This document shows positions 1 through 64,000 of a stretch of DNA of 64,000 bases, in pieces. This stretch comes from Tichowtungia aerotolerans (GTDB taxonomy: Bacteria > Verrucomicrobiota > Kiritimatiellia > Kiritimatiellales > Tichowtungiaceae): contig NZ_CP047593.1 in NCBI RefSeq assembly GCF_009905215.1, positions 1,058,900 through 1,122,899 on the forward strand, written 5' to 3'. The translations under genes and the position numbers were made by a program. The notes under the pieces are model-generated. The model was not told the origin of the DNA. It saw only the letters and a program-made list of their open reading frames with translations, and made no database searches. Each line of letters begins with the position of its first letter. Positions within the stretch are counted from its first letter, which is position 1.

Positions 1-368
1 GCGTAACTAAGTCGAACAAGAGAGCCTTTGCCAGTTACTGTAAGTTGATTCCCTCCAGATGACATAAAAAAAGCAATCTCAATTCCGCTATCCACGACCT
101 CTAGCTCATCAAAATACGTGGTTGCGTTATCTGAAAAATCAAAAAGGGTCATTATGTTTTCAATTTCACCTCCGATGTCTTCCCCGTCAATCCATCCCGC
201 AGTACTCCATGACAAGTTTCCATCGTCAGGATACCCAGTGTCACTTCCTGTAAAATAAAACTCTGCATTATTTGTGTCTATATTCATCGTTAATGCGGCT
301 TGGGACTCGAATGCAAGGTAGCAAATTAAGCTTATTAGGCAGGTGAGGCATGAGGTTTTATTCATCAT
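1..368 (-). CDS. Secreted protein, N-terminal part (integron cassette gene)
   Basis: An open frame begins at the ATG at 368 (a second ATG is at 365) and runs off the left edge without a stop, giving 122 codons. The first 25 residues are a signal peptide: a Lys near the start, then a hydrophobic stretch (CLTCLISLICYLAF) and an Ala-containing cleavage region. The mature part (LTMNIDTNNAEFYFTGSDTG) is polar and rich in Asp, Gly, Ser and Thr, like beta-sandwich or autotransporter-type secreted proteins; I recognise no family. The gene starts about 20 bp beyond the attC site and points away from intI, as expected for the second cassette of an integron. The function is unknown. Confidence 0.7.
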   Translation of the reverse strand, partial: MMNKTSCLTCLISLICYLAFESQAALTMNIDTNNAEFYFTGSDTGYPDDGNLSWSTAGWIDGEDIGGEIENIMTLFDFSDNATTYFDELEVVDSGIEIAFFMSSGGNQLTVTGKGSLVRLSY

Positions 369-389
369 TTTTTTATCCTTTTAATGCGA

Positions 390-474
390 ACGTAACAGGC
401 ATCAGCTGCCGGGCGGCCAGCTTCGCCTGAATCAATCCAATGTCAACCCGGTCAGCTGCATGCCATTGTTAGAA
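390..474 (-). other. attC recombination site of an integron cassette
   Basis: The outer ends are a TAAC/GTTA pair. The arms TAACAGGCATCAGCTGCC and its partner near 450-472 pair imperfectly over about 20 bp. The right (plus-strand 3') arm has unpaired extra bases (AT, G, A) that the left arm lacks. In attC sites such extrahelical bases set the orientation, and here they put the top strand on the minus strand. This fits an intI read rightwards and cassettes read leftwards. The R' box is GTTACGT, one base away from GTTRRRY. The call rests on structure plus the neighbouring intI. Confidence 0.75.
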
Positions 475-728
475 CTTGGAGCGACGGGGGCGCTTCAAGT
501 TCGACTCCATTGTGTGCTTCCCCGCATCGCACAGTTTCTACGTGACGCTGTTCCAGTCGCCCCGCACAAAAAAATTCAATTAGTACCTTTCAACGTTGCG
601 GTAATCTTAAAATCCCGGTCGCCATCAACTCCGTTATGCCGCCGGGATTTTAAGATTACCACTCAAACAACTTTTACTCAACTTGTGCGCCCCTTAACAA
701 TCATTACTGGTTCCCCACCAGAGGTTTA
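391..728 (-). mobile_element. Integron cassette 1, without an ORF
   Basis: This is the segment between the attI-type core (724-730) and the attC end (390). In cassette direction only frames of about a dozen codons exist. Instead it holds an imperfect hairpin at 474-502 and the long perfect hairpin at 600-660. It is probably a regulatory or RNA-encoding cassette, or one whose gene decayed. The plus-strand frame at 460-729 runs against cassette direction and is not credible. Confidence 0.55.
600..660. repeat. 19-bp perfect inverted repeat (hairpin)
   Basis: GGTAATCTTAAAATCCCGG (600-618) is repeated in perfect inverse at 642-660 around a 23-nt loop. There is no T-tract on either side, so it is not a typical terminator. 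It lies in the cassette without an ORF. Confidence 0.9.
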
Positions 729-730
729 AC
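724..730 (-). other. Probable attI core site
   Basis: GTTTAAC on the plus strand reads GTTAAAC on the minus strand, a perfect match to the GTTRRRY core. It lies 150 bp upstream of intI, where attI is expected. A second match (GTTGAGT on the minus strand, 676-682) is nearby, so the exact crossover point is uncertain. Confidence 0.5.
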
Positions 731-843
731 CCCGTCGGTCCTTCTAACATATGATTATTAACTAAATTTGGCCGACAACCGGATATTGGAGCGATTTTCG
801 ATCAAAATTAGTTGTTTTTAAGATTTGATATTCGTACTCTTTT

Positions 844-860
844 TCTTGCAAAAAGCAAGA
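844..860. promoter_or_regulatory. Palindrome in front of intI
   Basis: TCTTGC-AAAAA-GCAAGA ends 19 bp before the intI ATG, so a bound protein would block transcription or translation. intI genes are often under LexA control. This is not the proteobacterial LexA box, but it could be the operator of this lineage's own repressor. Confidence 0.45.
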
Positions 861-879
861 ATGATTGCGTAGGGGTGTT

Positions 880-1848
880 ATGGCAAGTAAAATTCTTGAA
901 GAGTCCCGGGATGTGATGCGCCGGCGACGCTATTCAATCCACACGGAGAAAAGCTACATCGGATGGATCAAGCGCTACATCAAGCATTTCAACATGCAGT
1001 CGCGCGACGATCTCCTAGAAGGGGAACGTAAAGTTGAAGAATTTTTAACTCATTTGGCCCGGGAAGAACATGTGGCACCATCCACCCAAAATCAGGCTCT
1101 TAATGCACTTGTCTTTTTCTACAAACACGTCCTGAAACAACCCATGGACGATACGATCAATGCCGAGCGATCTGCGCCCAGAATTAAAGTGCCCGTTGTG
1201 TTAACGCGGGAAGAGGTTGCGAGACTGCTCGATGGCCTGTCCGGCACGCACCTGCTGATCTCGAAACTGCTCTATGGATGCGGACTGCGAATCTCGGAGT
1301 GTCTGCGCCTGCGGGTTCTGGATATTGATTTTGAGATGAAAGCGTTGACGGTTCGCAGCGGCAAAGGCGACAAAGATCGGGTGACAACCTTTCCGCCCAG
1401 TTTAAAAGAGCCCCTGCAAGTTCACCTGCGGCGGGTCAAACAGCTTCATGAGAGGGATTTGGCGGACGGGTTCGGCGAGGTGTATCTGCCGCATGCGCTG
1501 GCGAGAAAATATCAAAATGCTCCGAGCGAGTGGAAATGGCAGTATGTTTTTCCTGCAAAAAGCCGCTCGAAAGATCCGCGTTCCGACAACGTTCGCCGAC
1601 ACCACCTGATGCCGAGTCCGGTGAACCATGCGATTTCGGTGGCCGTGCGGACGGCGGGGATCAACAAGCGGGTGAGTGCGCACACGCTGCGCCATTCGTT
1701 TGCAACGCATTTGCTCCAGCGCGGTACGGATATTCGCACGATTCAGTCACTGCTGGGGCACAAGGATGTGCAGACCACGATGATTTATACGCATGTGCTG
1801 CAGCAGGGCGGCAGTGGTGTTGTGAGTCCGCTGGAGGACTTGAAGTAG
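880..1848 (+). CDS. intI: Integron integrase IntI
   Basis: A tyrosine recombinase of 322 residues, the usual IntI length. It has an N-terminal core-binding domain (residues about 10-90) and a catalytic domain with R137 (GCGLRISE), H268/R271 (HTLRHSF), H294 (LLGHKD) and Y303 (IYTHV). The IntI-specific insertion that separates this family from XerC/D is visible at about 203-225 (ALARKY...[11 protein letters not shown]), as is [11 protein letters not shown]. It catalyses attI x attC and attC x attC recombination. The ATG at 880 is chosen over the upstream TTG because of the GGGG ribosome-binding site just before it. It reads away from the attC site, as in standard integrons. Confidence 0.95.
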
Positions 1849-1859
1849 TTTTACACAGC

Positions 1860-2006
1860 GATGCAACCCATCTGCTGGAAAACGGCACCAACATTCGCGC
1901 GGTACAGGAGCTGATGGGACACAAAGACGTCAAAACGACCGAAATCTACACGCATGTGATGGACAAGGACATCAACGCCGTCCAGAGCCCTCTGGACGCG
2001 TTGTGA
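1860..2006 (+). pseudogene. C-terminal remnant of a second integron integrase
   Basis: Twelve bases after the intI stop, about 48 codons resume with [33 protein letters not shown] and SPLDAL. This is the last part of an integron integrase with the catalytic His and Tyr, but diverged from the intact copy (LQRGTD against LENGTN). The N-terminal 270 residues are missing. It marks a past recombination or replacement between two integrases. Confidence 0.85.
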
Positions 2007-2152
2007 GAATTGTAAAAATAGTTTCAGGCGGTCAGACAGGGACGGATCAGGCGGCGCTTAATGCCGCGATTGACTGCGGCGTGCCGCAGACCTTCGCGGG
2101 CATTACAGCCCGGGCGCCTGCAAATTCCAATTACGGAACGATGTTTCCATAA
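2003..2152 (+). pseudogene. Truncated molybdenum-carrier / YpsA-like gene
   Basis: A GTG overlapping the end of the integrase remnant opens RIVKIVSGGQTGTDQAALNA, the nucleotide-binding N-terminus of the putative molybdenum carrier family (PF12694, related to YpsA/SLOG proteins). After the CGVPQ segment the expected GGWCPKGR-type continuation is gone. The frame runs about 15 unrelated codons into the convergent glycosidase gene and stops. Only about 30 of the usual 150 or so residues remain. Confidence 0.7.
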
Positions 2153-5100
2153 ACCAGTGAGCCTGCCCCCGGAACCGAAACACTTCTCTCAAATACATTC
2201 CCGATAATCCGCAATCCGTCAACGGTTCCGGCAGACTGCAGGTGAACCGTTTCCGTGCGTACCCGGCAGGCCGAACTTTCAAGCGATACATCGGAACCAT
2301 TGCGCAGATACAAATCGGTGTAATTAACCCTGAACAGCGAGTTTTCAATTCGCACAGCCGCGGCGTGCACAGCGTCGTAATCGAAAGAAACCGCTTTTTC
2401 ATTCAGGTCGAAATAGCAGTTCCGAACCAGCACATCGGTGCTGCTGCGCGTCGGATCGGTGAATGCCAGCCCGGCAACGTCCGCATGATCGATGTGCGTA
2501 TTCAGAATCTGATGCCCGCCCGCTCCGGAAATACTGACGCCGAGGCCGCCGCTCATATAACTGCTGTCGATGACGCAGTCGCGTCCCTGCAAAACGGCCG
2601 CCCAGCCGCCCGGGTGGTGGACGTTGCAGTTCCGCACAATATTGCGCGCAGAATCGAACCCCATCACCAGCGCATTTCCGGAGACCAGATCAAACCGTAC
2701 CCGATCGAATACGCTGTCGGTCATCCGGGAAAGATAAACGGCGTGATCAACTGAATACCCAAGGTCCGACCGACCGACAAAAAGAAGTTTTGCCATTCGG
2801 ACACCGGATACCGGCACCGGGGTCACCAGCATTGCAGTCAGGTTGGTTCCCGCAACAATTTTTGAACCGACATTGCCGAATCCAACTCCCAGCAAGGTGA
2901 TCCCGCTGTTTTCCAGCCGAAGCGGTTCGATGATTTTATAGCCGCCGATCGGCAAATAGACCGTGTCGCCCGGCCGGGCGGCATCGAGCGCGGCCTGTAG
3001 CGCGGCGGTATCATCGGCCGATCCATTCCCGACGGCTCCATACGCCTTAACATCCAGAACGTCACCGACCTCCGGCATCTGGATTGAATCCGTTCGCGCC
3101 CCCGCGCCGGCATCATCCGGCCACGCAGTTACACCGAAGAGATTACTGACCGACTGCGAAGAAGTCCCGGGAGCAGCCTGGGTTCCAGCGGCAAACCGGT
3201 TATCCGTGAGGGCAAGATAATCCGTCGATCCCTGCGTCTCGATATGCTGACCGGAAACCGGCGAAGGTGTCCTGAAATCATTATCCCGGAAAGCAACTCT
3301 GTTGCAGTTTACAAGCAGAACATCCGCCGCCCCGTTTCCGTCAAACCGGCAGCGATCAAGCGACGCAAAGGAATCGAAGGCGGTGTCGTGCTCAAACGCC
3401 ACGCCATATTCCGTGTTGTTCAGGAACGAACAGTCGGTTACCGCAAGGGAAAGAGCCGACCCCAGGACGTTTGAAACACTCAGGCCGGTGGTGCAGTTTT
3501 CGATCACGCAGTTGCGGTAGAGGTTGCCCGAATAAAGCTCTTCGCGAATGCCCAGACCGCCGTTCACATGAACCCCATCAATATAGGAATCGCTCGAGCC
3601 CAGCCGCAGCGCATAGCCCTGCACGGCAATATCCAGGTTGACGAACCAGTTGACCCATGACTCTTCGAACGTTCCGGTCCAGCGCGAATAAATGCCGTCA
3701 CCTGTTGCGTTCGTGATGGTTACATGGGCTATGCGTCCCGACAGGAAATCCTGCAGGTCCAAAGCACAATCTATCGTAACGCCCTGATCGGCCCCGCCGT
3801 CGAACACCAGATTTTCGATCGTTACCACGCCGCCTTCATTATCCGGCGTCTGCACCATACCGGACATACTCGACTGCGCGACAATCCTGCTGCCCGGCTC
3901 TCCCAGCAGGCTGATGCGCCTGGTTACCGTAAGCGGCGATGAAATATTGTAGGTGCCTGCCGGGAACCAGACGAGGCCGCCGCCCTTGGCGGTCCTGGCA
4001 TTGATGGCCGACTGGATGGCGACGGTATCATCGCTTACACCATTGCCCTGCGCACCGTACGCGGTGACTGAATTCAGGTCATAATCAGTTGGAACCACAA
4101 CCGCCTGCTGCCCGTCGGCGTCAATCACCAGCCGCACAAACCGGGCAGGCCCGCCCGTCGAAATTGAATAGACGATCGATTCAAAATCCCCGGCCGCCGG
4201 ATTGGTTGCAATGACGGAAACAAAGGCGTTGGTCCAGTCGCCCGTAACAAGATTGGTTGTGGTCTGCACATTATATTTCAGCCAGGCATCATTGGTGCGC
4301 CGGAGGTGCGAAAAGGTTACTGTCCCCCCGTCCGACCCGATGGCAGGCAGTGCGGCGAAGTCGTCGCCCAGCGCATACTCAACCAGATTGACGACACCGT
4401 CGCCGTCGGAATCTTCATTTGCGGAATCTGCGCCCAGCCCGAGGCTGACTGCCCAACTGGCGTAGCTGTACGGCTCGGGCGACGTGATTCCTGCCACCGT
4501 AACGCATCCTCCCTGATCGACAAAATAATTCGTTGAAACCCCGGCCACCTCAAGCGCAATGGCGTCATACGTTCCCGGCGCCAGGTCCACCAGACCGCCC
4601 TGCCCGTCCGGCATCTGCACCTGTCTAAATGCGATGTGATTGGTCAAACAATAAACCGCCGCCAGCGCCGCATCGTTTTTCTGCCCCGGCAACGCCAACA
4701 CAGCATTCGTAAAGCTGGAGTTGAACTGAATGGTCCAAGGCTCAAGCTGCCCGCTGTCGGGGACATAAAAAGTTCCGAGGAATCCGTCGTCCGAAGCACC
4801 GACAATCATCCGGTTCCCGGCATATTTAAAGTTCTGAAGCGTCAGCACAACATTCGATGCGCTGGATAAGCCGCCGGTCCACTGCAGACTTCCGTCCACC
4901 AGCAGGACCGTCGAGTTCGCGGTCACCTCAATGTCTCCGCCTACAACGGCCGTCCCATACGTCCGCGTATCCCAGCGTCCGCCATTCAGAATCAAGGTTC
5001 CGCCCAGATCGCCGCTGCCTTTGTTATACAGCACCGCGCCGGAATCGAGTTGAAGAGAATCACCGGCAAACGGTCCGTAATCGCCCAGCCCCAAGAGGTT

Positions 5101-6474
5101 GGCACTCGAAGAATCATCATGAATATAATCGTTACCGGCAAACGGGGCATTGGTTGGATCACCCCAGATTTCTGAATTCCAGTCCGCATTGCCGGTCACA
5201 GCGGAATTGATCACCGCCCGGTCGATGCGTGTATTGCTCAGGATCCGCGCCGCCTCTTCCAGCACCGGCTGATAAGGAACATACGCAGTGTGGGGGTACG
5301 GATTGTTAACGATATCCGGCACTTTGATTTCAAGATGACGGCCGTACCCGGTGATGCCGTTGCGGATCAGCGTTTCAAACTCTTCCGCCGTGCGCGGCAC
5401 GCCGTCCGTACCGTTGAGCGAACTGACCGTCCCACTTTCATATCCGACAAAAGCGGAATCACGCACGTCCCACTGCAACGCAGTAAAATTGCTCGAAGGC
5501 TTATCGTCGATCCGGTCCGGATCACCCCACAGGCTGACACTGTCGCTTAAACCGCAGTTACGCACCACACCCCACACACCTTTTTCAGCAACATGCCGCT
5601 GCAGGAAATAGTCCCGGATTTCTTCCGCCGCATCCATCTGCTGTTCCGAACTGTACGAAACAACCGTACCGTTTTCATAGCCCTGCGATCCGGTAGCATT
5701 GTGCAGCCCAACCCCGACCGTTGCATTGCTGAAAATCTGCAGGTGCGCATCAATGCTGCGCTTCCAGGCATCAATATATTTCGTGGAAGTATACGCCAGA
5801 TTGGAATCGAAATTGAAATCCACCGCCCGGGAGGCATTCCAGTTCACATTAAAATTCACCTCCACTCCGCCGCTGACCGACGGACCGCACACGTTCACAA
5901 ACGCAATGCACGATTCGTCGCCATAACGCAACGCAATCTTCAAGAGGGCATTGTCGAGCCGCGCATTGTAAACCGCGCCCCACGGAAGCGGCATGCGGCT
6001 GACTTTATAGGTATCAGAGCCGACTGGCACCTCCCACATCATGGTGGACCACTCGCTCCATCCGACATTACCGTGGACAAAATCAATGCATTCCACATCC
6101 GCACGGTCAATCAGCCACTGCGGCGACATCACCCCGGCCTGCATGCCGATAATGATCTTCTTCCCGTGCTGTTTGACCGCATTAAAGGCGTTGTCCAACT
6201 GCCGCCATTCAAACTGATCCTGACCCGTCTCCAGTTCGTTCCACTGCTGGTAATAGGCAATCCCTTTAATGTACGGGAGAGCCAGCGCCGCATTCATTTT
6301 ATCAGTAAAGGCCGGCTCCTCACGGGAAGTGCCGTACATGAGCATATAAATGCCGTCACCCTCTTCATAAACAAGATCGACCGGCGGATTCCAGTCCTGT
6401 GCCCAAAGGCTCAAACCGGCGGTTAACAACAACACGCTGACTGAAAATCTGCTCATTGAATCCCTGTTTTTCAT
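2131..6474 (-). CDS. Multidomain secreted glycosidase with two pectate-lyase-type beta-helices
   Basis: 1447 residues. The start at 6474 (MKNRDSMSRF) is chosen because it gives a signal peptide (FSVSVLLLTAGLSLWAQ); the longer frame would run into the sulfatase gene. Residues about 30-430 look like a TIM-barrel glycosidase, with a substrate-cleft pattern (YYQQWNELETG, IIIGMQAG) but no family I can name. About 450-640 is Gly/Asn-rich beta structure. About 690-705 holds the DSDGDGVVNLVEYALG segment typical of secreted PVC proteins. Two pectate_lyase_3-type right-handed helices begin near 797 (SVTAYGAQGNGVSDDT) and 1136 (DVKAYGAVGNGSADDT). It probably attacks a plant- or algal-type uronic or rhamnose-containing polymer outside the cytoplasm. 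A LacI-type operator lies 47 bp upstream. Confidence 0.75.
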   Translation of the reverse strand: MKNRDSMSRFSVSVLLLTAGLSLWAQDWNPPVDLVYEEGDGIYMLMYGTSREEPAFTDKMNAALALPYIKGIAYYQQWNELETGQDQFEWRQLDNAFNAVKQHGKKIIIGMQAGVMSPQWLIDRADVECIDFVHGNVGWSEWSTMMWEVPVGSDTYKVSRMPLPWGAVYNARLDNALLKIALRYGDESCIAFVNVCGPSVSGGVEVNFNVNWNASRAVDFNFDSNLAYTSTKYIDAWKRSIDAHLQIFSNATVGVGLHNATGSQGYENGTVVSYSSEQQMDAAEEIRDYFLQRHVAEKGVWGVVRNCGLSDSVSLWGDPDRIDDKPSSNFTALQWDVRDSAFVGYESGTVSSLNGTDGVPRTAEEFETLIRNGITGYGRHLEIKVPDIVNNPYPHTAYVPYQPVLEEAARILSNTRIDRAVINSAVTGNADWNSEIWGDPTNAPFAGNDYIHDDSSSANLLGLGDYGPFAGDSLQLDSGAVLYNKGSGDLGGTLILNGGRWDTRTYGTAVVGGDIEVTANSTVLLVDGSLQWTGGLSSASNVVLTLQNFKYAGNRMIVGASDDGFLGTFYVPDSGQLEPWTIQFNSSFTNAVLALPGQKNDAALAAVYCLTNHIAFRQVQMPDGQGGLVDLAPGTYDAIALEVAGVSTNYFVDQGGCVTVAGITSPEPYSYASWAVSLGLGADSANEDSDGDGVVNLVEYALGDDFAALPAIGSDGGTVTFSHLRRTNDAWLKYNVQTTTNLVTGDWTNAFVSVIATNPAAGDFESIVYSISTGGPARFVRLVIDADGQQAVVVPTDYDLNSVTAYGAQGNGVSDDTVAIQSAINARTAKGGGLVWFPAGTYNISSPLTVTRRISLLGEPGSRIVAQSSMSGMVQTPDNEGGVVTIENLVFDGGADQGVTIDCALDLQDFLSGRIAHVTITNATGDGIYSRWTGTFEESWVNWFVNLDIAVQGYALRLGSSDSYIDGVHVNGGLGIREELYSGNLYRNCVIENCTTGLSVSNVLGSALSLAVTDCSFLNNTEYGVAFEHDTAFDSFASLDRCRFDGNGAADVLLVNCNRVAFRDNDFRTPSPVSGQHIETQGSTDYLALTDNRFAAGTQAAPGTSSQSVSNLFGVTAWPDDAGAGARTDSIQMPEVGDVLDVKAYGAVGNGSADDTAALQAALDAARPGDTVYLPIGGYKIIEPLRLENSGITLLGVGFGNVGSKIVAGTNLTAMLVTPVPVSGVRMAKLLFVGRSDLGYSVDHAVYLSRMTDSVFDRVRFDLVSGNALVMGFDSARNIVRNCNVHHPGGWAAVLQGRDCVIDSSYMSGGLGVSISGAGGHQILNTHIDHADVAGLAFTDPTRSSTDVLVRNCYFDLNEKAVSFDYDAVHAAAVRIENSLFRVNYTDLYLRNGSDVSLESSACRVRTETVHLQSAGTVDGLRIIGNVFERSVSVPGAGSLVYGNIVP

Positions 6475-6520
6475 TGGCCGACCAGCTCTTTCACGGCAAG
6501 CCTTCCTGTCTTTACTATAA

Positions 6521-6536
6521 TACCAACGCTTGTGTA
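6521..6536. promoter_or_regulatory. LacI-type operator candidate, glycosidase gene
   Basis: TACCAACGCTTGTGTA, 47 bp before the start at 6474. It shares CCAACGNTTG with the sites at 8021 and 9051. Confidence 0.6.
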
Positions 6537-6554
6537 GAGAATGCTTGCCATCTG

Positions 6555-7988
6555 TCAATAAGAAGAGCGTTCGCGGATCTGGTTTAACTGACGCAGCATG
6601 GAACGAACCCGTTCGGGGTGCCGAGCATACAGGTTGTCGTCCTGATGCAGGTCGTCGGAAAGTTTGTAAAGCTGCCCCGGCGTTCCGCCCTTTCCCGTGC
6701 TGGTGTAGTCGCCTTCGTGTTCGACATCCAGGTAGATCCATTCACCCTGACGAAGCGCATGGAAGCCGGCGCGGCTCTGCAGCACAATCGGCTCGTCAGG
6801 AGCCTTCCCGCCTTTGAGCGCATCCAGAATATTGCGACTGTCTTCCGCCGCGCCTTCGGGCACAGGAGTATCCAATAGATCGGCAAACGCCGCCAGCAGA
6901 TCGGTTTGGCAGATCACCTCATCCGACACCATCCCCGGTTTCACGGTTCCCGGCCAGCAAATCAGGAATGGAATGCGCAAACCGCCCTCCAGAGCATCGC
7001 CTTTATCGCCGCGCAGCGGCACGTTGGGGTTATAATAAATATTGTTATTCTTGAAATGTCCGTTGTTTACAGAAATTCCGCCATTGTCGCTGGTCAAAAT
7101 TACAATTGTATTTTCGGCGATGCCCTGTTTTTCCAAGGTGTGGAAAATGCGGCCGACACCGTCGTCAAACTGCATCACAAAATCGCCGTAGAGTCCGGCG
7201 TCGGATTTGCCGTGATAATCCGGATGCGGCGAGAACGGCGTGTGCGGCTCAATCGCTGCATAATAAAGGAAAAAAGGTTTGGGGTTGGCAGTTTGGGGGT
7301 GGCAGTTTTCGACAATAAAGTCACAAGCTCTCTGCGCGAGTTCACGGCCGGCTTCTTCCTGCTTGTAGGAGGCCGCTGTGCCGCCGTGCTGAACCGGCAT
7401 GCCGCCGCCCTTCGGCCATTCAAGAGAAAGCGGGTCGGCGGGGTCGAGGTTGTAAACGTGCCTATTTTCAATATAGACATACGGTGGATAAAAATGACTG
7501 ACCGGCATCCCGAAAAAGGTGTCGAATCCGATTTCACACGGCCCCTTCGGAATGTCTGCATTCCAGTCGAGATCTTTCTGCCCGCGGTCGCCGAAGCCGA
7601 TATGCCACTTACCGATGGCTGCCGTTTTATAACCGGCCGTTTTAAAAAGGTCCGCAATCGTAAAATCATCCGGATCAATCAGCGCGGGCGTATTGCCGAC
7701 CACACCTTTTTTGAGCCAGGTCCGCCACGGATAGCGGCCGGTCAGCAAACTGTAGCGCGCCGGAGTACAGACCGATGCCGCCGTATAGGCCTGCGTGAAG
7801 CGGCAGCCCTCCTCCGCCAATCGATCACAGTTCGGCGTTTCAATGCGCCCCTCACCGCCATAGCAGCTCAAATCGCCATACCCCAGATCATCTGCCACAA
7901 TCAGCACCACATTGGGATGCCCTGCAACAGCAATACCAGCGGCAAAACACAGAATCGCCGTTATTTTCAACGTGAACAGTCGTTTCAT
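6555..7988 (-). CDS. Family S1 sulfatase, exported
   Basis: 477 residues from the ATG at 7988 (MKRLFTLKITAILCFAAG, a clear signal peptide). The metal site VADDLGYGD (about 31-39) and the maturation motif C74-T-P-A-R are present, so this is a Cys-type sulfatase that needs formylglycine formation. SNDGG-like TSDNGG and KWHIG are also present. It removes sulfate esters from a glycan in the periplasm or outside. The maturase gene is not in this window. It lies between the LacI repressor and the large glycosidase on the same strand, with a repressor-type operator just upstream, so it is probably induced by the same sugar. Confidence 0.93.
   Translation of the reverse strand: MKRLFTLKITAILCFAAGIAVAGHPNVVLIVADDLGYGDLSCYGGEGRIETPNCDRLAEEGCRFTQAYTAASVCTPARYSLLTGRYPWRTWLKKGVVGNTPALIDPDDFTIADLFKTAGYKTAAIGKWHIGFGDRGQKDLDWNADIPKGPCEIGFDTFFGMPVSHFYPPYVYIENRHVYNLDPADPLSLEWPKGGGMPVQHGGTAASYKQEEAGRELAQRACDFIVENCHPQTANPKPFFLYYAAIEPHTPFSPHPDYHGKSDAGLYGDFVMQFDDGVGRIFHTLEKQGIAENTIVILTSDNGGISVNNGHFKNNNIYYNPNVPLRGDKGDALEGGLRIPFLICWPGTVKPGMVSDEVICQTDLLAAFADLLDTPVPEGAAEDSRNILDALKGGKAPDEPIVLQSRAGFHALRQGEWIYLDVEHEGDYTSTGKGGTPGQLYKLSDDLHQDDNLYARHPERVRSMLRQLNQIRERSSY
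7131..7145. repeat. Dispersed near-palindrome TTCCA-N5-TGGAA
   Basis: TTCCAAGGTGTGGAA inside the sulfatase gene, read there as Phe-His-Thr-Leu-Glu. Confidence 0.7.
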
Positions 7989-8020
7989 CAGGTCGCATTC
8001 CAAGTACAAAAAACAGCTAA

Positions 8021-8035
8021 TGCCAACGTTTGTAC
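8021..8035. promoter_or_regulatory. LacI-type operator candidate, sulfatase gene
   Basis: TGCCAACGTTTGTAC, 33 bp upstream of the sulfatase start. Confidence 0.6.
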
Positions 8036-8075
8036 AAAAGGGCGGGCCAAAACACAATCCTTTAATTGAAAAACC

Positions 8076-9038
8076 TCAAAACCGTCCGTTGAGAACCTGA
8101 TACTCCGCAATCGGCAAGATCGGCTCCGGGCGGGATGCACTGCCATCCAGCGCGGCAAAAAGATGATCAAGGGCGGCATCGGCCATGCCGTCATAATCCT
8201 GAACCGCCACAATCACTTTCTCCGACGGAGAGGGCTCGCCCTGCCAATCATCAAAACACCCCGATACCAGCTGTTTGTCATTGAACAGCTGCAGGTTTTC
8301 GGCGAGAAAATCCTGAACCACATCCTGCGAAGATGCCAGCACTCCAATTCGAGTCTGTCCATCCATCAGCTTTTTCCAGCCCTCGCCCCCCGGCGACGCA
8401 TCGACCACCGGAATCCCCGCAGCAGTCGCCGCCTGCACCACGCCATTGTAACGCTGCAATTCAACCGGATTCTTATCGCGAGCAAAAAGCACAATAAACT
8501 CTTCCACGCCCTCTTTCAGACAACGCTCTACCAGCCCCGAGGCCGCCGCCATGTTATCTGAAGAAATCACTGTCACATCCACCGATGTCACCGGCACATC
8601 AATAAACACCACGGGAAAGTTCATCTCCAGCAACCGTCGAACAGAAGAAACATCTTTGATGTCGCGACGATTAATCACCGCCCCGGCAGCCAGACCTGAC
8701 CCCATGTTATCGATCAGCCGGTCAAAGTCCTGCTGCCGTCCATGATGAACAGCAATGGCAGTGTCATAGCCCTTCTGGGCAGCAGCAATACTGGCGCGTT
8801 CAGCGATCTTCCAGTCAATGGAAGTTCCCAGCGCCGGCACCACAAACCAGAAAATGTGAGAGTGCCCCTGCTTTAAAAGACGGGCTGCCAGATTGGGCTG
8901 ATAGCCCATCTTGCGAGCCACTTCCTGTACCCGCTCCGTGGTTTCCTTGCTGATACGCGGATCGTTTTTAATCGCCCGGGATACCGTCGAGGCATCCACT
9001 CCGCACATTTGCGCCAAATCTTTTAACTTCACCTTCAT
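8076..9038 (-). CDS. LacI-family transcriptional repressor
   Basis: 320 residues. An N-terminal LacI HTH (VKLKDLAQMCGVDASTVSRA, residues 3-22) and hinge (NLAARLLKQG) are followed by a periplasmic-binding-protein-like sugar sensor, with ASSQDVVQDF as the part that usually precedes the effector-binding Asp. It probably represses the flanking cluster, because matching operators lie before its own gene, the sulfatase and the large glycosidase. The effector is likely a sugar released from the target glycan (inference). Confidence 0.92.
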   Translation of the reverse strand: MKVKLKDLAQMCGVDASTVSRAIKNDPRISKETTERVQEVARKMGYQPNLAARLLKQGHSHIFWFVVPALGTSIDWKIAERASIAAAQKGYDTAIAVHHGRQQDFDRLIDNMGSGLAAGAVINRRDIKDVSSVRRLLEMNFPVVFIDVPVTSVDVTVISSDNMAAASGLVERCLKEGVEEFIVLFARDKNPVELQRYNGVVQAATAAGIPVVDASPGGEGWKKLMDGQTRIGVLASSQDVVQDFLAENLQLFNDKQLVSGCFDDWQGEPSPSEKVIVAVQDYDGMADAALDHLFAALDGSASRPEPILPIAEYQVLNGRF

Positions 9039-9050
9039 TGCTCAGAATAT

Positions 9051-9063
9051 CCAATCGTTGGCA
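9051..9063. promoter_or_regulatory. LacI-type operator candidate, lacI-like gene (autoregulation)
   Basis: CCAATCGTTGGCA, 13 bp before the repressor start. It is an 11-bp inverted repeat (CCAA-TCG-TTGG) and the most symmetric of the three sites. Confidence 0.6.
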
Positions 9064-9132
9064 CCTGTTATAGTTCCGACAGGCAGACCGAACAAACCCT
9101 TTATGCAATTTTTGCACAGGCATCTGATCCAT

Positions 9133-11433
9133 TCAGATCAAGCTCTGATATTCCGAAGCAACCTGAATCATCTTTCCATCAGGGCAATGAAGTACAATCG
9201 GTGAAGAAGCAGTCAGACCGTAGTCAATTCCGGCATCGGTTCTCTTCCATGAAACAGAAACCGTTTTATCGCTGTAGGGAACCGGAATGGTTCCGGAGGC
9301 GCGGTCGAGTCCGCCTGGTTCAAGGCGCAGATCGTAATGATCGTTCCCCAGATCATACCGCGGATGCAGGCCGAGTACGTATCGGGACAGAATCCATGTC
9401 GGGCAGCCGGACCACTGATGACAATGACTCCAGCGCAGATCGAACACCTCCGGCCAGGTCGTTAACCCTGCATCCAGCCAGTATCCCCAACAGACACGAA
9501 ACTGCTCCAAAGCAAATTCCATCTCCCCGGCTTCAATCAGTGGTGGAAAAACATGATGTGCAAAAAACGGCGTAATCAGCTGCGACGCCTCCACGGTCGT
9601 ATCATAAAGCCGCGGCGCATCAGGTCGGTTGGGGAAACAGCTCAGGATGTGCTGCTTGATATAATTCACGCAGGCGGCCCGACGTTCAGGCTCTGCAAGC
9701 AAGCCGCTGCCGAGAGCCAGTGCCGCCGCATGGTACCCGATCTTTTCCCAATCGGCAGGATTCCCATCAACCGTTTTTAAAAACCGGTCCACTTTCAAAC
9801 GAAACGCCTGCTCTTCATCCTTCCATTGCGCTACATCATCCGGATTTCCAAGCAGCTCTGCCCAGCGAATGAGCGCCTGCAGCGCCTTCAGATAAAAGAG
9901 GCTCAGCGCAGGGTCCATTTCGACGTAGTGTTCATCCTCATCGGTAAAACCGGTCGAAGAACCGCGATAGCCCCAATCGATAAAATTCCAGCGGGTCGGA
10001 TTCATGCAGAGGCCGTCATCGCTGAGATCTGAATCGAATGATCGAATGTTGGCAACCGCAGCCGGATAGAGTTTTTCCAAGGTTTGGAAATCACCGGACA
10101 ATTCCACATAGTGCGGTACCGCGGCAACCCACTGCACGGAGAAAGACGGCAGGAACGACAGCGTTCCCGGGAAAACGGCGGGAATCAGCCCGTCGTCGGC
10201 AGCGCACTGCGCAGCCTGAATCAGCCCACGCTTCAACGGGCGCATGTCGGAATAGCTGCAGGCCAGAATATCCATCCCCGCACCGACCGCATCACCGAGC
10301 CACTGCCCGCGCTCGCGGGTCGGATTGTCTGTAATGGCATCCTCCGAACAGCTGCGCAGTGTTTCCACACCGACGGTCCAGATGCGGTTGAGCAATTCAT
10401 CGCTGCACGAAAACGAGCCTTCCGGCGGATCCGGATAGTAGACCCGCTCTTCAAAAACAACATCCACATCCGCGATCTCATCGCCAAAAATATGCACCTC
10501 AACAAACCGGCCGCCTTTGGGGTGCAACGGTTTCACGGTCTGCGTGCCGCCGCGCAGCACAAAATGGTCAAGATTGCAGGTCTGAAGATCCCCGGCACTG
10601 GAGCTGATGTAGGGACTGACCCGCCCATGCGTCAGGCTCTCGGCATAGGCCATCTGCACCACGCTTCCGGATGGAGCGGTAACGGTAACGGAAGGGCGGC
10701 CCAGCCGCACCTTTCCCAAATCAAAACGAAACCATTTACCCTGCGGGGGCAGACTCTTATCATCGAGGTGGCGCGCCATAAACCCGGCGGTCGGGTCGTG
10801 CGTAAACATGCTCATATTAACCAGCACGCCCTCGCCGATCTGTTCCGGGCGGAGGTCAACATGCCGGATCTCCCCGATTTCCAGACATTGGAAATTTTCA
10901 ATCGGTTTTGTCCAGGCTCTGGCAACGGGCTGCTGCCAGGCGGAATCGTCAAAGGAACGTTCGCGCCACCCCGCGGGCAGCTTGTCGGTGCGGCACCATT
11001 CGGTCCAGCCGAGAATACAGTCGAGCCGTCGACCGGTTTTGCGATAGGCCTCATCGAGCGGAAGAAATGACCAGTCGATTTCCACGCCTTCGATTTCAGC
11101 GAAAACAAACATCGGCGTCTCGAGCGGCATCAGCCGGGTTTCGACGCCCTGATAATGCACATGAAATGCCAGGAGATGCTCGCCTGCCGGAAGTTCTTTT
11201 TCCAAATATCGGAACTCGGGATGGGCCAGATCGAAACGGGAAGGGCCTTCCGCCAGCCAGGCTTTATCGAGCCACGCTTCAAACCAGTTCGCTGCAAGCA
11301 GTTTTATCCGCACAGCTCCCGGCTCCGCCAGCGAAAACCGTCCACGAAAATAGAAGTGGCTGTCCGGCTCAATGGAACCGGGTGCCGTCAAAATCTGAAA
11401 TGTCTGTTCAGCTGACACGAACGTCTTCTCCAT
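9133..11433 (-). CDS. GH78-type alpha-L-rhamnosidase
   Basis: 766 residues without a signal peptide, so cytoplasmic. N-terminal beta-sandwich modules are followed by an (alpha/alpha)6 barrel. The GH78 signature DNPTRERGQWLGD is at 369-381, where the family has its general acid region, and the late HQWSGCPTW motif is present. It removes terminal rhamnose from oligosaccharides. Its start lies inside the end of the GH65 fusion gene (26-bp overlap), suggesting translational coupling. With the sulfatase and lyase-type enzyme it points to a sulfated, rhamnose-containing glycan such as ulvan or rhamnogalacturonan (inference). Confidence 0.88.
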   Translation of the reverse strand: MEKTFVSAEQTFQILTAPGSIEPDSHFYFRGRFSLAEPGAVRIKLLAANWFEAWLDKAWLAEGPSRFDLAHPEFRYLEKELPAGEHLLAFHVHYQGVETRLMPLETPMFVFAEIEGVEIDWSFLPLDEAYRKTGRRLDCILGWTEWCRTDKLPAGWRERSFDDSAWQQPVARAWTKPIENFQCLEIGEIRHVDLRPEQIGEGVLVNMSMFTHDPTAGFMARHLDDKSLPPQGKWFRFDLGKVRLGRPSVTVTAPSGSVVQMAYAESLTHGRVSPYISSSAGDLQTCNLDHFVLRGGTQTVKPLHPKGGRFVEVHIFGDEIADVDVVFEERVYYPDPPEGSFSCSDELLNRIWTVGVETLRSCSEDAITDNPTRERGQWLGDAVGAGMDILACSYSDMRPLKRGLIQAAQCAADDGLIPAVFPGTLSFLPSFSVQWVAAVPHYVELSGDFQTLEKLYPAAVANIRSFDSDLSDDGLCMNPTRWNFIDWGYRGSSTGFTDEDEHYVEMDPALSLFYLKALQALIRWAELLGNPDDVAQWKDEEQAFRLKVDRFLKTVDGNPADWEKIGYHAAALALGSGLLAEPERRAACVNYIKQHILSCFPNRPDAPRLYDTTVEASQLITPFFAHHVFPPLIEAGEMEFALEQFRVCWGYWLDAGLTTWPEVFDLRWSHCHQWSGCPTWILSRYVLGLHPRYDLGNDHYDLRLEPGGLDRASGTIPVPYSDKTVSVSWKRTDAGIDYGLTASSPIVLHCPDGKMIQVASEYQSLI
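10075..10089. repeat. Dispersed near-palindrome TTCCA-N5-TGGAA
   Basis: TTCCAAGGTTTGGAA within GH78, read there as Phe-Gln-Thr-Leu-Glu. Confidence 0.75.
10879..10893. repeat. Dispersed near-palindrome TTCCA-N5-TGGAA
   Basis: TTCCAGACATTGGAA within GH78, read there as Phe-Gln-Cys-Leu-Glu. Confidence 0.8.
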
Positions 11434-14236
11434 TTACTTTGATCTGCAACGGTTCGCCGCTTTCCAGTTTAAAGTCCGCGCCGTCTGCGGTCACCGTCAC
11501 ACGGAAACGCGAGCCTTTGTAAACAATCGGAAAGCTGTAGCGTGTCCATGCTTCCGGAAGAACAGGATTAAACTGCAGGCCGTCCGGGTAATCGCGCATA
11601 CCCGCGAATCCGTTGACCACCGTCATCCAGCATCCGCCGAGGCAGGCCGAGTGCACACCGCCGCCGGTGTTGTTTTTAAAATCGTTGATATCCATCAGCG
11701 CGGTCTGCCGGAAGAAGCGATATGCGTCCTCTTTGTACCCGAGCTCGGAAGCGAGAATGCTGTGCATGCAGGGCGAAAGAGACGAACCGTGATTGGTTTT
11801 CGGTTCGTAGTAGAGATAGTTTTTCTCTTTCTGCTCCTTGGTGAAAAGTTCTCCGTGCACGTACATCAGCAGGACGACATCCGCCTGCTTGACCACCTGC
11901 ATGCGCCACAGATTCAGCGGGTGAACCATCGGACGAATGTCGGTGTTCTTCGGGATCAGATCCATATCCACAGGATCCATGTCGAGGAAACTGTCATCCT
12001 GAGGAGTCAGCCCGGTTTTCTCGTCATACGGCACGAACATTTCGTCCGCCGCTTTTTTCCATGCAGCAACTTCCTCGGCACTGACAATCGGTACGACGCC
12101 CGCAGCAACGACTCGATCGTAGACTGCGACAGAGTAGTTAAACATCGCGCGCGCCATCACATTGGTGTAGGCGTTGTTGTTGACGCCGCAGCCGTATTCG
12201 TCCGGCCCGCAAACCACGTTGAGACAGAACCCTTTTCCGTCCACATAACAGCCGCGATCTTCAAGGAAGCGGCACATTTCAAAGAGAATTTCCGCGCCCT
12301 TACCAAGCGTGAACTTGTCGTCGCCGGTCATGCGATCATAGAGTTCGATCGCATAAGCAATGTCGGACAGAAGATGGTATTCGGCGGTCGACGCTTCATG
12401 CACATGCCCACACTCTTCGCCCTTCACTGAATTCCAGGAAAAGAGAGCTCCTTTGCCCTGCATCTGCACGGCGCGCTCGCGCGCTTTGTCGAGAATGCTG
12501 TAGCGGTATTCAAGCAGCGGACGAACCGTTTCCGGCTGCGTGTAGATGTACGGCGGAAGCATGTACATCTCGGTATCCCAGAACACGTGGCCGCTGTAGC
12601 CGTCACCGGTCAGACCGTTGGCGCTGATCGAACGGTTGTCCCGTTCGGGGTTGCCCTGCCGAAGATGGAACAAGCTGAAACGAACGCCCTGCTGGTCCTG
12701 TAGATCGCCATCGATTTCAATGTCACCGTCGTTCCAGTACTGCGCCCAGAAGGCGGACTGTTCCGCGCACAGTTTATCAAACCCAACCTCACGCGCCGCT
12801 TCGAGTTCATCTTGTGCCAGCGCTTCAAACCCATCGCCATCCATCGTGGATGCGACCGCAAAAAACTTATCGAGCGTGATCTTTCCAGATGCATTGCAGA
12901 CGAAAAGCCAGTCGGTTCCGTCACAGCTTTTATCGCCGTCCAGCGAGTACGCCTGAGCAACCGCCACGCGGTCATCCGCGGTGGTGAGCTCCTGCAGAGC
13001 AAAACTCTCGTCCATTTTAGTGACGCGCACCTGTTCTCCGGGCATCACCGCGCTCGGCACCACCAGCCGCGTACGGCTGCGCAGCGACACCTCGCAGCCG
13101 TCCGGCGCGGTTACCGCATAGCGCAACGCTCCGATCTGGCGGCGCACCATCGAAACCAGACGCTCCGTTTTCACCAAAACGGTTTTCCCCGATGTCGTTT
13201 CCCAGACAAATTCGCGTTCCAGAATTCCGCGTTTCAAATCGAGCGACCGGCGGTGTGAACTCATCTTTGCCGTCGCAATACTGAAAGTTTCTCCGTCTAC
13301 GGACAGGTCGACATTGGCCCAGTCGGCCATATTCAGAATCGCATGACGATCTTCCGGATAGCCCGGCATTTTCCAGATATGCTGATACGGCTCATAACCG
13401 CAGATTCCGTTGACCAACGTCGCCGGGTATTCATCGTAACCGGGGTCGCTCTCCTCAAAGGTACCGCGCACCCCGAATACACCGTTCGAAAGGGCAAACG
13501 CCGTTTCCCAGTAATGGAAGCGGTTTTTCTTCAGATCGGTCTCCGTGACGTTCCACGGCTCTTTCGGAATCGTCTTTACCCGACCGGCATCCAGCAGTGC
13601 CTGAATATCAATCTGTGCATAATCAGTCACACACTCGTGGGCATTCGGCAGTCGCTGCGGCTCGCCAACCCCAATGCATTTCATGTGTGCGGCATGCGCG
13701 GCGTCCACACCCGACTCCGCATCCTCAAAAACCAGACAGTGGAACGGGTGCATATTGACCGCCGCCGCGCCTTTGAGGAAAATCTCCGGGTCGGGTTTCG
13801 GGTTTTCAATGTCGTTGCCGGTAATCACCGCATCGAAATACTTTGCCAGGCCAAGAGCATCGAGCACCGGCATGGCATTCTTACTGGAAGAGCAGATCGC
13901 CATGCGAACGCCCTCTTCCTTCAGTTTTTCAAGGAACGGAACAACTCCGGGATAAATATCGTCTTCGTTGATCTGCTTCAGCAGCTCTTTGTAGTACTCA
14001 TTCTTGATATCCGCCAGCCGCTCCTTCTCATCCTGCGGCAAATCCACCTTGTTGTGATCCAGAATCACCTGAAGCGATGCCAGCCGCGGAACTCCGCGAC
14101 ACCCATGATTGACCTCTTCATCAAAAGCCCACCCCTTTTCGTCGGCCAGCTTTTTCCAGCCGAGATAGTGATATTTGTCCGTAAAGACAACCACTCCATC
14201 CAAATCAAATAAAACTGCACGAATCTGATGCTGCAT
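11408..14236 (-). CDS. Beta-phosphoglucomutase / GH65 glycoside phosphorylase fusion
   Basis: 942 residues. Residues 1 to about 215 are a HAD-family beta-phosphoglucomutase: nucleophile region FDLDGVVVFTD, then ICSSSKNA, and the metal-binding FEDAESGVDAA. Residues about 230-942 are a GH65 phosphorylase: FWDTEMYMLPP, and near 678 GPDEYG with the catalytic Glu. GH65 enzymes phosphorolyse alpha-linked disaccharides (maltose, trehalose, kojibiose, nigerose) to beta-glucose-1-phosphate, which the mutase turns into glucose-6-phosphate, so one chain covers both steps. The exact disaccharide cannot be read from the sequence. It is the first gene of the cluster and is cytoplasmic. Confidence 0.9.
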   Translation of the reverse strand: MQHQIRAVLFDLDGVVVFTDKYHYLGWKKLADEKGWAFDEEVNHGCRGVPRLASLQVILDHNKVDLPQDEKERLADIKNEYYKELLKQINEDDIYPGVVPFLEKLKEEGVRMAICSSSKNAMPVLDALGLAKYFDAVITGNDIENPKPDPEIFLKGAAAVNMHPFHCLVFEDAESGVDAAHAAHMKCIGVGEPQRLPNAHECVTDYAQIDIQALLDAGRVKTIPKEPWNVTETDLKKNRFHYWETAFALSNGVFGVRGTFEESDPGYDEYPATLVNGICGYEPYQHIWKMPGYPEDRHAILNMADWANVDLSVDGETFSIATAKMSSHRRSLDLKRGILEREFVWETTSGKTVLVKTERLVSMVRRQIGALRYAVTAPDGCEVSLRSRTRLVVPSAVMPGEQVRVTKMDESFALQELTTADDRVAVAQAYSLDGDKSCDGTDWLFVCNASGKITLDKFFAVASTMDGDGFEALAQDELEAAREVGFDKLCAEQSAFWAQYWNDGDIEIDGDLQDQQGVRFSLFHLRQGNPERDNRSISANGLTGDGYSGHVFWDTEMYMLPPYIYTQPETVRPLLEYRYSILDKARERAVQMQGKGALFSWNSVKGEECGHVHEASTAEYHLLSDIAYAIELYDRMTGDDKFTLGKGAEILFEMCRFLEDRGCYVDGKGFCLNVVCGPDEYGCGVNNNAYTNVMARAMFNYSVAVYDRVVAAGVVPIVSAEEVAAWKKAADEMFVPYDEKTGLTPQDDSFLDMDPVDMDLIPKNTDIRPMVHPLNLWRMQVVKQADVVLLMYVHGELFTKEQKEKNYLYYEPKTNHGSSLSPCMHSILASELGYKEDAYRFFRQTALMDINDFKNNTGGGVHSACLGGCWMTVVNGFAGMRDYPDGLQFNPVLPEAWTRYSFPIVYKGSRFRVTVTADGADFKLESGEPLQIKVNGEDVRVS

Positions 14237-14694
14237 CCTAACCCCTACAAAAATTGGTATTTATGTTAATAATATACCTTAAAATTTATCCATAGATTCC
14301 TGCGGTGTAAAGAGGTTTCTATCAAAATAAAAGATTCCCGATCGACGTTTGGATACGTACCGAACGGCCCGAAAACACATTGAGAAAGCCTCGAACAGAA
14401 GAATCCGGGCGGTCTTTGCCTCCAGTGAAGGTAAGAAATTTAATTCACCAGGATATCCATCAGGGCATAAAAAGAGATACCCCCTGAAAAAGTAAGGGTT
14501 TATCCGCAAGACAAACCCCGCAGAAGACTACAGGCAGATTCCCGGCAACAGGATCCCTATCCCGGGAGCAATGAAAGACGAGGCTTTAACCGACCACCTC
14601 GTTGTCATATTCAGAGCGACGCTGCAGAATCCATGAAAGATCCGTCGCCCCTTATTTTTGATTGATTCCGGGAAAAATCACCCGCAAAGCGCGA
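14237..14694. other. Intergenic region upstream of the GH65 fusion gene
   Basis: 458 bp without a credible gene. The part next to the GH65 start is AT-rich (14240-14290) and is the likely promoter region of the sugar operon. A 76-codon minus frame (14279-14509) has no ribosome-binding site or family resemblance. No CCAACGNTTG operator is visible here. Confidence 0.5.
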
Positions 14695-14886
14695 TCAATA
14701 ATGCGGCGGGCGCTCGTGCCCGCCGATTTCGGTTCCGGAATTTTCGAGCTTTTCTTCGAGCGCTTCGATCTGCTGCTTCAGCGCAGCGATTTCCCGCTGC
14801 TGCTGAAACATTTCGAGGCTCATCTGCTCGATCGTATGCGTCTGGTTGGAATACAGCTCTTCCAGTCGTGTCAGCCGATCTTCCAT
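14695..14886 (-). CDS. slyX: SlyX-family protein
   Basis: 63 residues: EDRLTRLEELYSNQTHTIEQ, a coiled coil to about residue 50, and the characteristic C-terminal RPPHY. Length and ending match SlyX, a small coiled-coil protein of unknown biochemical role. It starts 8 bp after the stop of the foldase-like gene and is likely co-transcribed. Confidence 0.88.
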   Translation of the reverse strand: MEDRLTRLEELYSNQTHTIEQMSLEMFQQQREIAALKQQIEALEEKLENSGTEIGGHERPPHY

Positions 14887-14894
14887 ACAAGACC

Positions 14895-16535
14895 TTACTG
14901 CTGGTTCAGCTGAAGATCAGCCTCTTCCATCAGCGCGGCCTGCCATCCGGCAGCCAGTCGCTGAGCGCGGACGCCGGAGAGACCGTTAATCAGCTCATCG
15001 CGAACAGCCGCCATGCCGATTTCAGGATCTGTAGAGGTGCGCTGCGCAACATAGGCGAACAGAACACCGCTGTCCACCGGCACCGGCCGGCAGAGCTCGC
15101 CCTGCTTAGCATTGATACCGGCAGAAACCAGCTCGTCGGCATATTCGTTGTCCAGTTGGGTGGACAGGTCAAATTCCTGAGTTGCTTTGACCGGCAGCCC
15201 AAGCGGAACCACCGCATCCTTGAAGCTTTTTCCGCTTTCCAAAACAGCACTCAGCGTATCGCTGATTTCCAGCGAACGTTCTGCAAGCGTCTCCGTCACC
15301 GCTTTTGAACTGGCTGCTTCCATAACCTGGCTTTCAACCGTTTCAAAATCCGGAAGGAACGATGCATAGCGCTGTTCCAGAGAAATTACGTACACCTTAT
15401 CTTTGCCGGGCACAGCATCGCTGAAGGAGCTGTACACGTCGTCCTGCAGTCCGAGTGCCGCACGTTTAAACGGAGCCGTGGGGTCAATTCCCGGCAGATC
15501 ATCGTTTGGTCCGAATGCCGGCAGTGTTTTCGCCTTCAGCCCGGCAGCCGCAACTGCGCCTTTGAAATCCGGGTTTTCATTCTGACTCTTCGGTGCAATA
15601 TCCGCCACCAGAGCCGTCGCCTGTTCGATCGCCAGCCGGCGTGCCGCATTCTCTTTCAGGACATCAGTGATTTCCGCTTCAACCGCTTCAAAAGGTTTAT
15701 ACTCGACCTCGGCCGTTTCATTGGTTGTTTCAATCCGGTAGCGCTCGATATTCTGGTTATAAACCTGCAGGGCCGCTCCTTCGGGCACCTCGGCCTGCGC
15801 GACAAAATCAGCAACCGGATATTCAACATAAGACACACGCACCTTGGCGGGCATCCGGAACATCTCCTTGTTTTCGTTGAAAAACGCCTCGGCCTCTTCG
15901 CGAGTCACCGAAACATCTTTAGCCACCTGCTCACGCGGAAGAACCGCATATTCGAAGACCAGGCGGTCTGTATACATGTGATACGCACGCTCCAGCTCGT
16001 CCGGCGCAATCAGCGCTGCCTGCACCGGACTGAACATCAGCTTGCTGATGGCCACCTGCTCGCGCACCACATTCTCGACCAGATTCGGAGAAATACCAAT
16101 CTGGCTCAGAATGCCCTGATAAGCGGATTTATCAAAAGCGCCGTTCTGTCCACGGAAAAGCGGCATCTGCTGGATCTGGTTAATCACTTCCAGATCACTC
16201 ACAATCAGCTTTTCATCCGCTGCCTTGCGCAGCATCGCCAGCCGTGTCCATGCCTGCTGCCGCATGGCATTCGCAGTTTCCTGATCCGTTCCCGGCATCC
16301 GCCCGCTGGAAAGGATGTACCAAACATGTGTATTCTGAAGCGCCGAGCGATATTCCTCCTGAGTCACGTCCTTGCCAAACAGCGTCGCCATGCTCCGGGC
16401 CTTCCGCGCTTCATCCCGGGATCCCATCGTCGGAGTGAAAAAGCCCACAAACGAAATCACAATCACGCCCAGCACAATGTACCAGACCACCTTAGACTGG
16501 ATCATCTTATGAAATTTACTGATCATCATCGCCAT
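14895..16535 (-). CDS. PpiD/SurA-like membrane-anchored foldase
   Basis: 546 residues. A short cytoplasmic N-terminus and one membrane helix (about 15-37, VVWYIVLGVIVISFVGFF) precede a SurA_N/PpiD-type helical chaperone region (about 40-230: FGKDVTQEEY, QEEAEAFF-like segments). The middle part is where PpiD has a parvulin domain, but I cannot see a clear parvulin core, so it may be a catalytically silent chaperone. It probably helps outer-membrane or secreted proteins fold on the periplasmic side of the inner membrane. It shares a transcript with slyX. Confidence 0.75.
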   Translation of the reverse strand: MAMMISKFHKMIQSKVVWYIVLGVIVISFVGFFTPTMGSRDEARKARSMATLFGKDVTQEEYRSALQNTHVWYILSSGRMPGTDQETANAMRQQAWTRLAMLRKAADEKLIVSDLEVINQIQQMPLFRGQNGAFDKSAYQGILSQIGISPNLVENVVREQVAISKLMFSPVQAALIAPDELERAYHMYTDRLVFEYAVLPREQVAKDVSVTREEAEAFFNENKEMFRMPAKVRVSYVEYPVADFVAQAEVPEGAALQVYNQNIERYRIETTNETAEVEYKPFEAVEAEITDVLKENAARRLAIEQATALVADIAPKSQNENPDFKGAVAAAGLKAKTLPAFGPNDDLPGIDPTAPFKRAALGLQDDVYSSFSDAVPGKDKVYVISLEQRYASFLPDFETVESQVMEAASSKAVTETLAERSLEISDTLSAVLESGKSFKDAVVPLGLPVKATQEFDLSTQLDNEYADELVSAGINAKQGELCRPVPVDSGVLFAYVAQRTSTDPEIGMAAVRDELINGLSGVRAQRLAAGWQAALMEEADLQLNQQ

Positions 16536-16667
16536 AACAAAACCTCTTCCGTTTACACAAAAAATGGAGAAGGAGCTTAGCCTCGCCCCGCCGCAGGGTC
16601 AACGTGAAAGCGGCTTCCGCCGCAAGAAACCTTGCACTTTCATCCGGCAATCCACACACTCCCGCGC

Positions 16668-17270
16668 ATGAAAATTGCCCTTGCCACCCGAAATGCCCAC
16701 AAGCTCGAAGAAATTCACGCCATCTTTGACTTCCAGGACCTGGAAATCTGCTCTGCACTCGACTTCCCGGACCTCCCGGACACCCTCGAAGACCGCGATA
16801 CTTTTGAAGGCAACGCCATCAAAAAAGCCCAGGAACTGTGCGACGCCACCGGCCTCATGGCGATCGCCGACGACTCCGGCCTCGAAGTCGACGCCCTCGA
16901 CGGAGCCCCCGGTGTCTACTCCGCCCGCTACGCCGGCGAACCGTGCGACTATACCGCCAACAACGAAAAACTCCTGCGCGAACTCGCTGACAAGAAAAAC
17001 CGACGCGCCCGCTTCCGCACCGTCATTGCCCTCTGCCGCCCCGGCAAAGAACCGCTCACCGTCGACGGGAAATGCGAAGGCGTCATCATCGACGTCCCGC
17101 GCGGAACCAACGGCTTCGGCTACGACCCGATCTTCGTCCCCGACGGCTACGACCAGACCTTCGCCGAACTCCCTGCCGACGTAAAAAACAAAATCTCCCA
17201 CCGCGCCAACGCCCTCGCCGAGGCTTCCAGACATTGGAAAGAAATCTTTCAAGGCTTGGACGCAGGCTGA
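16668..17270 (+). CDS. rdgB: XTP/dITP diphosphatase (RdgB/HAM1)
   Basis: 200 residues from the ATG at 16668. KIALATRNAHKLEEI at the N-terminus, then EGNAIKKA, ADDSGLEVDAL, GVYSARYAG, GTNGFGYDPIF and KISHRANA are the full set of family motifs for substrate and metal binding. It hydrolyses non-canonical purine triphosphates to monophosphates. It diverges from the foldase gene. Its last codons contain the dispersed near-palindrome, read as Ser-Arg-His-Trp-Lys. Confidence 0.96.
   Translation: MKIALATRNAHKLEEIHAIFDFQDLEICSALDFPDLPDTLEDRDTFEGNAIKKAQELCDATGLMAIADDSGLEVDALDGAPGVYSARYAGEPCDYTANNEKLLRELADKKNRRARFRTVIALCRPGKEPLTVDGKCEGVIIDVPRGTNGFGYDPIFVPDGYDQTFAELPADVKNKISHRANALAEASRHWKEIFQGLDAG
17225..17239. 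repeat. Dispersed near-palindrome TTCCA-N5-TGGAA
   Basis: TTCCAGACATTGGAA near the end of rdgB, read as Ser-Arg-His-Trp-Lys, the same reading as the copy at 58640 in another gene. Confidence 0.8.
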
Positions 17271-17301
17271 ATCTGCACCCGAATTCCTGTCGAGAGAGGT
17301 T

Positions 17302-17329
17302 TTGACATTCCCCTTGCCAAGAGTAATCT
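17302..17329 (+). promoter_or_regulatory. Sigma-70-type promoter of the DUF1540 gene
   Basis: TTGACA and TAATCT separated by 16 bp, 67 bp upstream of the start at 17396. Confidence 0.6.
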
Positions 17330-17395
17330 CGCGGTCGCCTCAAGGGGCAAAGCGGCGCACGGAATTCAATGGGTTTAATCCCAAGGGGAGCACAT

Positions 17396-17689
17396 ATGAA
17401 AATGACCGTAGAAATGCCCAGCATTCGGAGCTGTTCGATGACCGAATGCGCCTACAACCATGACCACGGCTGTCATGCCCGCGCGATCACAATCGGCGAC
17501 GGGATCCATCCCGGATGCGACACATTCTTCAACTGTGGCTCGCATTGCGGATCAAACCACACGGCAGGCGTTGGAGCCTGCAAAGTCGCCAACTGCAAAT
17601 ACAATACTGACCTGGAGTGTCAGGCAGGGGAAATCATGGTCGGCTCAGATCGAGGCGGTGCAGCCTGCACCACTTTTATGGCCGGCTGA
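17396..17689 (+). CDS. DUF1540 protein with two Cys-rich repeats
   Basis: 97 residues. Two copies of the DUF1540 unit: SCSMTECAYNHDHGCHARAI (about 10-29) and a second near 62-97 (ACKVANCKYN...CQAGEI), each with regularly spaced Cys that probably bind a metal. The start follows an AAGGGGAG ribosome-binding site; the upstream in-frame ATG lacks one. The function of the family is unknown. It forms its own transcription unit with a good promoter and terminator. Confidence 0.85.
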   Translation: MKMTVEMPSIRSCSMTECAYNHDHGCHARAITIGDGIHPGCDTFFNCGSHCGSNHTAGVGACKVANCKYNTDLECQAGEIMVGSDRGGAACTTFMAG

Positions 17690-17715
17690 TTCGTCAACCG
17701 TGCGCTCTCTGCCCC

Positions 17716-17747
17716 GGCGGAGCCCTTTCGGGTTCCGCCTTTTTTTA
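17716..17747 (+). terminator. Rho-independent terminator
   Basis: The stem GGCGGAgCC/GGtTCCGCC with a TTTC loop is followed by seven T. It ends the DUF1540 transcript. Confidence 0.85.
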
Positions 17748-17794
17748 AATCTGTCCTCGTCCGGCGAAGTCCTTATGATACAACCTCCCCGTCT

Positions 17795-20329
17795 ATGAAT
17801 CCCAGAGAACTCCCAATTTATGAACTGCGCGACGAGCTGACCGAAGCGCTGCGCACCGAAAACCGCCTGCTGATCGAAGCGCCGACCGGCTCGGGCAAAT
17901 CCACCCAGATCCCGCAGATAGTGCTCGACGGCGGAACGGCCGGCCCCGGCGAAGTCGTTGTTCTGCAGCCGCGTCGGCTGGCCGCGCGCCTGCTCGCGCG
18001 CCGCGTCGCGTTCGAGCGCAGTGTCGAGCTCGGCGGCGAAGTCGGCTATCAGGTCCGCATGGAGCGCCACGTCTCCGACAAAACCATGATCCGCTACGTT
18101 ACCGAAGGGATTCTTCTTCGGCAGTTCCTCTCCGATCCGAAGCTGAAGGGCGTCTCGACCATCATCTTCGACGAATTTCACGAGCGCCACATCTACGGCG
18201 ACATCACCCTGGCCCGCGCCCTGCTCCTGCAGCAGACGCGCCCCGACCTAAAAGTCATCGTCATGTCCGCCACGCTCGACGCCGGGCCGCTGCGCGACTA
18301 CCTCGCCCCCTGCCGCGAACTCAAAAGTGAAGGCCGCATGTATCCGGTCGAAATCGAATACTCGCCCAAACGCATCGACTTTAAACACCACCCCGTCTGG
18401 GAAGCCGCCGCCGATGCCTTTGAAACAGCCATCGAAGGCGGCGCGGAAGGCGACGTCCTCGTATTCATGCCCGGCGCCTACGAAATCGCCCGCACTGTCG
18501 AAGCCATCCGCGGCAGAAAATGCGCCCGCGAATTTGCGGTGCTTCCGCTGCACGGCGAACTGCGCGCCAACGAACAGGATGCCGCCGTCGGCGACTGCGG
18601 ACAGCGCAAATGCGTCGTCGCCACCAATGTTGCCGAAACATCGATCACCATCGACGGCATCCGCGTTGTCATCGACTCCGGCCTCGCGCGTATCGCGCGT
18701 TACGATCCGCGCCGCGGCATTGACACCCTGCTCGTCGAGCGCATCTCGCAGGCCTCGGCCGCGCAGCGCGCCGGCCGCGGCGGACGCACCGCCCCCGGGG
18801 TCTGTATGCGCCTCTGGACCGAAAAAGAGCACGCCGCCCGTCCTGCACAGGAACTGCCGGAAATCCTGCGGCACGATTTGGCCGAGGTTGTCCTCACATT
18901 AAAAGCCGGTGGCATAACCGACATCGAAAATTTCCAATGGTTGGAAAAACCGGATCCGCTTTCACTGGAACGAACGCTCACGTTGCTCACCGATCTTGGC
19001 GCACTCGACCACGATGGCAACCTGACCGAAGTCGGACAAAAAATGGTCAGATTTCCGATGCACCCGCGCTATGCGCGCATGCTGCTGGCCGGACAAGACT
19101 ATGAATGCGTTCGGCAGGCCTGCCTGATCGCCGCGCTCACGCAGGGCCGCGGCATTTTAGAACGCAACAAAGGCAAACAGACGAGGGGACAGCGCGACGA
19201 CCTGCTCGGCGAAGATGATGTCTCCGACTTCAAACGCCTCATGCGCGCATGGGTTTTCGCTGATAAAAACGGATTCCGCGCCGATGCCTGCCGCAAGCTC
19301 GGCATCCACGGCGGCGCCGCGCGGCAGGTCAAACCGCTCTACGAACGCTTCCTGAAAATCGCCAAAAGCGAAGGCCTCACCATCAATACCCGCCCGCCAG
19401 AGGACGAGGATTTGCAGAAGTGCATCCTGACCGCCTTTTCCGATCAGGTCGCGAAACGACGCGATCAGGGCACGCTGCACTGCGAAGTTGTTCACGGCCG
19501 CTCGGGCGACCTCGACCGCGACTCGATGGTGCGCGATGCAGAGCTGTTCGTTGCCGCCGAGATTGCGGAGATTGAAGGAAGCCGCGAACTGAATGTGCGC
19601 CTCAACCTCTGCACCGCCATCGAAGAAGAATGGCTCGAAGAGCTGTTCCCCGACGACATGGACGCGCATAAAAAGACCATCTTCAACCCGATGCTCAAGC
19701 GGGTGGTCACCAAACGCTGGACCGAGTTCCGGGGATTGGAACTCGATGCCATTTTTTCGCAGGAAGTCGACGAACAGGAAGCCGCGGAAATCATCGCCGC
19801 CGAAGTGATCGCCGGGCGGCTCGACATCCCCAAATGGGACGAACAGATTGAGCGGTGGATCACCCGCGTTAACTGTCTTGCTCAGAACTGCCCGGACTAC
19901 GGTATTCCGGAAATCGATGATGAAGCGCGCGAGACGATGGTTCAGGAAATCTGCCTTGGCGCGGTCTGCCGCAAGGACCTCAAAGAGCGACCGGTCAAAA
20001 AAGTCGTCAAATCATGGCTGACACCCGCTCAGCGCGATATGATCGACAAACAGGCCCCGGAAAAAATCACCCTGCCAAGCGGCTTCGGCTGCCGTGTGCG
20101 TTACGAACCAAATCAGCCGCCCATTATTTCCGCCACCATCCAGAAGCTTTACGGGCTCGAAGAAAGTCCGCGCATCGGTTTCGGACAGATCCCCGTCGTC
20201 GTCGAAGCGCTCGCGCCCAACCGGCGCCCGCAGCAGAAAACCACCGACATGAAATCCTTCTGGGCCAACTCCTACCCAATGCTGAAAAAAGAGCTCAAAG
20301 GCCGATATCCCAAACATGAGTGGAAATAA
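17795..20329 (+). CDS. HrpA/HrpB-type ATP-dependent RNA helicase
   Basis: 844 residues. Motif I APTGSGKST (29-37), motif II DEFH at 126-129 (in place of DEAH), motif III SAT (158-160), then NVAETSITI and QRAGRGGR in the second RecA domain, followed by the HrpB-type C-terminal extension. It is a DEAH-family helicase presumed to act on RNA in the cytoplasm. The DEFH variant is unusual but keeps the Asp and Glu. The gene stops 21 bp before the tRNA fragment that starts the island, so it is the last backbone gene on this side. Confidence 0.85.
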   Translation: MNPRELPIYELRDELTEALRTENRLLIEAPTGSGKSTQIPQIVLDGGTAGPGEVVVLQPRRLAARLLARRVAFERSVELGGEVGYQVRMERHVSDKTMIRYVTEGILLRQFLSDPKLKGVSTIIFDEFHERHIYGDITLARALLLQQTRPDLKVIVMSATLDAGPLRDYLAPCRELKSEGRMYPVEIEYSPKRIDFKHHPVWEAAADAFETAIEGGAEGDVLVFMPGAYEIARTVEAIRGRKCAREFAVLPLHGELRANEQDAAVGDCGQRKCVVATNVAETSITIDGIRVVIDSGLARIARYDPRRGIDTLLVERISQASAAQRAGRGGRTAPGVCMRLWTEKEHAARPAQELPEILRHDLAEVVLTLKAGGITDIENFQWLEKPDPLSLERTLTLLTDLGALDHDGNLTEVGQKMVRFPMHPRYARMLLAGQDYECVRQACLIAALTQGRGILERNKGKQTRGQRDDLLGEDDVSDFKRLMRAWVFADKNGFRADACRKLGIHGGAARQVKPLYERFLKIAKSEGLTINTRPPEDEDLQKCILTAFSDQVAKRRDQGTLHCEVVHGRSGDLDRDSMVRDAELFVAAEIAEIEGSRELNVRLNLCTAIEEEWLEELFPDDMDAHKKTIFNPMLKRVVTKRWTEFRGLELDAIFSQEVDEQEAAEIIAAEVIAGRLDIPKWDEQIERWITRVNCLAQNCPDYGIPEIDDEARETMVQEICLGAVCRKDLKERPVKKVVKSWLTPAQRDMIDKQAPEKITLPSGFGCRVRYEPNQPPIISATIQKLYGLEESPRIGFGQIPVVVEALAPNRRPQQKTTDMKSFWANSYPMLKKELKGRYPKHEWK
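18932..18946. repeat. Dispersed near-palindrome TTCCA-N5-TGGAA
   Basis: TTCCAATGGTTGGAA in the helicase gene, read as Phe-Gln-Trp-Leu-Glu. Confidence 0.75.
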
Positions 20330-20349
20330 GAGCGGCATGATAGACGAGC

Positions 20350-20407
20350 TGGTGCCCGGGGCGGGACTCGAACCCGCACGCCCAAAAGGACAAGGGATTT
20401 TAAGTCC
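20350..20407 (-). repeat. att site, left: tRNA-Leu 3' fragment
   Basis: 58 bp identical, except for two C/T changes, to the 3' part of the intact tRNA-Leu at 43164-43250. The tRNA 5' half is absent. This is probably the original chromosomal 3' end, displaced when the element brought its own copy. Confidence 0.92.
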
Positions 20408-20458
20408 GCTACAAATAAGCATTTCATCCTTTATTAATAGGCATATAGCAATTTATCT

Positions 20459-20480
20459 CGTGGCTTAATGTGGATTTAAC
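20459..20480 (+). repeat. Probable integrase arm-binding repeat, left copy
   Basis: 22 bp (CGTGGCTTAA, then GTGGA and TTA) matched at 43029-43050 in direct orientation with three changes. The copies lie 52 bp and 113 bp inside the two att repeats. Confidence 0.6.
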
Positions 20481-20539
20481 TTGCCTATTCTCCCTCTTTC
20501 GGGCACGTTTCGGAACGTAGACAAGCAAGGGGGCTCATC

Positions 20540-22000
20540 ATGGCAACGGAAGCAAAGAAGGCCGAGAAAAAGACCAGAGCCGCTAGGGGGACAGGGCGAC
20601 TTTACAAACGAACCAAAGACGGCAAAGAGTATCCTCCGACAAAGAAAAACCCGGGAGTGTTTTGGATTCAATACACACTGAATGGGAAACGAATCCGCCG
20701 ATGCCTGACCGGGAAAGACGGCAAGCCGATCACAAAACTAGAGGAAGCGGAGGCCGAGCGCAAACGCCTTACCGCACCGCTTCGCGCGGGGAAACAGGTT
20801 GAACAGCTTCAGGCGTTAACCGCTGCCCTTACGCAGGCTGAAGGCCAACAGGAGCAGGCCGCAGAGAACGCCGCGCCGGTTCTGCCGATTGTCAAAGCAT
20901 GGGATGCCTATCTTCAAAGCCCAGACCGCCCAGACAGCGGAACAGATACCCTAATCGACTATCAAGGCTACTGGAACGCCTTTGCTCGTTGGCTAAAAGA
21001 AAACCGCGAAGACGCCCAAGCGCTGCGCGATATCTCCCCGGAAATCGCCCACGATTACGCCAAAAGCCTGAGCGGAAACAAGACAAGCCCCAACACCTAC
21101 AATAAGCACATAACGTTTCTAAAGCTACTGTTCAGAGTTCTGGAAAAACCTGCCTGCCTAGCAGAAAACCCCTTTGCACCCATCCGCAGAAAGAAGCTTA
21201 AAACCAACGTCCGCCGGGAACTGACCATAGCCGAACTCAAAGAGATTCTTTCCCGCGCAACGGGCGACCTGCAAACCCTGCTTTACCTTGGCACCTTCAC
21301 TGGATTGCGCCTTGGGGATTGCTGTACGCTTAAATGGGGTGAAATCGATTTAGATCGCGGACTAATTCGCCGGGTGCCGAATAAAATTGCACACAATGAA
21401 AACGTGAAGCCCGTTTTGATCGGCATTCCAGCCGCCCTGTACGCCAAGCTTTCCGAAGCACCGCAAAGCAGGCGCAAGGGCTACGTGTTGCCGCGCATTG
21501 CTGAGCTCTACACATCACGCGGCGCAACCGGCCGACCGGACAAACAGCCGCAACTTTCGCGGGAGATTCAGGCACACCTTACCGCCTGTAATATTCAGAC
21601 CCTCAAAGAGGGAACCGGAAAAGAAGCCTATAAAACCGCCCTGAAAAAATGGGAAACCAACGGCAAAAAAGGCACAAAGCCGAGCCGCAAACGCGCCGTG
21701 GTAGAAGTTGGATTCCACTCTTTGAGACACAGCTACGTTACCCTGCATGCCGAAGCCGGAACACCGCAAGCCATGATTCAGGCCAACGTTGGGCACGCAA
21801 ACCCCGCAATGACCGCGCATTATACCCATGTAGGAGAAGAAGCCGCCCGCCGTGCAGCCGGAGCGTTGACGCTGAACGCCCTCTCTGCCATCCCGGAACG
21901 AACTCCATTACCGCCATGGGCGGTTGAGGTTGCAAAGAAGCTCAATTCCAAGAATTGGAAGCAGGTCCGGACCGCGTTGCTGAATAATTCGGCACATTAA
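20540..22000 (+). CDS. int: Tyrosine recombinase (island integrase)
   Basis: 486 residues. A basic N-terminus (about 1-75; arm-binding type) precedes a SAM-like core-binding domain (about 115-215) and the catalytic domain with Arg in TFTGLRLGDC, His-x-x-Arg in HSLRHSY, GH in NVGHANPAMT and the nucleophile Tyr in HYTHVGEE. It is expected to integrate and excise the island at tRNA-Leu. The gene lies 130 bp inside the left att site and ends in a terminator that an ISL3 element has entered. Confidence 0.95.
   Translation: MATEAKKAEKKTRAARGTGRLYKRTKDGKEYPPTKKNPGVFWIQYTLNGKRIRRCLTGKDGKPITKLEEAEAERKRLTAPLRAGKQVEQLQALTAALTQAEGQQEQAAENAAPVLPIVKAWDAYLQSPDRPDSGTDTLIDYQGYWNAFARWLKENREDAQALRDISPEIAHDYAKSLSGNKTSPNTYNKHITFLKLLFRVLEKPACLAENPFAPIRRKKLKTNVRRELTIAELKEILSRATGDLQTLLYLGTFTGLRLGDCCTLKWGEIDLDRGLIRRVPNKIAHNENVKPVLIGIPAALYAKLSEAPQSRRKGYVLPRIAELYTSRGATGRPDKQPQLSREIQAHLTACNIQTLKEGTGKEAYKTALKKWETNGKKGTKPSRKRAVVEVGFHSLRHSYVTLHAEAGTPQAMIQANVGHANPAMTAHYTHVGEEAARRAAGALTLNALSAIPERTPLPPWAVEVAKKLNSKNWKQVRTALLNNSAH
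21946..21960. repeat. Dispersed near-palindrome TTCCA-N5-TGGAA
   Basis: TTCCAAGAATTGGAA near the end of int, read as Ser-Lys-Asn-Trp-Lys. The middle bases differ from the usual NACAT, so this one may be chance. Confidence 0.5.
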
Positions 22001-22027
22001 CTTTCAAAACAACCTGTAGAAAAAAGT

Positions 22028-22052
22028 GCCCCGGTTAAAGCGGGGCTTTTTT
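22028..22052 (+). terminator. Rho-independent terminator of int
   Basis: GCCCCG/CGGGGC stem with a GTTAAAG-type loop, followed by six T. The ISL3 element inserted at the end of this T-tract. Confidence 0.85.
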
Positions 22053-22054
22053 AT

Positions 22055-23371
22055 GGTTCATGACCCATTTTCGGGGGACGAGGAGTCATAACGGAATTTT
22101 TGGTATCTTGCTTTTGCGAGAAACAACTACCAAAAGGAGATTCCGTTATGACCGCTCAAAAGATACTCAAAATTCTCGGTGAATGGGAAGGGTTCCGTGT
22201 CGGCACAGTGGGGCCGGCCCCAGGGGATCCGTCCGAAGTGTGGATCGAGTTGACAGCAGAAAATGGCTCTGGCCGTTGCAGTGGTTGCGGGTCGCTATCT
22301 CACACGGTCCATGACTCAACCATCCGGTGGATACGTGAACTTCCGGTCTTCGGGAAGACAACATGGCTGATGATTACACGACGGCGAATGCTTTGCCCCG
22401 CATGTGGCCCCAAGCTGGAAGCGCTCACTTGGCTGGACCCTTATTCGCGCTTTACCCGGCGCTTTGAAGAGTCCGTGGCTCGGTTATGCAAAGTCGCAAC
22501 ACACAAGCATGTTGCCGCTGAGTATGGGATTAACCGCAAGACGGTTAAAAATATTGAAAAGCGCTATCTGCAGCGTGAACTGGGGCCGATCAATCTCGCG
22601 GGAGTCGAGCTGTTGGCCATGGATGAGTTTGCGATCCAGAAAGGACATCGCTATGCCACGGTCATCGTCGATCCGACCTGCAAGAGGGTGCTCTGGATCG
22701 GTCGGGGCCGTACTCGTGCAGCAATCCATCCATTCTTCAAGTTGCTTGGCGAAGACGGCTGCAAACAGATCAAGGCCGTCGCCATGGACATGAACAGCTC
22801 GTATGAGCAGGAAGTTTGGGAGCACTGCCCGGACGCAGATATCGTCTATGACCTGTTCCATGTTGTCGCGAAGTATGGACGCGAGGTTATCGACCGGGTA
22901 CGGGTGGATGAAGCCAACCGCCTACGCGATGACAAGCGCGCGCGCAGGGTCGTAAAAGGATCGCGCTGGTTACTGTTGCGCAATCGAGACAACATTACCA
23001 AGCCAAGTGATCAGGTACGTCTGGATGAATTACTGGAAGCCAATCGGAATCTGGCCACCGTATACGTGATGAAGGCCGATCTGAAAGAGCTTTGGAGCTT
23101 TCGCGATACCCGGCAGGCGCAATCGTTCTGGGATCAGTGGTACGAACGGGCGGTTCAAAGCTCCATCGAGCCTCTCATAAAGTTCGCGAATCGTCTTGCC
23201 GGATACATCAAGGGAATCATCTCCCATGCCCGCTGGCCGTTGCACACCAGCCTACTCGAAGGTATCAACAACAAGATCAAAGTGCTCAAGCGAATGGCCT
23301 ATGGCTACCGTGATGATGAGTTCTTCTTCTTAAAAATCAGGCAAGCCTTCCCCGGAAATGGGGCATGAACC
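22055..23371 (+). mobile_element. ISL3-family insertion sequence, complete
   Basis: 1317 bp. Terminal inverted repeats of 24 bp begin GGTTCATGACCCATTT (left, 22055) and GGTTCATGCCCCATTT (right, inverse from 23371). Both flanks carry the 8-bp target duplication TTTTTTAT (22047-22054 and 23372-23379), the usual ISL3 size. Intact ends, an intact transposase and a perfect duplication suggest a recent, possibly still active insertion. Confidence 0.93.
22148..23368 (+). CDS. tnp: ISL3-family transposase
   Basis: 406 residues from the ATG at 22148, preceded by AAAAGGAG. An N-terminal Zn ribbon (RCSGCG ... LCPACG, about 39-91) and HTH (AAEYGINRKTVKNIE) are followed by a DDE domain: AMDEFAIQKGH, VAMDMNSSY and late SLLEGINNKIK supply the two Asp and the Glu. 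The right inverted repeat overlaps its stop codon. Confidence 0.95.
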   Translation: MTAQKILKILGEWEGFRVGTVGPAPGDPSEVWIELTAENGSGRCSGCGSLSHTVHDSTIRWIRELPVFGKTTWLMITRRRMLCPACGPKLEALTWLDPYSRFTRRFEESVARLCKVATHKHVAAEYGINRKTVKNIEKRYLQRELGPINLAGVELLAMDEFAIQKGHRYATVIVDPTCKRVLWIGRGRTRAAIHPFFKLLGEDGCKQIKAVAMDMNSSYEQEVWEHCPDADIVYDLFHVVAKYGREVIDRVRVDEANRLRDDKRARRVVKGSRWLLLRNRDNITKPSDQVRLDELLEANRNLATVYVMKADLKELWSFRDTRQAQSFWDQWYERAVQSSIEPLIKFANRLAGYIKGIISHARWPLHTSLLEGINNKIKVLKRMAYGYRDDEFFFLKIRQAFPGNGA

Positions 23372-23569
23372 TTTTTTATTACAGGCAGGTAAGGGTTCGT
23401 CTTTTCGCCCCAAAAACCCTTATTTTTCACCTTTTAGCGGGGCAAAAATTAGTACACCAAATAATTAAAGTTAAACCTTATATTTAGTTGATCTCCTGCA
23501 TATAAAAGAGGTCGAACGGGGCGTTATACCGTGCCCTGTTCGTCACACAAAAGCGCAGGAGAGAGCACA

Positions 23570-23842
23570 ATGAACAGCAGACTAATCGTTGAAACAGCAC
23601 TCGCATCAGACCCGACAATTACACCGGAACAAAAAGAGCGCATACTTGCCGGGTATGAATCGCCTGAAAAAAAACAACCTCGGATGCTGACCCGCATTCA
23701 GGTTGCCGAGCGATTACAGGTCCATCCCGGTTCCGTAAAAAGATTCGACCAAAGAGGGATACTAACCCCAGTCAGAATTACTCCCCGTGTCGTTCGATAT
23801 TGTGAAAATGAAGTTGATGCACTGCTCAAAAACCGGGGCTAA
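23570..23842 (+). CDS. Small HTH protein, excisionase-like
   Basis: 90 residues after the ribosome-binding site GCAGGAGAG. The C-terminal half (about 40-85: MLTRIQVAERLQVHPGSVKR, then VRITPRVVRYCENEVDAL) is a MerR/AlpA-type winged helix of the kind found in recombination directionality factors. It probably controls excision or transcription of the island genes that follow. The next gene starts 1 bp after its stop. Confidence 0.6.
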   Translation: MNSRLIVETALASDPTITPEQKERILAGYESPEKKQPRMLTRIQVAERLQVHPGSVKRFDQRGILTPVRITPRVVRYCENEVDALLKNRG

Positions 23843-23843
23843 T

Positions 23844-24245
23844 GTGAAAAAGCCCCCTCCGCCATTAAGAGCAATCCGGCAGAACTGTGTATCATGCTGC
23901 CTCGATCAGCCGAAGGAAACCCGGTTGTGCGGAGCCTCCAACTGCGCGTCATATCTATTACGAATGGGCAGGCGCGTTGACGGACTCCGCCCGCTGAAGA
24001 TTATCCGGGCGCATTGCGCCGAATGTTCCGGTGACGAAACGGCACAATCCTGTCGGGTGACAGACTGCGCATTGTGGCCATTTAAGGACGGTCATAATCC
24101 AAACCGGAAGGGCATCGGCAACCGTGCTCCGAATCAGGCCGGTTTGGAAAAAAACACCGAACTCAAGCGAGGATTCACGAAGAACCACTCAGCAAGACTG
24201 CCCATTACCCAAGTGAATAACCCATCGACAAACACGGGCGTTTAG
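23844..24245 (+). CDS. Cys-rich phage-type protein, unknown function
   Basis: 133 residues from a GTG right after the previous stop; the frame is open further upstream but overlaps the HTH gene. Two Cys clusters, NCVSCCLDQPKETRLCGASNC (about 12-32) and HCAECSGDETAQSCRVTDC (about 57-75), each precede a Leu-x-x-Arg/Phe-Lys-x-Gly stretch. They look like duplicated zinc-binding units seen in prophage and island proteins. No enzyme motif is visible. Confidence 0.6.
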   Translation: MKKPPPPLRAIRQNCVSCCLDQPKETRLCGASNCASYLLRMGRRVDGLRPLKIIRAHCAECSGDETAQSCRVTDCALWPFKDGHNPNRKGIGNRAPNQAGLEKNTELKRGFTKNHSARLPITQVNNPSTNTGV

Positions 24246-24258
24246 ATCGGAGAAAATC

Positions 24259-24519
24259 ATGAAACCTATTAACCTGTTCAAACAACAATACGAGGCGACT
24301 CAAAAGCCTCCGCTTCAACTACCGGATTGGAAACAGCCATGTGACCAATGCCAAAAGAACACTCCCTCAAAGGTTCTGTTTATGCGGGCGGGATATGGTA
24401 ACGCCTGCGCGGTCTGCGGACGCTTGCGCCGGGGGAAACCGTACCTGTCGAACGCTCAGCTCAACTCACTAAAGCCGAACACGGCAAAAGGTGGTCAGCA
24501 TGGTATCCACAAAATATAG
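24259..24519 (+). CDS. Small zinc-ribbon-like protein
   Basis: 86 residues, preceded by TCGGAG. CDQC (about 28-31) and CAVCGR (about 50-55) form a possible zinc ribbon; the rest is basic and polar. I do not recognise it. Its last 20 bp overlap the start of the next gene. Confidence 0.5.
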   Translation: MKPINLFKQQYEATQKPPLQLPDWKQPCDQCQKNTPSKVLFMRAGYGNACAVCGRLRRGKPYLSNAQLNSLKPNTAKGGQHGIHKI

Positions 24520-25591
24520 CAACGCGGGTCGACAACAGGTTTTCTCGCTAACGGAACATCAGATCAATGCCCTAATCCGCGTTAATGATGATGCTGCCAG
24601 TTTAATCGCGGCATTCTGCGTTCTCGCTGAGTCCACAGATGCATCAGGGATTTATGCAACGGCAGGGGCCAAGGCCATCCGGAAACGGCTGAGAGTTGGA
24701 TTGCCCAAAGCCGATAAACTTCTGAAGCAACTGGAATCCGGAGGATTGATTAAAGACCCAAAGAATACCACGGGGAACATCAGAAAAAACATGCCGTGCC
24801 GAGAAGGTCGGGCAACCGTTCGCTGGGTGCTTCCTCCGGACGATTCCCGCAAGGTTTGGATTGCATCCTCCTTCGTGAAAGGGTTTGGATCATGGCAAAG
24901 TCCGCTCCATACACTTCGTCAGGCGGGAACCGATGCCGCACGAATTCTCATGACCCTGTACCTCTATGAGGATATGCCCACGTACGGTGGTATTGACCCT
25001 ACCACGGCCATCTATCGCGACTATGAAACCGAAGCCATCTACACCCAACAGACTATGCCATGGCTCTTCCACACGTCTCAAGGGACAGAGTCAGTCAAAA
25101 TGGCATTTTGTTCGGATCGTCTTGATATTCACGAAAACGCAAACGGGGAAATTCATGAGTTTTGGAGAGCCTTCAAAAAGCTTGTCGATCGCGGGTTCAT
25201 TTATGAATGCCTTACCGTTTTCACCGGGGTGAAAATCAACGACGACATGTGCCTCCTGTACCCGCTTCATACATTTAACAAGCATGGCCACCCCCCCAAG
25301 GGCGAAGAATCTCTGTCGGGAAAGATGAACCGTGTTGCCGACACTTTCGGCCTTAGCGCCTCGGATTCCACGGGCCGTTTCTATGGGAAGTTTTCATTTA
25401 TCGCCGATGACGATGATGTACAAGCTGTCGGGATCTACCGCCTGCGCTTCCGGAACACAAACAAGGCATTTGATGACGTACTCCACGGGTGGCAGGGAAT
25501 TCAGGACTCGCACCGACACTGGTCAGAAAAGGCCGACCAATGGATACAGCAAATCCGGGACAAGCAGAAGATGGCAGATTCAGGTTGCTAG
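24500..25591 (+). CDS. Unknown island protein with N-terminal winged-helix-like region
   Basis: 363 residues from the ATG at 24500, which follows AAAGGTGG. Residues about 10-85 (LTEHQINALIR ... KAIRKRLRVGLPKADKLLKQ, LESGGLIKD) read like a MarR- or Rep-type winged helix. The rest (FVKGFGSW, MTLYLYEDMPTYGG, FVIADDDD-like segments) matches nothing I recognise. It is the last gene of the short plus-strand operon next to the excisionase-like gene, so a replication or regulatory role is possible but unproven. Confidence 0.5.
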   Translation: MVSTKYSNAGRQQVFSLTEHQINALIRVNDDAASLIAAFCVLAESTDASGIYATAGAKAIRKRLRVGLPKADKLLKQLESGGLIKDPKNTTGNIRKNMPCREGRATVRWVLPPDDSRKVWIASSFVKGFGSWQSPLHTLRQAGTDAARILMTLYLYEDMPTYGGIDPTTAIYRDYETEAIYTQQTMPWLFHTSQGTESVKMAFCSDRLDIHENANGEIHEFWRAFKKLVDRGFIYECLTVFTGVKINDDMCLLYPLHTFNKHGHPPKGEESLSGKMNRVADTFGLSASDSTGRFYGKFSFIADDDDVQAVGIYRLRFRNTNKAFDDVLHGWQGIQDSHRHWSEKADQWIQQIRDKQKMADSGC

Positions 25592-25806
25592 GACAAAATG
25601 GAACTTCATTACGAATGGATTACCCCTGATAATAAAAGGTGCAATAGCTGTTCGAGCCTATCAATATGTTCAATCAGTTCAATACCCTTCAATAACTCTC
25701 AATTCCCCTCTCATAAATGCCATGAGCATAGCCTCCGGCATGGGCGGCACGCATTTGGAAGGAAGGAGGGTACAAAGGCGGCGAAAAATATGCGTGTGCC
25801 GTAATT

Positions 25807-25824
25807 TCTCGCGCGCGCGCGAGA
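25807..25824. terminator. Alternating CG palindrome between convergent genes
   Basis: TCTCGCGCGCGCGCGAGA is an 18-bp perfect palindrome followed by an A-rich run. It lies in the 288-bp gap (25592-25879) between convergent genes and probably ends transcription on the minus strand. Nothing else credible is in the gap. Confidence 0.4.
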
Positions 25825-25879
25825 GAGAAAAAATCCGGGAGCTATTCGACGGTCAAAACGGTCTTTGGGTCGGATCAGG

Positions 25880-27067
25880 TTAAACAGCCCTGAGTCGTCG
25901 TTCCCGCCAGCGTAGAGATTCCGCTTTGGGGCTGAACCGTGAATCATGCGGCGGAATCAGGGTTTTCCCATGCAAGTCAATCAAGGCCCGCTGGGAATCG
26001 ACTCGATCATCAATTCCATCGCGGACATGCCATTTGTTATCTGAGCAGGGGAATATCCATTCCTGATCCATCGCCCAGTGATGATTTTTGCAGAGCGTTA
26101 ACCCGTTGCGTGGGTCATCATCATGCGATTCTGAAAACGGTATAATATGCGCCGCGTCTACCAACGAAGTTCCCTCAAACCAAATTCTCAACCCGCATGC
26201 CGCACATTGAAAGTGGTAGGCCTGTTTTACAACCCGGGCGAAGGCTAAATCGCGAACATCCTCTTTTACTACGCCGGGGGCTTTTTGTTCGCCGCGAAGA
26301 GCTTTCGCATAGAGGCCCACACCTTCCTCCTGTTCGGCCAATGCCATCAACTCATCGAAATGCTCAGAAAAATAGCGCCGGATCATAGCCTCCCGGATTT
26401 CCTGTCTTACAGATTCTGATAGAAGCGCGGCAAATAGCCCGTCTTCTAGAAAAGCCCCGTCAATAATCTCGGTCATTACGTTCGGGCCACGGGGACGATC
26501 CATTACCCGGTACGCAGCTTCTTGTCCGGCTCGTACGGAATGGTGCCAGAACGGAGCCGTTTTCAAATGCCAGAACGGGTTGAGCGGGGTGCAGGAATCC
26601 GCCGGGGTTTTTACCACATCAAAATAGCGCTTAAAATGCTCCAGCAGTTCCGGGCCATATTCGATACGATTTCCCGAGGTTTCGCCCCCAGCAATCAAAT
26701 CGATGACGGCCAGCATCATGATTGCCTTGTGCGGGCTCGTATGCCCGTTCTGCGTATTCATCCGCATAGAGACAAGCTGGTCGATGTACTTTGAATAATC
26801 TATCCCTGCCGCATTTGGGGCGAGAGAGACGACATAATCTGCGAAGAGGGGAGCCTGTACAGCCCGGTAACTTTTTTTTCGCTCTTCTGGCGTGGCTCCC
26901 TCAACAGTGCATTGATGCTCGGCATGCGCATCCCAGCCAAACGGCCAGTCCTCAAACACATGACCTTTACAAATCGGGCAGAGAACACGCTGGTGCAATA
27001 CCTGTTCATAGACCAGCTTCTCCGCATTAATGATAACCCCATCATTGTTCCGCTCAATAGAAGGCAT
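25880..27067 (-). CDS. HNH endonuclease, McrA-like, with possible DNA-reading domain
   Basis: 395 residues. The N-terminus has a Cys/His set (CPICKGH ... HAEHQC, about 35-53). About 108-180 (SPHKAIMMLAVIDLIAGG, then NPFWHLKTAPFWH) resembles the sulphur-binding domain that reads modified DNA in ScoMcrA-type enzymes. About 285-345 is an HNH_2-type nuclease: QCAACGLRI, DAAHIIPFSESHDDDPRNG, LCKNHHWAMD. This suggests a type IV enzyme that cuts foreign modified DNA. The sulphur-binding assignment is from pattern memory only. It is the last gene of the RM operon, 17 bp after hsdR. Confidence 0.7.
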   Translation of the reverse strand: MPSIERNNDGVIINAEKLVYEQVLHQRVLCPICKGHVFEDWPFGWDAHAEHQCTVEGATPEERKKSYRAVQAPLFADYVVSLAPNAAGIDYSKYIDQLVSMRMNTQNGHTSPHKAIMMLAVIDLIAGGETSGNRIEYGPELLEHFKRYFDVVKTPADSCTPLNPFWHLKTAPFWHHSVRAGQEAAYRVMDRPRGPNVMTEIIDGAFLEDGLFAALLSESVRQEIREAMIRRYFSEHFDELMALAEQEEGVGLYAKALRGEQKAPGVVKEDVRDLAFARVVKQAYHFQCAACGLRIWFEGTSLVDAAHIIPFSESHDDDPRNGLTLCKNHHWAMDQEWIFPCSDNKWHVRDGIDDRVDSQRALIDLHGKTLIPPHDSRFSPKAESLRWRERRLRAV

Positions 27068-27084
27068 GGCCTACTTTCCTTTTC

Positions 27085-30000
27085 CTAATTCTGCGAGTCG
27101 CTGACCCAGTCACCACAAAGCAGTTCGGCCTGCTGGAGGATAGTGCGCGTCGCCTTTTCCTGCCGGTCGGGCGGATAACCGTATTTGCGCAGGATGCGTT
27201 TCACCATAACGCGGATTTGGGCCTTCACGGCCTCTTTGGCTGTCCAGTCGATGGTTACGCTCCGCCTGACGCCCCCCACAAGCTCGTGGGCAATCTGTTT
27301 GAGCGTGTCGTCACCCAGTTCCATAACAGCGCTGTCGTTGGTTTCTAAGGCATCGTAAAAGGCCACCTCGTCATCAGTCAGCCCCAGCTCTTCCCCGCGC
27401 TTCATGGCGGCATTGAACTGCTTGGCGATCTCTACCAGCTCCATAATAATTTCTGCCGCCTCAATAGTGCGGTTCTGGTAGCGCCGGATCGTCTCTTCAA
27501 TCAGCTCCGAAAACTGCTTCGACTGGATCAGATTAGTGCGGCTTCGTGTGCGGATTTGATCCTGCAACAGCTTCTGCAACATTTCCACTGCGAGGTTCTT
27601 CTGCGGCATGCGGCTGAACTCATCGAGGAACCTGTCATCCAGAATAGAGATGTCGGGGCGGTTGAGACCGGCAGCCGTAAAGATGTCCACTACCTCATCG
27701 GATGACACCGAACGCGAGACCAACTGCTTGATGGCCTCATTAATTTTTTCCTTCTCGTTCTGTCCGCCGGTTCCCCCTCTCGGGTCGAGCTTGGCGAGCT
27801 GGGCAGACACCGCCTGAAAGAACCCGATGTCGTCACGAATAGCCATTGCCTGCTCATGCGTACCAGCCAGAGCAAACGCCTGTGCAAGCTGGCGCGTGTA
27901 TCCGCGCATGCGCTTAGAGCCGTCCTCCTGAGCCAGCACATGCTCTACCGCTTCGGTAAGACACCTCAGCCTTTCCGCAGGACTTCCATCAAAATAGGGC
28001 GACCAGTCAACCCCGTGCATAATCCCGCAGGCAACCTCATACTTTTCGAGCATAATAGCCACGGCTTCCGCCTGATCATATGTCGGGCTCCCCAGTCCGC
28101 CATTCTCGGTATAATTGGCCACCGCCTTTTTTAACTGCTCCGCAATGCCCAGATAATCGACCACCAGCCCGCCGGGCTTATCCTTGAACACACGGTTTAC
28201 GCGGGCAATCGCCTGCATCAATCCATGCCCCTGCATCGGCTTGTCCACATACATCGTGTGCAGAGACGGCACATCGAAACCGGTCAGCCACATATCGCGC
28301 ACCAAAACCAGTTTTAGCGGATCAGACGGGTCTTTGAAGCGCTGTTCAATATCCTTGCGCACCCGCCCGGTCATCAAATGGCGGGCGTAGCGTTCCGGGT
28401 CACTGGCCGAACCGGTCATCACCACCTTAACCGCACCCTTGGCAAAATCCGTGTCGTCCCACTCGGGACGCAGCTTAATAATCTCATCAAACAGGTCTAC
28501 GCAGATGCGGCGGCTCATGCAAACCGCCATCGCCTTGCCTTCGATAATCTCCGCCCGCCGCTCAAAATGATCCACAATATCCTGCGCCACCAGCGAAAGC
28601 CGCTTCTTCGTTCCAACCATCGCTTCGAGCTGCGACCACTTGCGTTTCAGTCGTGACTGCTCGCTGATTTCCTCTCCCTCGGTCAGCTCTTCAAACTCGG
28701 GGTCAATATGCGGGCGCTCAGCGGCATCCAGATCAATCTTAGCCAATCGTGCCTCATAATAGATGCGAACCGTTGCGCCGTCTTCCACCGCCTGCTCAAT
28801 ATCATACACGCTGATGTGCTCGCCAAAGATGGCGCGGGTATTGCGGTCGGCCAGTTCCACCGGCGTGCCGGTAAATCCGATAAATGAGGCATGGGGCAAG
28901 CCGTCGCGCAGATGGCGGGCAAACCCGTCAATCAGGTCATACTGTGAACGGTGCGCTTCGTCCGCAATCACCACAATGTTACGCCGGTCAGACAGCATCG
29001 GAAATTCGGACTCATCCGAGAGCGGCGCAAACTTCTGCATTGTCGTAAACACCACCCCGCCGCTCGACACCTGCAGCAGCTCGCGCAAGTGACTGCGGCT
29101 CTCCGCCTGAACCGGCGACTGCCGCAACAGCTCTTCTCCTAACGCAAACGTTCCGAACAACTGATCATCCAGATCGTTGCGGTCGGTAATCACAACCAAC
29201 GTAGGATTGTCCAGCGCCTGAATAATCTTACCGGCATAAAAAAGCATCGACAGGCTTTTGCCCGACCCTTGCGTATGCCACACCACGCCGACCCGTCCGT
29301 CACCGGATTCAACCGATGCCTGCTTCGTGCACTCAACCGCCTTTTGCACCGCATGGAACTGATGATAGGCCGCCAGTTTTTTAATCACCTTGCCGCTGTC
29401 ATCTTCGAACACCGCAAAATGCCGGATCAGGTCGAGAAACACCAACGGCTCAAATACACCCTTAATCGCTGTTTCCAGCATTGGCATGCCCAAAGGGGCC
29501 ACCGACTCGCCATCGATCGTTCTCCACGGCAAGAACCGCTCAAAATCGGCAGAAAGCGCCCCCACACGCGCATCTGCTCCGTCCGAGATCAGCAAAACCT
29601 CATTATGCGTGAACAAAGACGGAATTTGCGCCTTATAGGTCTGGAGCTGATTATAGGCCGACTTCACATCGGCGCTTTCGTCTGCGGCGTTTTTCAGCTC
29701 AATAACGCCCAGCGGCAGGCCGTTCACAAACACCACCATGTCGGGGCGGCGGTTCACATGGTTTTCAACCATCGTGAACTGGTTCACCACCAGCCAATCG
29801 TTGTTTTCCAATGTGTGGAAATCAAACAGCCAAACCTTTTCTGTAAACTCCCTCTCGCCACGGAAAAAAGTAACGTCGATTCCTTCCGTCACCATTTTGT
29901 GGAACATCCGGTTGTTCAAAATCGGAGTTGGAGCGTCCGCCCGCATCACCTCACGCACCGCCTCCTCAATTGACATACGCGGAATTGTCGGATTGATCTC

Positions 30001-30168
30001 CAGCAACGCATTGCAGAGTCGATTTTCCAGAACGGCAGAATCATAGCCGGTTCGTTCGGAGTATTCTCCGTCCGGCGCAATGTCCGGCCCCGGCAGATAG
30101 CTGTAGCCCAGCTCCACAAACCAATCAATGGTCGCCTCTTCTACAATCGACTCTGAAAATTTAGGCAC
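27085..30168 (-). CDS. hsdR: Type I restriction enzyme R subunit
   Basis: 1027 residues. The N-terminal PD-(D/E)xK nuclease is visible at about 163-182 ([19 protein letters not shown]). The SF2 motor follows: Walker A in [15 protein letters not shown] in [11 protein letters not shown], then FTGTP and QAIARVNR. The C-terminal coiled part has DEVAFYDAL. It cleaves DNA far from the site after ATP-driven translocation, in a complex with HsdM and HsdS. It lies about 9 kb from hsdM and hsdS but on the same strand, with inserted accessory genes between. Confidence 0.96.
29806..29820. repeat. Dispersed near-palindrome TTCCA-N5-TGGAA
   Basis: TTCCAATGTGTGGAA in hsdR, read as Phe-His-Thr-Leu-Glu. Confidence 0.65.
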
Positions 30169-30186
30169 GATAAAACACCCTCTCTC

Positions 30187-32148
30187 TTACTCTTTCGCTT
30201 TTAGCAGATTCTTAATTTCCACTAAATTCTGATTAATTTGCTTGAGCACCTCCATTACCCCACCCTGATCTATATCCGCCTCTACCGTAGATGGCTCAAC
30301 AACTGTCACTTGCGGATCATGCAGCCAGTACGTTTTTCCCTGCTCGGGCAGAACAACATTAAGGTTGCGAACACTTTCGTTGTCGCTAAAGCCAATAGTT
30401 TTTTTAAACCCTTCTCTGGAAATATTAATTCCATGATTTAGAAATACAGCATTCGTAGCTTCTGGAGACAATCTGGCAAGATGATTGTCTATGATAATCT
30501 CAGGCGAGGCATGACCGGAATACCCATCCAGCATCACAATTTTGGCCTTAATATCCTTTGTGTGAATGATAGTTTCACCAAAATTCAACGTTTCCACATA
30601 TTCGGAATCATTCATCAGCGAAAGCAGCTTGTTCCCATTCGTTCCTCCAGACTGATACCCAGTCAGAGCAACAGTAAACTGCTTATCTTTCAGCACGTTT
30701 TCGAGATGATGAAGCACGACACCACCATCACACATACCACTGCTAGAAATAATAATAGACGGCGACCTGCTAAAGGTTCTATATGGAGTCGGTTTATCTC
30801 CCGATGAAAAAGTAAAACGCTCGACAGATGACTTCCCATCAATAGCCGCACGAAAAACTTCTGCGCGCCTCTCCGGCTCATCCTCTGGATAATACATGTT
30901 TTTATCCTCAGTTCGCTGGGCGAAAAGTTCTTTTTGGTATATTTTCGAAACCTGATTCCCGAGATACGACTCACATCGAATCGGAATGGTCACAAGACGT
31001 TTAATCTTCATGAGCTCCTCTGCCACAAAAGAAAGTTGGTCTTGAGACACTAACACTCGCGTTTTTTTACACGACAGCAGCAACTCTTTAATTTCCCTCA
31101 GTGCATACTTATGAATGGATTTATCGTCTAGAATTTGAAGTAACAGATCGGGAATAACAGGCTTTTTCCCGGGCTTGAGAATGATTGTCGAAAGGACTGC
31201 GTGTTGATCCAGTTCGCACATCTCAGATTCTTCCAGCAACTCCACTAACTCTTTAGGGAGAACCCCGCTCTCCAGCTTCGCAATCAGCGTATCGAGACTA
31301 ACCCATAGCCGCCTATATTCCGGAGGATGGTTTGGAAAACCTTGTTCTGCGACCGCGATTAGGTCATACAGAACCTCCTGCATGCGATGGATAGAAAATG
31401 CCGGAATCAATAGGTTTCGCTGGCCAACAATCAGTTCCTGTTCTACCAGAGTTTTCAAATTGGCCAACCGTTGGTCACGTGAGGGATGGTCCGTAGCCTT
31501 GGTGCCACCTTTGGTTGATTCCAAAACAACATAGTTTGTAGTTTTAAACGGCCCCTGCGACTCCTTTAATAAATAGCTGCTGTTAAAGTGATCCGTTGTC
31601 GGGCCGATGTCCCCACTGAACAACATACTTTTGAGATATTTCTCATTATCTGGATGCTCTTCCCGCCAAACAACCCCCAAAGAACATGCTCCCAAAATAT
31701 GTGCCGATCTCAGGGCATAAACGCTCAAGTCTTCATCCAGCCGGAACTGCTGTCCCCACTTAAACCCTGCGCGCTGATCTAAATAATGAAATTTCACCCG
31801 CCCCACATCATTGTATCGATAAAGTTCGCCCTTCGTGATTCGAGCAGAGTCCATTAGAACTTCTTTGGCAATTAGGGCTGTAGCCCTTGTGCAATAAACT
31901 TTTCCGACAAAGCCCTCTTTATAGAGTCTAGGAATCAAACCGCAATGATCGAGATGAGCATGCGTCAGCAAAACAAATTTCAAACTTTTCGGATCAAATA
32001 AAAATGGCTTTTGATTTTCAAATTCGGCGTGCGGCGTTCCCTGAACCATTCCGCAATCCACTAAAAATTGCACATCCTTTGGAGTATAGTGCAAATGCGT
32101 ACACGATCCTGTAACCTGATCTATTCCACCGCAGAATGTAACCTTCAT
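30187..32148 (-). CDS. Beta-CASP metallo-beta-lactamase-fold nuclease
   Basis: 653 residues. The metal motif THAHLDHCG (about 61-69) and the downstream SGDIGPTTD and SAHILGA are of the MBL fold. The beta-CASP part has SSSGMCDGG and GYSGHASPE, the usual motifs A-C of RNA exo/endonucleases of the CPSF73/RNase J-like group. It probably processes RNA. A C-terminal helical tail (about 620-653) ends in Lys-rich residues. It is embedded in the RM operon, 18 bp upstream of hsdR, which suggests a role in defence or in its control. Confidence 0.85.
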   Translation of the reverse strand: MKVTFCGGIDQVTGSCTHLHYTPKDVQFLVDCGMVQGTPHAEFENQKPFLFDPKSLKFVLLTHAHLDHCGLIPRLYKEGFVGKVYCTRATALIAKEVLMDSARITKGELYRYNDVGRVKFHYLDQRAGFKWGQQFRLDEDLSVYALRSAHILGACSLGVVWREEHPDNEKYLKSMLFSGDIGPTTDHFNSSYLLKESQGPFKTTNYVVLESTKGGTKATDHPSRDQRLANLKTLVEQELIVGQRNLLIPAFSIHRMQEVLYDLIAVAEQGFPNHPPEYRRLWVSLDTLIAKLESGVLPKELVELLEESEMCELDQHAVLSTIILKPGKKPVIPDLLLQILDDKSIHKYALREIKELLLSCKKTRVLVSQDQLSFVAEELMKIKRLVTIPIRCESYLGNQVSKIYQKELFAQRTEDKNMYYPEDEPERRAEVFRAAIDGKSSVERFTFSSGDKPTPYRTFSRSPSIIISSSGMCDGGVVLHHLENVLKDKQFTVALTGYQSGGTNGNKLLSLMNDSEYVETLNFGETIIHTKDIKAKIVMLDGYSGHASPEIIIDNHLARLSPEATNAVFLNHGINISREGFKKTIGFSDNESVRNLNVVLPEQGKTYWLHDPQVTVVEPSTVEADIDQGGVMEVLKQINQNLVEIKNLLKAKE

Positions 32149-32175
32149 ATATCCCTTTCGCCTATTCCGTGGGGT

Positions 32176-33162
32176 CTAGTCTTCCACATCTTCCGGTTGC
32201 CAGTCACCGACATCCATATTTTTAATGCGCTCGCCAAACACCTTTCGGAATGCTTCCAGTTTTTCGAGCATCCATTCATGCGCCGTTGGCCAGCACCGTT
32301 TGTCGTTCGGATCAAAATCTGAATTGCGAAGAACAATATGACTGTTCTTTTTGTCGGGCTTTCCCTGCCACTCCAGCACTTCGCCCAGTTCAGATTCAAT
32401 AATGGGCTGCTCCTGATACAACAAATTGAAAACCGCCAATCGATCATCTGTATTGTTGATTTGCAGGCAGACGGACATCAGTCCGGCTTGCGTATTCAAT
32501 AAAGCCGCAGGAAAAGCCTTACTGGTTCCACAACTGAAATTCATCCAATGACAAGCTGCCGGTTTTTGAGGGCGCATAACGGAGCTGTTTTCAAGGACAT
32601 ATTCACGGAACTGTTTCCAATATTCGAGCTGCAACTGTTTGACCGGGGTCAGTTTCTCACTCTGAGTAACGGTCGATGTCCCGCCTTTACCTTTTGTCCA
32701 CTCGTTGGGCTTAGAGACCGCGTTAAACTTGGGAGCTATAGGGGAATCGCCGATCCGCCACAATTCGATTTCCAGACCGAAGAAACTTATTTCATCGCCG
32801 GTGATTTCGTTGAGCCAATCCAAGGCTGCGCGGTGCTCGTCGGTAAAGCGTTTGGCAATCCACACTATGGTTACGGTGTTAAGTCCGGCGGCATAAGTCA
32901 GCAGTTGGCCAAGATGAGTGTGGTCGGTGCGTTCGACCTGATTTTCAATCAGCACCCATGCATTGGTTCCGGTGTCCTTGCAGAGAATATCCGCGCGAAA
33001 CGGCCCAACATCCTTTTCCACCGCCTCCAGTTCCAGATCCAGACCGATGGTGTCACCGAGAAGAGCGAGGTTTTCTTCCCCTGCCAGCCACGGAGTAAAA
33101 TGCTGCGCCTCCGTCTTCCACACATCCCGTAATTCAACCTTCTGTAATCGTCCGAGCTTCAT
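32176..33162 (-). CDS. DUF4268 nuclease-fold protein
   Basis: 328 residues. The N-terminal half has the PD-(D/E)xK-like set FRADILCKD ... WVLIENQVERTDHTHLGQL (about 53-85), followed by TYAAGLNTVTIVWIAKRF. The C-terminal half is the DUF4268 region (about 190-310). Such proteins often accompany type I RM loci and may be accessory nucleases; the catalytic activity is not proven. It lies between the HEPN gene and the beta-CASP gene with short gaps. Confidence 0.75.
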   Translation of the reverse strand: MKLGRLQKVELRDVWKTEAQHFTPWLAGEENLALLGDTIGLDLELEAVEKDVGPFRADILCKDTGTNAWVLIENQVERTDHTHLGQLLTYAAGLNTVTIVWIAKRFTDEHRAALDWLNEITGDEISFFGLEIELWRIGDSPIAPKFNAVSKPNEWTKGKGGTSTVTQSEKLTPVKQLQLEYWKQFREYVLENSSVMRPQKPAACHWMNFSCGTSKAFPAALLNTQAGLMSVCLQINNTDDRLAVFNLLYQEQPIIESELGEVLEWQGKPDKKNSHIVLRNSDFDPNDKRCWPTAHEWMLEKLEAFRKVFGERIKNMDVGDWQPEDVED

Positions 33163-33174
33163 ATAGCCTTCCTC

Positions 33175-34119
33175 TTAGAGTTGAATCAACCTGTTTTGTT
33201 TTAAGAACTCTCCTAACGAGTCCGTATTTGATGGCTTAGGAAAATGAGCGTTTTTGACCATCCATACAATTTGGAATTTACGTCTCTGCTCTTTTGCAGA
33301 AAGCATTTTCCTATGAGGGTGAGTTGTTCTCCATTTTTTACAGAAAGCAATTTCTGCTTTTTGCGACCGACTCAACTCGGCATCAAGTGTCGCTATCATT
33401 TTAAGAACAATTCCGGATAAGCCCACTACGCCATGAAGGTCTATCTCTACCGGCGCACCAAGAATTGGCGACGAGTGTTTGGGAACCTCTTTAACGCCAA
33501 GGGTAGTTGCCGAAGCAACAGCAGAGAAACGAGTGTATGCATCGATCAACCTTTGCGTACAGACACCAGTGCTATGCATTTCACAATTACGAATCTCCTT
33601 GAAAAAACGATAGCATAGTAACATTTCCTCTAGTTTTGAGTCTGAATACGACAGCTTGCCACACAAAGAACTATAAAAGTTTGTTTTTAGCACGATTGAT
33701 TCTTGTTGCGTCAATTCTCGCAACACCGTGGTCACGTCTTTTTTGCCAGCGCCTCGACGTGGAAACTGCAGGCCTAAAGACCGCTCTTTCGAGCTTGCGT
33801 TTAGCTCGGACAGAACGGCATCCACCCATCCCTCATAAATGGCAATGATGTTCGTTAAAATTAAACGAGAGAAACTTTCTTTCTGCTCCTCCCAAGAGTG
33901 CTCAATGCAGGCTCTACGGAGATTTGCACCATGAATATTTGCCCCCTCTGAGAACCGGCCCTTTAATTGTGTGTTTGTTGCATTAGGTATCGCATCGAGA
34001 TAGCCCGCAACTTGCCATCTGAGATTCCACATAGCCGTGGCTGTCGGCCACACGAAATCAAAGAGCCCTGTAATTTGTTTGTGTGCGCTATCTGAGGCTG
34101 AAAAAAAATAGGTGGCCAT
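33175..34119 (-). CDS. HEPN-type protein, probable toxin partner of the ABC module
   Basis: 314 residues from the ATG at 34119 (MATYFFSAS); the longer frame overlaps the ATPase gene. The all-helical middle ends in FKEIRNCEMHSTG, giving R177-N-C-E-M-H182, a perfect RNxxxH (R-X4-H) motif of the HEPN ribonuclease superfamily. A helical stretch SRLILTNIIAIYEGWVDAVL (about 84-103) fits the first HEPN helices. HEPN proteins cleave RNA in many defence systems. It starts 11 bp after the ABC ATPase stop, so it is probably the effector or a further subunit of that module (inference). Confidence 0.6.
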   Translation of the reverse strand: MATYFFSASDSAHKQITGLFDFVWPTATAMWNLRWQVAGYLDAIPNATNTQLKGRFSEGANIHGANLRRACIEHSWEEQKESFSRLILTNIIAIYEGWVDAVLSELNASSKERSLGLQFPRRGAGKKDVTTVLRELTQQESIVLKTNFYSSLCGKLSYSDSKLEEMLLCYRFFKEIRNCEMHSTGVCTQRLIDAYTRFSAVASATTLGVKEVPKHSSPILGAPVEIDLHGVVGLSGIVLKMIATLDAELSRSQKAEIAFCKKWRTTHPHRKMLSAKEQRRKFQIVWMVKNAHFPKPSNTDSLGEFLKQNRLIQL

Positions 34120-34130
34120 ACAAAATTCCG

Positions 34131-36038
34131 TTATACGTTTTTCAGAGCCTTGTTTGCTTCTGTGAAATGAGGGCCAACACACAGCGCGGAATCTTCAAGA
34201 TCGGGATGTATCATCGAAGTAGAAAAGATAATTTGATGCGGCTCGCCAAACTCTGAAGCCATATCAACTATCTTCTTCTGGAAATTGTGACTTCGAGCCT
34301 GCTCCATTCCCTTGTCCTCCATGTTGTCACAAAGCAACAATCGAGGGTAGCGGATGTAACTCAACTCCATAGCAGCAAAAAACAATGCGTAATGGATGCT
34401 GTTTTTTAGATAGAAAACAGAACTGGCAGAAAAATTATTCTTCTGATTTACCCCGAACGTATTCAATCGGAAATCAATTTGCACATTATTTACATGCTGG
34501 AACTCAGCCTCTCGCGGAAGATCTGCTTCCAGAAGCACCTTTGCGTACTTTGCGATAACATCGTACACCTCCATACTCCTGCTTGCATGACGCATCCGTG
34601 CCCGCTTGATTCTGATCTCAAGGGCGCTAATGGTGCCGGTCAAAAGTTCATTCTTTTTGTCTAGGTCGCGTTGGACCTGAAAAACTTTCATCCGTGACAA
34701 CAGGGATTCTATTTGACTCTCAAGGGTTCCCTTCCGCTCATGTAGTGCATCTTTTTCAGCCGACCTAACTGTTTTGACCGAATTAAGCGATGCCTCCAAA
34801 TTTGATTTCGCAACACCGAGTTCCTCTTTTATGGTTTTGACTGAGGCCGTAATCTTTTCTAACTCGTCTTTTTTATCAGCATATAACCGCTCGGACTCCT
34901 TCTGCTGAAAGACCAACTCTTGCCTCATACGCATTAAGTCTGATCTCGCTTTTTCTTTATCAACGGGTTGCTTGCAAAGGAAACATTCGTCGCCTCCCTC
35001 TGATGTCTCAACAGGTTGCATACATGCCGGGCAAATTTTCAGAAAATCTTCTGCCAGCACTTTTTTGACCAGCAAAGCATCATCTATGGCAGCAATACGG
35101 TCACTCAATGCTGCCAAGAAGTCAGATGAATCCAGCAGTTGAAATTCCAAAACTTTGATTTGCTCCTGTGCATCTTCGAACGCTTGCCGTTTTTTAATAT
35201 ATGTAGACTTCTGCGCCACTAGTTCTGCACTATCAATTTCGGATGAGCTATCCTCTTCCACCCATTCTTGAGCGTTTATTGTCTCCTGGACTTCAATAAG
35301 TTGTAGTTTACTGTTTTCAACCTGACTTTCCAGAAACTCATAACTCTCACCGGCCTGATCGACCGCAGCAAAAACCTCTGAAAATGTTTTCAGCTGGGAG
35401 CGTACTTGCTCTAATTCTTTTTGTTTTTTGCGATGCTCAAGTTGGTCTACATACAAATCCTTATCATAAAGACCAAGCAAAAGTTCTGCTATGGTTTCGC
35501 GAGTAAGGGGAGAGTCGAATTGCTCTTCTCGAATAAGGGACTGGACATGCGACAACTGGTCTATGTACAGCACTCGTAACAACTGATGCATGGTAATGTT
35601 ACTGTCATGATCTCCCCATACCTCAGGGAGTCCAATTGCAGAAAACAGAACCTGTGAAAAGCTTTGCTTTTTCTCAGATCGCTTAAACGGAAATACATTC
35701 CAATCTGTTTCCGGAGCATTTTCTAGGTCGGCAAAACTCCCCCAAAAAATTTCCATGCTTTGCATGCTTTTTTTCGTTACGAACCGTCTCAGCACCGCAG
35801 GTGTTCCATTAATAGAGACCTCCACATACACGGTATCACAAAGGGACGCTTCCAGCTTCCATTTTTTAAAATCTCCGCCCAGAGAAAAGAATAGAAAATC
35901 CATAATAGAAGATTTTCCGGAACCATTGTCTCCGCGAATAATATTGACTCCTTCATGGAAATCTAAATCCAGTGCGACCCCTTTATGAGCAAGCACTACA
36001 AGCTTATTAACTCTGAAATAACATCTCTCAGGTGTCAT
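34131..36038 (-). CDS. SMC/Rad50-like ABC ATPase (ABC-3C-type)
   Basis: 635 residues. Walker A is GDNGSGKSS (36-44). Long coiled coils (about 195-330 and 360-480) flank a zinc hook-like CPAC (336-339) / CFLC (352-355) pair. The C-terminal ATPase half has FSASSVFYLKNS (signature-like), a Walker B strand PRLLLCDNMEDKG in which Asn follows the Asp in place of the usual Glu, and IIFSTS. Its neighbours (middle component and CTD-like gene) identify it as the ATPase of an ABC-three-component conflict system, a class described in a survey of ABC ATPases by Aravind and colleagues. It probably senses invading nucleic acid and releases the effector. Confidence 0.75.
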   Translation of the reverse strand: MTPERCYFRVNKLVVLAHKGVALDLDFHEGVNIIRGDNGSGKSSIMDFLFFSLGGDFKKWKLEASLCDTVYVEVSINGTPAVLRRFVTKKSMQSMEIFWGSFADLENAPETDWNVFPFKRSEKKQSFSQVLFSAIGLPEVWGDHDSNITMHQLLRVLYIDQLSHVQSLIREEQFDSPLTRETIAELLLGLYDKDLYVDQLEHRKKQKELEQVRSQLKTFSEVFAAVDQAGESYEFLESQVENSKLQLIEVQETINAQEWVEEDSSSEIDSAELVAQKSTYIKKRQAFEDAQEQIKVLEFQLLDSSDFLAALSDRIAAIDDALLVKKVLAEDFLKICPACMQPVETSEGGDECFLCKQPVDKEKARSDLMRMRQELVFQQKESERLYADKKDELEKITASVKTIKEELGVAKSNLEASLNSVKTVRSAEKDALHERKGTLESQIESLLSRMKVFQVQRDLDKKNELLTGTISALEIRIKRARMRHASRSMEVYDVIAKYAKVLLEADLPREAEFQHVNNVQIDFRLNTFGVNQKNNFSASSVFYLKNSIHYALFFAAMELSYIRYPRLLLCDNMEDKGMEQARSHNFQKKIVDMASEFGEPHQIIFSTSMIHPDLEDSALCVGPHFTEANKALKNV

Positions 36039-36528
36039 ACTGGTACTCCATCAGTTTCGTTCTTGCTTTCAACCCGCCATCTCCCGACAGTTGAACTCCA
36101 GCCAATTCTTCAACTAAAAATTTCACCACGTCTTGCATGCTTTGCGTTCGAGTAGAGATCGAATCCCTCAGTTCTTTTGGGAGTTCTTTTTTTGTCCGGC
36201 ATATAACCCCCAGCTGTATTTGAGTCTCGTCAATAACTTCCAGCGCCTGCAAATATTTTACGGCGAGCATCTGGTATGGCTCCGCTCGTTGAAATAGTGA
36301 TTTGGGATTCCCTTTGTCCTCGTACGATGTCACGGACTTGAAATGCTTTCGATACTTGCGCGCAGACTGCGGCATTTTCATGGCGTTAATTAGCGACGGG
36401 AACACCATGTAAAAATCAAGTATCCTCATCTTATCTAACTCATAAGAGTTTTCAGGTGCTTCTTCCAGTAGTTGAAGCATACGAAACACACAGTGACAGG
36501 CATCATATAGAGGATGATATAGAAGCAT
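36028..36528 (-). CDS. ABC-3C middle component (MC5-like)
   Basis: 166 residues. The start, YHPLYDACHCVFRMLQLLE (4-22), and KMRILDFYMVFPSLI (33-47) match what I recall of the middle component of ABC-three-component systems, a small wHTH-like adaptor. It overlaps the ATPase start by 11 bp and follows the CTD gene by 4 bp, so the three are translated together. The exact class number (5) is from memory. Confidence 0.6.
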   Translation of the reverse strand: MLLYHPLYDACHCVFRMLQLLEEAPENSYELDKMRILDFYMVFPSLINAMKMPQSARKYRKHFKSVTSYEDKGNPKSLFQRAEPYQMLAVKYLQALEVIDETQIQLGVICRTKKELPKELRDSISTRTQSMQDVVKFLVEELAGVQLSGDGGLKARTKLMEYQYDT

Positions 36529-36532
36529 TATT

Positions 36533-37105
36533 TCAAACCCATTTGATATGGCAGTTGCCGGTTAAAAAATACAGAGCCCCATTTATTTCATCTGCATACA
36601 AACACAAGACGTTTTCTCCCAGCCGTTCGATTAGCGGATCAACAATCGAGTCGCTAACTGCTGCCAAAACGTCCTCAGGAGGGCTCCCTGCATTTATCAA
36701 TGGGTATACCTTTGTATGGTATTTTGAGAATATATCCGCCAGCACATACGCATAAATTTGCTGGGCGGATTCATAAAACTGGTACTTCATTAGTTTCTTG
36801 GCGAATGCCTCCTTCACAGAATTAGCATAGCCGATATAGGCGGAATACCCACCATCAACCAATTTGGTTTCCAGACCAATCACGACACCATCGTCATCGA
36901 CATTAGAAGAAAAATGTTCAAGCCGTTCGATCAGCTCGGTTACCTGTCGGTTATTTTTATATTCCTCTTTAAACTGCGCAATCAAACGCCTCATCACTTC
37001 AGGCGTTCTGCTAGGAGCCTCATAGTAATTTGTCACGGACTTATCAATATCCCGCCCGGCCAGATCGCCACCAACTTGGTTTTTTGCTTGAGTAGCCATG
37101 GCCAT
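36533..37105 (-). CDS. ABC-3C CTD-like protein with GGDxAGRD leader motif
   Basis: 190 residues. It opens with NQVGGDLAGRDIDKSVTNYY (9-28), a glycine-Asp motif common at the front of conflict-system proteins, then a helical and mixed domain (GYSAYIGYANSVKEAF, YVLADIFSKYHTK) that occupies the CTD slot of an ABC-3C operon. No nuclease, protease or TIR motif is fused to it. If this is the whole system, the toxic activity must be in another protein, and the HEPN gene is the best candidate. Its ATG overlaps the stop of the 58-residue membrane peptide (TAATG). Confidence 0.55.
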   Translation of the reverse strand: MAMATQAKNQVGGDLAGRDIDKSVTNYYEAPSRTPEVMRRLIAQFKEEYKNNRQVTELIERLEHFSSNVDDDGVVIGLETKLVDGGYSAYIGYANSVKEAFAKKLMKYQFYESAQQIYAYVLADIFSKYHTKVYPLINAGSPPEDVLAAVSDSIVDPLIERLGENVLCLYADEINGALYFLTGNCHIKWV

Positions 37106-37281
37106 TATTTATGAATATCACGCCCTGCCTGATCACCGCCAACAGCATTTCCTTTTTGAATAACCTTTGAGTTATCCGAGGAGTTTTTGAATCTGTTAAC
37201 TTTGATAATTAGCCCCGCAGTTCCTAGCGCGCCGATGATGGCAACAATTGCAATACCGATAGTCTTTATAGTTTCACTCAT
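37105..37281 (-). CDS. 58-residue membrane peptide with GGDxAGRDI tail
   Basis: Residues 1-26 (MSETIKTIGIAIVAIIGALG ...) form one membrane helix. Residues 44-57 (GNAVGGDQAGRDIH) repeat the GGDxAGRDI motif of the next protein (NQVGGDLAGRDID). The stop overlaps the next ATG (TAATG), so both are coupled. A GGTGGAG ribosome-binding site 9 bp upstream lies in a decayed copy of the hsdS 3' end. A real gene is likely because of the shared motif, coupling and spacing. It may anchor or gate the ABC-3C complex at the membrane (inference). Confidence 0.7.
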   Translation of the reverse strand: MSETIKTIGIAIVAIIGALGTAGLIIKVNRFKNSSDNSKVIQKGNAVGGDQAGRDIHK

Positions 37282-37287
37282 ATTATT

Positions 37288-37352
37288 TTCTCCACCATCT
37301 TTTCAACTTCTGAAATTTCCGACATTCCGGAAAATAGCTTGGGACACAGACT
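37288..37352 (-). pseudogene. Decayed copy of the hsdS 3' end
   Basis: Reads CPKLFSGMSEISEVEKMVEK, against [20 protein letters not shown] at the end of the intact hsdS 570 bp upstream; I estimate about three quarters of the bases agree over some 60 bp. It marks a duplication, or an insertion at the end of hsdS, and still supplies the ribosome-binding site of the membrane peptide. Confidence 0.8.
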
Positions 37353-37366
37353 GCTTTTATCAATCA

Positions 37367-37930
37367 TCAGGTGATCCCCTTACCGTCCTGTTTTCGTGTA
37401 TCAAGAGTCGGCATTCGCTGCCCATAAAAAGATTTGTAGTTCACAACCAGATTTAGCGACTCATCCAGAGCGGCTTTAATCTGATTCATCAAACTGCTTT
37501 TTTCCTGCCCTCCATCAACTGGGCTTACAACAACCTGACAGACAATATGCTCTTCCCCAACCTGCACTACCTTCCCCGAACCAAACGTCGATGTTTTGCA
37601 AGAATTGACTTTCCCATGAGTTTTCAACAGTTCACGTATAAGCTCATTGTTGTAATCACACACCTCACCATCTCTCAGCACTTCGTAGCTAGAGATTATT
37701 GCAGGTCCCAACCCGGCATTCCGCAAACGAACAATTAACTCTATCTGATTGTTGCGGGAGTTCTCTTCAGTGTGAATATCCAGAGCAGGCAATACCGAAA
37801 GACGATTATGTCGGCGAGTGGCAATGCCCTGCTGTATAGCGACAAACAGAGCACATAAAGCAATGGCATTTTTTGAGAGGAAGTCCCACGCACTCAATAC
37901 CCAAGTCAAAAATTGAGGAGTGTCGCTCAC
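37367..37930 (-). CDS. Single-pass membrane protein, unknown function
   Basis: 187 residues from a GTG that overlaps the hsdS stop (GTGA). One N-terminal membrane helix (about 18-34, SKNAIALCALFVAIQQG) is followed by a soluble beta-rich domain (LIVRLRNAGLGPAIISS, VCQVVVSPVDGGQE). NAGLGPAII is typical of small membrane-anchored proteins found in RM loci. No enzymatic motif is seen. It lies between hsdS and the hsdS remnant, so it probably came in with that rearrangement. Confidence 0.6.
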   Translation of the reverse strand: MSDTPQFLTWVLSAWDFLSKNAIALCALFVAIQQGIATRRHNRLSVLPALDIHTEENSRNNQIELIVRLRNAGLGPAIISSYEVLRDGEVCDYNNELIRELLKTHGKVNSCKTSTFGSGKVVQVGEEHIVCQVVVSPVDGGQEKSSLMNQIKAALDESLNLVVNYKSFYGQRMPTLDTRKQDGKGIT

Positions 37931-39282
37931 GCCACACCCTCCACCATCTTTTCAGCCTCTGGGATTTCCAACTCTCCGGAAAGCAGTTTCGGCAACAACG
38001 TGTCGCGCAAATCAGAAAGCGTTCTATTTTGTTCAACGTTTCGGGTTATTCGGTCGTACAAGTCGCTTGCGGTTTTATTGTATTCGGCCAGCACATCGCC
38101 CGATGGAACAAGCACGGGGATAGGCCGGAAATTCTTTTTGCTGATCTCGGCAAACGTTGTGCCGCTGGCCCGTTGTTTAATCTCATCCATAATAGAGTTG
38201 GCCCATTGCAAGACATATGTGTTGGGCAGCGCCTTGTCACAAACCATTGCAATAAAGCCCTGATTGATTGAAATCGGAATTTTTGAAATAGCCAAATACC
38301 CGACCGGAGCACGAGAAGACATTAAAACTGTCCCTTCGGGAAGCTGCTTGGAGCTAATTGACTGAACGCCTGCATCTGTAATTTTTCGGTCTGTATCAAG
38401 CAGAATAAAATTTGTGAGCTTTGACATATCTTTCGGCGTTGCCCAGTGATGCACCCCGCCATCCCAAAACTCGGGATTCTTTGTGCGCGGGGTTCCTCCG
38501 CCCTTAATTGTCACTTGGTTGCCAATCGTCGAAACATCCCACCCTCTGGGAATCGGGCCGAGTTCCGAGGGTTGGAAACTGTCGGGGAATTTTTTCCGAA
38601 CATTGGAAAAAATTTCCCCAAGGGCTGGACGCAGTTTCGCACGGCGCTCGGCCTTTTCGGCCAGCTCTTCAGGAATTGGACTTCCGGCGGCACGGGCGTT
38701 GTCGATAACTGGATCAAAATCAACAAACCACGATTTAAAAAGCGCCTGCGCCATCGCCTCCTGCGTCTCATTCATTTTCCGGTTCAGCTCAATCTTGTCA
38801 TCTAGTGCCCCTAGAATATCCACGATTGCTTTTTGCTCTTCAACCGGCGGGAGACATACCGACTGTGTCGCAAGCTCACGATAATATATACGGACACGAA
38901 CAGAACCAACCCCTGCTGATTCCGCCCAGCTCTTCCAAGAGGCACATTCGGTTAATAGGTATAAATATTCTGGAAGTATCTCCTTCTCATCACAGGAGAA
39001 AACCACATAGTCGGGACTAACGAGGCCGTGCAAATGCCGTTTAGAGCAAAATCCGATTGAGCCGATATTTAATCGCATTGGATTATACGCAAACATACCC
39101 GGAGCAATCCGCTTGTATCGCTCAAGGCTGCTCGATAAATATTTGGCATTGGGTGTTAACCCAACCTGCCGGTCAACCCCATAGACAGGCACTCCTGATG
39201 TTGCCCCTTTGCCACACCGAACTGTGGACTCCTTGATCACGTCGCCAAGCAAGCAACTACGCCACATCTGTTTCTTAGACAT
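37927..39282 (-). CDS. hsdS: Type I restriction enzyme specificity subunit
   Basis: 451 residues from the ATG at 39282, which overlaps the hsdM stop by 8 bp; a GTG lies three codons further up. Two target-recognition domains (about 5-150 and 240-395) are joined by conserved helical regions: [20 protein letters not shown] with [19 protein letters not shown], and the C-terminal [20 protein letters not shown]. It sets the DNA sequence methylated and restricted. The target cannot be predicted from the sequence. Confidence 0.95.
38594..38608. repeat. Dispersed near-palindrome, one mismatch
   Basis: TTCCGAACATTGGAA in hsdS; the left arm has one change from TTCCA. Confidence 0.5.
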
Positions 39283-40843
39283 CAAAACCACACCTTTTTA
39301 ACGCGCGACAAACCCTCTGATCACACTCCTTGGACTTCTCCATAAGCTGAGAAAGTTCCGCGCAAAGGCCATTCATCTTGTTTTCAAAAATAACATACTC
39401 CTCTTCTTGCGCCTCAGAACCAACATAACGCCCCGGTGTTAAAACATAATCGTTCTTTCTAATGTTTTCTGTGGGTACAACCGCACAAAACCCTGTGACA
39501 TCCGAATAGGCTGTAGACTCGTCGCGCCCTGTCCATGAGTGATATGTCTGAGCAAGCACACTGATTTCATCTTTGGTTAGCTCCATGTGCGTGCGGTCCG
39601 CCGGAGCGCCCATCTTGCGAGCATCTATAAATAGAACCTCACCTTTGCACCCTTGCCGCTTTTTGCGACGTAAAAACCAAAGACAAACCGGAATCGGTGT
39701 TGAGTAAAACAACTGACCGGGCAAAGCAACCATGCAATCGACCAGATCAGCATCGACCAGTGCTTTGCGAATGTCGCCTTCGCCGCCGGTGTTGGAACTC
39801 ATTGATCCGTTGGCCAAAACAAAGCCTGCCGTTCCGCTGGGAGACAGGTGATGCACCATGTGCTGCACCCATGCGAAGTTGGCATTTCCCGCAGGCGGAA
39901 CTCCATGCGTCCACCGTTTGTCATCTTTGAGCTTTTCGCCGCCCCAGTCGGAAATATTGAAGGGCGGGTTGGCGAGAATGAAGTCGGCCTTCAGGTCGGG
40001 GTGCTTGTCGTTATGAAACGTATCAGCCCACTGGTCGCCCAGATTGCACTCGATTCCGCGCAAAGCCATGTTCATGCGAGCCAGTCGCCATGTCGTTGGG
40101 TTGGACTCCTGTCCATAGACTGACAGGTCGGTTTTCTGCCCGCCGTGAGCTTCGGTAAATTTTTCGGATTGCACAAACATCCCGCCCGATCCGCAGCAGG
40201 GGTCATAGATGCGGCCTTTATACGGTTCGAGCATTTCAACCAGTGTGCGCACCACGCAGGCAGGAGTATAGAATTCGCCACCGCCCTTGCCTTCTGCCGC
40301 CGCAAACTTGCCCAGAAAATATTCGTAAATGCGCCCCAGCAAATCCTGCTCTTCGTGATGCCCCATCATGTCAATGGTACTGATCAAATCAATCAGTTCG
40401 CCAAGGCGACGCTTGTCCACTTCGGGCTTGGCATAATTTTTCGGCAAAATGCCTTTGAGAGATTTATTTTCCTTTTCGATCAGGTCCATCGCGTTATCGA
40501 TGGTCTGACCAATGGTGGGGCGCTTGGCTTCCTTCTGGATCACTTCCCAGCGCGCAGTTGACGGCACCCAGAAAACATTTTTGGCCGCGTATTCGTCTCG
40601 GTCTTCCAGTACGACCAGTTGGTCTCTTTCATTCCGGGTGTGGTATTCACTATCGGGATCGCCGGTTTCCTGAATCAGCCAATCGCGCTGCTCACAAAAC
40701 TTGTCAGAAATGTACTTTAAGAAGATCAGGCCGAGAATGATGTGCTTGTACTCAGAGGCATCCATACTGCCGCGCAGTTTATCCGCCGCCAGCCACAGCT
40801 TTTCTTCAAAGCCGATATTCGCCCCCGTCTGCTTTTTCGCCAT
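39275..40843 (-). CDS. hsdM: Type I restriction enzyme N6-adenine methyltransferase
   Basis: 522 residues. An N-terminal HsdM_N helical domain ([20 protein letters not shown]) is followed by the methyltransferase: [18 protein letters not shown] motif [11 protein letters not shown] and catalytic NPPF in [16 protein letters not shown]. It methylates adenine in the HsdS-defined site to protect host DNA. It is the first gene of the 13-gene minus-strand operon; the promoter is probably in 40844-41028, shared with the divergent ankyrin gene. Confidence 0.96.
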
Positions 40844-40967
40844 GTCGTGTCCTTAAAATAGTATTGAAACTCACCGGTAAAGCCGTGAGCCATCCTATTT
40901 TTAATAAAACCAGCGAAGGAGGGGAAGGAAATGATAGAGCCTTTTTAAGCATTTCTCATCATTGCAA

Positions 40968-40988
40968 TTGCGGGGCAATCCCCCGCAA
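40968..40988. repeat. Short G/C hairpin, family also at 62586
   Basis: TTGCGGGGCAATCCCCCGCA hairpin between hsdM and the ankyrin gene. A sister copy at 62586-62608 has TTGTGGGG/CCCCCACAA, a compensated base pair. Confidence 0.5.
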
Positions 40989-41028
40989 AACATTTGAGCG
41001 CCATGTTCCCATAGAGTATTCCTTCCGC

Positions 41029-42126
41029 ATGAAACGATTTGCCAGCCGCGAGGACATCAAACCATTCCTAAACCTTGTCTGGTCTGGACACCTTTTTGAA
41101 GTACAGGACTGGATACGGGACGGGAAGCCGGTAAATCCGCCCTTATTCACTCCTAAAAAACCACGAGTAAAAGGGCCTCTTGAATATGCAATGCTCTCCG
41201 GGTTCTACTGCATGGTGCAGGTGTTATTAGACGCTGGAGCTAATGTAGTAGAGCCCAGCATCAACGACCCTCTGGCATTTCGTGCGATCTACCATGCCGT
41301 TGATGACAGGCGGATGGATCTAATCGAGTTGCTGGTAAAACACGGAGCGGATGTGCGCGATGTGCAGTGGGAAACGATCCTTCACACGTGGAGTCCTGAA
41401 ATTATCCGGTACTGTATTGAGCACGGAGCCGATCTGGAAGATGAGTTCAATCCTATCGCTTATGGATTTCAGAAAAAAATCCGGCCTGTTCTTGGTATTT
41501 ATAAAACCTATGAGAAGCAGGTTCCCGACCTGAAACGCCAAATCAATATTGCTCTTCGCTATCACACCGAAAAAAAGAACCAGAAATGGGCATCTCTATT
41601 GCTTTGGGCCGGAGCCGACCCTTACGACATTGGGCCAGAAGACTACACGGAATACACCGACTACGACCGCAGAGCTATTGGTATCGCCCTGCAAGACGGG
41701 TGGGACTGGTTTTTTAAGCAGATAAAGACCCTCGTGCCCTCAGAGGAATATGCGGCAAATTTTCTATACGCAGCATGCCGGTCCGACAAAGCGCACATGC
41801 TGACAACTCTCATTAACGCGGGATTTATTAACGCAATGAACGCAGAAGATTCCACCAAGATGTTGTCTGAAAGAATGATCGCCGCCTCACATTCCAGACA
41901 TAAAGGCTGTTTTTGCGTCGAGTCGCTGGGGCTTCTGTTTGCAAACGGAGCAAAGTGGACGCCCACATTTGAGCAGATAAGAGATACTCGGCGGTCAATG
42001 CTGGGCGGAAGAGCAGCTGGGGTGCAATCAGTAGTTTCTCTGCTAAAAAAGCATAAAGTAGCAACGAAGGAGGTCATTCGCGAACTAACCCGAACTCCTT
42101 CCATCAATAAGTTGCTTCACGCATGA
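41029..42126 (+). CDS. Ankyrin-repeat protein
   Basis: 365 residues from the ATG at 41029; a TTG 55 codons upstream is less likely. Ankyrin-type repeats are seen as GPLEYAMLSGFYCMVQVLLD-AGANV (about 42-67), MDLIELLVKHGADVRD, EIIRYCIEHGADLED, WASLLLWAGADP and AHMLTTLINAGF, spaced by about 33. It is a protein-binding scaffold. It diverges from hsdM in a defence island, so it may be an anti-phage adaptor or regulator of the RM system (inference). No catalytic domain is present. Confidence 0.7.
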   Translation: MKRFASREDIKPFLNLVWSGHLFEVQDWIRDGKPVNPPLFTPKKPRVKGPLEYAMLSGFYCMVQVLLDAGANVVEPSINDPLAFRAIYHAVDDRRMDLIELLVKHGADVRDVQWETILHTWSPEIIRYCIEHGADLEDEFNPIAYGFQKKIRPVLGIYKTYEKQVPDLKRQINIALRYHTEKKNQKWASLLLWAGADPYDIGPEDYTEYTDYDRRAIGIALQDGWDWFFKQIKTLVPSEEYAANFLYAACRSDKAHMLTTLINAGFINAMNAEDSTKMLSERMIAASHSRHKGCFCVESLGLLFANGAKWTPTFEQIRDTRRSMLGGRAAGVQSVVSLLKKHKVATKEVIRELTRTPSINKLLHA

Positions 42127-42146
42127 ATAGCGTCTTGCGCGTGCCA

Positions 42147-42350
42147 CTAAAAATCAAACAGCTCGCTTAGTGTAACACCTAAAGCCGTGGCCAGCCGCTC
42201 GCATCCTTCGACGGATGGGGCATTAATTCCGCGCTCCACAAAGCTGATAAACTCAACCGAGTAGCTGGACGCTTCCGCCAACACCTCCTGAGTCATCCCT
42301 TTCTCTTTGCGAAGAGCGCAAATCTTCTGGCCTAGCTGTTTCTTAATCAC
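42147..42350 (-). CDS. XRE-family regulator, controller-protein-like
   Basis: 67 residues from a GTG at 42350. It is a single HTH_3 domain: IKKQLGQKICALRKEKGMTQ, EVLAEASSYSVEFISFVERG, then LATALGVTLSELF. Its size fits the C-proteins that time restriction-gene expression. Its start codon sits at the edge of one of two palindromic operators, so it probably represses itself and affects the divergent HTH gene. Confidence 0.85.
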   Translation of the reverse strand: MIKKQLGQKICALRKEKGMTQEVLAEASSYSVEFISFVERGINAPSVEGCERLATALGVTLSELFDF

Positions 42351-42364
42351 GTAGTCAGGCTACG
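42350..42364. promoter_or_regulatory. XRE operator 1
   Basis: CGTAGTCAGGCTACG, an inverted repeat touching the start codon of the XRE gene. Confidence 0.7.
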
Positions 42365-42386
42365 GTTTTAGTCCTTGCCTGCTCCA

Positions 42387-42401
42387 CGTAGTAAGACTAC
42401 G
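42387..42401. promoter_or_regulatory. XRE operator 2
   Basis: CGTAGTAAGACTACG, 37 bp from operator 1 centre to centre. The twin site between the divergent genes suggests cooperative binding by XRE dimers. Confidence 0.7.
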
Positions 42402-42443
42402 TTTTTGGGAAGGAAAAGACTCAACACTCAAAGAAAGGGCAGT

Positions 42444-42833
42444 ATGGCAAATCAGAACGTCATGGAAATGGTACATCACCTCAACTGGGCATCTGTTCAC
42501 ACTAAAAACGGTCGGGGGCATGCAAAAATTGTTATCACTGCGCTATGTGAAGAGCTGGGAGTCGATGATGTCTCCAAAAAAATGGTTCTCCGCTTGCTGC
42601 TGGCCGAGGGAGCCCCACGTCGTATTACTACCGCTGAGGCCCGGCGCAAACTTGGAATCAGCCGCACGACTTTTCACCGCTGGGTTGAATCCAACCGCTT
42701 CGGACTTGGAGAGATGGAGTTGATCAGAGTTAATCCAACCCGCACCGAAATGTATGTTGAGGATTTTCTGGAAGTCATGCGCCAGAGGAATGAAAAGGGC
42801 AGGAAGCACAACTCGGAAGAGGACGATGCGTAA
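42444..42833 (+). CDS. HTH protein, island regulator or excisionase-like
   Basis: 129 residues from the ATG at 42444, preceded by AAGAAAGGG. The C-terminal half has a helix-turn-helix (TTAEARRKLGISRTTFHRWV, about 62-81) and a wing (LIRVNPTRTEMYVEDFLE). The N-terminus (VVHHLNWASVHTKNGRGH-like) is not recognised. It diverges from the XRE gene across two operators, 330 bp from the right end of the island. Confidence 0.6.
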   Translation: MANQNVMEMVHHLNWASVHTKNGRGHAKIVITALCEELGVDDVSKKMVLRLLLAEGAPRRITTAEARRKLGISRTTFHRWVESNRFGLGEMELIRVNPTRTEMYVEDFLEVMRQRNEKGRKHNSEEDDA

Positions 42834-43028
42834 GCTGAAAACATACTGCGGAGGAGCCTTATTGCCCCAATCTGCCTGTGCTCCATAAATGGATATACGT
42901 TTTGAAATTTCTGATATTTTTTCGAAAGACAATATGTAATCGCTGGCGGCTTGCTGCCCCCTCCTCTCCCCTCTCTCAACAAGTTGCTGCTAGGCCTGTA
43001 CGGCAGTATCTGTGGACCCCGGGACGTT

Positions 43029-43050
43029 CGTGGCTTAAGGTGGACTTAGC
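43029..43050 (+). repeat. Probable integrase arm-binding repeat, right copy
   Basis: 19 of 22 bases match the copy at 20459-20480, in the same orientation. Confidence 0.6.
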
Positions 43051-43064
43051 GCGTTTATATCAGG

Positions 43065-43102
43065 ACGGCACGGAACGGCACGGAACGGCACGGAACGGCA
43101 CG
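43065..43102. repeat. Tandem 10-bp repeat
   Basis: Nearly four copies of ACGGCACGGA in a row, 60 bp inside the right att repeat. Confidence 0.85.
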
Positions 43103-43163
43103 CAGCAAAAGGGTGATTTAAGGCGTTAAGCCTGTAGGCATTGATCAAAACGCCTGTTTTTAG

Positions 43164-43221
43164 TGGTGCCCGGGGCGGGACTTGAACCCGCACGTCCAAA
43201 AGGACAAGGGATTTTAAGTCC
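43164..43221 (-). repeat. att site, right (inside tRNA-Leu)
   Basis: The tRNA 3' part repeated at 20350-20407; identity ends in the anticodon stem, where crossover is expected. Confidence 0.92.
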
Positions 43222-43250
43222 CTTGCGTCTACCGATTCCGCCACCCGGGC
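43164..43250 (-). tRNA. tRNA-Leu (UAA)
   Basis: Acceptor GCCCGGG pairs with CCCGGGC, discriminator A, CCA encoded. The anticodon loop has CTTAAAA (anticodon TAA), with a long variable arm and T-loop GGTTCAAGTCC. It closely matches the known bacterial tRNA-Leu(UAA) layout. The island lies downstream of its 3' end and supplies the 3' part of the present gene. Confidence 0.97.
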
Positions 43251-43400
43251 ACCGAAAACAGAAAGTCGAGGAGTATTGGCTCAATCCGGCTCAAGCGCAA
43301 GTTTAAGATTCATCCGGGTTTGAAAAACTCCCCGTCGCGAATTGATTTTGCGCCATATTTACCGATAGTGTGGCGCTTCATTTTACTTGGAGAACGGATT

Positions 43401-45188
43401 ATGGACATTGCCACTTTGACTGACACCCCGACGGAACAGGAACTGATCCAGAAACTGCTGAATGCCGGGCAGGAACATCTTTTTGCCGACTGGGACGCCC
43501 CCGGAACCAATGATGACGCCAAAACAACGTTTCTGACCACTCTTGCACGGGTTGACAATTCTTACCCCGGCGGCCTGACCGGATACATTTCCAACGCCCG
43601 GAAACTCCTCGCTGAGGCACAGAAAGGCGCCAACCCGTTCGAAGGACTGGAGCCGCACCAGCCAGCCAAGGTGGACCTGACACAGTTTGACGAAACCTAT
43701 GACCACTTCGAAGCAATCGGAAAAACCCGCTTCGACAAAACCGCCATCGTGCTCGTCGCCGGCGGCCTCGGGGAACGCCTCGGCTACAACGGCATCAAAC
43801 TCGACATTCCGGTGGAGGTGACCGAGACGACCTCCTATCTAGCCAACTACGCCGCCAACCTGCTCGCCATGGAAGCGCGCATGGAAACGCCGCGCCCGGT
43901 TCCGTTTATCATCATGGTTTCCGAGGACACCGACGCGAAAACCCGCGCATCGCTCGCGGCCAACGATTATTTCGGCCTCCAAAAAGAACAGGTGCACATT
44001 CTGAAACAGGAACTCGTCCCGGCCATCGCCGACAACGACGGAAAGCTGGCGCTGAAAAAGAAGTATGAGCTGATCCTCAAGCCGCACGGCCACGGCGATA
44101 TTCACATGCTGCTGCACACCAGCGGACTGGCGACCAAACTCGCCGACGAAGGCATCGAACACTTTGTCTATGTGCAGGACACCAACGGCCAGGTGTTCAA
44201 CGCCCTGCCCGCCGCGCTCGGCGTTTCCGCTGAAAAAGATTTCGACTTCAACTCCATCGCCGTCAACCGCATTCCCGGCGAGGCCTGCGGCGGACTGGCC
44301 CGCCTCGTTGGCAACGGCAGCGAAATGACGATCAACGTAGAATACAACCAGCTCGATCCGCTGCTGCGCGCAACCGTCAGCCCGGACGGCGACGTTCCGA
44401 ACGAACAGGGCTTCTCCATGTTCCCCGGCAACATCAACGTACTGATCATTAAAGCCGCGTCCTACGTAAAAATCCTAAAAGAGACGCAGGGAATTATCTC
44501 TGAATTCGTCAACCCGAAGTATGCCGACGATGCGAAAACGGTTTTCAAAAAGCCGACCCGCCTCGAAACCATGATGCAGGATCTGCCGAAGCTCTTCGGC
44601 CCGGACGAAAAAGTCGGCGTTTCCGTCTTTGATCGTCGCTGGAGTTTTTCGGCCAATAAAAACAACATCATTGATGCCGCCTCCAAAGCGGCGGCGGGCG
44701 GCCCGCCGGAATCCGGTGCCACCGCTGAATCCGACTTCTATCTGGCAGGCCGCATGAAACTCCAGGCCGCCGGCATGGACGTCACCGAAGCCGAACCGGA
44801 AATGATTCTCGATATTCCAATGACGCCCGGCCCGCGCGTCATCGCGCGCCCGGCCTTTGCACTGACACTTGCCGAAGTGAAAGAAAAAATCAGCGGCGGA
44901 AGCATCGCCGGACAGGGAACGCTCGTGCTCGACGGTAAAGACATTACGCTCGAAAACGCCGAAATCACCGACGGCTCCGCCCTGGTCGTCAAAGCCTGCC
45001 CCGGCGCAAAAGTGACCGTAAAAGACCTGAAGGTCGACAACGCCGGTTTCGAACTGGTCAAACTGACCGCCGAAGAGATGGAAAGCGCTGATACCCCGGA
45101 ATATTTGAAACTGCGCGGCTACCGCATCGAAAACCGCGGCGCACAAATCTGTGAATTCACTGCGCCGGGCGACTATATTGTAGAGTAA
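43401..45188 (+). CDS. UDP-sugar pyrophosphorylase (USP-like)
   Basis: 595 residues from the ATG at 43401, which follows a GGAGAACGG ribosome-binding site. The nucleotide-binding loop is VLVAGGLGERLGYNGIK (about 115-131). Then come EHFVYVQDTNGQVF and NVEYNQLDPLLRA, with a C-terminal left-handed helix-like region (about 500-580). The pattern resembles eukaryote-type USP, which makes UDP-glucose, -galactose, -xylose and similar from sugar-1-phosphates and UTP. It is cytoplasmic and links sugar catabolism with nucleotide sugars. Confidence 0.8.
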   Translation: MDIATLTDTPTEQELIQKLLNAGQEHLFADWDAPGTNDDAKTTFLTTLARVDNSYPGGLTGYISNARKLLAEAQKGANPFEGLEPHQPAKVDLTQFDETYDHFEAIGKTRFDKTAIVLVAGGLGERLGYNGIKLDIPVEVTETTSYLANYAANLLAMEARMETPRPVPFIIMVSEDTDAKTRASLAANDYFGLQKEQVHILKQELVPAIADNDGKLALKKKYELILKPHGHGDIHMLLHTSGLATKLADEGIEHFVYVQDTNGQVFNALPAALGVSAEKDFDFNSIAVNRIPGEACGGLARLVGNGSEMTINVEYNQLDPLLRATVSPDGDVPNEQGFSMFPGNINVLIIKAASYVKILKETQGIISEFVNPKYADDAKTVFKKPTRLETMMQDLPKLFGPDEKVGVSVFDRRWSFSANKNNIIDAASKAAAGGPPESGATAESDFYLAGRMKLQAAGMDVTEAEPEMILDIPMTPGPRVIARPAFALTLAEVKEKISGGSIAGQGTLVLDGKDITLENAEITDGSALVVKACPGAKVTVKDLKVDNAGFELVKLTAEEMESADTPEYLKLRGYRIENRGAQICEFTAPGDYIVE

Positions 45189-45205
45189 GCGTCTCGCCCG
45201 CTCAT

Positions 45206-45226
45206 GAACGGGCGGGGCGCCCGTTC
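45206..45226. terminator. Hairpin between convergent genes
   Basis: GAACGGGCG-GGG-CGCCCGTTC, a 9-bp perfect stem between the converging genes at 45188 and 45232. There is no strong T-tract, so its role as terminator is likely but not certain. Confidence 0.55.
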
Positions 45227-45231
45227 TACAT

Positions 45232-46227
45232 TCAGGACGCTTTGACCTGATTAATGAGTTCTTCGCCGCTGGCGAAAGCGGAGAGATTGGCGAGCGTTGT
45301 TTCAGCAATTCGAATCAGCGCCTCACGGGTGAAATAGGCCTGATGCCCGGTGATGATGACGTTCGGGAACGTGGTCAACCGGGCAAAGTCATCGTCCTTG
45401 CGCACCTCGAAGGTTTTGTCTTCGAAAAAGAGTCCTTCCTCTTCTTCGTACACGTCGAGTCCCATGTAGCCGATTTTTCCGGATTTGAGTCCTTCAATGA
45501 CAGCTTTGGTGTCAATGAGTCCGCCGCGGCTGGTATTGATGATCATCACGCCGCGTTTCATATGAGCAACGGCTTCGTTGTCGATCAGGTGATAGGTTTC
45601 AGGCATCAGCGGGCAGTGCAGGCTGATAATATCGGACTGCGCCAGCATTTCCTCGAAGGAGACGTATTGCATGCCGACCTTTTTACAGCGTTCGTTTTCG
45701 TACTGATCGACGCCGAGCAGCTTACATCCGAATCCGTGCAGTGCTTCCGTAAGGCATTGGCCGATTTTTCCGGTTCCGACAATCCCGACGGTTTTGCCGT
45801 GCAGATCAAATCCGAGCAGGCCGTCGAGCGAATAGTTTCCATCGCGCACGCGGGAGTGCGCCCAGTAGATCCGGCGGTTGAGCGTCAGCATCAGGGCCAC
45901 GGCATGTTCAGCAATCGCGTACGGGGAATAAGCCGGCACGCGCGTAACGGTCAGCCCCAGTTCTTCCGCACTGGCGATATCAACATTATTAAACCCGGCG
46001 CAGCGCAGCGCGACGTGCTTCACGCCAACCTTTTTCAGGCCGATCAACACTGATGCATCGAGCTGATCGTTCACAAAAACACAGACGCTCTCAAATCCCT
46101 CTGCGAGCTTGACCGTCTGCGGAGCAAGCCTGGATTCCAAAAATGCCAGCTCCAGCCCGACAGACTCGTTGGCCCGCGAGAGGAATTCCCGGTCATAAGG
46201 TTTGGTGCTGAATACAACTGTTTTCAT
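45232..46227 (-). CDS. ldhA: D-lactate dehydrogenase
   Basis: 331 residues, of the D-2-hydroxyacid dehydrogenase family. The NAD site [11 protein letters not shown] (about 147-157), [10 protein letters not shown] with the substrate-binding Arg, and [11 protein letters not shown] with the catalytic His match fermentative Ldh[10 protein letters not shown] and [12 protein letters not shown] also fit. It reduces pyruvate to D-lactate with NADH, which suits a fermenting organism. Confidence 0.92.
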
Positions 46228-46277
46228 TTTTTTCTCCTATCAAGAAAAGGGTAAATACCCGACCGCAAAAGTCAACA

Positions 46278-46292
46278 TTTCAGACGCTGGAA
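46278..46292. repeat. Dispersed near-palindrome, one mismatch
   Basis: TTTCAGACGCTGGAA in the intergenic region; the left arm is TTTCA. A weaker relative (GTCCAAACCCTGGAA) is at 46318-46332. Confidence 0.5.
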
Positions 46293-46388
46293 AAACATGC
46301 GTGTCGATGCAATGAATGTCCAAACCCTGGAAATATCAGGAATCTGCCCGCTTAAGGCCGGCAGAGATGCCTGCGGCGCATATGCCCC

Positions 46389-47444
46389 CTAGCGGTCACC
46401 GCGGAATTCACGCACGGCGTTGCACATAGCAATCCAGTTTTCCGGTTTTGTATAAGAAGAAATCTGATTGCCGGTCCCGATGGCGATGCCGCCGCTGCCG
46501 GTGGCAATGCGCTCCAGCAGATCCAGCACATAGGTTCGGACTTCTTCCGGCGTATTGAGCGTCATAATGTTCATTTCGACACCGCCGAAGTTGCCGATGC
46601 GATCGCCGTATTTTTCGACCCAGACATCAAAGGGATCGATGGCATCCTCGTTTGAGTGTTTGGCATCGATGCCGACGTGATCGATGATGTCATCCATCAC
46701 TTCATAGATTTTTCCACAGGAGTGCAGGAGGAACGGTTTGCTGTATGAGTGCACCAGATCAACGATTCGTTTGTACTGCGGAAGGATGTACTTGCGGATG
46801 TCGGCCGGCTGCAAAAGGGTGGCAGAGCGGAAGCCAAGATCATCGCCAAAACGACAAACGGCGAAGCAGTCGGCATAATTTTCCATCACCCATTGCCAGA
46901 TTCTGAATTCGAGATCCCCGATCTGTTTCCACAATGCTTCATACACTTCCGGTTCATCGACCTGCAGGAAAGCCAGTTCCTGAAACGGAACAAAGTCCTG
47001 CATGGTTTCGAACATGCCGCTCCCGGCGCCGCCGACGGCTTTCATGCCTTCCGGCAGGGCCTCGCGCACTGCATCAAAATATTCGCTGAAATGCTGAATG
47101 TATTCCTGCAGTTTTTTATCCCACGGATACGCATGCAGAGCGTCCATGGAGTCGATCAGCACCTCGCCCTGCCCGCACAGCCCTCGCCCGCCCTGAACGA
47201 TGGCAACAATGACTCCTTCAAACGGGAGCATGTCGTAGCCAAGCTGAACCGCCACTTTGGCAACACGGCGAAAGGCTTCGATTTTGTCGCTGTAACTTCC
47301 AGACAGCAGCGGCACAACCGGTTCATTAATGATGCTCTCAACCACGCCGGGGTCGAATCCGTGTTCATACAGCGGCAGGCGCTCCGCTTCCCGGTTATAT
47401 GCGGCGTCCACAAGGTGTTTGTAATTCGGCTCAAACGGTTTCAC
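46389..47444 (-). CDS. Uroporphyrinogen decarboxylase (URO-D) family protein
   Basis: 351 residues. A TIM-barrel with FGDDLGFRSATLLQPADI and HSCGKIYEVMDDIIDHVG near the C-terminus, the part that in this superfamily (cobalamin methyltransferases such as MtbA) carries metal ligands. Heme-type HemE motifs are absent, so it is more probably a methyltransferase or an unassigned enzyme than HemE. It diverges from the AraC regulator. Confidence 0.75.
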   Translation of the reverse strand: MKPFEPNYKHLVDAAYNREAERLPLYEHGFDPGVVESIINEPVVPLLSGSYSDKIEAFRRVAKVAVQLGYDMLPFEGVIVAIVQGGRGLCGQGEVLIDSMDALHAYPWDKKLQEYIQHFSEYFDAVREALPEGMKAVGGAGSGMFETMQDFVPFQELAFLQVDEPEVYEALWKQIGDLEFRIWQWVMENYADCFAVCRFGDDLGFRSATLLQPADIRKYILPQYKRIVDLVHSYSKPFLLHSCGKIYEVMDDIIDHVGIDAKHSNEDAIDPFDVWVEKYGDRIGNFGGVEMNIMTLNTPEEVRTYVLDLLERIATGSGGIAIGTGNQISSYTKPENWIAMCNAVREFRGDR

Positions 47445-47508
47445 TCAAATCTCCTGTTTGTCATTTTTAATTTTTACAACAGCTATAATGATCATGTATT
47501 TAGCTATT

Positions 47509-48444
47509 ATGGTTAAAAATGTATCATTTTCGACAAAAGCGAAGATCCCGGGAGAACTGCCGCACACCCCGCCGGATTTAAAGGGACAGCAGCGATTCGG
47601 CGCACTCTGTCCGTATGTCCGGGAAGCCAACGAGGTTTTTCGGGAAACATGGCACCTGAAAGAACGAAAACTGTTCGACTTCCTGCTGGTCCACATTCTG
47701 CGAGGCACCGGCCGCTTCACCGTTGCGGATGAGACATTCAATATCAATACAGGCGATCTCATCTGGATTCCGCCGAACACGCTGCACGAAATGCGCGGCG
47801 ATGCCCCGGGAACAAAACTTCAATACATTCATTTTGATCTGATCTATGATCCGAAGCGAAGCCACTGGAGCGCCAGCATTCCAGCCGGCACCGTTGACCT
47901 GAGCCGGTGGAAAGACCGTATTCATCCGCCGCTCGACGATTCAATACTGCGCAACTGGTGCGGAAAACTGGATGCCGGCAACCAGACCCGCGTGACCGAA
48001 CTGCTGCGAAAAATTGTTTTTGAATACAACCGGACACAGACAAGCCGCCTGACCATCGCCGGGCTCGTTCTCCAGCTGACCGGGCATCTCATGGAAGCGC
48101 AACAGGCTTCCTCTTTGAGCAACCGGCAGATCCGGGCAGTCGAAAATGCCATGCAGCAGATCCAGATGAACGAAACGCTGAACCTTGAAATTCTGTCCCG
48201 GCAGTACGGGCTGAGCTCAACGCATTTCCGGAAACTCTTCCGCGAGCACTTCGGTCACAGCCCGCGAGAAGCCCGCCAGGCAGCCAAGATGAAAGCCGCG
48301 TGCGACGCACTGGTTTATTCTGAACTCTCCGTTTCCGAAATCGCCGATCGGCTCGGCTTTACGAATATCCACAACTTTTCGCGCGCTTTCCGCAAAGCGA
48401 TCGGTCGAGCGCCCACCGCATACCGCAATGGCCATGCCCCCTGA
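47509..48444 (+). CDS. AraC-family transcriptional regulator
   Basis: 311 residues if the ATG at 47509 is used; ATGs at 47488 and 47494 are alternatives and none has a clear ribosome-binding site. An N-terminal cupin-like sensor (about 55-110, GDLIWIPPNTLHEMRG) precedes two HTHs: LNLEILSRQYGLSSTHFRKL and LSVSEIADRLGFTNIHNFSR (about 217-295). It probably senses a sugar and controls the divergent URO-D gene. Confidence 0.88.
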   Translation: MVKNVSFSTKAKIPGELPHTPPDLKGQQRFGALCPYVREANEVFRETWHLKERKLFDFLLVHILRGTGRFTVADETFNINTGDLIWIPPNTLHEMRGDAPGTKLQYIHFDLIYDPKRSHWSASIPAGTVDLSRWKDRIHPPLDDSILRNWCGKLDAGNQTRVTELLRKIVFEYNRTQTSRLTIAGLVLQLTGHLMEAQQASSLSNRQIRAVENAMQQIQMNETLNLEILSRQYGLSSTHFRKLFREHFGHSPREARQAAKMKAACDALVYSELSVSEIADRLGFTNIHNFSRAFRKAIGRAPTAYRNGHAP

Positions 48445-48467
48445 TGATCCCGAAGAAAACCGGCGCG

Positions 48468-50006
48468 CTACTTGTACTCTTCCGGGCGAACGCCCAGCTT
48501 CTGAATGCGGTAGTTGATAATGCGCTGGGTGGTGTTGAGATAACGTGCACTGGCCGCCGCGTTGCCGCGGTGCTTCTTGAGCGCATCGATGATGATCTCT
48601 TTTTCGTAGCTCTCGACCATGGTTTTGAGGTCTGCACCATCGCGCGGGAAAATAGAGGTCTGCGTTTCGTCACTGGTCTGCAGGGACGGCGGCAGGTTGT
48701 AGCCGTGAATCACATCATCAGACGCGGTGAGCACGGCACGCTCCACGCAGTTTTCCAGCTCGCGGACATTACCCGGCCAGTGATAGGCCATCATCATGTT
48801 AATGGCCGAGGTGGAAATGCGTTTGATGTTCTTGCCGTACATTTCGCTGTATTTCTGAAGGAAATGATCCACCAGAAGCATGATATCGCTGCGGCGTTCA
48901 CGCAGTGACGGAAGAATGATCGGGAAAACATTCAGGCGGTAGTACAGATCTTCACGGAAAACGTTCTTTTCGATCTCTTCTTCGAGGTTGCGGCTGGTTG
49001 CAGCCAGCACCCGGACATTAACGGGTATGTTTTCATTGCTGCCGACACGCTCAAACGTACGTTCCTGCAAAACGCGCAGCAGCCGCACCTGAACGGCCGG
49101 GGAAATATCGCCGATCTCATCGAGGAAAATCGTTCCTCCATTGGCCATTTCGAAGCGGCCTTTGCGCTGCTGGGTTGCGCCGGTAAATGCTCCCTTCTCG
49201 TGCCCAAACAGTTCGCTTTCGATCAGGTTTTCCGGCAGCGCTGCGCAGTTGACGCTCACAAACGCATTATTGCGCCGTTCGCCACCGTAATGGATGGCAC
49301 GGGCAACGAGCTCCTTACCGGTTCCGCTTTCTCCGCGAATCAGCACAGTGGCAGAACTGTCGGCCACCTGCACGATTTGTTCGTAAACAGAGCGCATTGC
49401 GCCGCAGTTCCCAATAATATTGTGCATGCGATACCGATCACCCAACTGGCGGCGCAGACGTTCGTTTTCTGAAATCAGGCTGGAGCGCTCTTCAATGGCC
49501 TCGCGGATACCGGCAACCGCCTCCGCCAGAATATTGGCGACCAGTTCCAGAAACCGCTGATAATTGCGCAGCTCGTCCGGATCCGTTGTGATGGTCAGGT
49601 CGATACTCATCGTTCCGATGATGTTTTTCTGATGGACAATCGGAACACAGATAAAGGCGGTCTGTTTCGCCGGAACACGGGATTTCGTGCGGTTTAAAAA
49701 CCGAGGATCTTTGGTAATATCCGGAATCAGCGCTGATTTTCCGGTTTTCGCCACATACCCAGTAACACCTTCCCCCTCGTGGTACTCTCCGCGAGTTTCC
49801 TCTTTTGGTGTCAGGCCACGCGAAGCCTCAATAATAAACACATCCGTATCCGGCTTGCGCAGCGTCAACGTTCCGCGTGACACTCCCATTTCCGTTTCCA
49901 TAATGTCGAGCACCTCGACCATCAGCTCCGAAACCGTATGGGGACGGGTCATTGCCACCTGAGAGATCTGATAGAGAATCTCCAGTTCTTTTTCACTTTG
50001 CGTCAT
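48468..50006 (-). CDS. NifA/NtrC-like sigma-54 activator with GAF domain
   Basis: 512 residues. A GAF sensor (about 20-165: [20 protein letters not shown]) is followed by the AAA+ domain: Walker A GESGTGKE (225-232), GAFTGA (272-277) for sigma-54 contact, and Walker [11 protein letters not shown] (291-300). A Fis-type HTH ([20 protein letters not shown]) ends the protein. No response-regulator receiver is present, so it should respond to a small ligand or a partner protein. No nif genes are in the window, so its targets are unknown. Confidence 0.92.
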
Positions 50007-50049
50007 AGCACCACCGTAAATTCAAATTTGTTTTTCAAAAGCATACAAA

Positions 50050-50063
50050 GTACAATTTTGTAC
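50050..50063. promoter_or_regulatory. Palindrome upstream of the sigma-54 activator gene
   Basis: GTACAATTTTGTAC, 44 bp before the start at 50006, in an AT-rich promoter region. It could be an operator for autoregulation. Confidence 0.4.
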
Positions 50064-50302
50064 ATCCCTGAGGCTATCAATTCAAGTAATATAATATATT
50101 TTCAAAAAAGCCTGCTCAGAAGCTGGATTTTTCAGGGCATTGAAAAATGCCGCGACACGAACCGGCACATAGGTGCGCGTTTTTTCGAAAACGGCCATCA
50201 TTAACCTGCCGCAAACAGGATGTCACAGGACGACTGCAGCCCAACATATTTCACAACGAAAAACCGGACGTTGCAAACACTGCGCCCAGGTCTTCAAAAA
50301 AA
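50064..50302. other. Intergenic region
   Basis: 239 bp between the activator's upstream palindrome and the next terminator. The first part is AT-rich and promoter-like; no gene is seen. Confidence 0.5.
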
Positions 50303-50334
50303 ACCGGAAGGGGCGACATTCCGCCCCTTCCGGT
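50303..50334 (-). terminator. Rho-independent terminator of the LamG-repeat gene
   Basis: ACCGGAAGGGGCG pairs with its inverse around a short loop. The A-run on its left becomes a U-tract in the minus-strand transcript. Confidence 0.88.
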
Positions 50335-50359
50335 TTCGATCGGATTGAGTTCCTCGAGG

Positions 50360-52774
50360 TTAATCCTGCTGTACTTCCAGTTTGATGAAGAGCTGCGGAT
50401 CAGTGACCGATACCGTGTTGGTCACATAGTCCAGCGTGCCACCCGTTATATTGGTATTGATTACGCTGTATCCGGCATTGGACCAGGCTCCGCCAACCAG
50501 ATCGTCGGTGATCTTCAGCAAATATGTCAGCGTGTCGTCATCGGACCGCTGCGGATAAACATACGTTATCCCGGAACCATCCAACGTGAAGCTTGGAGCT
50601 TCACCCCCGTCCAGCGCATTGGTCGGATCTCCACCCAGGGCGTATTCGGCAAGATTGCTGATCTTGTCGCCGTCGTAGTCAGCAGTCATTGCGCCGAGAT
50701 CAACACCCCATCCGGCAGCCCATGAGTCATAGCCGGCCAGAATTTCGGTTGTATAGGTACCGATGGAAAGATTGTCGAACAGGTACTGCGTGCTGATCTT
50801 CGAGGCATAGAATCCGGCCGTTCCATCCTCGAGCCTAAGCACTGTGTCCGTGGCAGTTCCGGTCAACACGCCGCCATCCAGATCCGGGCCGGTCAGGCGG
50901 TATTTAAAGACGCCGGCCTCCTCCGATTCAATCTTGAGGTGATACCAACTGTTAATTGAAAGCTTAACCGTATTGGGCACGACTCCGAACGAAACAACCG
51001 CCCCTGCGCTGGTCACCCGAATGAACTGCAGTACATTTGTCGTGCCTGTGTTAATACGGGCCGCATAGAAGCTTCCATCCGACTGAACATTGAAAGCCAA
51101 CCCGTTAAAAAGACTAGAGTTAACCGCATTTACAGTATTGAGATCTCCTTCGACGACAAATGATTTTTCGGGTGCGGCATTTAGTGTCTCCACTCCTGAA
51201 TAACGCAGCACAATATCATTAGCAGCATCACCGGATCCCTCCTGACTCAGCTGAACCGCATTTAACATAATTCGAGCAGTCGGGGTTATATCTCCGGATG
51301 ATTTGCTTAATACATAACCATCGCCGATCGAGACCGACGCATCCGAATCAAATGTTCCATACGCCACAGAACTGGTAAAATCATCCACCCAACCGGCATC
51401 TTCTCCCACGGTGATGTTTTTGACGGACAGGCTGTCAAACCTCGGGGTGACGTTTGCGCCACTTGCATGGAATCCGGCATAGCCATCAGCCAGCTTAAGT
51501 GCTGTATCCTGCACCATCCCGGACAACGCACCGCCATCCAGACCGGGACCGGTCAGTGTATACCGGAAAGAACCGGGCGAAAACGTTTCTATCTTCATAT
51601 GATAGGTACTGCTGAGAGCCAATGTGGTGGAATTATCAGCTGTACTGAAGGATGTAATGGCGCCGGCACTGGTCACCCGAAGAAACTGCAGAACAGTAGT
51701 GGTACCTGTATTGATGCGGGCAATGTAGTGACTGCCATCCGGCTGAACATTAAACACCAGACCATAAAGAAGCGATCCGGCAGCAGCTGAATGCGTATCA
51801 ATGTCCCCTTCGACAATACTGATCTGATTAGAACCGCTGTTCTGCATTTCCGCACCGGTATAGTAAAAGTAGACATTATTTGCATTCACAGAACCGGAAA
51901 GCTGGGATAACTGAATCTTGTAACTCAGTATGCGGGAGGTGGCGATTTTATCTCCACCCAGCTGCTTCATCACATATCCCGGACCGATCGACTCGGCAGC
52001 ATTGGTGCTGAAAACGGTTTGCGACCGGGTATAACTGTCCACGAAGGAGCCGACATCACCGACTGTCGTTTCGATGGATAGATTATCAAACGCATACTCT
52101 TCCGTTCCGAATGATGCAGAAGCAAAGAAACCGGCATAGCCATTTTCGAGCTTCAACGACGTTTCCTGAGCCGCTCCAACCAGCTGGCCGCCGTCCAGAT
52201 CCGGGCCGGTCAGCTCATAAGTGAATGCACCGGGCTCCAAGGATGATATTTTGAGGTGATAAACTGTATTTGTGGCCAACGGCACAGAGTTGGCAACCGT
52301 AGTAAACTGTGCAATACCCCCTTCGCTGTTGGCACGAACAAACTGCAAAACGGTTGTATCATTAGTACCTGTGTCGATTCGAGCCGCATAAAAGCTGCCA
52401 TCGGGCTGAACATTGAAAGCCAACCCCTGAAGCGAGGAACCGTTGGCGACATTAATCGTTTGGATATCCCCTTCAACCGTAAATGATTCATTGGGCTGCG
52501 CATTGGCCAGCTTAATGTTGGAATTATAAAGAATAATATTCTTTGCAGGATCGGTTCCATCTGTCTGGGAAAACTCCACACGTCCGGAGGTGATCTTTGC
52601 GATCGTCTGCTGATCACCCGCAAGCTGCATCAGCACATAACCATCGCCAATTGCCACGCTGGCATCATTCGTAAACGTCGTATCTGCGCGCTCAAAATCA
52701 TCCACAAACCAATCTGCCTGAACCCATGCAACTGTTAAACCAAACATCACAATGAATGCGAGGAATCTCTTCAT
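50360..52774 (-). CDS. Secreted protein with three LamG-like repeats
   Basis: 804 residues with a signal peptide (MKRFLAFIVMFGLTVAWVQA). Three repeats of about 220 residues start near 22, 242 and 462. Each has a VDDF/VDSY opening, YVLM/YVMKQ, FTVEGDI and GLAFNVQPDGSFYAARI, and ends in YAGF. They look like concanavalin/LamG folds for sugar binding. The last about 130 residues hold DYDGDKISNLAEYALGGDP. It is probably a cell-surface or secreted glycan-binding protein; no catalytic motif is seen. Confidence 0.72.
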   Translation of the reverse strand: MKRFLAFIVMFGLTVAWVQADWFVDDFERADTTFTNDASVAIGDGYVLMQLAGDQQTIAKITSGRVEFSQTDGTDPAKNIILYNSNIKLANAQPNESFTVEGDIQTINVANGSSLQGLAFNVQPDGSFYAARIDTGTNDTTVLQFVRANSEGGIAQFTTVANSVPLATNTVYHLKISSLEPGAFTYELTGPDLDGGQLVGAAQETSLKLENGYAGFFASASFGTEEYAFDNLSIETTVGDVGSFVDSYTRSQTVFSTNAAESIGPGYVMKQLGGDKIATSRILSYKIQLSQLSGSVNANNVYFYYTGAEMQNSGSNQISIVEGDIDTHSAAAGSLLYGLVFNVQPDGSHYIARINTGTTTVLQFLRVTSAGAITSFSTADNSTTLALSSTYHMKIETFSPGSFRYTLTGPGLDGGALSGMVQDTALKLADGYAGFHASGANVTPRFDSLSVKNITVGEDAGWVDDFTSSVAYGTFDSDASVSIGDGYVLSKSSGDITPTARIMLNAVQLSQEGSGDAANDIVLRYSGVETLNAAPEKSFVVEGDLNTVNAVNSSLFNGLAFNVQSDGSFYAARINTGTTNVLQFIRVTSAGAVVSFGVVPNTVKLSINSWYHLKIESEEAGVFKYRLTGPDLDGGVLTGTATDTVLRLEDGTAGFYASKISTQYLFDNLSIGTYTTEILAGYDSWAAGWGVDLGAMTADYDGDKISNLAEYALGGDPTNALDGGEAPSFTLDGSGITYVYPQRSDDDTLTYLLKITDDLVGGAWSNAGYSVINTNITGGTLDYVTNTVSVTDPQLFIKLEVQQD

Positions 52775-52887
52775 TCTGGACCTCCTTAATTATATGAACA
52801 AGAAACAATCCTATTGCCGAGGATTGATTTAAGGATAGTCTTTGCGAGGAAATCCGCTATATGCATTTACGGTTTTTAGCTAATGAT

Positions 52888-52902
52888 TTCCAAACGCTGA
52901 AA
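52888..52902. repeat. Dispersed near-palindrome, one mismatch
   Basis: TTCCAAACGCTGAAA in the intergenic region; the right arm is TGAAA. Confidence 0.45.
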
Positions 52903-52918
52903 AAACCCCTATTTAAAC

Positions 52919-52932
52919 TGCATTTTCGTAAA
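52919..52932. promoter_or_regulatory. TGCATTTTCGTA element upstream of the LamG-repeat gene
   Basis: TGCATTTTCGTAAA, 145 bp from the start. GCATTTTCGTA also occurs before the SASA gene at 58925. Confidence 0.3.
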
Positions 52933-52953
52933 AAAAGATACTTCAGAGATCTA

Positions 52954-54534
52954 TCAGATTACGTTGAAGAGATAAAAAGATACGGGGCCGATTTGGATAG
53001 ATATATTTTCAGACTTTTCTGAAACATATATTGTACCGGCACTTTCAACCTCCTCCAAGTGCCCCAGAGCCGGCACGCGCACCAAGGTCTCTTTGTTCGC
53101 AGGGTTAAGCACAATCAAAAGCGTCTGCCGCCCGCGCTTTCGTAAATAGGCCGCACAGCTTTCAGATGCATGAACCACTTCCAGCTTTGCGCACGGATGC
53201 AGTGCCGGCATTGTTTTTCGTAATTCAACCAGGCGCCGCACAAATCGGAGCAATGAGTTTTCCGCCGTATTCTGGTCTTCAACAACAGGACCTTTCGGAT
53301 CTACTGGAAGATACAGCTGCTTCACGGGTGCTTTGGAAAAGCCGGTATTTTCAGAACGATCCCACTGCATCGGGGTTCGACATCCCGCCCGCAAATAAGC
53401 CCCTTCACGATTCGGAGACTCCGTTAGATTCTTCATACCGATTTCATCGCCGTAATACAGCGCGGGGATTACAGGCAACGTGAAAATAAACCCGTAAGCA
53501 ATTTTCAACTCCGCCTGCGTCCGACCAAACGAAATGCGCGGCAGATCGTGATTACCGGTCGGCATTGCGATCAGGCCTCGTTTATTTATTGCACGCAGCT
53601 GGGTCTGCAGATACTCAAAAAACGAACTGCAGCTCCCCTTTCCTTCTTGACGAAAAAAACTGTGCCCATCACGTCCATCGGGAATTACATCCGCACTTCG
53701 CTCCAGCCGAAAGAGGGAACTGTAGGCCTTGGTACTGTGCAGCATGAAATCCATGTGAAACCCGCAGCGGATCGCGTCTTTCGGCTCCGACCATTCAGCC
53801 AGCAGGACGGCTTCCGGCCAGTGCTCCTCCATCCATCTGCGCAAATCCGAATAAATGATTTTGAGCCCTCGGCAGTTTACATCGTCCTTCACCAGCGTAT
53901 TGGCCAGATCCACCCGAAATCCGCTGACTCCTTTCTTCAACCAGAAGTCCATGATCTTCTTCAGTTCATTGCGCGTTGCGACGCAATCGGGATGATCAAT
54001 CGGAAGCTGCCATGGCTCGGCTGGACTCAGATATCCATAATTGAGTGCCGGCTGAAACGAAAAAAAGTTCACCATATATTTTCCGCTCCGCTCGGTATCT
54101 CCTCCAATGAACCCTCCGGGCGCACGACGAAAAATATGATCAGTCCAGATATACCGATTGTCATAAATGGTCTTCTCCCCGGATGCAGATGCTTTGAACC
54201 ATGGATGCTCAATGGATGTATGCCCGGGGATCAGATCCAGCATGATGCGCAGTCCGCGCTTTTTTGCTTCACGGCAAAGCCGGGTGACATCTCCGTTTTT
54301 CCCGTATCGCCCGGCCACTTGATAATAATCGCGCACATCATAGCCGCCGTCCTGAAACGGGGAGTCATAGATCGGGTTGATCCAGACCAGGTTGACACCC
54401 AGCGACTGAATATAATCCAGCTTTTCAATAATTCCCGGAAGATCACCGATTCCGTCGCTGTTGGAATCATAAAACGAAGCAGGAAATATATTATAAATCA
54501 CCGCACCATTAAGCCAATCAGGATAGTGTTTCAT
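52954..54534 (-). CDS. GH13 family alpha-glucan enzyme
   Basis: 526 residues, no signal peptide. The (beta/alpha)8 motifs are DLPGIIEKLDYIQSLGVNLV, MLDLIPGHTSIEHPWF, GFRVDLAN (nucleophile Asp), LLAEWSEP (acid Glu) and TGNHDLPR (third Asp). The layout is that of oligo-1,6-glucosidase or trehalose-type GH13 enzymes in the cytoplasm. It overlaps the URO-D gene by 4 bp (ATGA), so the two are coupled. The exact substrate is not clear. Confidence 0.9.
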   Translation of the reverse strand: MKHYPDWLNGAVIYNIFPASFYDSNSDGIGDLPGIIEKLDYIQSLGVNLVWINPIYDSPFQDGGYDVRDYYQVAGRYGKNGDVTRLCREAKKRGLRIMLDLIPGHTSIEHPWFKASASGEKTIYDNRYIWTDHIFRRAPGGFIGGDTERSGKYMVNFFSFQPALNYGYLSPAEPWQLPIDHPDCVATRNELKKIMDFWLKKGVSGFRVDLANTLVKDDVNCRGLKIIYSDLRRWMEEHWPEAVLLAEWSEPKDAIRCGFHMDFMLHSTKAYSSLFRLERSADVIPDGRDGHSFFRQEGKGSCSSFFEYLQTQLRAINKRGLIAMPTGNHDLPRISFGRTQAELKIAYGFIFTLPVIPALYYGDEIGMKNLTESPNREGAYLRAGCRTPMQWDRSENTGFSKAPVKQLYLPVDPKGPVVEDQNTAENSLLRFVRRLVELRKTMPALHPCAKLEVVHASESCAAYLRKRGRQTLLIVLNPANKETLVRVPALGHLEEVESAGTIYVSEKSENISIQIGPVSFYLFNVI

Positions 54535-55613
54535 GAATACGTTCCGAATTTCAGGACAGCATCATACATCGCCAGCACATTCTCCGTTGGAGAATTGTCC
54601 TGAATACAATGCGTCGGTGCAAAGCAGTAACCACCATCCGGCATCATGGTTTCCAGCACATGGCGACAGTCGGCTGTAACATCTTCCACCGTGCCGGACG
54701 CCAGCGGTCCTGCCGTGGAAATACAGCCATGGAACGCCAGTTTTTCACCATAGGCTTTCTTGAGATATTCCGGCGCCATCTTAGCGGCTTCCGGCTGAAG
54801 GGTGTCCACCACATCAATGCCCATTTCAATAAAATCATTGAAAAAACCACTGCTGGAACCGCAACTGTGAACCATTACTTTCAAATCATAGGACCTGGCC
54901 AGATCAATAAATTTCTGATGTCGCGGACGAATCAGTTCCCGATACATGTCGAGACTGATGATCGGCGCAATCTGTGTGCCGAGATCCTCGCCCATCCAAA
55001 GCATATCAATGGCCCCGTCCGCTGCATCCAGCGTTCGCTCAATCCAGCCGAGCTGCAGTGCATTCAGGCGGTCGATGAAATTCAGAAAGGCATCATCCCT
55101 TTCAGCCAAATAAATCAGCACATCCTCCATCCCGGCCAGCATGCCGGAACGATTAATGATATCAGCCACACCCGGATGCCCCAACGCCAGAAATTTATCC
55201 GAATGTTCCCGGCAAACATGCAGCACATTCGATAAATCATAATCATCCGGACTGGGAAGCGGCCACGTTTCGAACAGTTCCTCCGGAGCATCCTTGAGCG
55301 GAAAATCGCAGTAATCCCAATAACCGCCGCTGCCGTGCTCAACCCAGCGGGTACGAATCCCCAATTCATTGACTTTACGTCCTTCAATCGGCGAATGCAG
55401 CGCCGGGCCCTTATACTCCGGCGCTACCCCCAGAATATCCACATTCAGCGTTTCGCGCAGACCGAGGTCGTCATCGGGCGCCAGGCCGAAATGATCTTTC
55501 AGCCGGCGGTCAATATCCGCATTGGCAAAATAGTTAATCGGAACCCGATCCGGCAGTTCATGACTGATTGCCGCCAACACACGCTCTTTTGACCGCCAGT
55601 TTTTCCCGGACAT
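54531..55613 (-). CDS. Uroporphyrinogen decarboxylase (URO-D) family protein
   Basis: 360 residues. MVHSCGSSSGFFNDFIEMG, HGCISTAGPLASGTVEDV and a C-terminal GGYCFAPTHCIQDNSPTENV place it in the URO-D/cobalamin-methyltransferase fold; it is distinct from the copy at 46389. Translational coupling to a GH13 gene suggests a role in sugar or methyl-group removal, but the substrate is unknown. HemE function is unlikely. Confidence 0.75.
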   Translation of the reverse strand: MSGKNWRSKERVLAAISHELPDRVPINYFANADIDRRLKDHFGLAPDDDLGLRETLNVDILGVAPEYKGPALHSPIEGRKVNELGIRTRWVEHGSGGYWDYCDFPLKDAPEELFETWPLPSPDDYDLSNVLHVCREHSDKFLALGHPGVADIINRSGMLAGMEDVLIYLAERDDAFLNFIDRLNALQLGWIERTLDAADGAIDMLWMGEDLGTQIAPIISLDMYRELIRPRHQKFIDLARSYDLKVMVHSCGSSSGFFNDFIEMGIDVVDTLQPEAAKMAPEYLKKAYGEKLAFHGCISTAGPLASGTVEDVTADCRHVLETMMPDGGYCFAPTHCIQDNSPTENVLAMYDAVLKFGTYS

Positions 55614-55638
55614 CCAATTCCCTCCATGAAAATCTGAA

Positions 55639-56502
55639 TTACTTCACCGCAAAAAGCCCCTGTTCCATTAGAAACGCAGCCATCATCTGATTCACCTGCT
55701 CCGTGTACGGCTCAAAATTATAAAAGCTGTGTTTGGCACCATCAAAAGAAATTATTGTGCATTTGTTTCCATGTGCCTGATAGCGTTCCTGAAAAGCACG
55801 GCACCAGTCCATCTGAATAATGGAATCTGCTGTTCCCTGATAGATAACCATCGGAGCCAGCCCGGCACGAATATGATCAACCGGCGACACAGCGTGCAGT
55901 TTTTCTGCATCATTGATGACCTTAACCGCGTAACCGATCCTTGAAAGATCCAGCGCCGGGAAATTCAGCAGATAGGCTGCCGGCCTGAACTTTTCAATCC
56001 CGGGAGCCAATGAGGCACAGTGGGTCGACATCACCGTAGCGGCGGCCAGCTGACCGCCTGCAGAACTGCCGCAAACCACAATCCTGTTCGTATCGACACC
56101 GAGCCGTCCGGCATGCATCAGAACCCAGGCAGCAAGGGACAGCGCATCTTCTGTTGATTCCACCGGAGTGGTTCCTGAAAATGTGGAAGACATCCGATAC
56201 TCCGGACGAATCACCACCGCCCCCCTGGCCGAAAAAAACTTCGCCGCGGCGGCATACTGACTGATGCTGCCGCCCTGCCAGCCTCCGCCATGCCACATAA
56301 TCAGACAGAGACGCTCATCGTGAATCGTCCAGTCTGCAGGAGTCGCAATATTTGCGGTTAAATGAAAGGATCCGCGGAACTCCTTAAAAGACACAACGCT
56401 GTCTTCGCCGGCCGAAATTGAAAACCTGTCATTCAACCGCGGGTATGCCGATGCAGAGAATGACAATGCGGCCACCAGCAATACCGTGATTGTATGATTC
56501 AT
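55639..56502 (-). CDS. Secreted alpha/beta-hydrolase esterase
   Basis: 287 residues from the ATG at 56502, chosen because GGAG lies six bases upstream. A signal peptide (NHTITVLLVAALSFSASA) precedes the lid-side HGGGWQGG and nucleophile elbow GSSAGG, as in BD-FAE/acetylxylan-type esterases. The late DGAKHSFYN supplies the catalytic His. It probably removes acyl groups from glycans. Confidence 0.85.
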   Translation of the reverse strand: MNHTITVLLVAALSFSASAYPRLNDRFSISAGEDSVVSFKEFRGSFHLTANIATPADWTIHDERLCLIMWHGGGWQGGSISQYAAAAKFFSARGAVVIRPEYRMSSTFSGTTPVESTEDALSLAAWVLMHAGRLGVDTNRIVVCGSSAGGQLAAATVMSTHCASLAPGIEKFRPAAYLLNFPALDLSRIGYAVKVINDAEKLHAVSPVDHIRAGLAPMVIYQGTADSIIQMDWCRAFQERYQAHGNKCTIISFDGAKHSFYNFEPYTEQVNQMMAAFLMEQGLFAVK

Positions 56503-56703
56503 CATGTTCTCCATCACATTAGCTCACAATTAATCAGTTCTTCTGCGCTCAGAACCCATAAGGCGATGGACCCGCTCAAAAACCTTCGTGGATACGTCAC
56601 CCGACACCGCAGACAATCCCGAACCGGCAGCCTGCTGCATAAAAACAATTCCGCATATACTTGTAATTCTTTATCTCAACAAACCTCCGCCCTGCAGGAA
56701 GAT

Positions 56704-58890
56704 TTATTCCACATCAAAAATGAAATGATCATATGTAAAGAACGAACGAGTCGAGGGCGTTCCAATATAGCAGCCGGCGGCTCCGCCCGGCATGCCGCCG
56801 CCAAAATCGATTCGCGCTCCGCGCAGCAGGGTCTCCTGAGCCGCCGGGTTTATCACCTTGAATAAATAGGCGCCATCTCCATACGGATCATTCGGCCGGG
56901 CCAGAACCTCCATGCGATATACCGTATTCGCAGCAAACGGTTTTGAGGACTCAAAACTCTGCAGCACACGCGGAGACTTGTTGATGTAATGAATAAACTG
57001 CGCCTGAACCGTTCCGGAACAAAACCGAAAAACATAGTAATCATTCGGTGACGTACAATTAAACACCACGCCCCCCCAAACGCGTGGCGAAAGAACTTTC
57101 AGATCCGTCTGCACACGGAAGCGTTTTCCCGAATCAGCCTGCCCGGTTGACAGCAATGACTCGTTCTTCCCGTTCGGCAGATAGATTCCAAGCCGGCCAT
57201 CCAACTGTTCCACCCGAAGATCCGGGGAGCTTTTTCGCCAACCGGACAATGTCTCATCAAAATGATCTCCAACCAACTGTTTCGAATATTGGCTCCCGAA
57301 AGCAGACTCCTCGAAATCAGGCATTGCACTAAAATCAGGCATTTCAAACGAGTCCGACCGAAACGGAGACGCCGGCAGTCCAACACTGTTATACAGGTTG
57401 CAGAGCGGGAAATTCGCCCAGCCATAGCGGACGGCGACCGGAGAGGGAACCTCATCCGACCAAACACAGACGGTATCCGGCCCAGTCAAAACAGCCTGTG
57501 CTCTTTTGAAATGCCGGTCCTTTCCACAGATCTCAAACCCACTCAACACATCAGCAGGAACCACAAAAGCCTCAGGATCATCCCCGGGCCGCATACGTTC
57601 ATTCCGATTCATTGAAAGACGGCGAACTTCGAGTCCGTCCTCCGTATTTGAAAACGTAACGCCGGCTTTTCCTTGTTGGAAACGAACCGATTGCATCACC
57701 GGACTGCGGGCGGGAACCGATGGATCATCCAGCGAGGCTGCCAACAGTGCCAGCCGCTCCCCGACCGGCCGTTTATTCTGGGGATGAATATCCTTGAATT
57801 CCCCCGCATCTGTGATGACCGCAAGTTCTGTTTTCGGAAGGTCCAGTGCCGCCATCTGGGCTTCCCGCTGCCATGCCCAGGATTCACCGGAGTTGTCCCA
57901 GACCACAGCTCCATATGGAGCCAGTTGAACACATAAAAATGGGAATTCATATCCCCACGCTTCGCGCCAGCTGCCGATCAGATCCTTAATCATTGCCGGA
58001 TAATCGCCGGCGAACATGGCATCAGATTCGCCCTGATACCAGATGGCCCCGCGAATGGCATAACGGATCAGCGGATGGATAGTTCCGTTGTAAAGATACG
58101 ACGGAGCGCGAACAGCCCCTGGATTGCCCTGAGGGCGGGGAGTCCACTCCGGCCAGCTTCTGTCCAGAAACCGTCCGTACAGCTCCGGCTTCCTCTGCAT
58201 CACATCCAGCGGCAGCCACATGTTCACCTGCGTTCCGCCGCGGTTGGCATAAAGCAGCCCAACCGGCACCCCGGCCTGCGGCTGCAAAGCCCGGCCGAAG
58301 AAGCAGGCCGTCGCGGAAAACTCCGCCGCAAACTCCGGACTCAGAGCCTGCCAGGAACCTCTCAGCGCCGCGCCGGGAACAACAACATCCGAAAGCTCCG
58401 CACAACCGACCCCTTCATGTTTTGTCTTAAAAAGACGAACCAGGCCATTATTCATTTCCCGAATATCATCCTTCAGCGCCGGATAGTTTTTCATCACTGA
58501 CGCCATATTGGACTGTCCGGCGCACAGCCACACATCTCCAACCAGCACATCATCGAATTCCTGCGGCAGCGGGTCTGTCGACGAACGAATCGTCATTTTC
58601 CAAGGTTTGGTAGATGCCGGCATGGGATCGAGGAATACTTTCCAATGTCTGGAAGAATCGGCGACCGCCGTTTTAACCTGCCCCGCCTGCCCGGGGCCTG
58701 ACACGGGAGCAAACTCCACCGTCACCGTATCTCCGGCATTCGCCGTGCCGTAAACAGCAACCGGCCGGTTTCGCTGCAAAACCATTTTTGATGTAAACAG
58801 CGGGTCCAGCGTCAACTCGGCATAGCCGCAGCAAACCAGCGCTCCGAACACAAATCCCGCCACCGATCCAGTAATCCAAAAATTTTTCAT
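56704..58890 (-). CDS. Sialate-O-acetylesterase (SASA) family protein, C-terminal LamG-like domain
   Basis: 728 residues with a signal peptide (about 1-24). The nucleophile motif AGQSNM (about 124-129), NRGGTQVNMW, IWYQGESDA and DIHPQNKR (catalytic Asp and His) define the SASA esterase. About 535-728 is a separate beta-sandwich (FDETLSGWRKSS ... AANTVYRMEVLARP) resembling the repeats of the 50360 protein. It removes acetyl groups from glycans outside the cytoplasm and heads the minus-strand cluster. Confidence 0.88.
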   Translation of the reverse strand: MKNFWITGSVAGFVFGALVCCGYAELTLDPLFTSKMVLQRNRPVAVYGTANAGDTVTVEFAPVSGPGQAGQVKTAVADSSRHWKVFLDPMPASTKPWKMTIRSSTDPLPQEFDDVLVGDVWLCAGQSNMASVMKNYPALKDDIREMNNGLVRLFKTKHEGVGCAELSDVVVPGAALRGSWQALSPEFAAEFSATACFFGRALQPQAGVPVGLLYANRGGTQVNMWLPLDVMQRKPELYGRFLDRSWPEWTPRPQGNPGAVRAPSYLYNGTIHPLIRYAIRGAIWYQGESDAMFAGDYPAMIKDLIGSWREAWGYEFPFLCVQLAPYGAVVWDNSGESWAWQREAQMAALDLPKTELAVITDAGEFKDIHPQNKRPVGERLALLAASLDDPSVPARSPVMQSVRFQQGKAGVTFSNTEDGLEVRRLSMNRNERMRPGDDPEAFVVPADVLSGFEICGKDRHFKRAQAVLTGPDTVCVWSDEVPSPVAVRYGWANFPLCNLYNSVGLPASPFRSDSFEMPDFSAMPDFEESAFGSQYSKQLVGDHFDETLSGWRKSSPDLRVEQLDGRLGIYLPNGKNESLLSTGQADSGKRFRVQTDLKVLSPRVWGGVVFNCTSPNDYYVFRFCSGTVQAQFIHYINKSPRVLQSFESSKPFAANTVYRMEVLARPNDPYGDGAYLFKVINPAAQETLLRGARIDFGGGMPGGAAGCYIGTPSTRSFFTYDHFIFDVE
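58640..58654. repeat. Dispersed near-palindrome TTCCA-N5-TGGAA
   Basis: TTCCAATGTCTGGAA in the SASA gene; on the coding strand it reads TTCCAGACATTGGAA and encodes Ser-Arg-His-Trp-Lys. A weaker relative (TTCCAAGGTTTGGTA) is at 58598-58612. Confidence 0.8.
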
Positions 58891-58924
58891 TCAGATATCA
58901 TCTCAGTTGCCCCGAAATTCGGAA

Positions 58925-58940
58925 TACGCATTTTCGTATT
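58925..58940. promoter_or_regulatory. Inverted repeat with GCATTTTCGTA upstream of the SASA gene
   Basis: TACGCATTTTCGTATT: ATACG/CGTAT arms, 35 bp before the start at 58890. It shares GCATTTTCGTA with the site at 52919. Confidence 0.35.
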
Positions 58941-59034
58941 TAAGATAATAAAAACCCAAACCGGCCTCTCTGGAGACGGCCCGCGTAGCAATTACATTGA
59001 AAAACGCGCCCGATCACCGTACCTTCTGCGGTCT

Positions 59035-59994
59035 ATGGCTACAGCAAAAGAAGAAAACTGGCAGATCAAAAAACGTGCAGATGCCTGCGCGGGAACCGGA
59101 ATTGCCTTCGGAGACGGCGAGGAAATCATGACCCGCCTGCTGCTTGCAAACGGCGAATATGTTCGTGAAGACTACTCCCTCGCCTGCTGGGAAGAGCAGA
59201 ATCCTGATCACGGCGTCAGCGCCTGGAAAAGCGTCTATCACGCACCGCCCCCGCCCCAGGAAGTGGTCAAAAAAGAGAGTGCTGAAACCCTGCTTCGCAA
59301 AATGATCGCCAAAGAGGATGCCGATGATATCAACGCCATCTACATCCTCGCAGTCATGCTGGAACGCAAAAAAATCCTGGTTGAAAAGGACGTTCAGACC
59401 CGGGAAGACAAAACGAAAGTCCGCGTCTACGAACATAAAAAAAGCGGCGACACGTTCCTGGTCGTCGACCCCGAGCTCAAACTGGACGAGCTCGAAGCCG
59501 TGCAGGAAGAGGTCGTCGGACTGCTTGGAGGAAAACCGCCAAAGACCGAGACGGTGCATCAGTTTGAGCAGCTGACAAAAGTACTGGTCGAAAAATACAC
59601 CAAACTGCTCTTCCCGCGCAGGACCGTCGGCGGCGAAGAAGGAATCACCCAGAAGCTGGCGGCATCGTTTTTTGCCCTGCTCGCCGGAAAAAAATACGAG
59701 CACTACGCCGTTTCTGAAAAAATCATGACCCGCTATGAAACCAACGAGCAGTACGGTGACCTGGTTGAAAGCTACCGCGAGCTGATCGACGTGCTTCCTC
59801 AGGAAATCCGTTTCCAGGGATTGGAAAAACCGGAGCTCGCCAGACAGATCGAAGCAATGGCCGCCAGGGAGCCGAACGAAATCGATCCCAACGAAGTGCT
59901 CGCCCTGTTTGAATCCGACGATTCCCGCATCACGGCCCTGCGCGACAAGCTCCTTGAAGCGGTCCGTGCCGCCGTTCGTTATGCCGACGGGTAA
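59035..59994 (+). CDS. Conserved PVC-type hypothetical protein
   Basis: 319 residues. The first 60 (KKRADACAGTGIAFGDGEEI, then YVREDYSLACWEEQ) and 90-170 (INAIYILAVMLERKKIL, then VDPELKLDEL) match, from memory, a family of unknown function conserved in Verrucomicrobia and Planctomycetes. The rest (170-319) is helical (TKVLVEKYTKLLFP, ASFFALLAGKKYEH). No catalytic motif is clear. It diverges from the SASA gene and carries one copy of the dispersed palindrome. Confidence 0.65.
   Translation: MATAKEENWQIKKRADACAGTGIAFGDGEEIMTRLLLANGEYVREDYSLACWEEQNPDHGVSAWKSVYHAPPPPQEVVKKESAETLLRKMIAKEDADDINAIYILAVMLERKKILVEKDVQTREDKTKVRVYEHKKSGDTFLVVDPELKLDELEAVQEEVVGLLGGKPPKTETVHQFEQLTKVLVEKYTKLLFPRRTVGGEEGITQKLAASFFALLAGKKYEHYAVSEKIMTRYETNEQYGDLVESYRELIDVLPQEIRFQGLEKPELARQIEAMAAREPNEIDPNEVLALFESDDSRITALRDKLLEAVRAAVRYADG
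59812..59826. repeat. Dispersed near-palindrome TTCCA-N5-TGGAA
   Basis: TTCCAGGGATTGGAA, read as Phe-Gln-Gly-Leu-Glu. Confidence 0.65.
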
Positions 59995-60082
59995 TCCGCA
60001 AAACAAAAGATTCCGGATCTGGAACAATAAATCAGGCAGACCTCCCGTTATTTGAGCCATACCCTCAAAATAAGGAGTTCGC

Positions 60083-60451
60083 ATGAAAAAAACTGTTAGA
60101 CGCCTGTTAACTGCTGCCCTGTTTTCCAGCCTGCTCTCACCGGTCGCGTCCGCATGTGTTCTGAAGATTCAATCCGGACAGGAACATCCTCAAAAAGGAT
60201 CTGAAGACACGATCACCGTGCAGTTTATCCAGATCCACCGCAACTGCTCCGTTCCGCCGGAAAAGACGCAAATCGACACCAAAAACGTCGAGGTTCTTGA
60301 GCAGTCCGAGTGGAAACCCGTTAAAAGCAACGTCTACGAAAGTACCTTTCGGGTGAAATACGAAAAAGAGGGCCGAGCCGTTTTCACCGCCGAACGCTCC
60401 TGCCCCAAAAAAGGTGCCAAAACTCAAGAGCTGGAAATCAACGTAGATTAA
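60083..60451 (+). CDS. Small secreted protein
   Basis: 122 residues after an AAGGAG ribosome-binding site. A signal peptide (MKKTVRRLLTAALFSSLLSP ... ASA) is followed by about 95 residues with three Cys and alternating strands (ITVQFIQIHRNCSVPPEKT, FRVKYEKEGRAVFTAE), an immunoglobulin-like or copper-binding-type beta domain. Not recognised further. Confidence 0.65.
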   Translation: MKKTVRRLLTAALFSSLLSPVASACVLKIQSGQEHPQKGSEDTITVQFIQIHRNCSVPPEKTQIDTKNVEVLEQSEWKPVKSNVYESTFRVKYEKEGRAVFTAERSCPKKGAKTQELEINVD

Positions 60452-60641
60452 TTTCTGCCGCTCTGACGCAGCAAACAAATCGCTTGGCCTGGGACCCGGC
60501 TTCCCAATAGCAAAACAACCCCCTATCAGTTTTTTACTGATGCCCACTCACGTGTTTTGGATGACGTAAAAATCATCTTGCCCTCGATTGAAAAGAGTCT
60601 CTGCTTCATCAAAGAATACCTCTGATGAAGGAGGACAGGAT

Positions 60642-60851
60642 ATGTCACCTAGAATGGCAGAAAACCGGGCTCAAGCAGAAGCATTCCGAAGGATGCAAGG
60701 CAACACGCTCGAACTGATTCAGGTCTATGCAGAAGACTTTCGCAGGATAATCGCAGAATATGAAGCGACCCATCACGGCCGCACCCCAACTGCCGATGAC
60801 CTGATCTGGCTCGAGAGTGAACGCTTAGGTCACGACATCACAACCGACTGA
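60642..60851 (+). CDS. Small helical hypothetical protein
   Basis: 69 residues from the ATG at 60642, which follows a strong AAGGAGGA ribosome-binding site. It is mainly helical (ENRAQAEAFRRMQGNTLELI), rich in Glu and Ala, without a recognised domain. A hairpin with the dispersed palindrome in its loop region follows 87 bp downstream. Confidence 0.55.
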   Translation: MSPRMAENRAQAEAFRRMQGNTLELIQVYAEDFRRIIAEYEATHHGRTPTADDLIWLESERLGHDITTD

Positions 60852-60912
60852 ACGGCAAACCCTGCAGGATCGACCTGGTCGATAAGCCGAAAGTTTCGAC
60901 AGCCACATATTT

Positions 60913-60927
60913 TTCCAAGGGTTAGAA
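60913..60927. repeat. Dispersed near-palindrome, one mismatch
   Basis: TTCCAAGGGTTAGAA, the right arm being TAGAA. Confidence 0.45.
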
Positions 60928-60937
60928 CAGCAAAAAG

Positions 60938-60968
60938 CCGGAGTTTTTCAGACATTGGAAAACTCCGG
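60938..60968 (+). terminator. Hairpin terminator with the dispersed palindrome as its core
   Basis: CCGGAGTTTT pairs with AAAACTCCGG; the loop side holds TTTCAGACATTGGAA (60946-60960). T-rich bases follow on the plus strand. Confidence 0.7.
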
Positions 60969-61034
60969 ATTCACTTTTTCCGACGGTCGAAAATTAGAAA
61001 ATTTCAAATCTGCTGACCTCTTGTAGATCAAGAG

Positions 61035-61332
61035 CTATTCACCTTCGTTAGACTCGTCATCCTTTAACTGCTCAAACATGGCTTCCATTGTTGGATTCTT
61101 CCGAGTCAACTTCTTGATCGTGACATCCTGAGCCTTGTTGTTGGCAAGACGAAGGTTGTTTTCCGACCCGAGCAAAGCTTCCTTTGTTTTCTGGAGATGT
61201 TTTATGGTCTTGTCGATCTCATCAATTGCCGTTTGGAATTTTCTGGACGCCAATTCGTAGTTCCTCCCGAATGCAGTCTTAAATTTGTCGAGGTCGCTTT
61301 CGAAATTTGTGATGTCAATATTCTGCGCCTTA
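61035..61332 (-). pseudogene. C-terminal fragment of a DUF2130 protein
   Basis: About 98 codons ([20 protein letters not shown], then [36 protein letters not shown] and [11 protein letters not shown]) match the C-terminal part of DUF2130 proteins as I recall it. The upstream several hundred residues are missing and no start fits, although an ATG at 61253 could give 72 residues. Confidence 0.7.
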
Positions 61333-61384
61333 GTGAGATATTAGCGGAATCGATATTATTGCAGTTCTTGATTTTGATATTCAT
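61333..61384 (-). pseudogene. N-terminal stub of an AAA/OLD-type ATPase gene
   Basis: ATG followed by [17 protein letters not shown], the typical first strands of RecF/OLD-like ATPases, cut off after about 18 codons and joined out of frame to the DUF2130 fragment. Confidence 0.5.
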
Positions 61385-61465
61385 AACTCATCCTTCACAA
61401 CTTCAGCTTGAGTGAAATGAATGCTTTTGCGTTCCTTGCGTTCTTTTGCGGTTAATTGGATTCTC

Positions 61466-61514
61466 CCACCGCACCCAACGGCACGATCAGCGGCTTTAAC
61501 ATTTCCACAACAGC
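61466..61514. repeat. 49-bp repeat flanking the ORF6N gene, left copy
   Basis: Matches 62473-62521 at about 44 of 49 bases, in the same orientation. Both copies can read MLKPLIVPLGAV on the minus strand, so they may be tails of a repeated gene. Confidence 0.7.
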
Positions 61515-61586
61515 TAACGACATATCCCGATCCTGTTCATCCTGTTATCCGGTCTAATCCTTCATTTTCACACACCCTGCTCTTGA

Positions 61587-62456
61587 TCACTCAGGCAGCC
61601 GCTCAATGATGCTGAGCGCATCCTTTTCAATCTCAGAAAACGCAAACCACTTTTTGCCGAGATCCTTGAGCGAAGCTCCGATGTGATACACCCGCGTGCC
61701 GTCCAGAATCATAAAGCGGTCATGAGCGTCATCGAACGGAACGAGCTCAACCGGTTCATACTGGGCATTGTGTTTTTCCAGATCCAGCTGGAGCTGTTTG
61801 GTGAACCGTTTGCAGTAAATTTTCGCGGCGACACCTTTCCGGCGCTTGGAAAGCATGGTCAGCACGGAATCGTCCACATAGTTGTCGATCAGAACAATCG
61901 ACTCCTTCGCACGCCGCACCAGTTTGGAAACAAACGAATAGGCATCAAAAATCTGCCCGTTGAAAAATACGCCCTGTTTCGGCTCCAGCTCCTGCGTGCC
62001 GATGGCATCCAGCACCTGATCGACCTTTTTCTCGGTTCGGAGCTGCCGCAACTCCAGCGAGCCGATTCGAGAGAACAACTCGGCATTGTTCTGAATAAAC
62101 CGCCGCATTTCCACAAACGCCCGCATAATCTTTATGCTGATATCAACAGCAAGAGGTGTGCGCAGAATGCTGGAAAGCATAGATACGCCTTGTTCTGTAA
62201 ACGCGTAAGGAACAGCACCGCCCAGATGCTTTCTGGAAGGTATCACAGATTGTGACACCAACAGATCGACATCCTCATCGCCAAGTTCGAACATAAAATC
62301 GGGAGGAAACCTGTCTGCATTTCTTTTTACAGCCTGTTTCAGAGTGCGAGTCTCTGTTTCGTACAACTCGGCTAAGTCCCGGTCAAGCATCACCTGCACG
62401 CCCCGGATCTGATAAATCTTCCCGGCAATCCCGTCCTGTTTGATCAGCTCGTTCAT
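61587..62456 (-). CDS. ORF6N-domain protein with phospholipase-D-like C-terminus
   Basis: 289 residues. The ORF6N domain (about 10-110: IRGVQVMLDRDLAELYETE, NADRFPPDFMFELG, LRTPLAVDISIKIMRAFVEM) is a phage-type DNA-binding region. The C-terminal part (about 165-285: SIVLIDNYVDDSVLTML, HDRFMILDGTRVYHIGASLK) has the fold pattern of PLD-like nucleases, although the HxK motif is not standard (HDRFMILDG). Such proteins are common, mobile and of unclear role. Confidence 0.85.
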   Translation of the reverse strand: MNELIKQDGIAGKIYQIRGVQVMLDRDLAELYETETRTLKQAVKRNADRFPPDFMFELGDEDVDLLVSQSVIPSRKHLGGAVPYAFTEQGVSMLSSILRTPLAVDISIKIMRAFVEMRRFIQNNAELFSRIGSLELRQLRTEKKVDQVLDAIGTQELEPKQGVFFNGQIFDAYSFVSKLVRRAKESIVLIDNYVDDSVLTMLSKRRKGVAAKIYCKRFTKQLQLDLEKHNAQYEPVELVPFDDAHDRFMILDGTRVYHIGASLKDLGKKWFAFSEIEKDALSIIERLPE

Positions 62457-62472
62457 ATTTCACCCTTTAGAA

Positions 62473-62521
62473 CCACCGCACCCAGCGGCACGATCAGCGG
62501 CTTTAACATGTCCATAGCGGC
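62473..62521. repeat. 49-bp repeat flanking the ORF6N gene, right copy
   Basis: Direct repeat of 61466-61514, so the ORF6N gene lies between two near-identical tails. Confidence 0.7.
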
Positions 62522-62585
62522 CAAAAACATGGCTGGCATTGTGTCATAACCAAAATGCGTATAAAAGACCTTCACTTTGAAAATC

Positions 62586-62608
62586 TTTGTGGGGAAGTCC
62601 CCCACAAA
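62586..62608. repeat. Short G/C hairpin, sister of 40968
   Basis: TTTGTGGGG and CCCCCACAAA pair around AAGT. It has a T-A pair where the copy at 40968 has C-G. Confidence 0.5.
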
Positions 62609-62669
62609 AAACCAAAACGGCATCAAAATTGAGAAATCACCTGTCGCACCCAAACAAACCGCAGAACGT

Positions 62670-62713
62670 CGGAAGTTCCAAACATTGGAACTTCCGGCGT
62701 TTCTTTTTTCACG
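62670..62713 (+). terminator. 12-bp-stem terminator, centred on the dispersed palindrome
   Basis: CGGAAGTTCCAA-ACA-TTGGAACTTCCG is followed by GCGTTTCTTTTTTC. It contains the perfect palindrome copy TTCCAAACATTGGAA (62676-62690). The U-tract is on the plus strand although no plus-strand gene ends nearby, so it may be an attenuator in the leader of the transporter gene or the end of an unseen transcript. Confidence 0.75.
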
Positions 62714-62781
62714 GTATTATTGGGAACAGCCCAATTAAACGAGCCGCTTCGCGTTAAAAAATACAGAGCATGGAGACCCCA

Positions 62782-64000
62782 ATGAAAAAAGGTCATGAAA
62801 CCAACCCGGAAGAGGCCCGCACCAAACGCACCCTTGCTCAAAAACTGAAAAAGGCGGAACGCGCCGCCCGCGAACGGGCCATCAAAGAGCGCGACTCCTT
62901 TTTCGGCCTGCAGATCCGCCCCACCGCGTCGCTGTTCGACGAAGGGGAAACCAAAGAACCCGGCGACGATAACTGGGTCGGTTACGGTTTTGACCTGCAC
63001 CCGCACGTCACCTTTGCCTCCGTCGTGGTTCTGGCGGTTTTCATTATTCTGACTCTCATGTTCAAGGATCAGGCCGCTCAGCTGACCGAAACAGCACTGG
63101 AGTGGACGTCCAACACCTTCGGCTGGTTTTTCATTCTGGGAGCCAACGTGTTCATCATTGCGGCGCTGGCGTTTGCCTTCGGCCCGCTGGGCAGCATTCG
63201 CATCGGCGGGAAAGACGCCATGCCCGAATTTACGCGTCTGGCCTGGTTTGCCATGCTTCTCAGCGCCGGCATGGGAATCGGCCTGATGTTCTGGAGCGTC
63301 GGCGAACCGATGTATCACTACCTGTCACCCTCGCCCATGTTCAGCGGCATCGAAGGCCAGACACCGGAAGCCGCACAGGCCGCCATGGCCGTCACCTTTT
63401 TCCACTGGGGGCTGCACCCCTGGGCCATCTATTCCATCGTGGCGCTGGGCCTCGCCTTCTTTGCCTACAACCGCGGCCTGCCGCTGACCATCCGCTCCAT
63501 TTTTCACCCCGTGCTCGGCGACCGCATCTACGGCTTCTGGGGAAACCTGATTGATGTGCTCTCCGTGCTGGCCACGCTCGTCGGGCTGGCCACCTCGCTG
63601 GGCCTCGGCGTCTCGCAGGTCAACGCCGGGCTCAACTATATGTTCGGCATCAGCATCAGCCCGACGGTACAGATGATCCTCATCGCGATCATCACTGCCT
63701 TTGCAACCCTGTCCGTCGTGGCGGGCCTCGACAGCGGTGTCAAACGCCTGAGCGAACTCAACATGGGCCTGGCCGGGCTGTTCATGCTGTTTGTACTGAT
63801 CGTCGGGCCGACCGTGTACATCCTGAGCGGATTCACCCAGAGCCTTGGGTTCTACCTTAAAAACCTGCCGGAACTCAGCCTGTGGACTGAAACCTTCCGC
63901 GACACCAACTGGCAGGGCAGCTGGACCGTATTCTACTGGGCGTGGTGGATCTCGTGGTCACCCTTCGTCGGCATGTTCATTGCCCGCGTATCCAAAGGAC
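62782..64000 (+). CDS. BCCT-family transporter, N-terminal part
   Basis: Starts at the ATG at 62782, six bases after GGAG, and runs off the right edge (406 codons). A polar cytoplasmic N-terminus of about 70 residues is followed by membrane helices (about 75-95, 115-135, 150-170 and on). The family signature GMGIGLMFWSVGEPMYHY (about 172-189) is present. BCCT carriers import betaine, choline or carnitine with Na+ or H+. It suits an organism that meets salt stress. The substrate cannot be assigned. Confidence 0.93.
   Translation, partial: MKKGHETNPEEARTKRTLAQKLKKAERAARERAIKERDSFFGLQIRPTASLFDEGETKEPGDDNWVGYGFDLHPHVTFASVVVLAVFIILTLMFKDQAAQLTETALEWTSNTFGWFFILGANVFIIAALAFAFGPLGSIRIGGKDAMPEFTRLAWFAMLLSAGMGIGLMFWSVGEPMYHYLSPSPMFSGIEGQTPEAAQAAMAVTFFHWGLHPWAIYSIVALGLAFFAYNRGLPLTIRSIFHPVLGDRIYGFWGNLIDVLSVLATLVGLATSLGLGVSQVNAGLNYMFGISISPTVQMILIAIITAFATLSVVAGLDSGVKRLSELNMGLAGLFMLFVLIVGPTVYILSGFTQSLGFYLKNLPELSLWTETFRDTNWQGSWTVFYWAWWISWSPFVGMFIARVSKG

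Follow-up and report, generated by a model that had tools for sequence, protein, structure and literature searches.

Lamassu systems have been described as acting by abortive infection, and the review that treats them lists only enzymatic N-terminal effector domains for LmuA and leaves the manner of activation open (PMC10586767). In the amyloid signalling of bacteria (BASS) a motif is found both at the C-terminus of an effector, as in the Bell effectors, and at the N-terminus of an NLR, and the authors of that work ask openly whether bacterial amyloid signalling also exists in NLR-independent pathways (PMC7889193). In the RHIM necrosome of RIPK1 and RIPK3, finally, a short motif, acting homotypically, relays a death signal to a membrane effector (PMC12133306).

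The locus described here lies in a stretch of 64,000 nucleotides of the Tichowtungia aerotolerans genome (NZ_CP047593.1, positions 1,058,900 to 1,122,899), referred to in the following as the window, and its features are collected in Table 1. On the strength of its domain matches the CTD9-MC5-LmuB operon belongs to ABC-3C, that is to the Lamassu superfamily, since ATPase, middle component and CTD docking domain are all present. An enzymatic domain fused in front of the CTD was found neither in a Pfam scan of the window CTD9 nor in its predicted model, and we therefore file the window system as a variant of ABC-3C and not as a standard member. In that model (pLDDT 82) residues 1-33 form a coil that carries the tag while the remainder is all-helical. 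Foldseek gave no confident fold for CTD9, and sequence searches of solved structures gave no match for CTD9 (best E 0.28) or for LmuB. The best VIA-align neighbour of CTD9, the C-terminal region of a chain of the YydD-YydB complex (9a6c_B, residues 346-473; Z 6.5, rmsd 3.5 over 115 residues), is suggestive only, as a common helical arrangement could give this score.

Table 1. Features of the ABC-3C locus and its surroundings (positions in the window)
Feature	Position	Strand	Basis
Membrane peptide, 58 aa; putative split effector of the ABC-3C system	37105..37281	-	ORF and translation (MSETIKTIGIAIVAIIGALGTAGLIIKVNRFKNSSDNSKVIQKGNAVGGDQAGRDIHK); equivalents in 82 CTD9 loci; purifying selection in relatives
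Shine-Dalgarno-like GGAG	37290..37293	-	8 nt before the peptide ATG
Predicted transmembrane helix of peptide, about residues 8-26, rich in glycine and small residues	37204..37260	-	hydropathy 2.54, highest 19-residue value in the peptide, from residue 8
C-terminal tag of peptide, QKGNAVGGDQAGRDIHK	37108..37158	-	match to CTD9 start; conservation in relatives
ABC-3C CTD9 protein (190 aa), in the effector position like LmuA but lacking an enzymatic domain	36533..37105	-	PF20285 E 9.1e-36; begins MAMATQAKNQVGGDLAGRDIDK
N-terminal tag of CTD9, QAKNQVGGDLAGRDIDK	37040..37090	-	second match when the genome of the window is searched with the peptide profile
CTD9 docking domain	36539..36877	-	PF20285, residues 77-189
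ABC-3C middle component 5 (MC5, LmuC position)	36028..36528	-	PF20291 E 1.1e-46
SMC/Rad50-like ABC ATPase, LmuB type, CPxC pair in coiled-coil region	34131..36038	-	PADLOC LmuB E 1.3e-42; AAA_23 2.1e-10
hsdM	40843-39275	-	name read from translation
hsdS	39291-37927	-	Pfam match
187-aa ORF	37930-37367	-	ORF between hsdS and peptide
hsdR	30168-27085	-	name read from translation

Directly upstream of CTD9 an earlier note, made from the letters alone, had pointed to an overlooked membrane ORF of 58 residues. Its coordinates and tail sequence proved correct, as did the start given for the next protein, a GGAG and a hydrophobic helix are present, and the one-base overlap TAATG claimed for the two genes is borne out by base 37105, which is common to both. 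Taken with the data on relatives given below, this ORF is a real gene. The same note had expected gene finders to miss it, which does not always hold, as plasmids of Allorhizobium and Agrobacterium have equivalents of 62-64 aa that their annotation lists as hypothetical proteins (WP_165222358.1, WP_065705850.1). No model in Pfam or NCBIfam covers the peptide family, the HetE-N domain (PF20701 / NF047935) was not found in the window peptide by scans of either collection, and Rfam has no match within 36000-38000 of the window.

The ABC-3C operon sits inside a type I restriction-modification locus (27085-40843, minus strand), between hsdS and hsdR, and two further ORFs and a beta-CASP metallo-beta-lactamase protein lie on the same strand between LmuB and hsdR. 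This setting is shared by few relatives, since hsdM or hsdR is near by in only five of them (L019, L044, L048, L049 and L089). Just upstream of the peptide the 3' end of hsdS recurs as a remnant of 44 bp with 84% identity (37290-37333 against 37927-37990, both on the minus strand; LCPKLFSGMSEISEVEKMVE in the comparison of the two). On either side of the 187-aa ORF there is thus a copy of the hsdS end, which looks as if the ORF had been inserted together with a duplicated end.

The search for relatives relied on a pattern from the CTD9 C-terminus and so made no use of the tag; genome contigs gave no match to the window CTD9 alone, whereas an alignment query did find relatives. Contig matches, plasmid matches and one genome of the same class make up 82 usable loci, the window counted in, and these span Verrucomicrobiota, Acidobacteriota, Bacteroidota, Alpha- and Gammaproteobacteria and others. 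Of 89 loci, 86 encode LmuB and 84 encode MC5, which marks them as complete ABC-3C operons. All 82 have a small gene directly upstream of CTD9 (median length 64 aa; median gap 2 nt, range -38 to 47), the partner ORF having been picked by adjacency, yet with the motif in view. In close pairs the pN/pS of the peptide is mostly 0.04-0.3 and resembles that of CTD9 (1.04 in L051/L057, a pair with few changes), from which it follows that the peptide is under strong purifying selection in such pairs. The search upstream of CTD genes in other genomes that had been proposed as a check thus turned up comparable ORFs, with synonymous and nonsynonymous changes mostly far from equal, so that what the note had named as refuting its claim was not observed. 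The peptide is rare: among 337 genomes sampled evenly from the class to which Agrobacterium rosae belongs, only two contain a match, one of them being A. rosae itself, and phage records contain neither peptide nor CTD9.

Among 35 peptides the positions G49, D50, G53 and D55 of the tag are near-invariant. The last 40 residues of each partner were aligned to the first 60 of its own CTD9, and in 80 of the 82 loci the alignment scored above that of shuffled sequences (p<0.05); in the window none of 20000 composition shuffles of the peptide tail reached the score, in agreement with the earlier claim of a motif common to the end of the peptide and the start of the next protein. Controls of the same construction gave 3/80 for the CTD9 C-terminus against the MC N-terminus and 1/82 for the partner body against the CTD9 core. 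A profile of the peptide run over 40 whole genomes (E <= 0.1) matched nothing but the peptide and the beginning of the CTD9 next to it. Peptide and CTD9 would thus most likely meet through the common tag. In a Prevotella locus (L039, 2691-3851) what an upstream protein of 175 aa and CTD9 have in common is the stretch GNPGxxNTFQ...FNPNA at the N-terminus of each, in place of a C-terminal tag.

But what would the peptide do once it has met CTD9? The slot upstream of CTD9 is not reserved for one kind of protein. Tagged partners comprise single-helix peptides, membrane proteins with two helices (2-TM), a helical bundle, a phosphoesterase and HetE-N/GapS6a proteins. The bundle, of 120 aa, is the partner in L061, L073 and L083; its model has a pLDDT of 79 with a disordered tag, and a structure search with the L073 protein gave middling matches only, which leaves a Bell/HeLo fold neither shown nor excluded. 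In L046 (3632-4984) a calcineurin-like phosphoesterase (5.6e-14), weakly related to anti-phage phosphoesterase models, stands directly upstream of CTD9 and ends in two copies of the tag, and the partners in L072 (PF20701 1.6e-27, NF047935 2.9e-37) and L132 (PF20701 5.6e-29) are HetE-N/GapS6a proteins. In other loci CTD9 itself is fused to an enzyme, namely to a lipase-like alpha/beta hydrolase in L008-L011 (Pfam DUF676 in L010) and to an HNH-like domain in L030 and L056 (HNH_2 0.013 in L030; CxxxxC and HH motifs by eye), and in these fused loci neither a tag on CTD9 nor a tagged upstream partner was seen. The best 80 loci were ranked by similarity to the tag-bearing CTD9, a ranking that disfavours fused forms. 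Because no tag was seen where CTD9 is fused to an enzyme, because the partner varies as effectors do, and because the window CTD9 has no enzymatic domain, we propose that the peptide is the effector: it would act at the membrane for an ABC-3C defence system whose sensor and effector are separate proteins, and a homotypic tag would recruit it. We put the probability of this reading at roughly 0.7.

The earlier note had instead supposed that the peptide tethers or gates the ABC-3C complex, and a constitutive tether, which would hold the complex at the membrane, for example near the site of phage DNA entry, with the effector elsewhere, is the alternative that fares best. A single helix, a motif shared with CTD9 and a predicted cytoplasmic tail would all suit it. 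It would, however, leave the effector to be sought in operons in which we saw no other candidate, and neither the filling of the same slot by effector-type proteins that are not membrane proteins (HetE-N/GapS6a, phosphoesterase) nor the lack of a visible tag where CTD9 carries an enzyme is what a tether would lead one to expect. We thus retain the probable meeting through the motif but regard tethering or gating as unlikely, since the peptide takes the place of the effector.

That the two tags belong to each other is further suggested by their co-variation. Among 29 loci with less than 50% identity in the CTD9 core, the scores of partners with their own CTD9 sum to 1695 as against 942 +/- 52 when permuted (0/20000), and the similarity structures of the two sets of tags correlate beyond that of the CTD9 core (partial Mantel r 0.65, 0/2000). 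Local variants are found on both sides, as in L036 (STFNGPYAGRDI / SNFFGPYAGRDL), L085 (SRVGRDQIGN / SNVGRDQIGN) and L037 (AGRDIVGG / AGRDIIAG), and in Bacteroidota loci forms of NxGxxEKQINIQDNxGNI are common to partner and CTD9. Co-variation of tags alone is no proof of contact, and a short motif rich in G, D and R could also be a ligand-binding loop; both tags might then bind a common third ligand, be it a nucleic acid, a metal or another subunit, and the likeness within a locus would reflect that ligand or gene conversion. The strong differences between the tag classes of different loci (GGDxxGRD, GPYAGRD, QINIQDNxGNI, HTGSGDNVGRDK), though, speak for cognate pairing more than for a single fixed ligand, and we hold this explanation to be improbable. 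Least probable of all is that the peptide is an inhibitor or antidote which keeps CTD9 inactive through the tag until it is released or degraded on infection, for although the gene is small, lies upstream and overlaps or adjoins the next one, as in some toxin-antitoxin pairs, the window CTD9 has no recognisable toxic domain and some partners are themselves enzymes or named antiphage components.

The HetE-N partners lead beyond ABC-3C. In L132 the tag HTGxGDNVGRDKII is nearly identical in the HetE-N protein and in CTD9, and in Thiothrix and a relative the HetE-N/GapS6a effector family is likewise placed in an ABC-3C operon. The C-terminus of GapS6a and the N-terminus of the protein downstream of it share a tag in five plasmid pairs (L123, L124, L125, L126 and L127; each p 0.0002), and these tags, for example QHHTGSGDNVAGNKI / QHHSGSGDNVQNKI and GTGDNVARDK / GSGDNVARDK, are of the same class as those of ABC-3C: with a profile of the ABC-3C tag built without L072, each of the five GapS6a-type C-termini is recognised (p 0.001-0.015), as are 3/5 of the downstream N-termini. 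NCBIfam names two of the downstream proteins GapS6b, in a scan that covered those of L123, L125 and L126. The 922-aa protein that follows the HetE-N partner in L123 has no match in Pfam or NCBIfam, GapS6b included, and begins with a similar tag, so that loci of this kind may hold a further sensor type. In L133 (1537-4017, minus strand) a HetE-N protein adjoins an NB-ARC/TPR NLR, and a tag of the form GVQAxxI stands at the C-terminus of the effector and the N-terminus of the NLR (IGKNTKGVQADKIDTLNM / IGTKASGVQANEIGAVNI, p 0.002). Judged by these termini, one effector family, HetE-N, is plugged into three types of sensor (CTD9/ABC-3C, GapS6b and NLR), each time by a matched terminal tag.

How, then, might such a system work? 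The LmuB-like ATPase together with MC5 would be the presumed DNA sensor and CTD9 the output subunit. On activation, if Lamassu biology is a guide, CTD9 subunits would be released or clustered, and their tags would seed a homotypic assembly, perhaps of cross-beta type, in which peptides are recruited and clustered by their cytoplasmic tails; the clustered helices might then permeabilise or depolarise the membrane. A cytoplasmic position of the window tag is predicted from the charge flanks of the short relatives, in 55/55 of which the C-flank of the helix is more positive than the N-flank (positive-inside). Most helices of these relatives have GxxxG or small-xxx-small patterns, which fit oligomerisation of the helix, without proving it. 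Binding of tag to tag, a probable amyloid-like form and killing at the membrane by a single-helix peptide are what we infer from these sequences. More tentatively, and at slightly short of even odds, we suggest that amyloid-type templating of the BASS or RHIM kind links a DNA sensor of the SMC/Rad50 class to a membrane effector that is a protein of its own, and that matched tags are a general plug for NLR, GapS6 and ABC-3C sensors. If so, amyloid signalling in bacteria would extend beyond NLRs, and immune sensors would exchange effectors by way of matched terminal tags.

The tagged CTD9 loci are a defined and testable candidate for NLR-independent amyloid signalling, with about 80 natural cognate pairs at hand. 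If the split-effector reading is true, it would explain how CTD-only ABC-3C systems, being free of any enzyme, can defend, by an effector gene that lies outside the models of Pfam and NCBIfam. Matching of tags is moreover a simple rule for finding the missing effectors of other immune systems, and has already exposed the sharing of a tag by GapS6a and GapS6b. Taken together, the data suggest that the tag plugs a separate, putatively membrane-killing part into a DNA-sensing bacterial immune system; the equivalent gene pairs of some 80 other bacteria share such a tag as well.

Of the systems to which this one may be compared, the RHIM necrosome offers a works-like analogy, a resemblance only; the phmmer search of the PDB with a BASS3 peptide gave no match and hence was unusable as a RHIM control. 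BASS resembles the window system in that the effector, small and often directed to membranes, ends in a short motif which recurs at the N-terminus of a sensor protein, the two genes being adjacent or overlapping, and the HetE-N/NLR pair of L133 has the very arrangement described there (PMC7889193). In BASS, however, the sensor is an NLR (STAND/NB-ARC), whereas the operon here is of the SMC-type ABC-3C kind and an amyloid form is only proposed; the scores of our tag profile were not significant, whether on the two published BASS3-type peptides examined (p about 0.10 for one and 0.2-0.25 for the other) or on published sigma peptides. GapS6 (GapS6a with HetE-N, and GapS6b; antiphage models NF047935/NF047936) shares with the window system a tag at the C-terminus of the effector and the N-terminus of the downstream protein, but GapS6b is not an ABC-3C component and the window effector would be a single-helix peptide without HetE-N. 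Lamassu/ABC-3C (LmuA-LmuB-LmuC, DdmABC) has in common with the window operon the SMC/Rad50-like ATPase, the middle component and a CTD protein in the position of LmuA. Different from LmuA, with its enzymatic N-terminal domain, the window CTD9 carries only a short tag, and its proposed effector is a separate membrane peptide.
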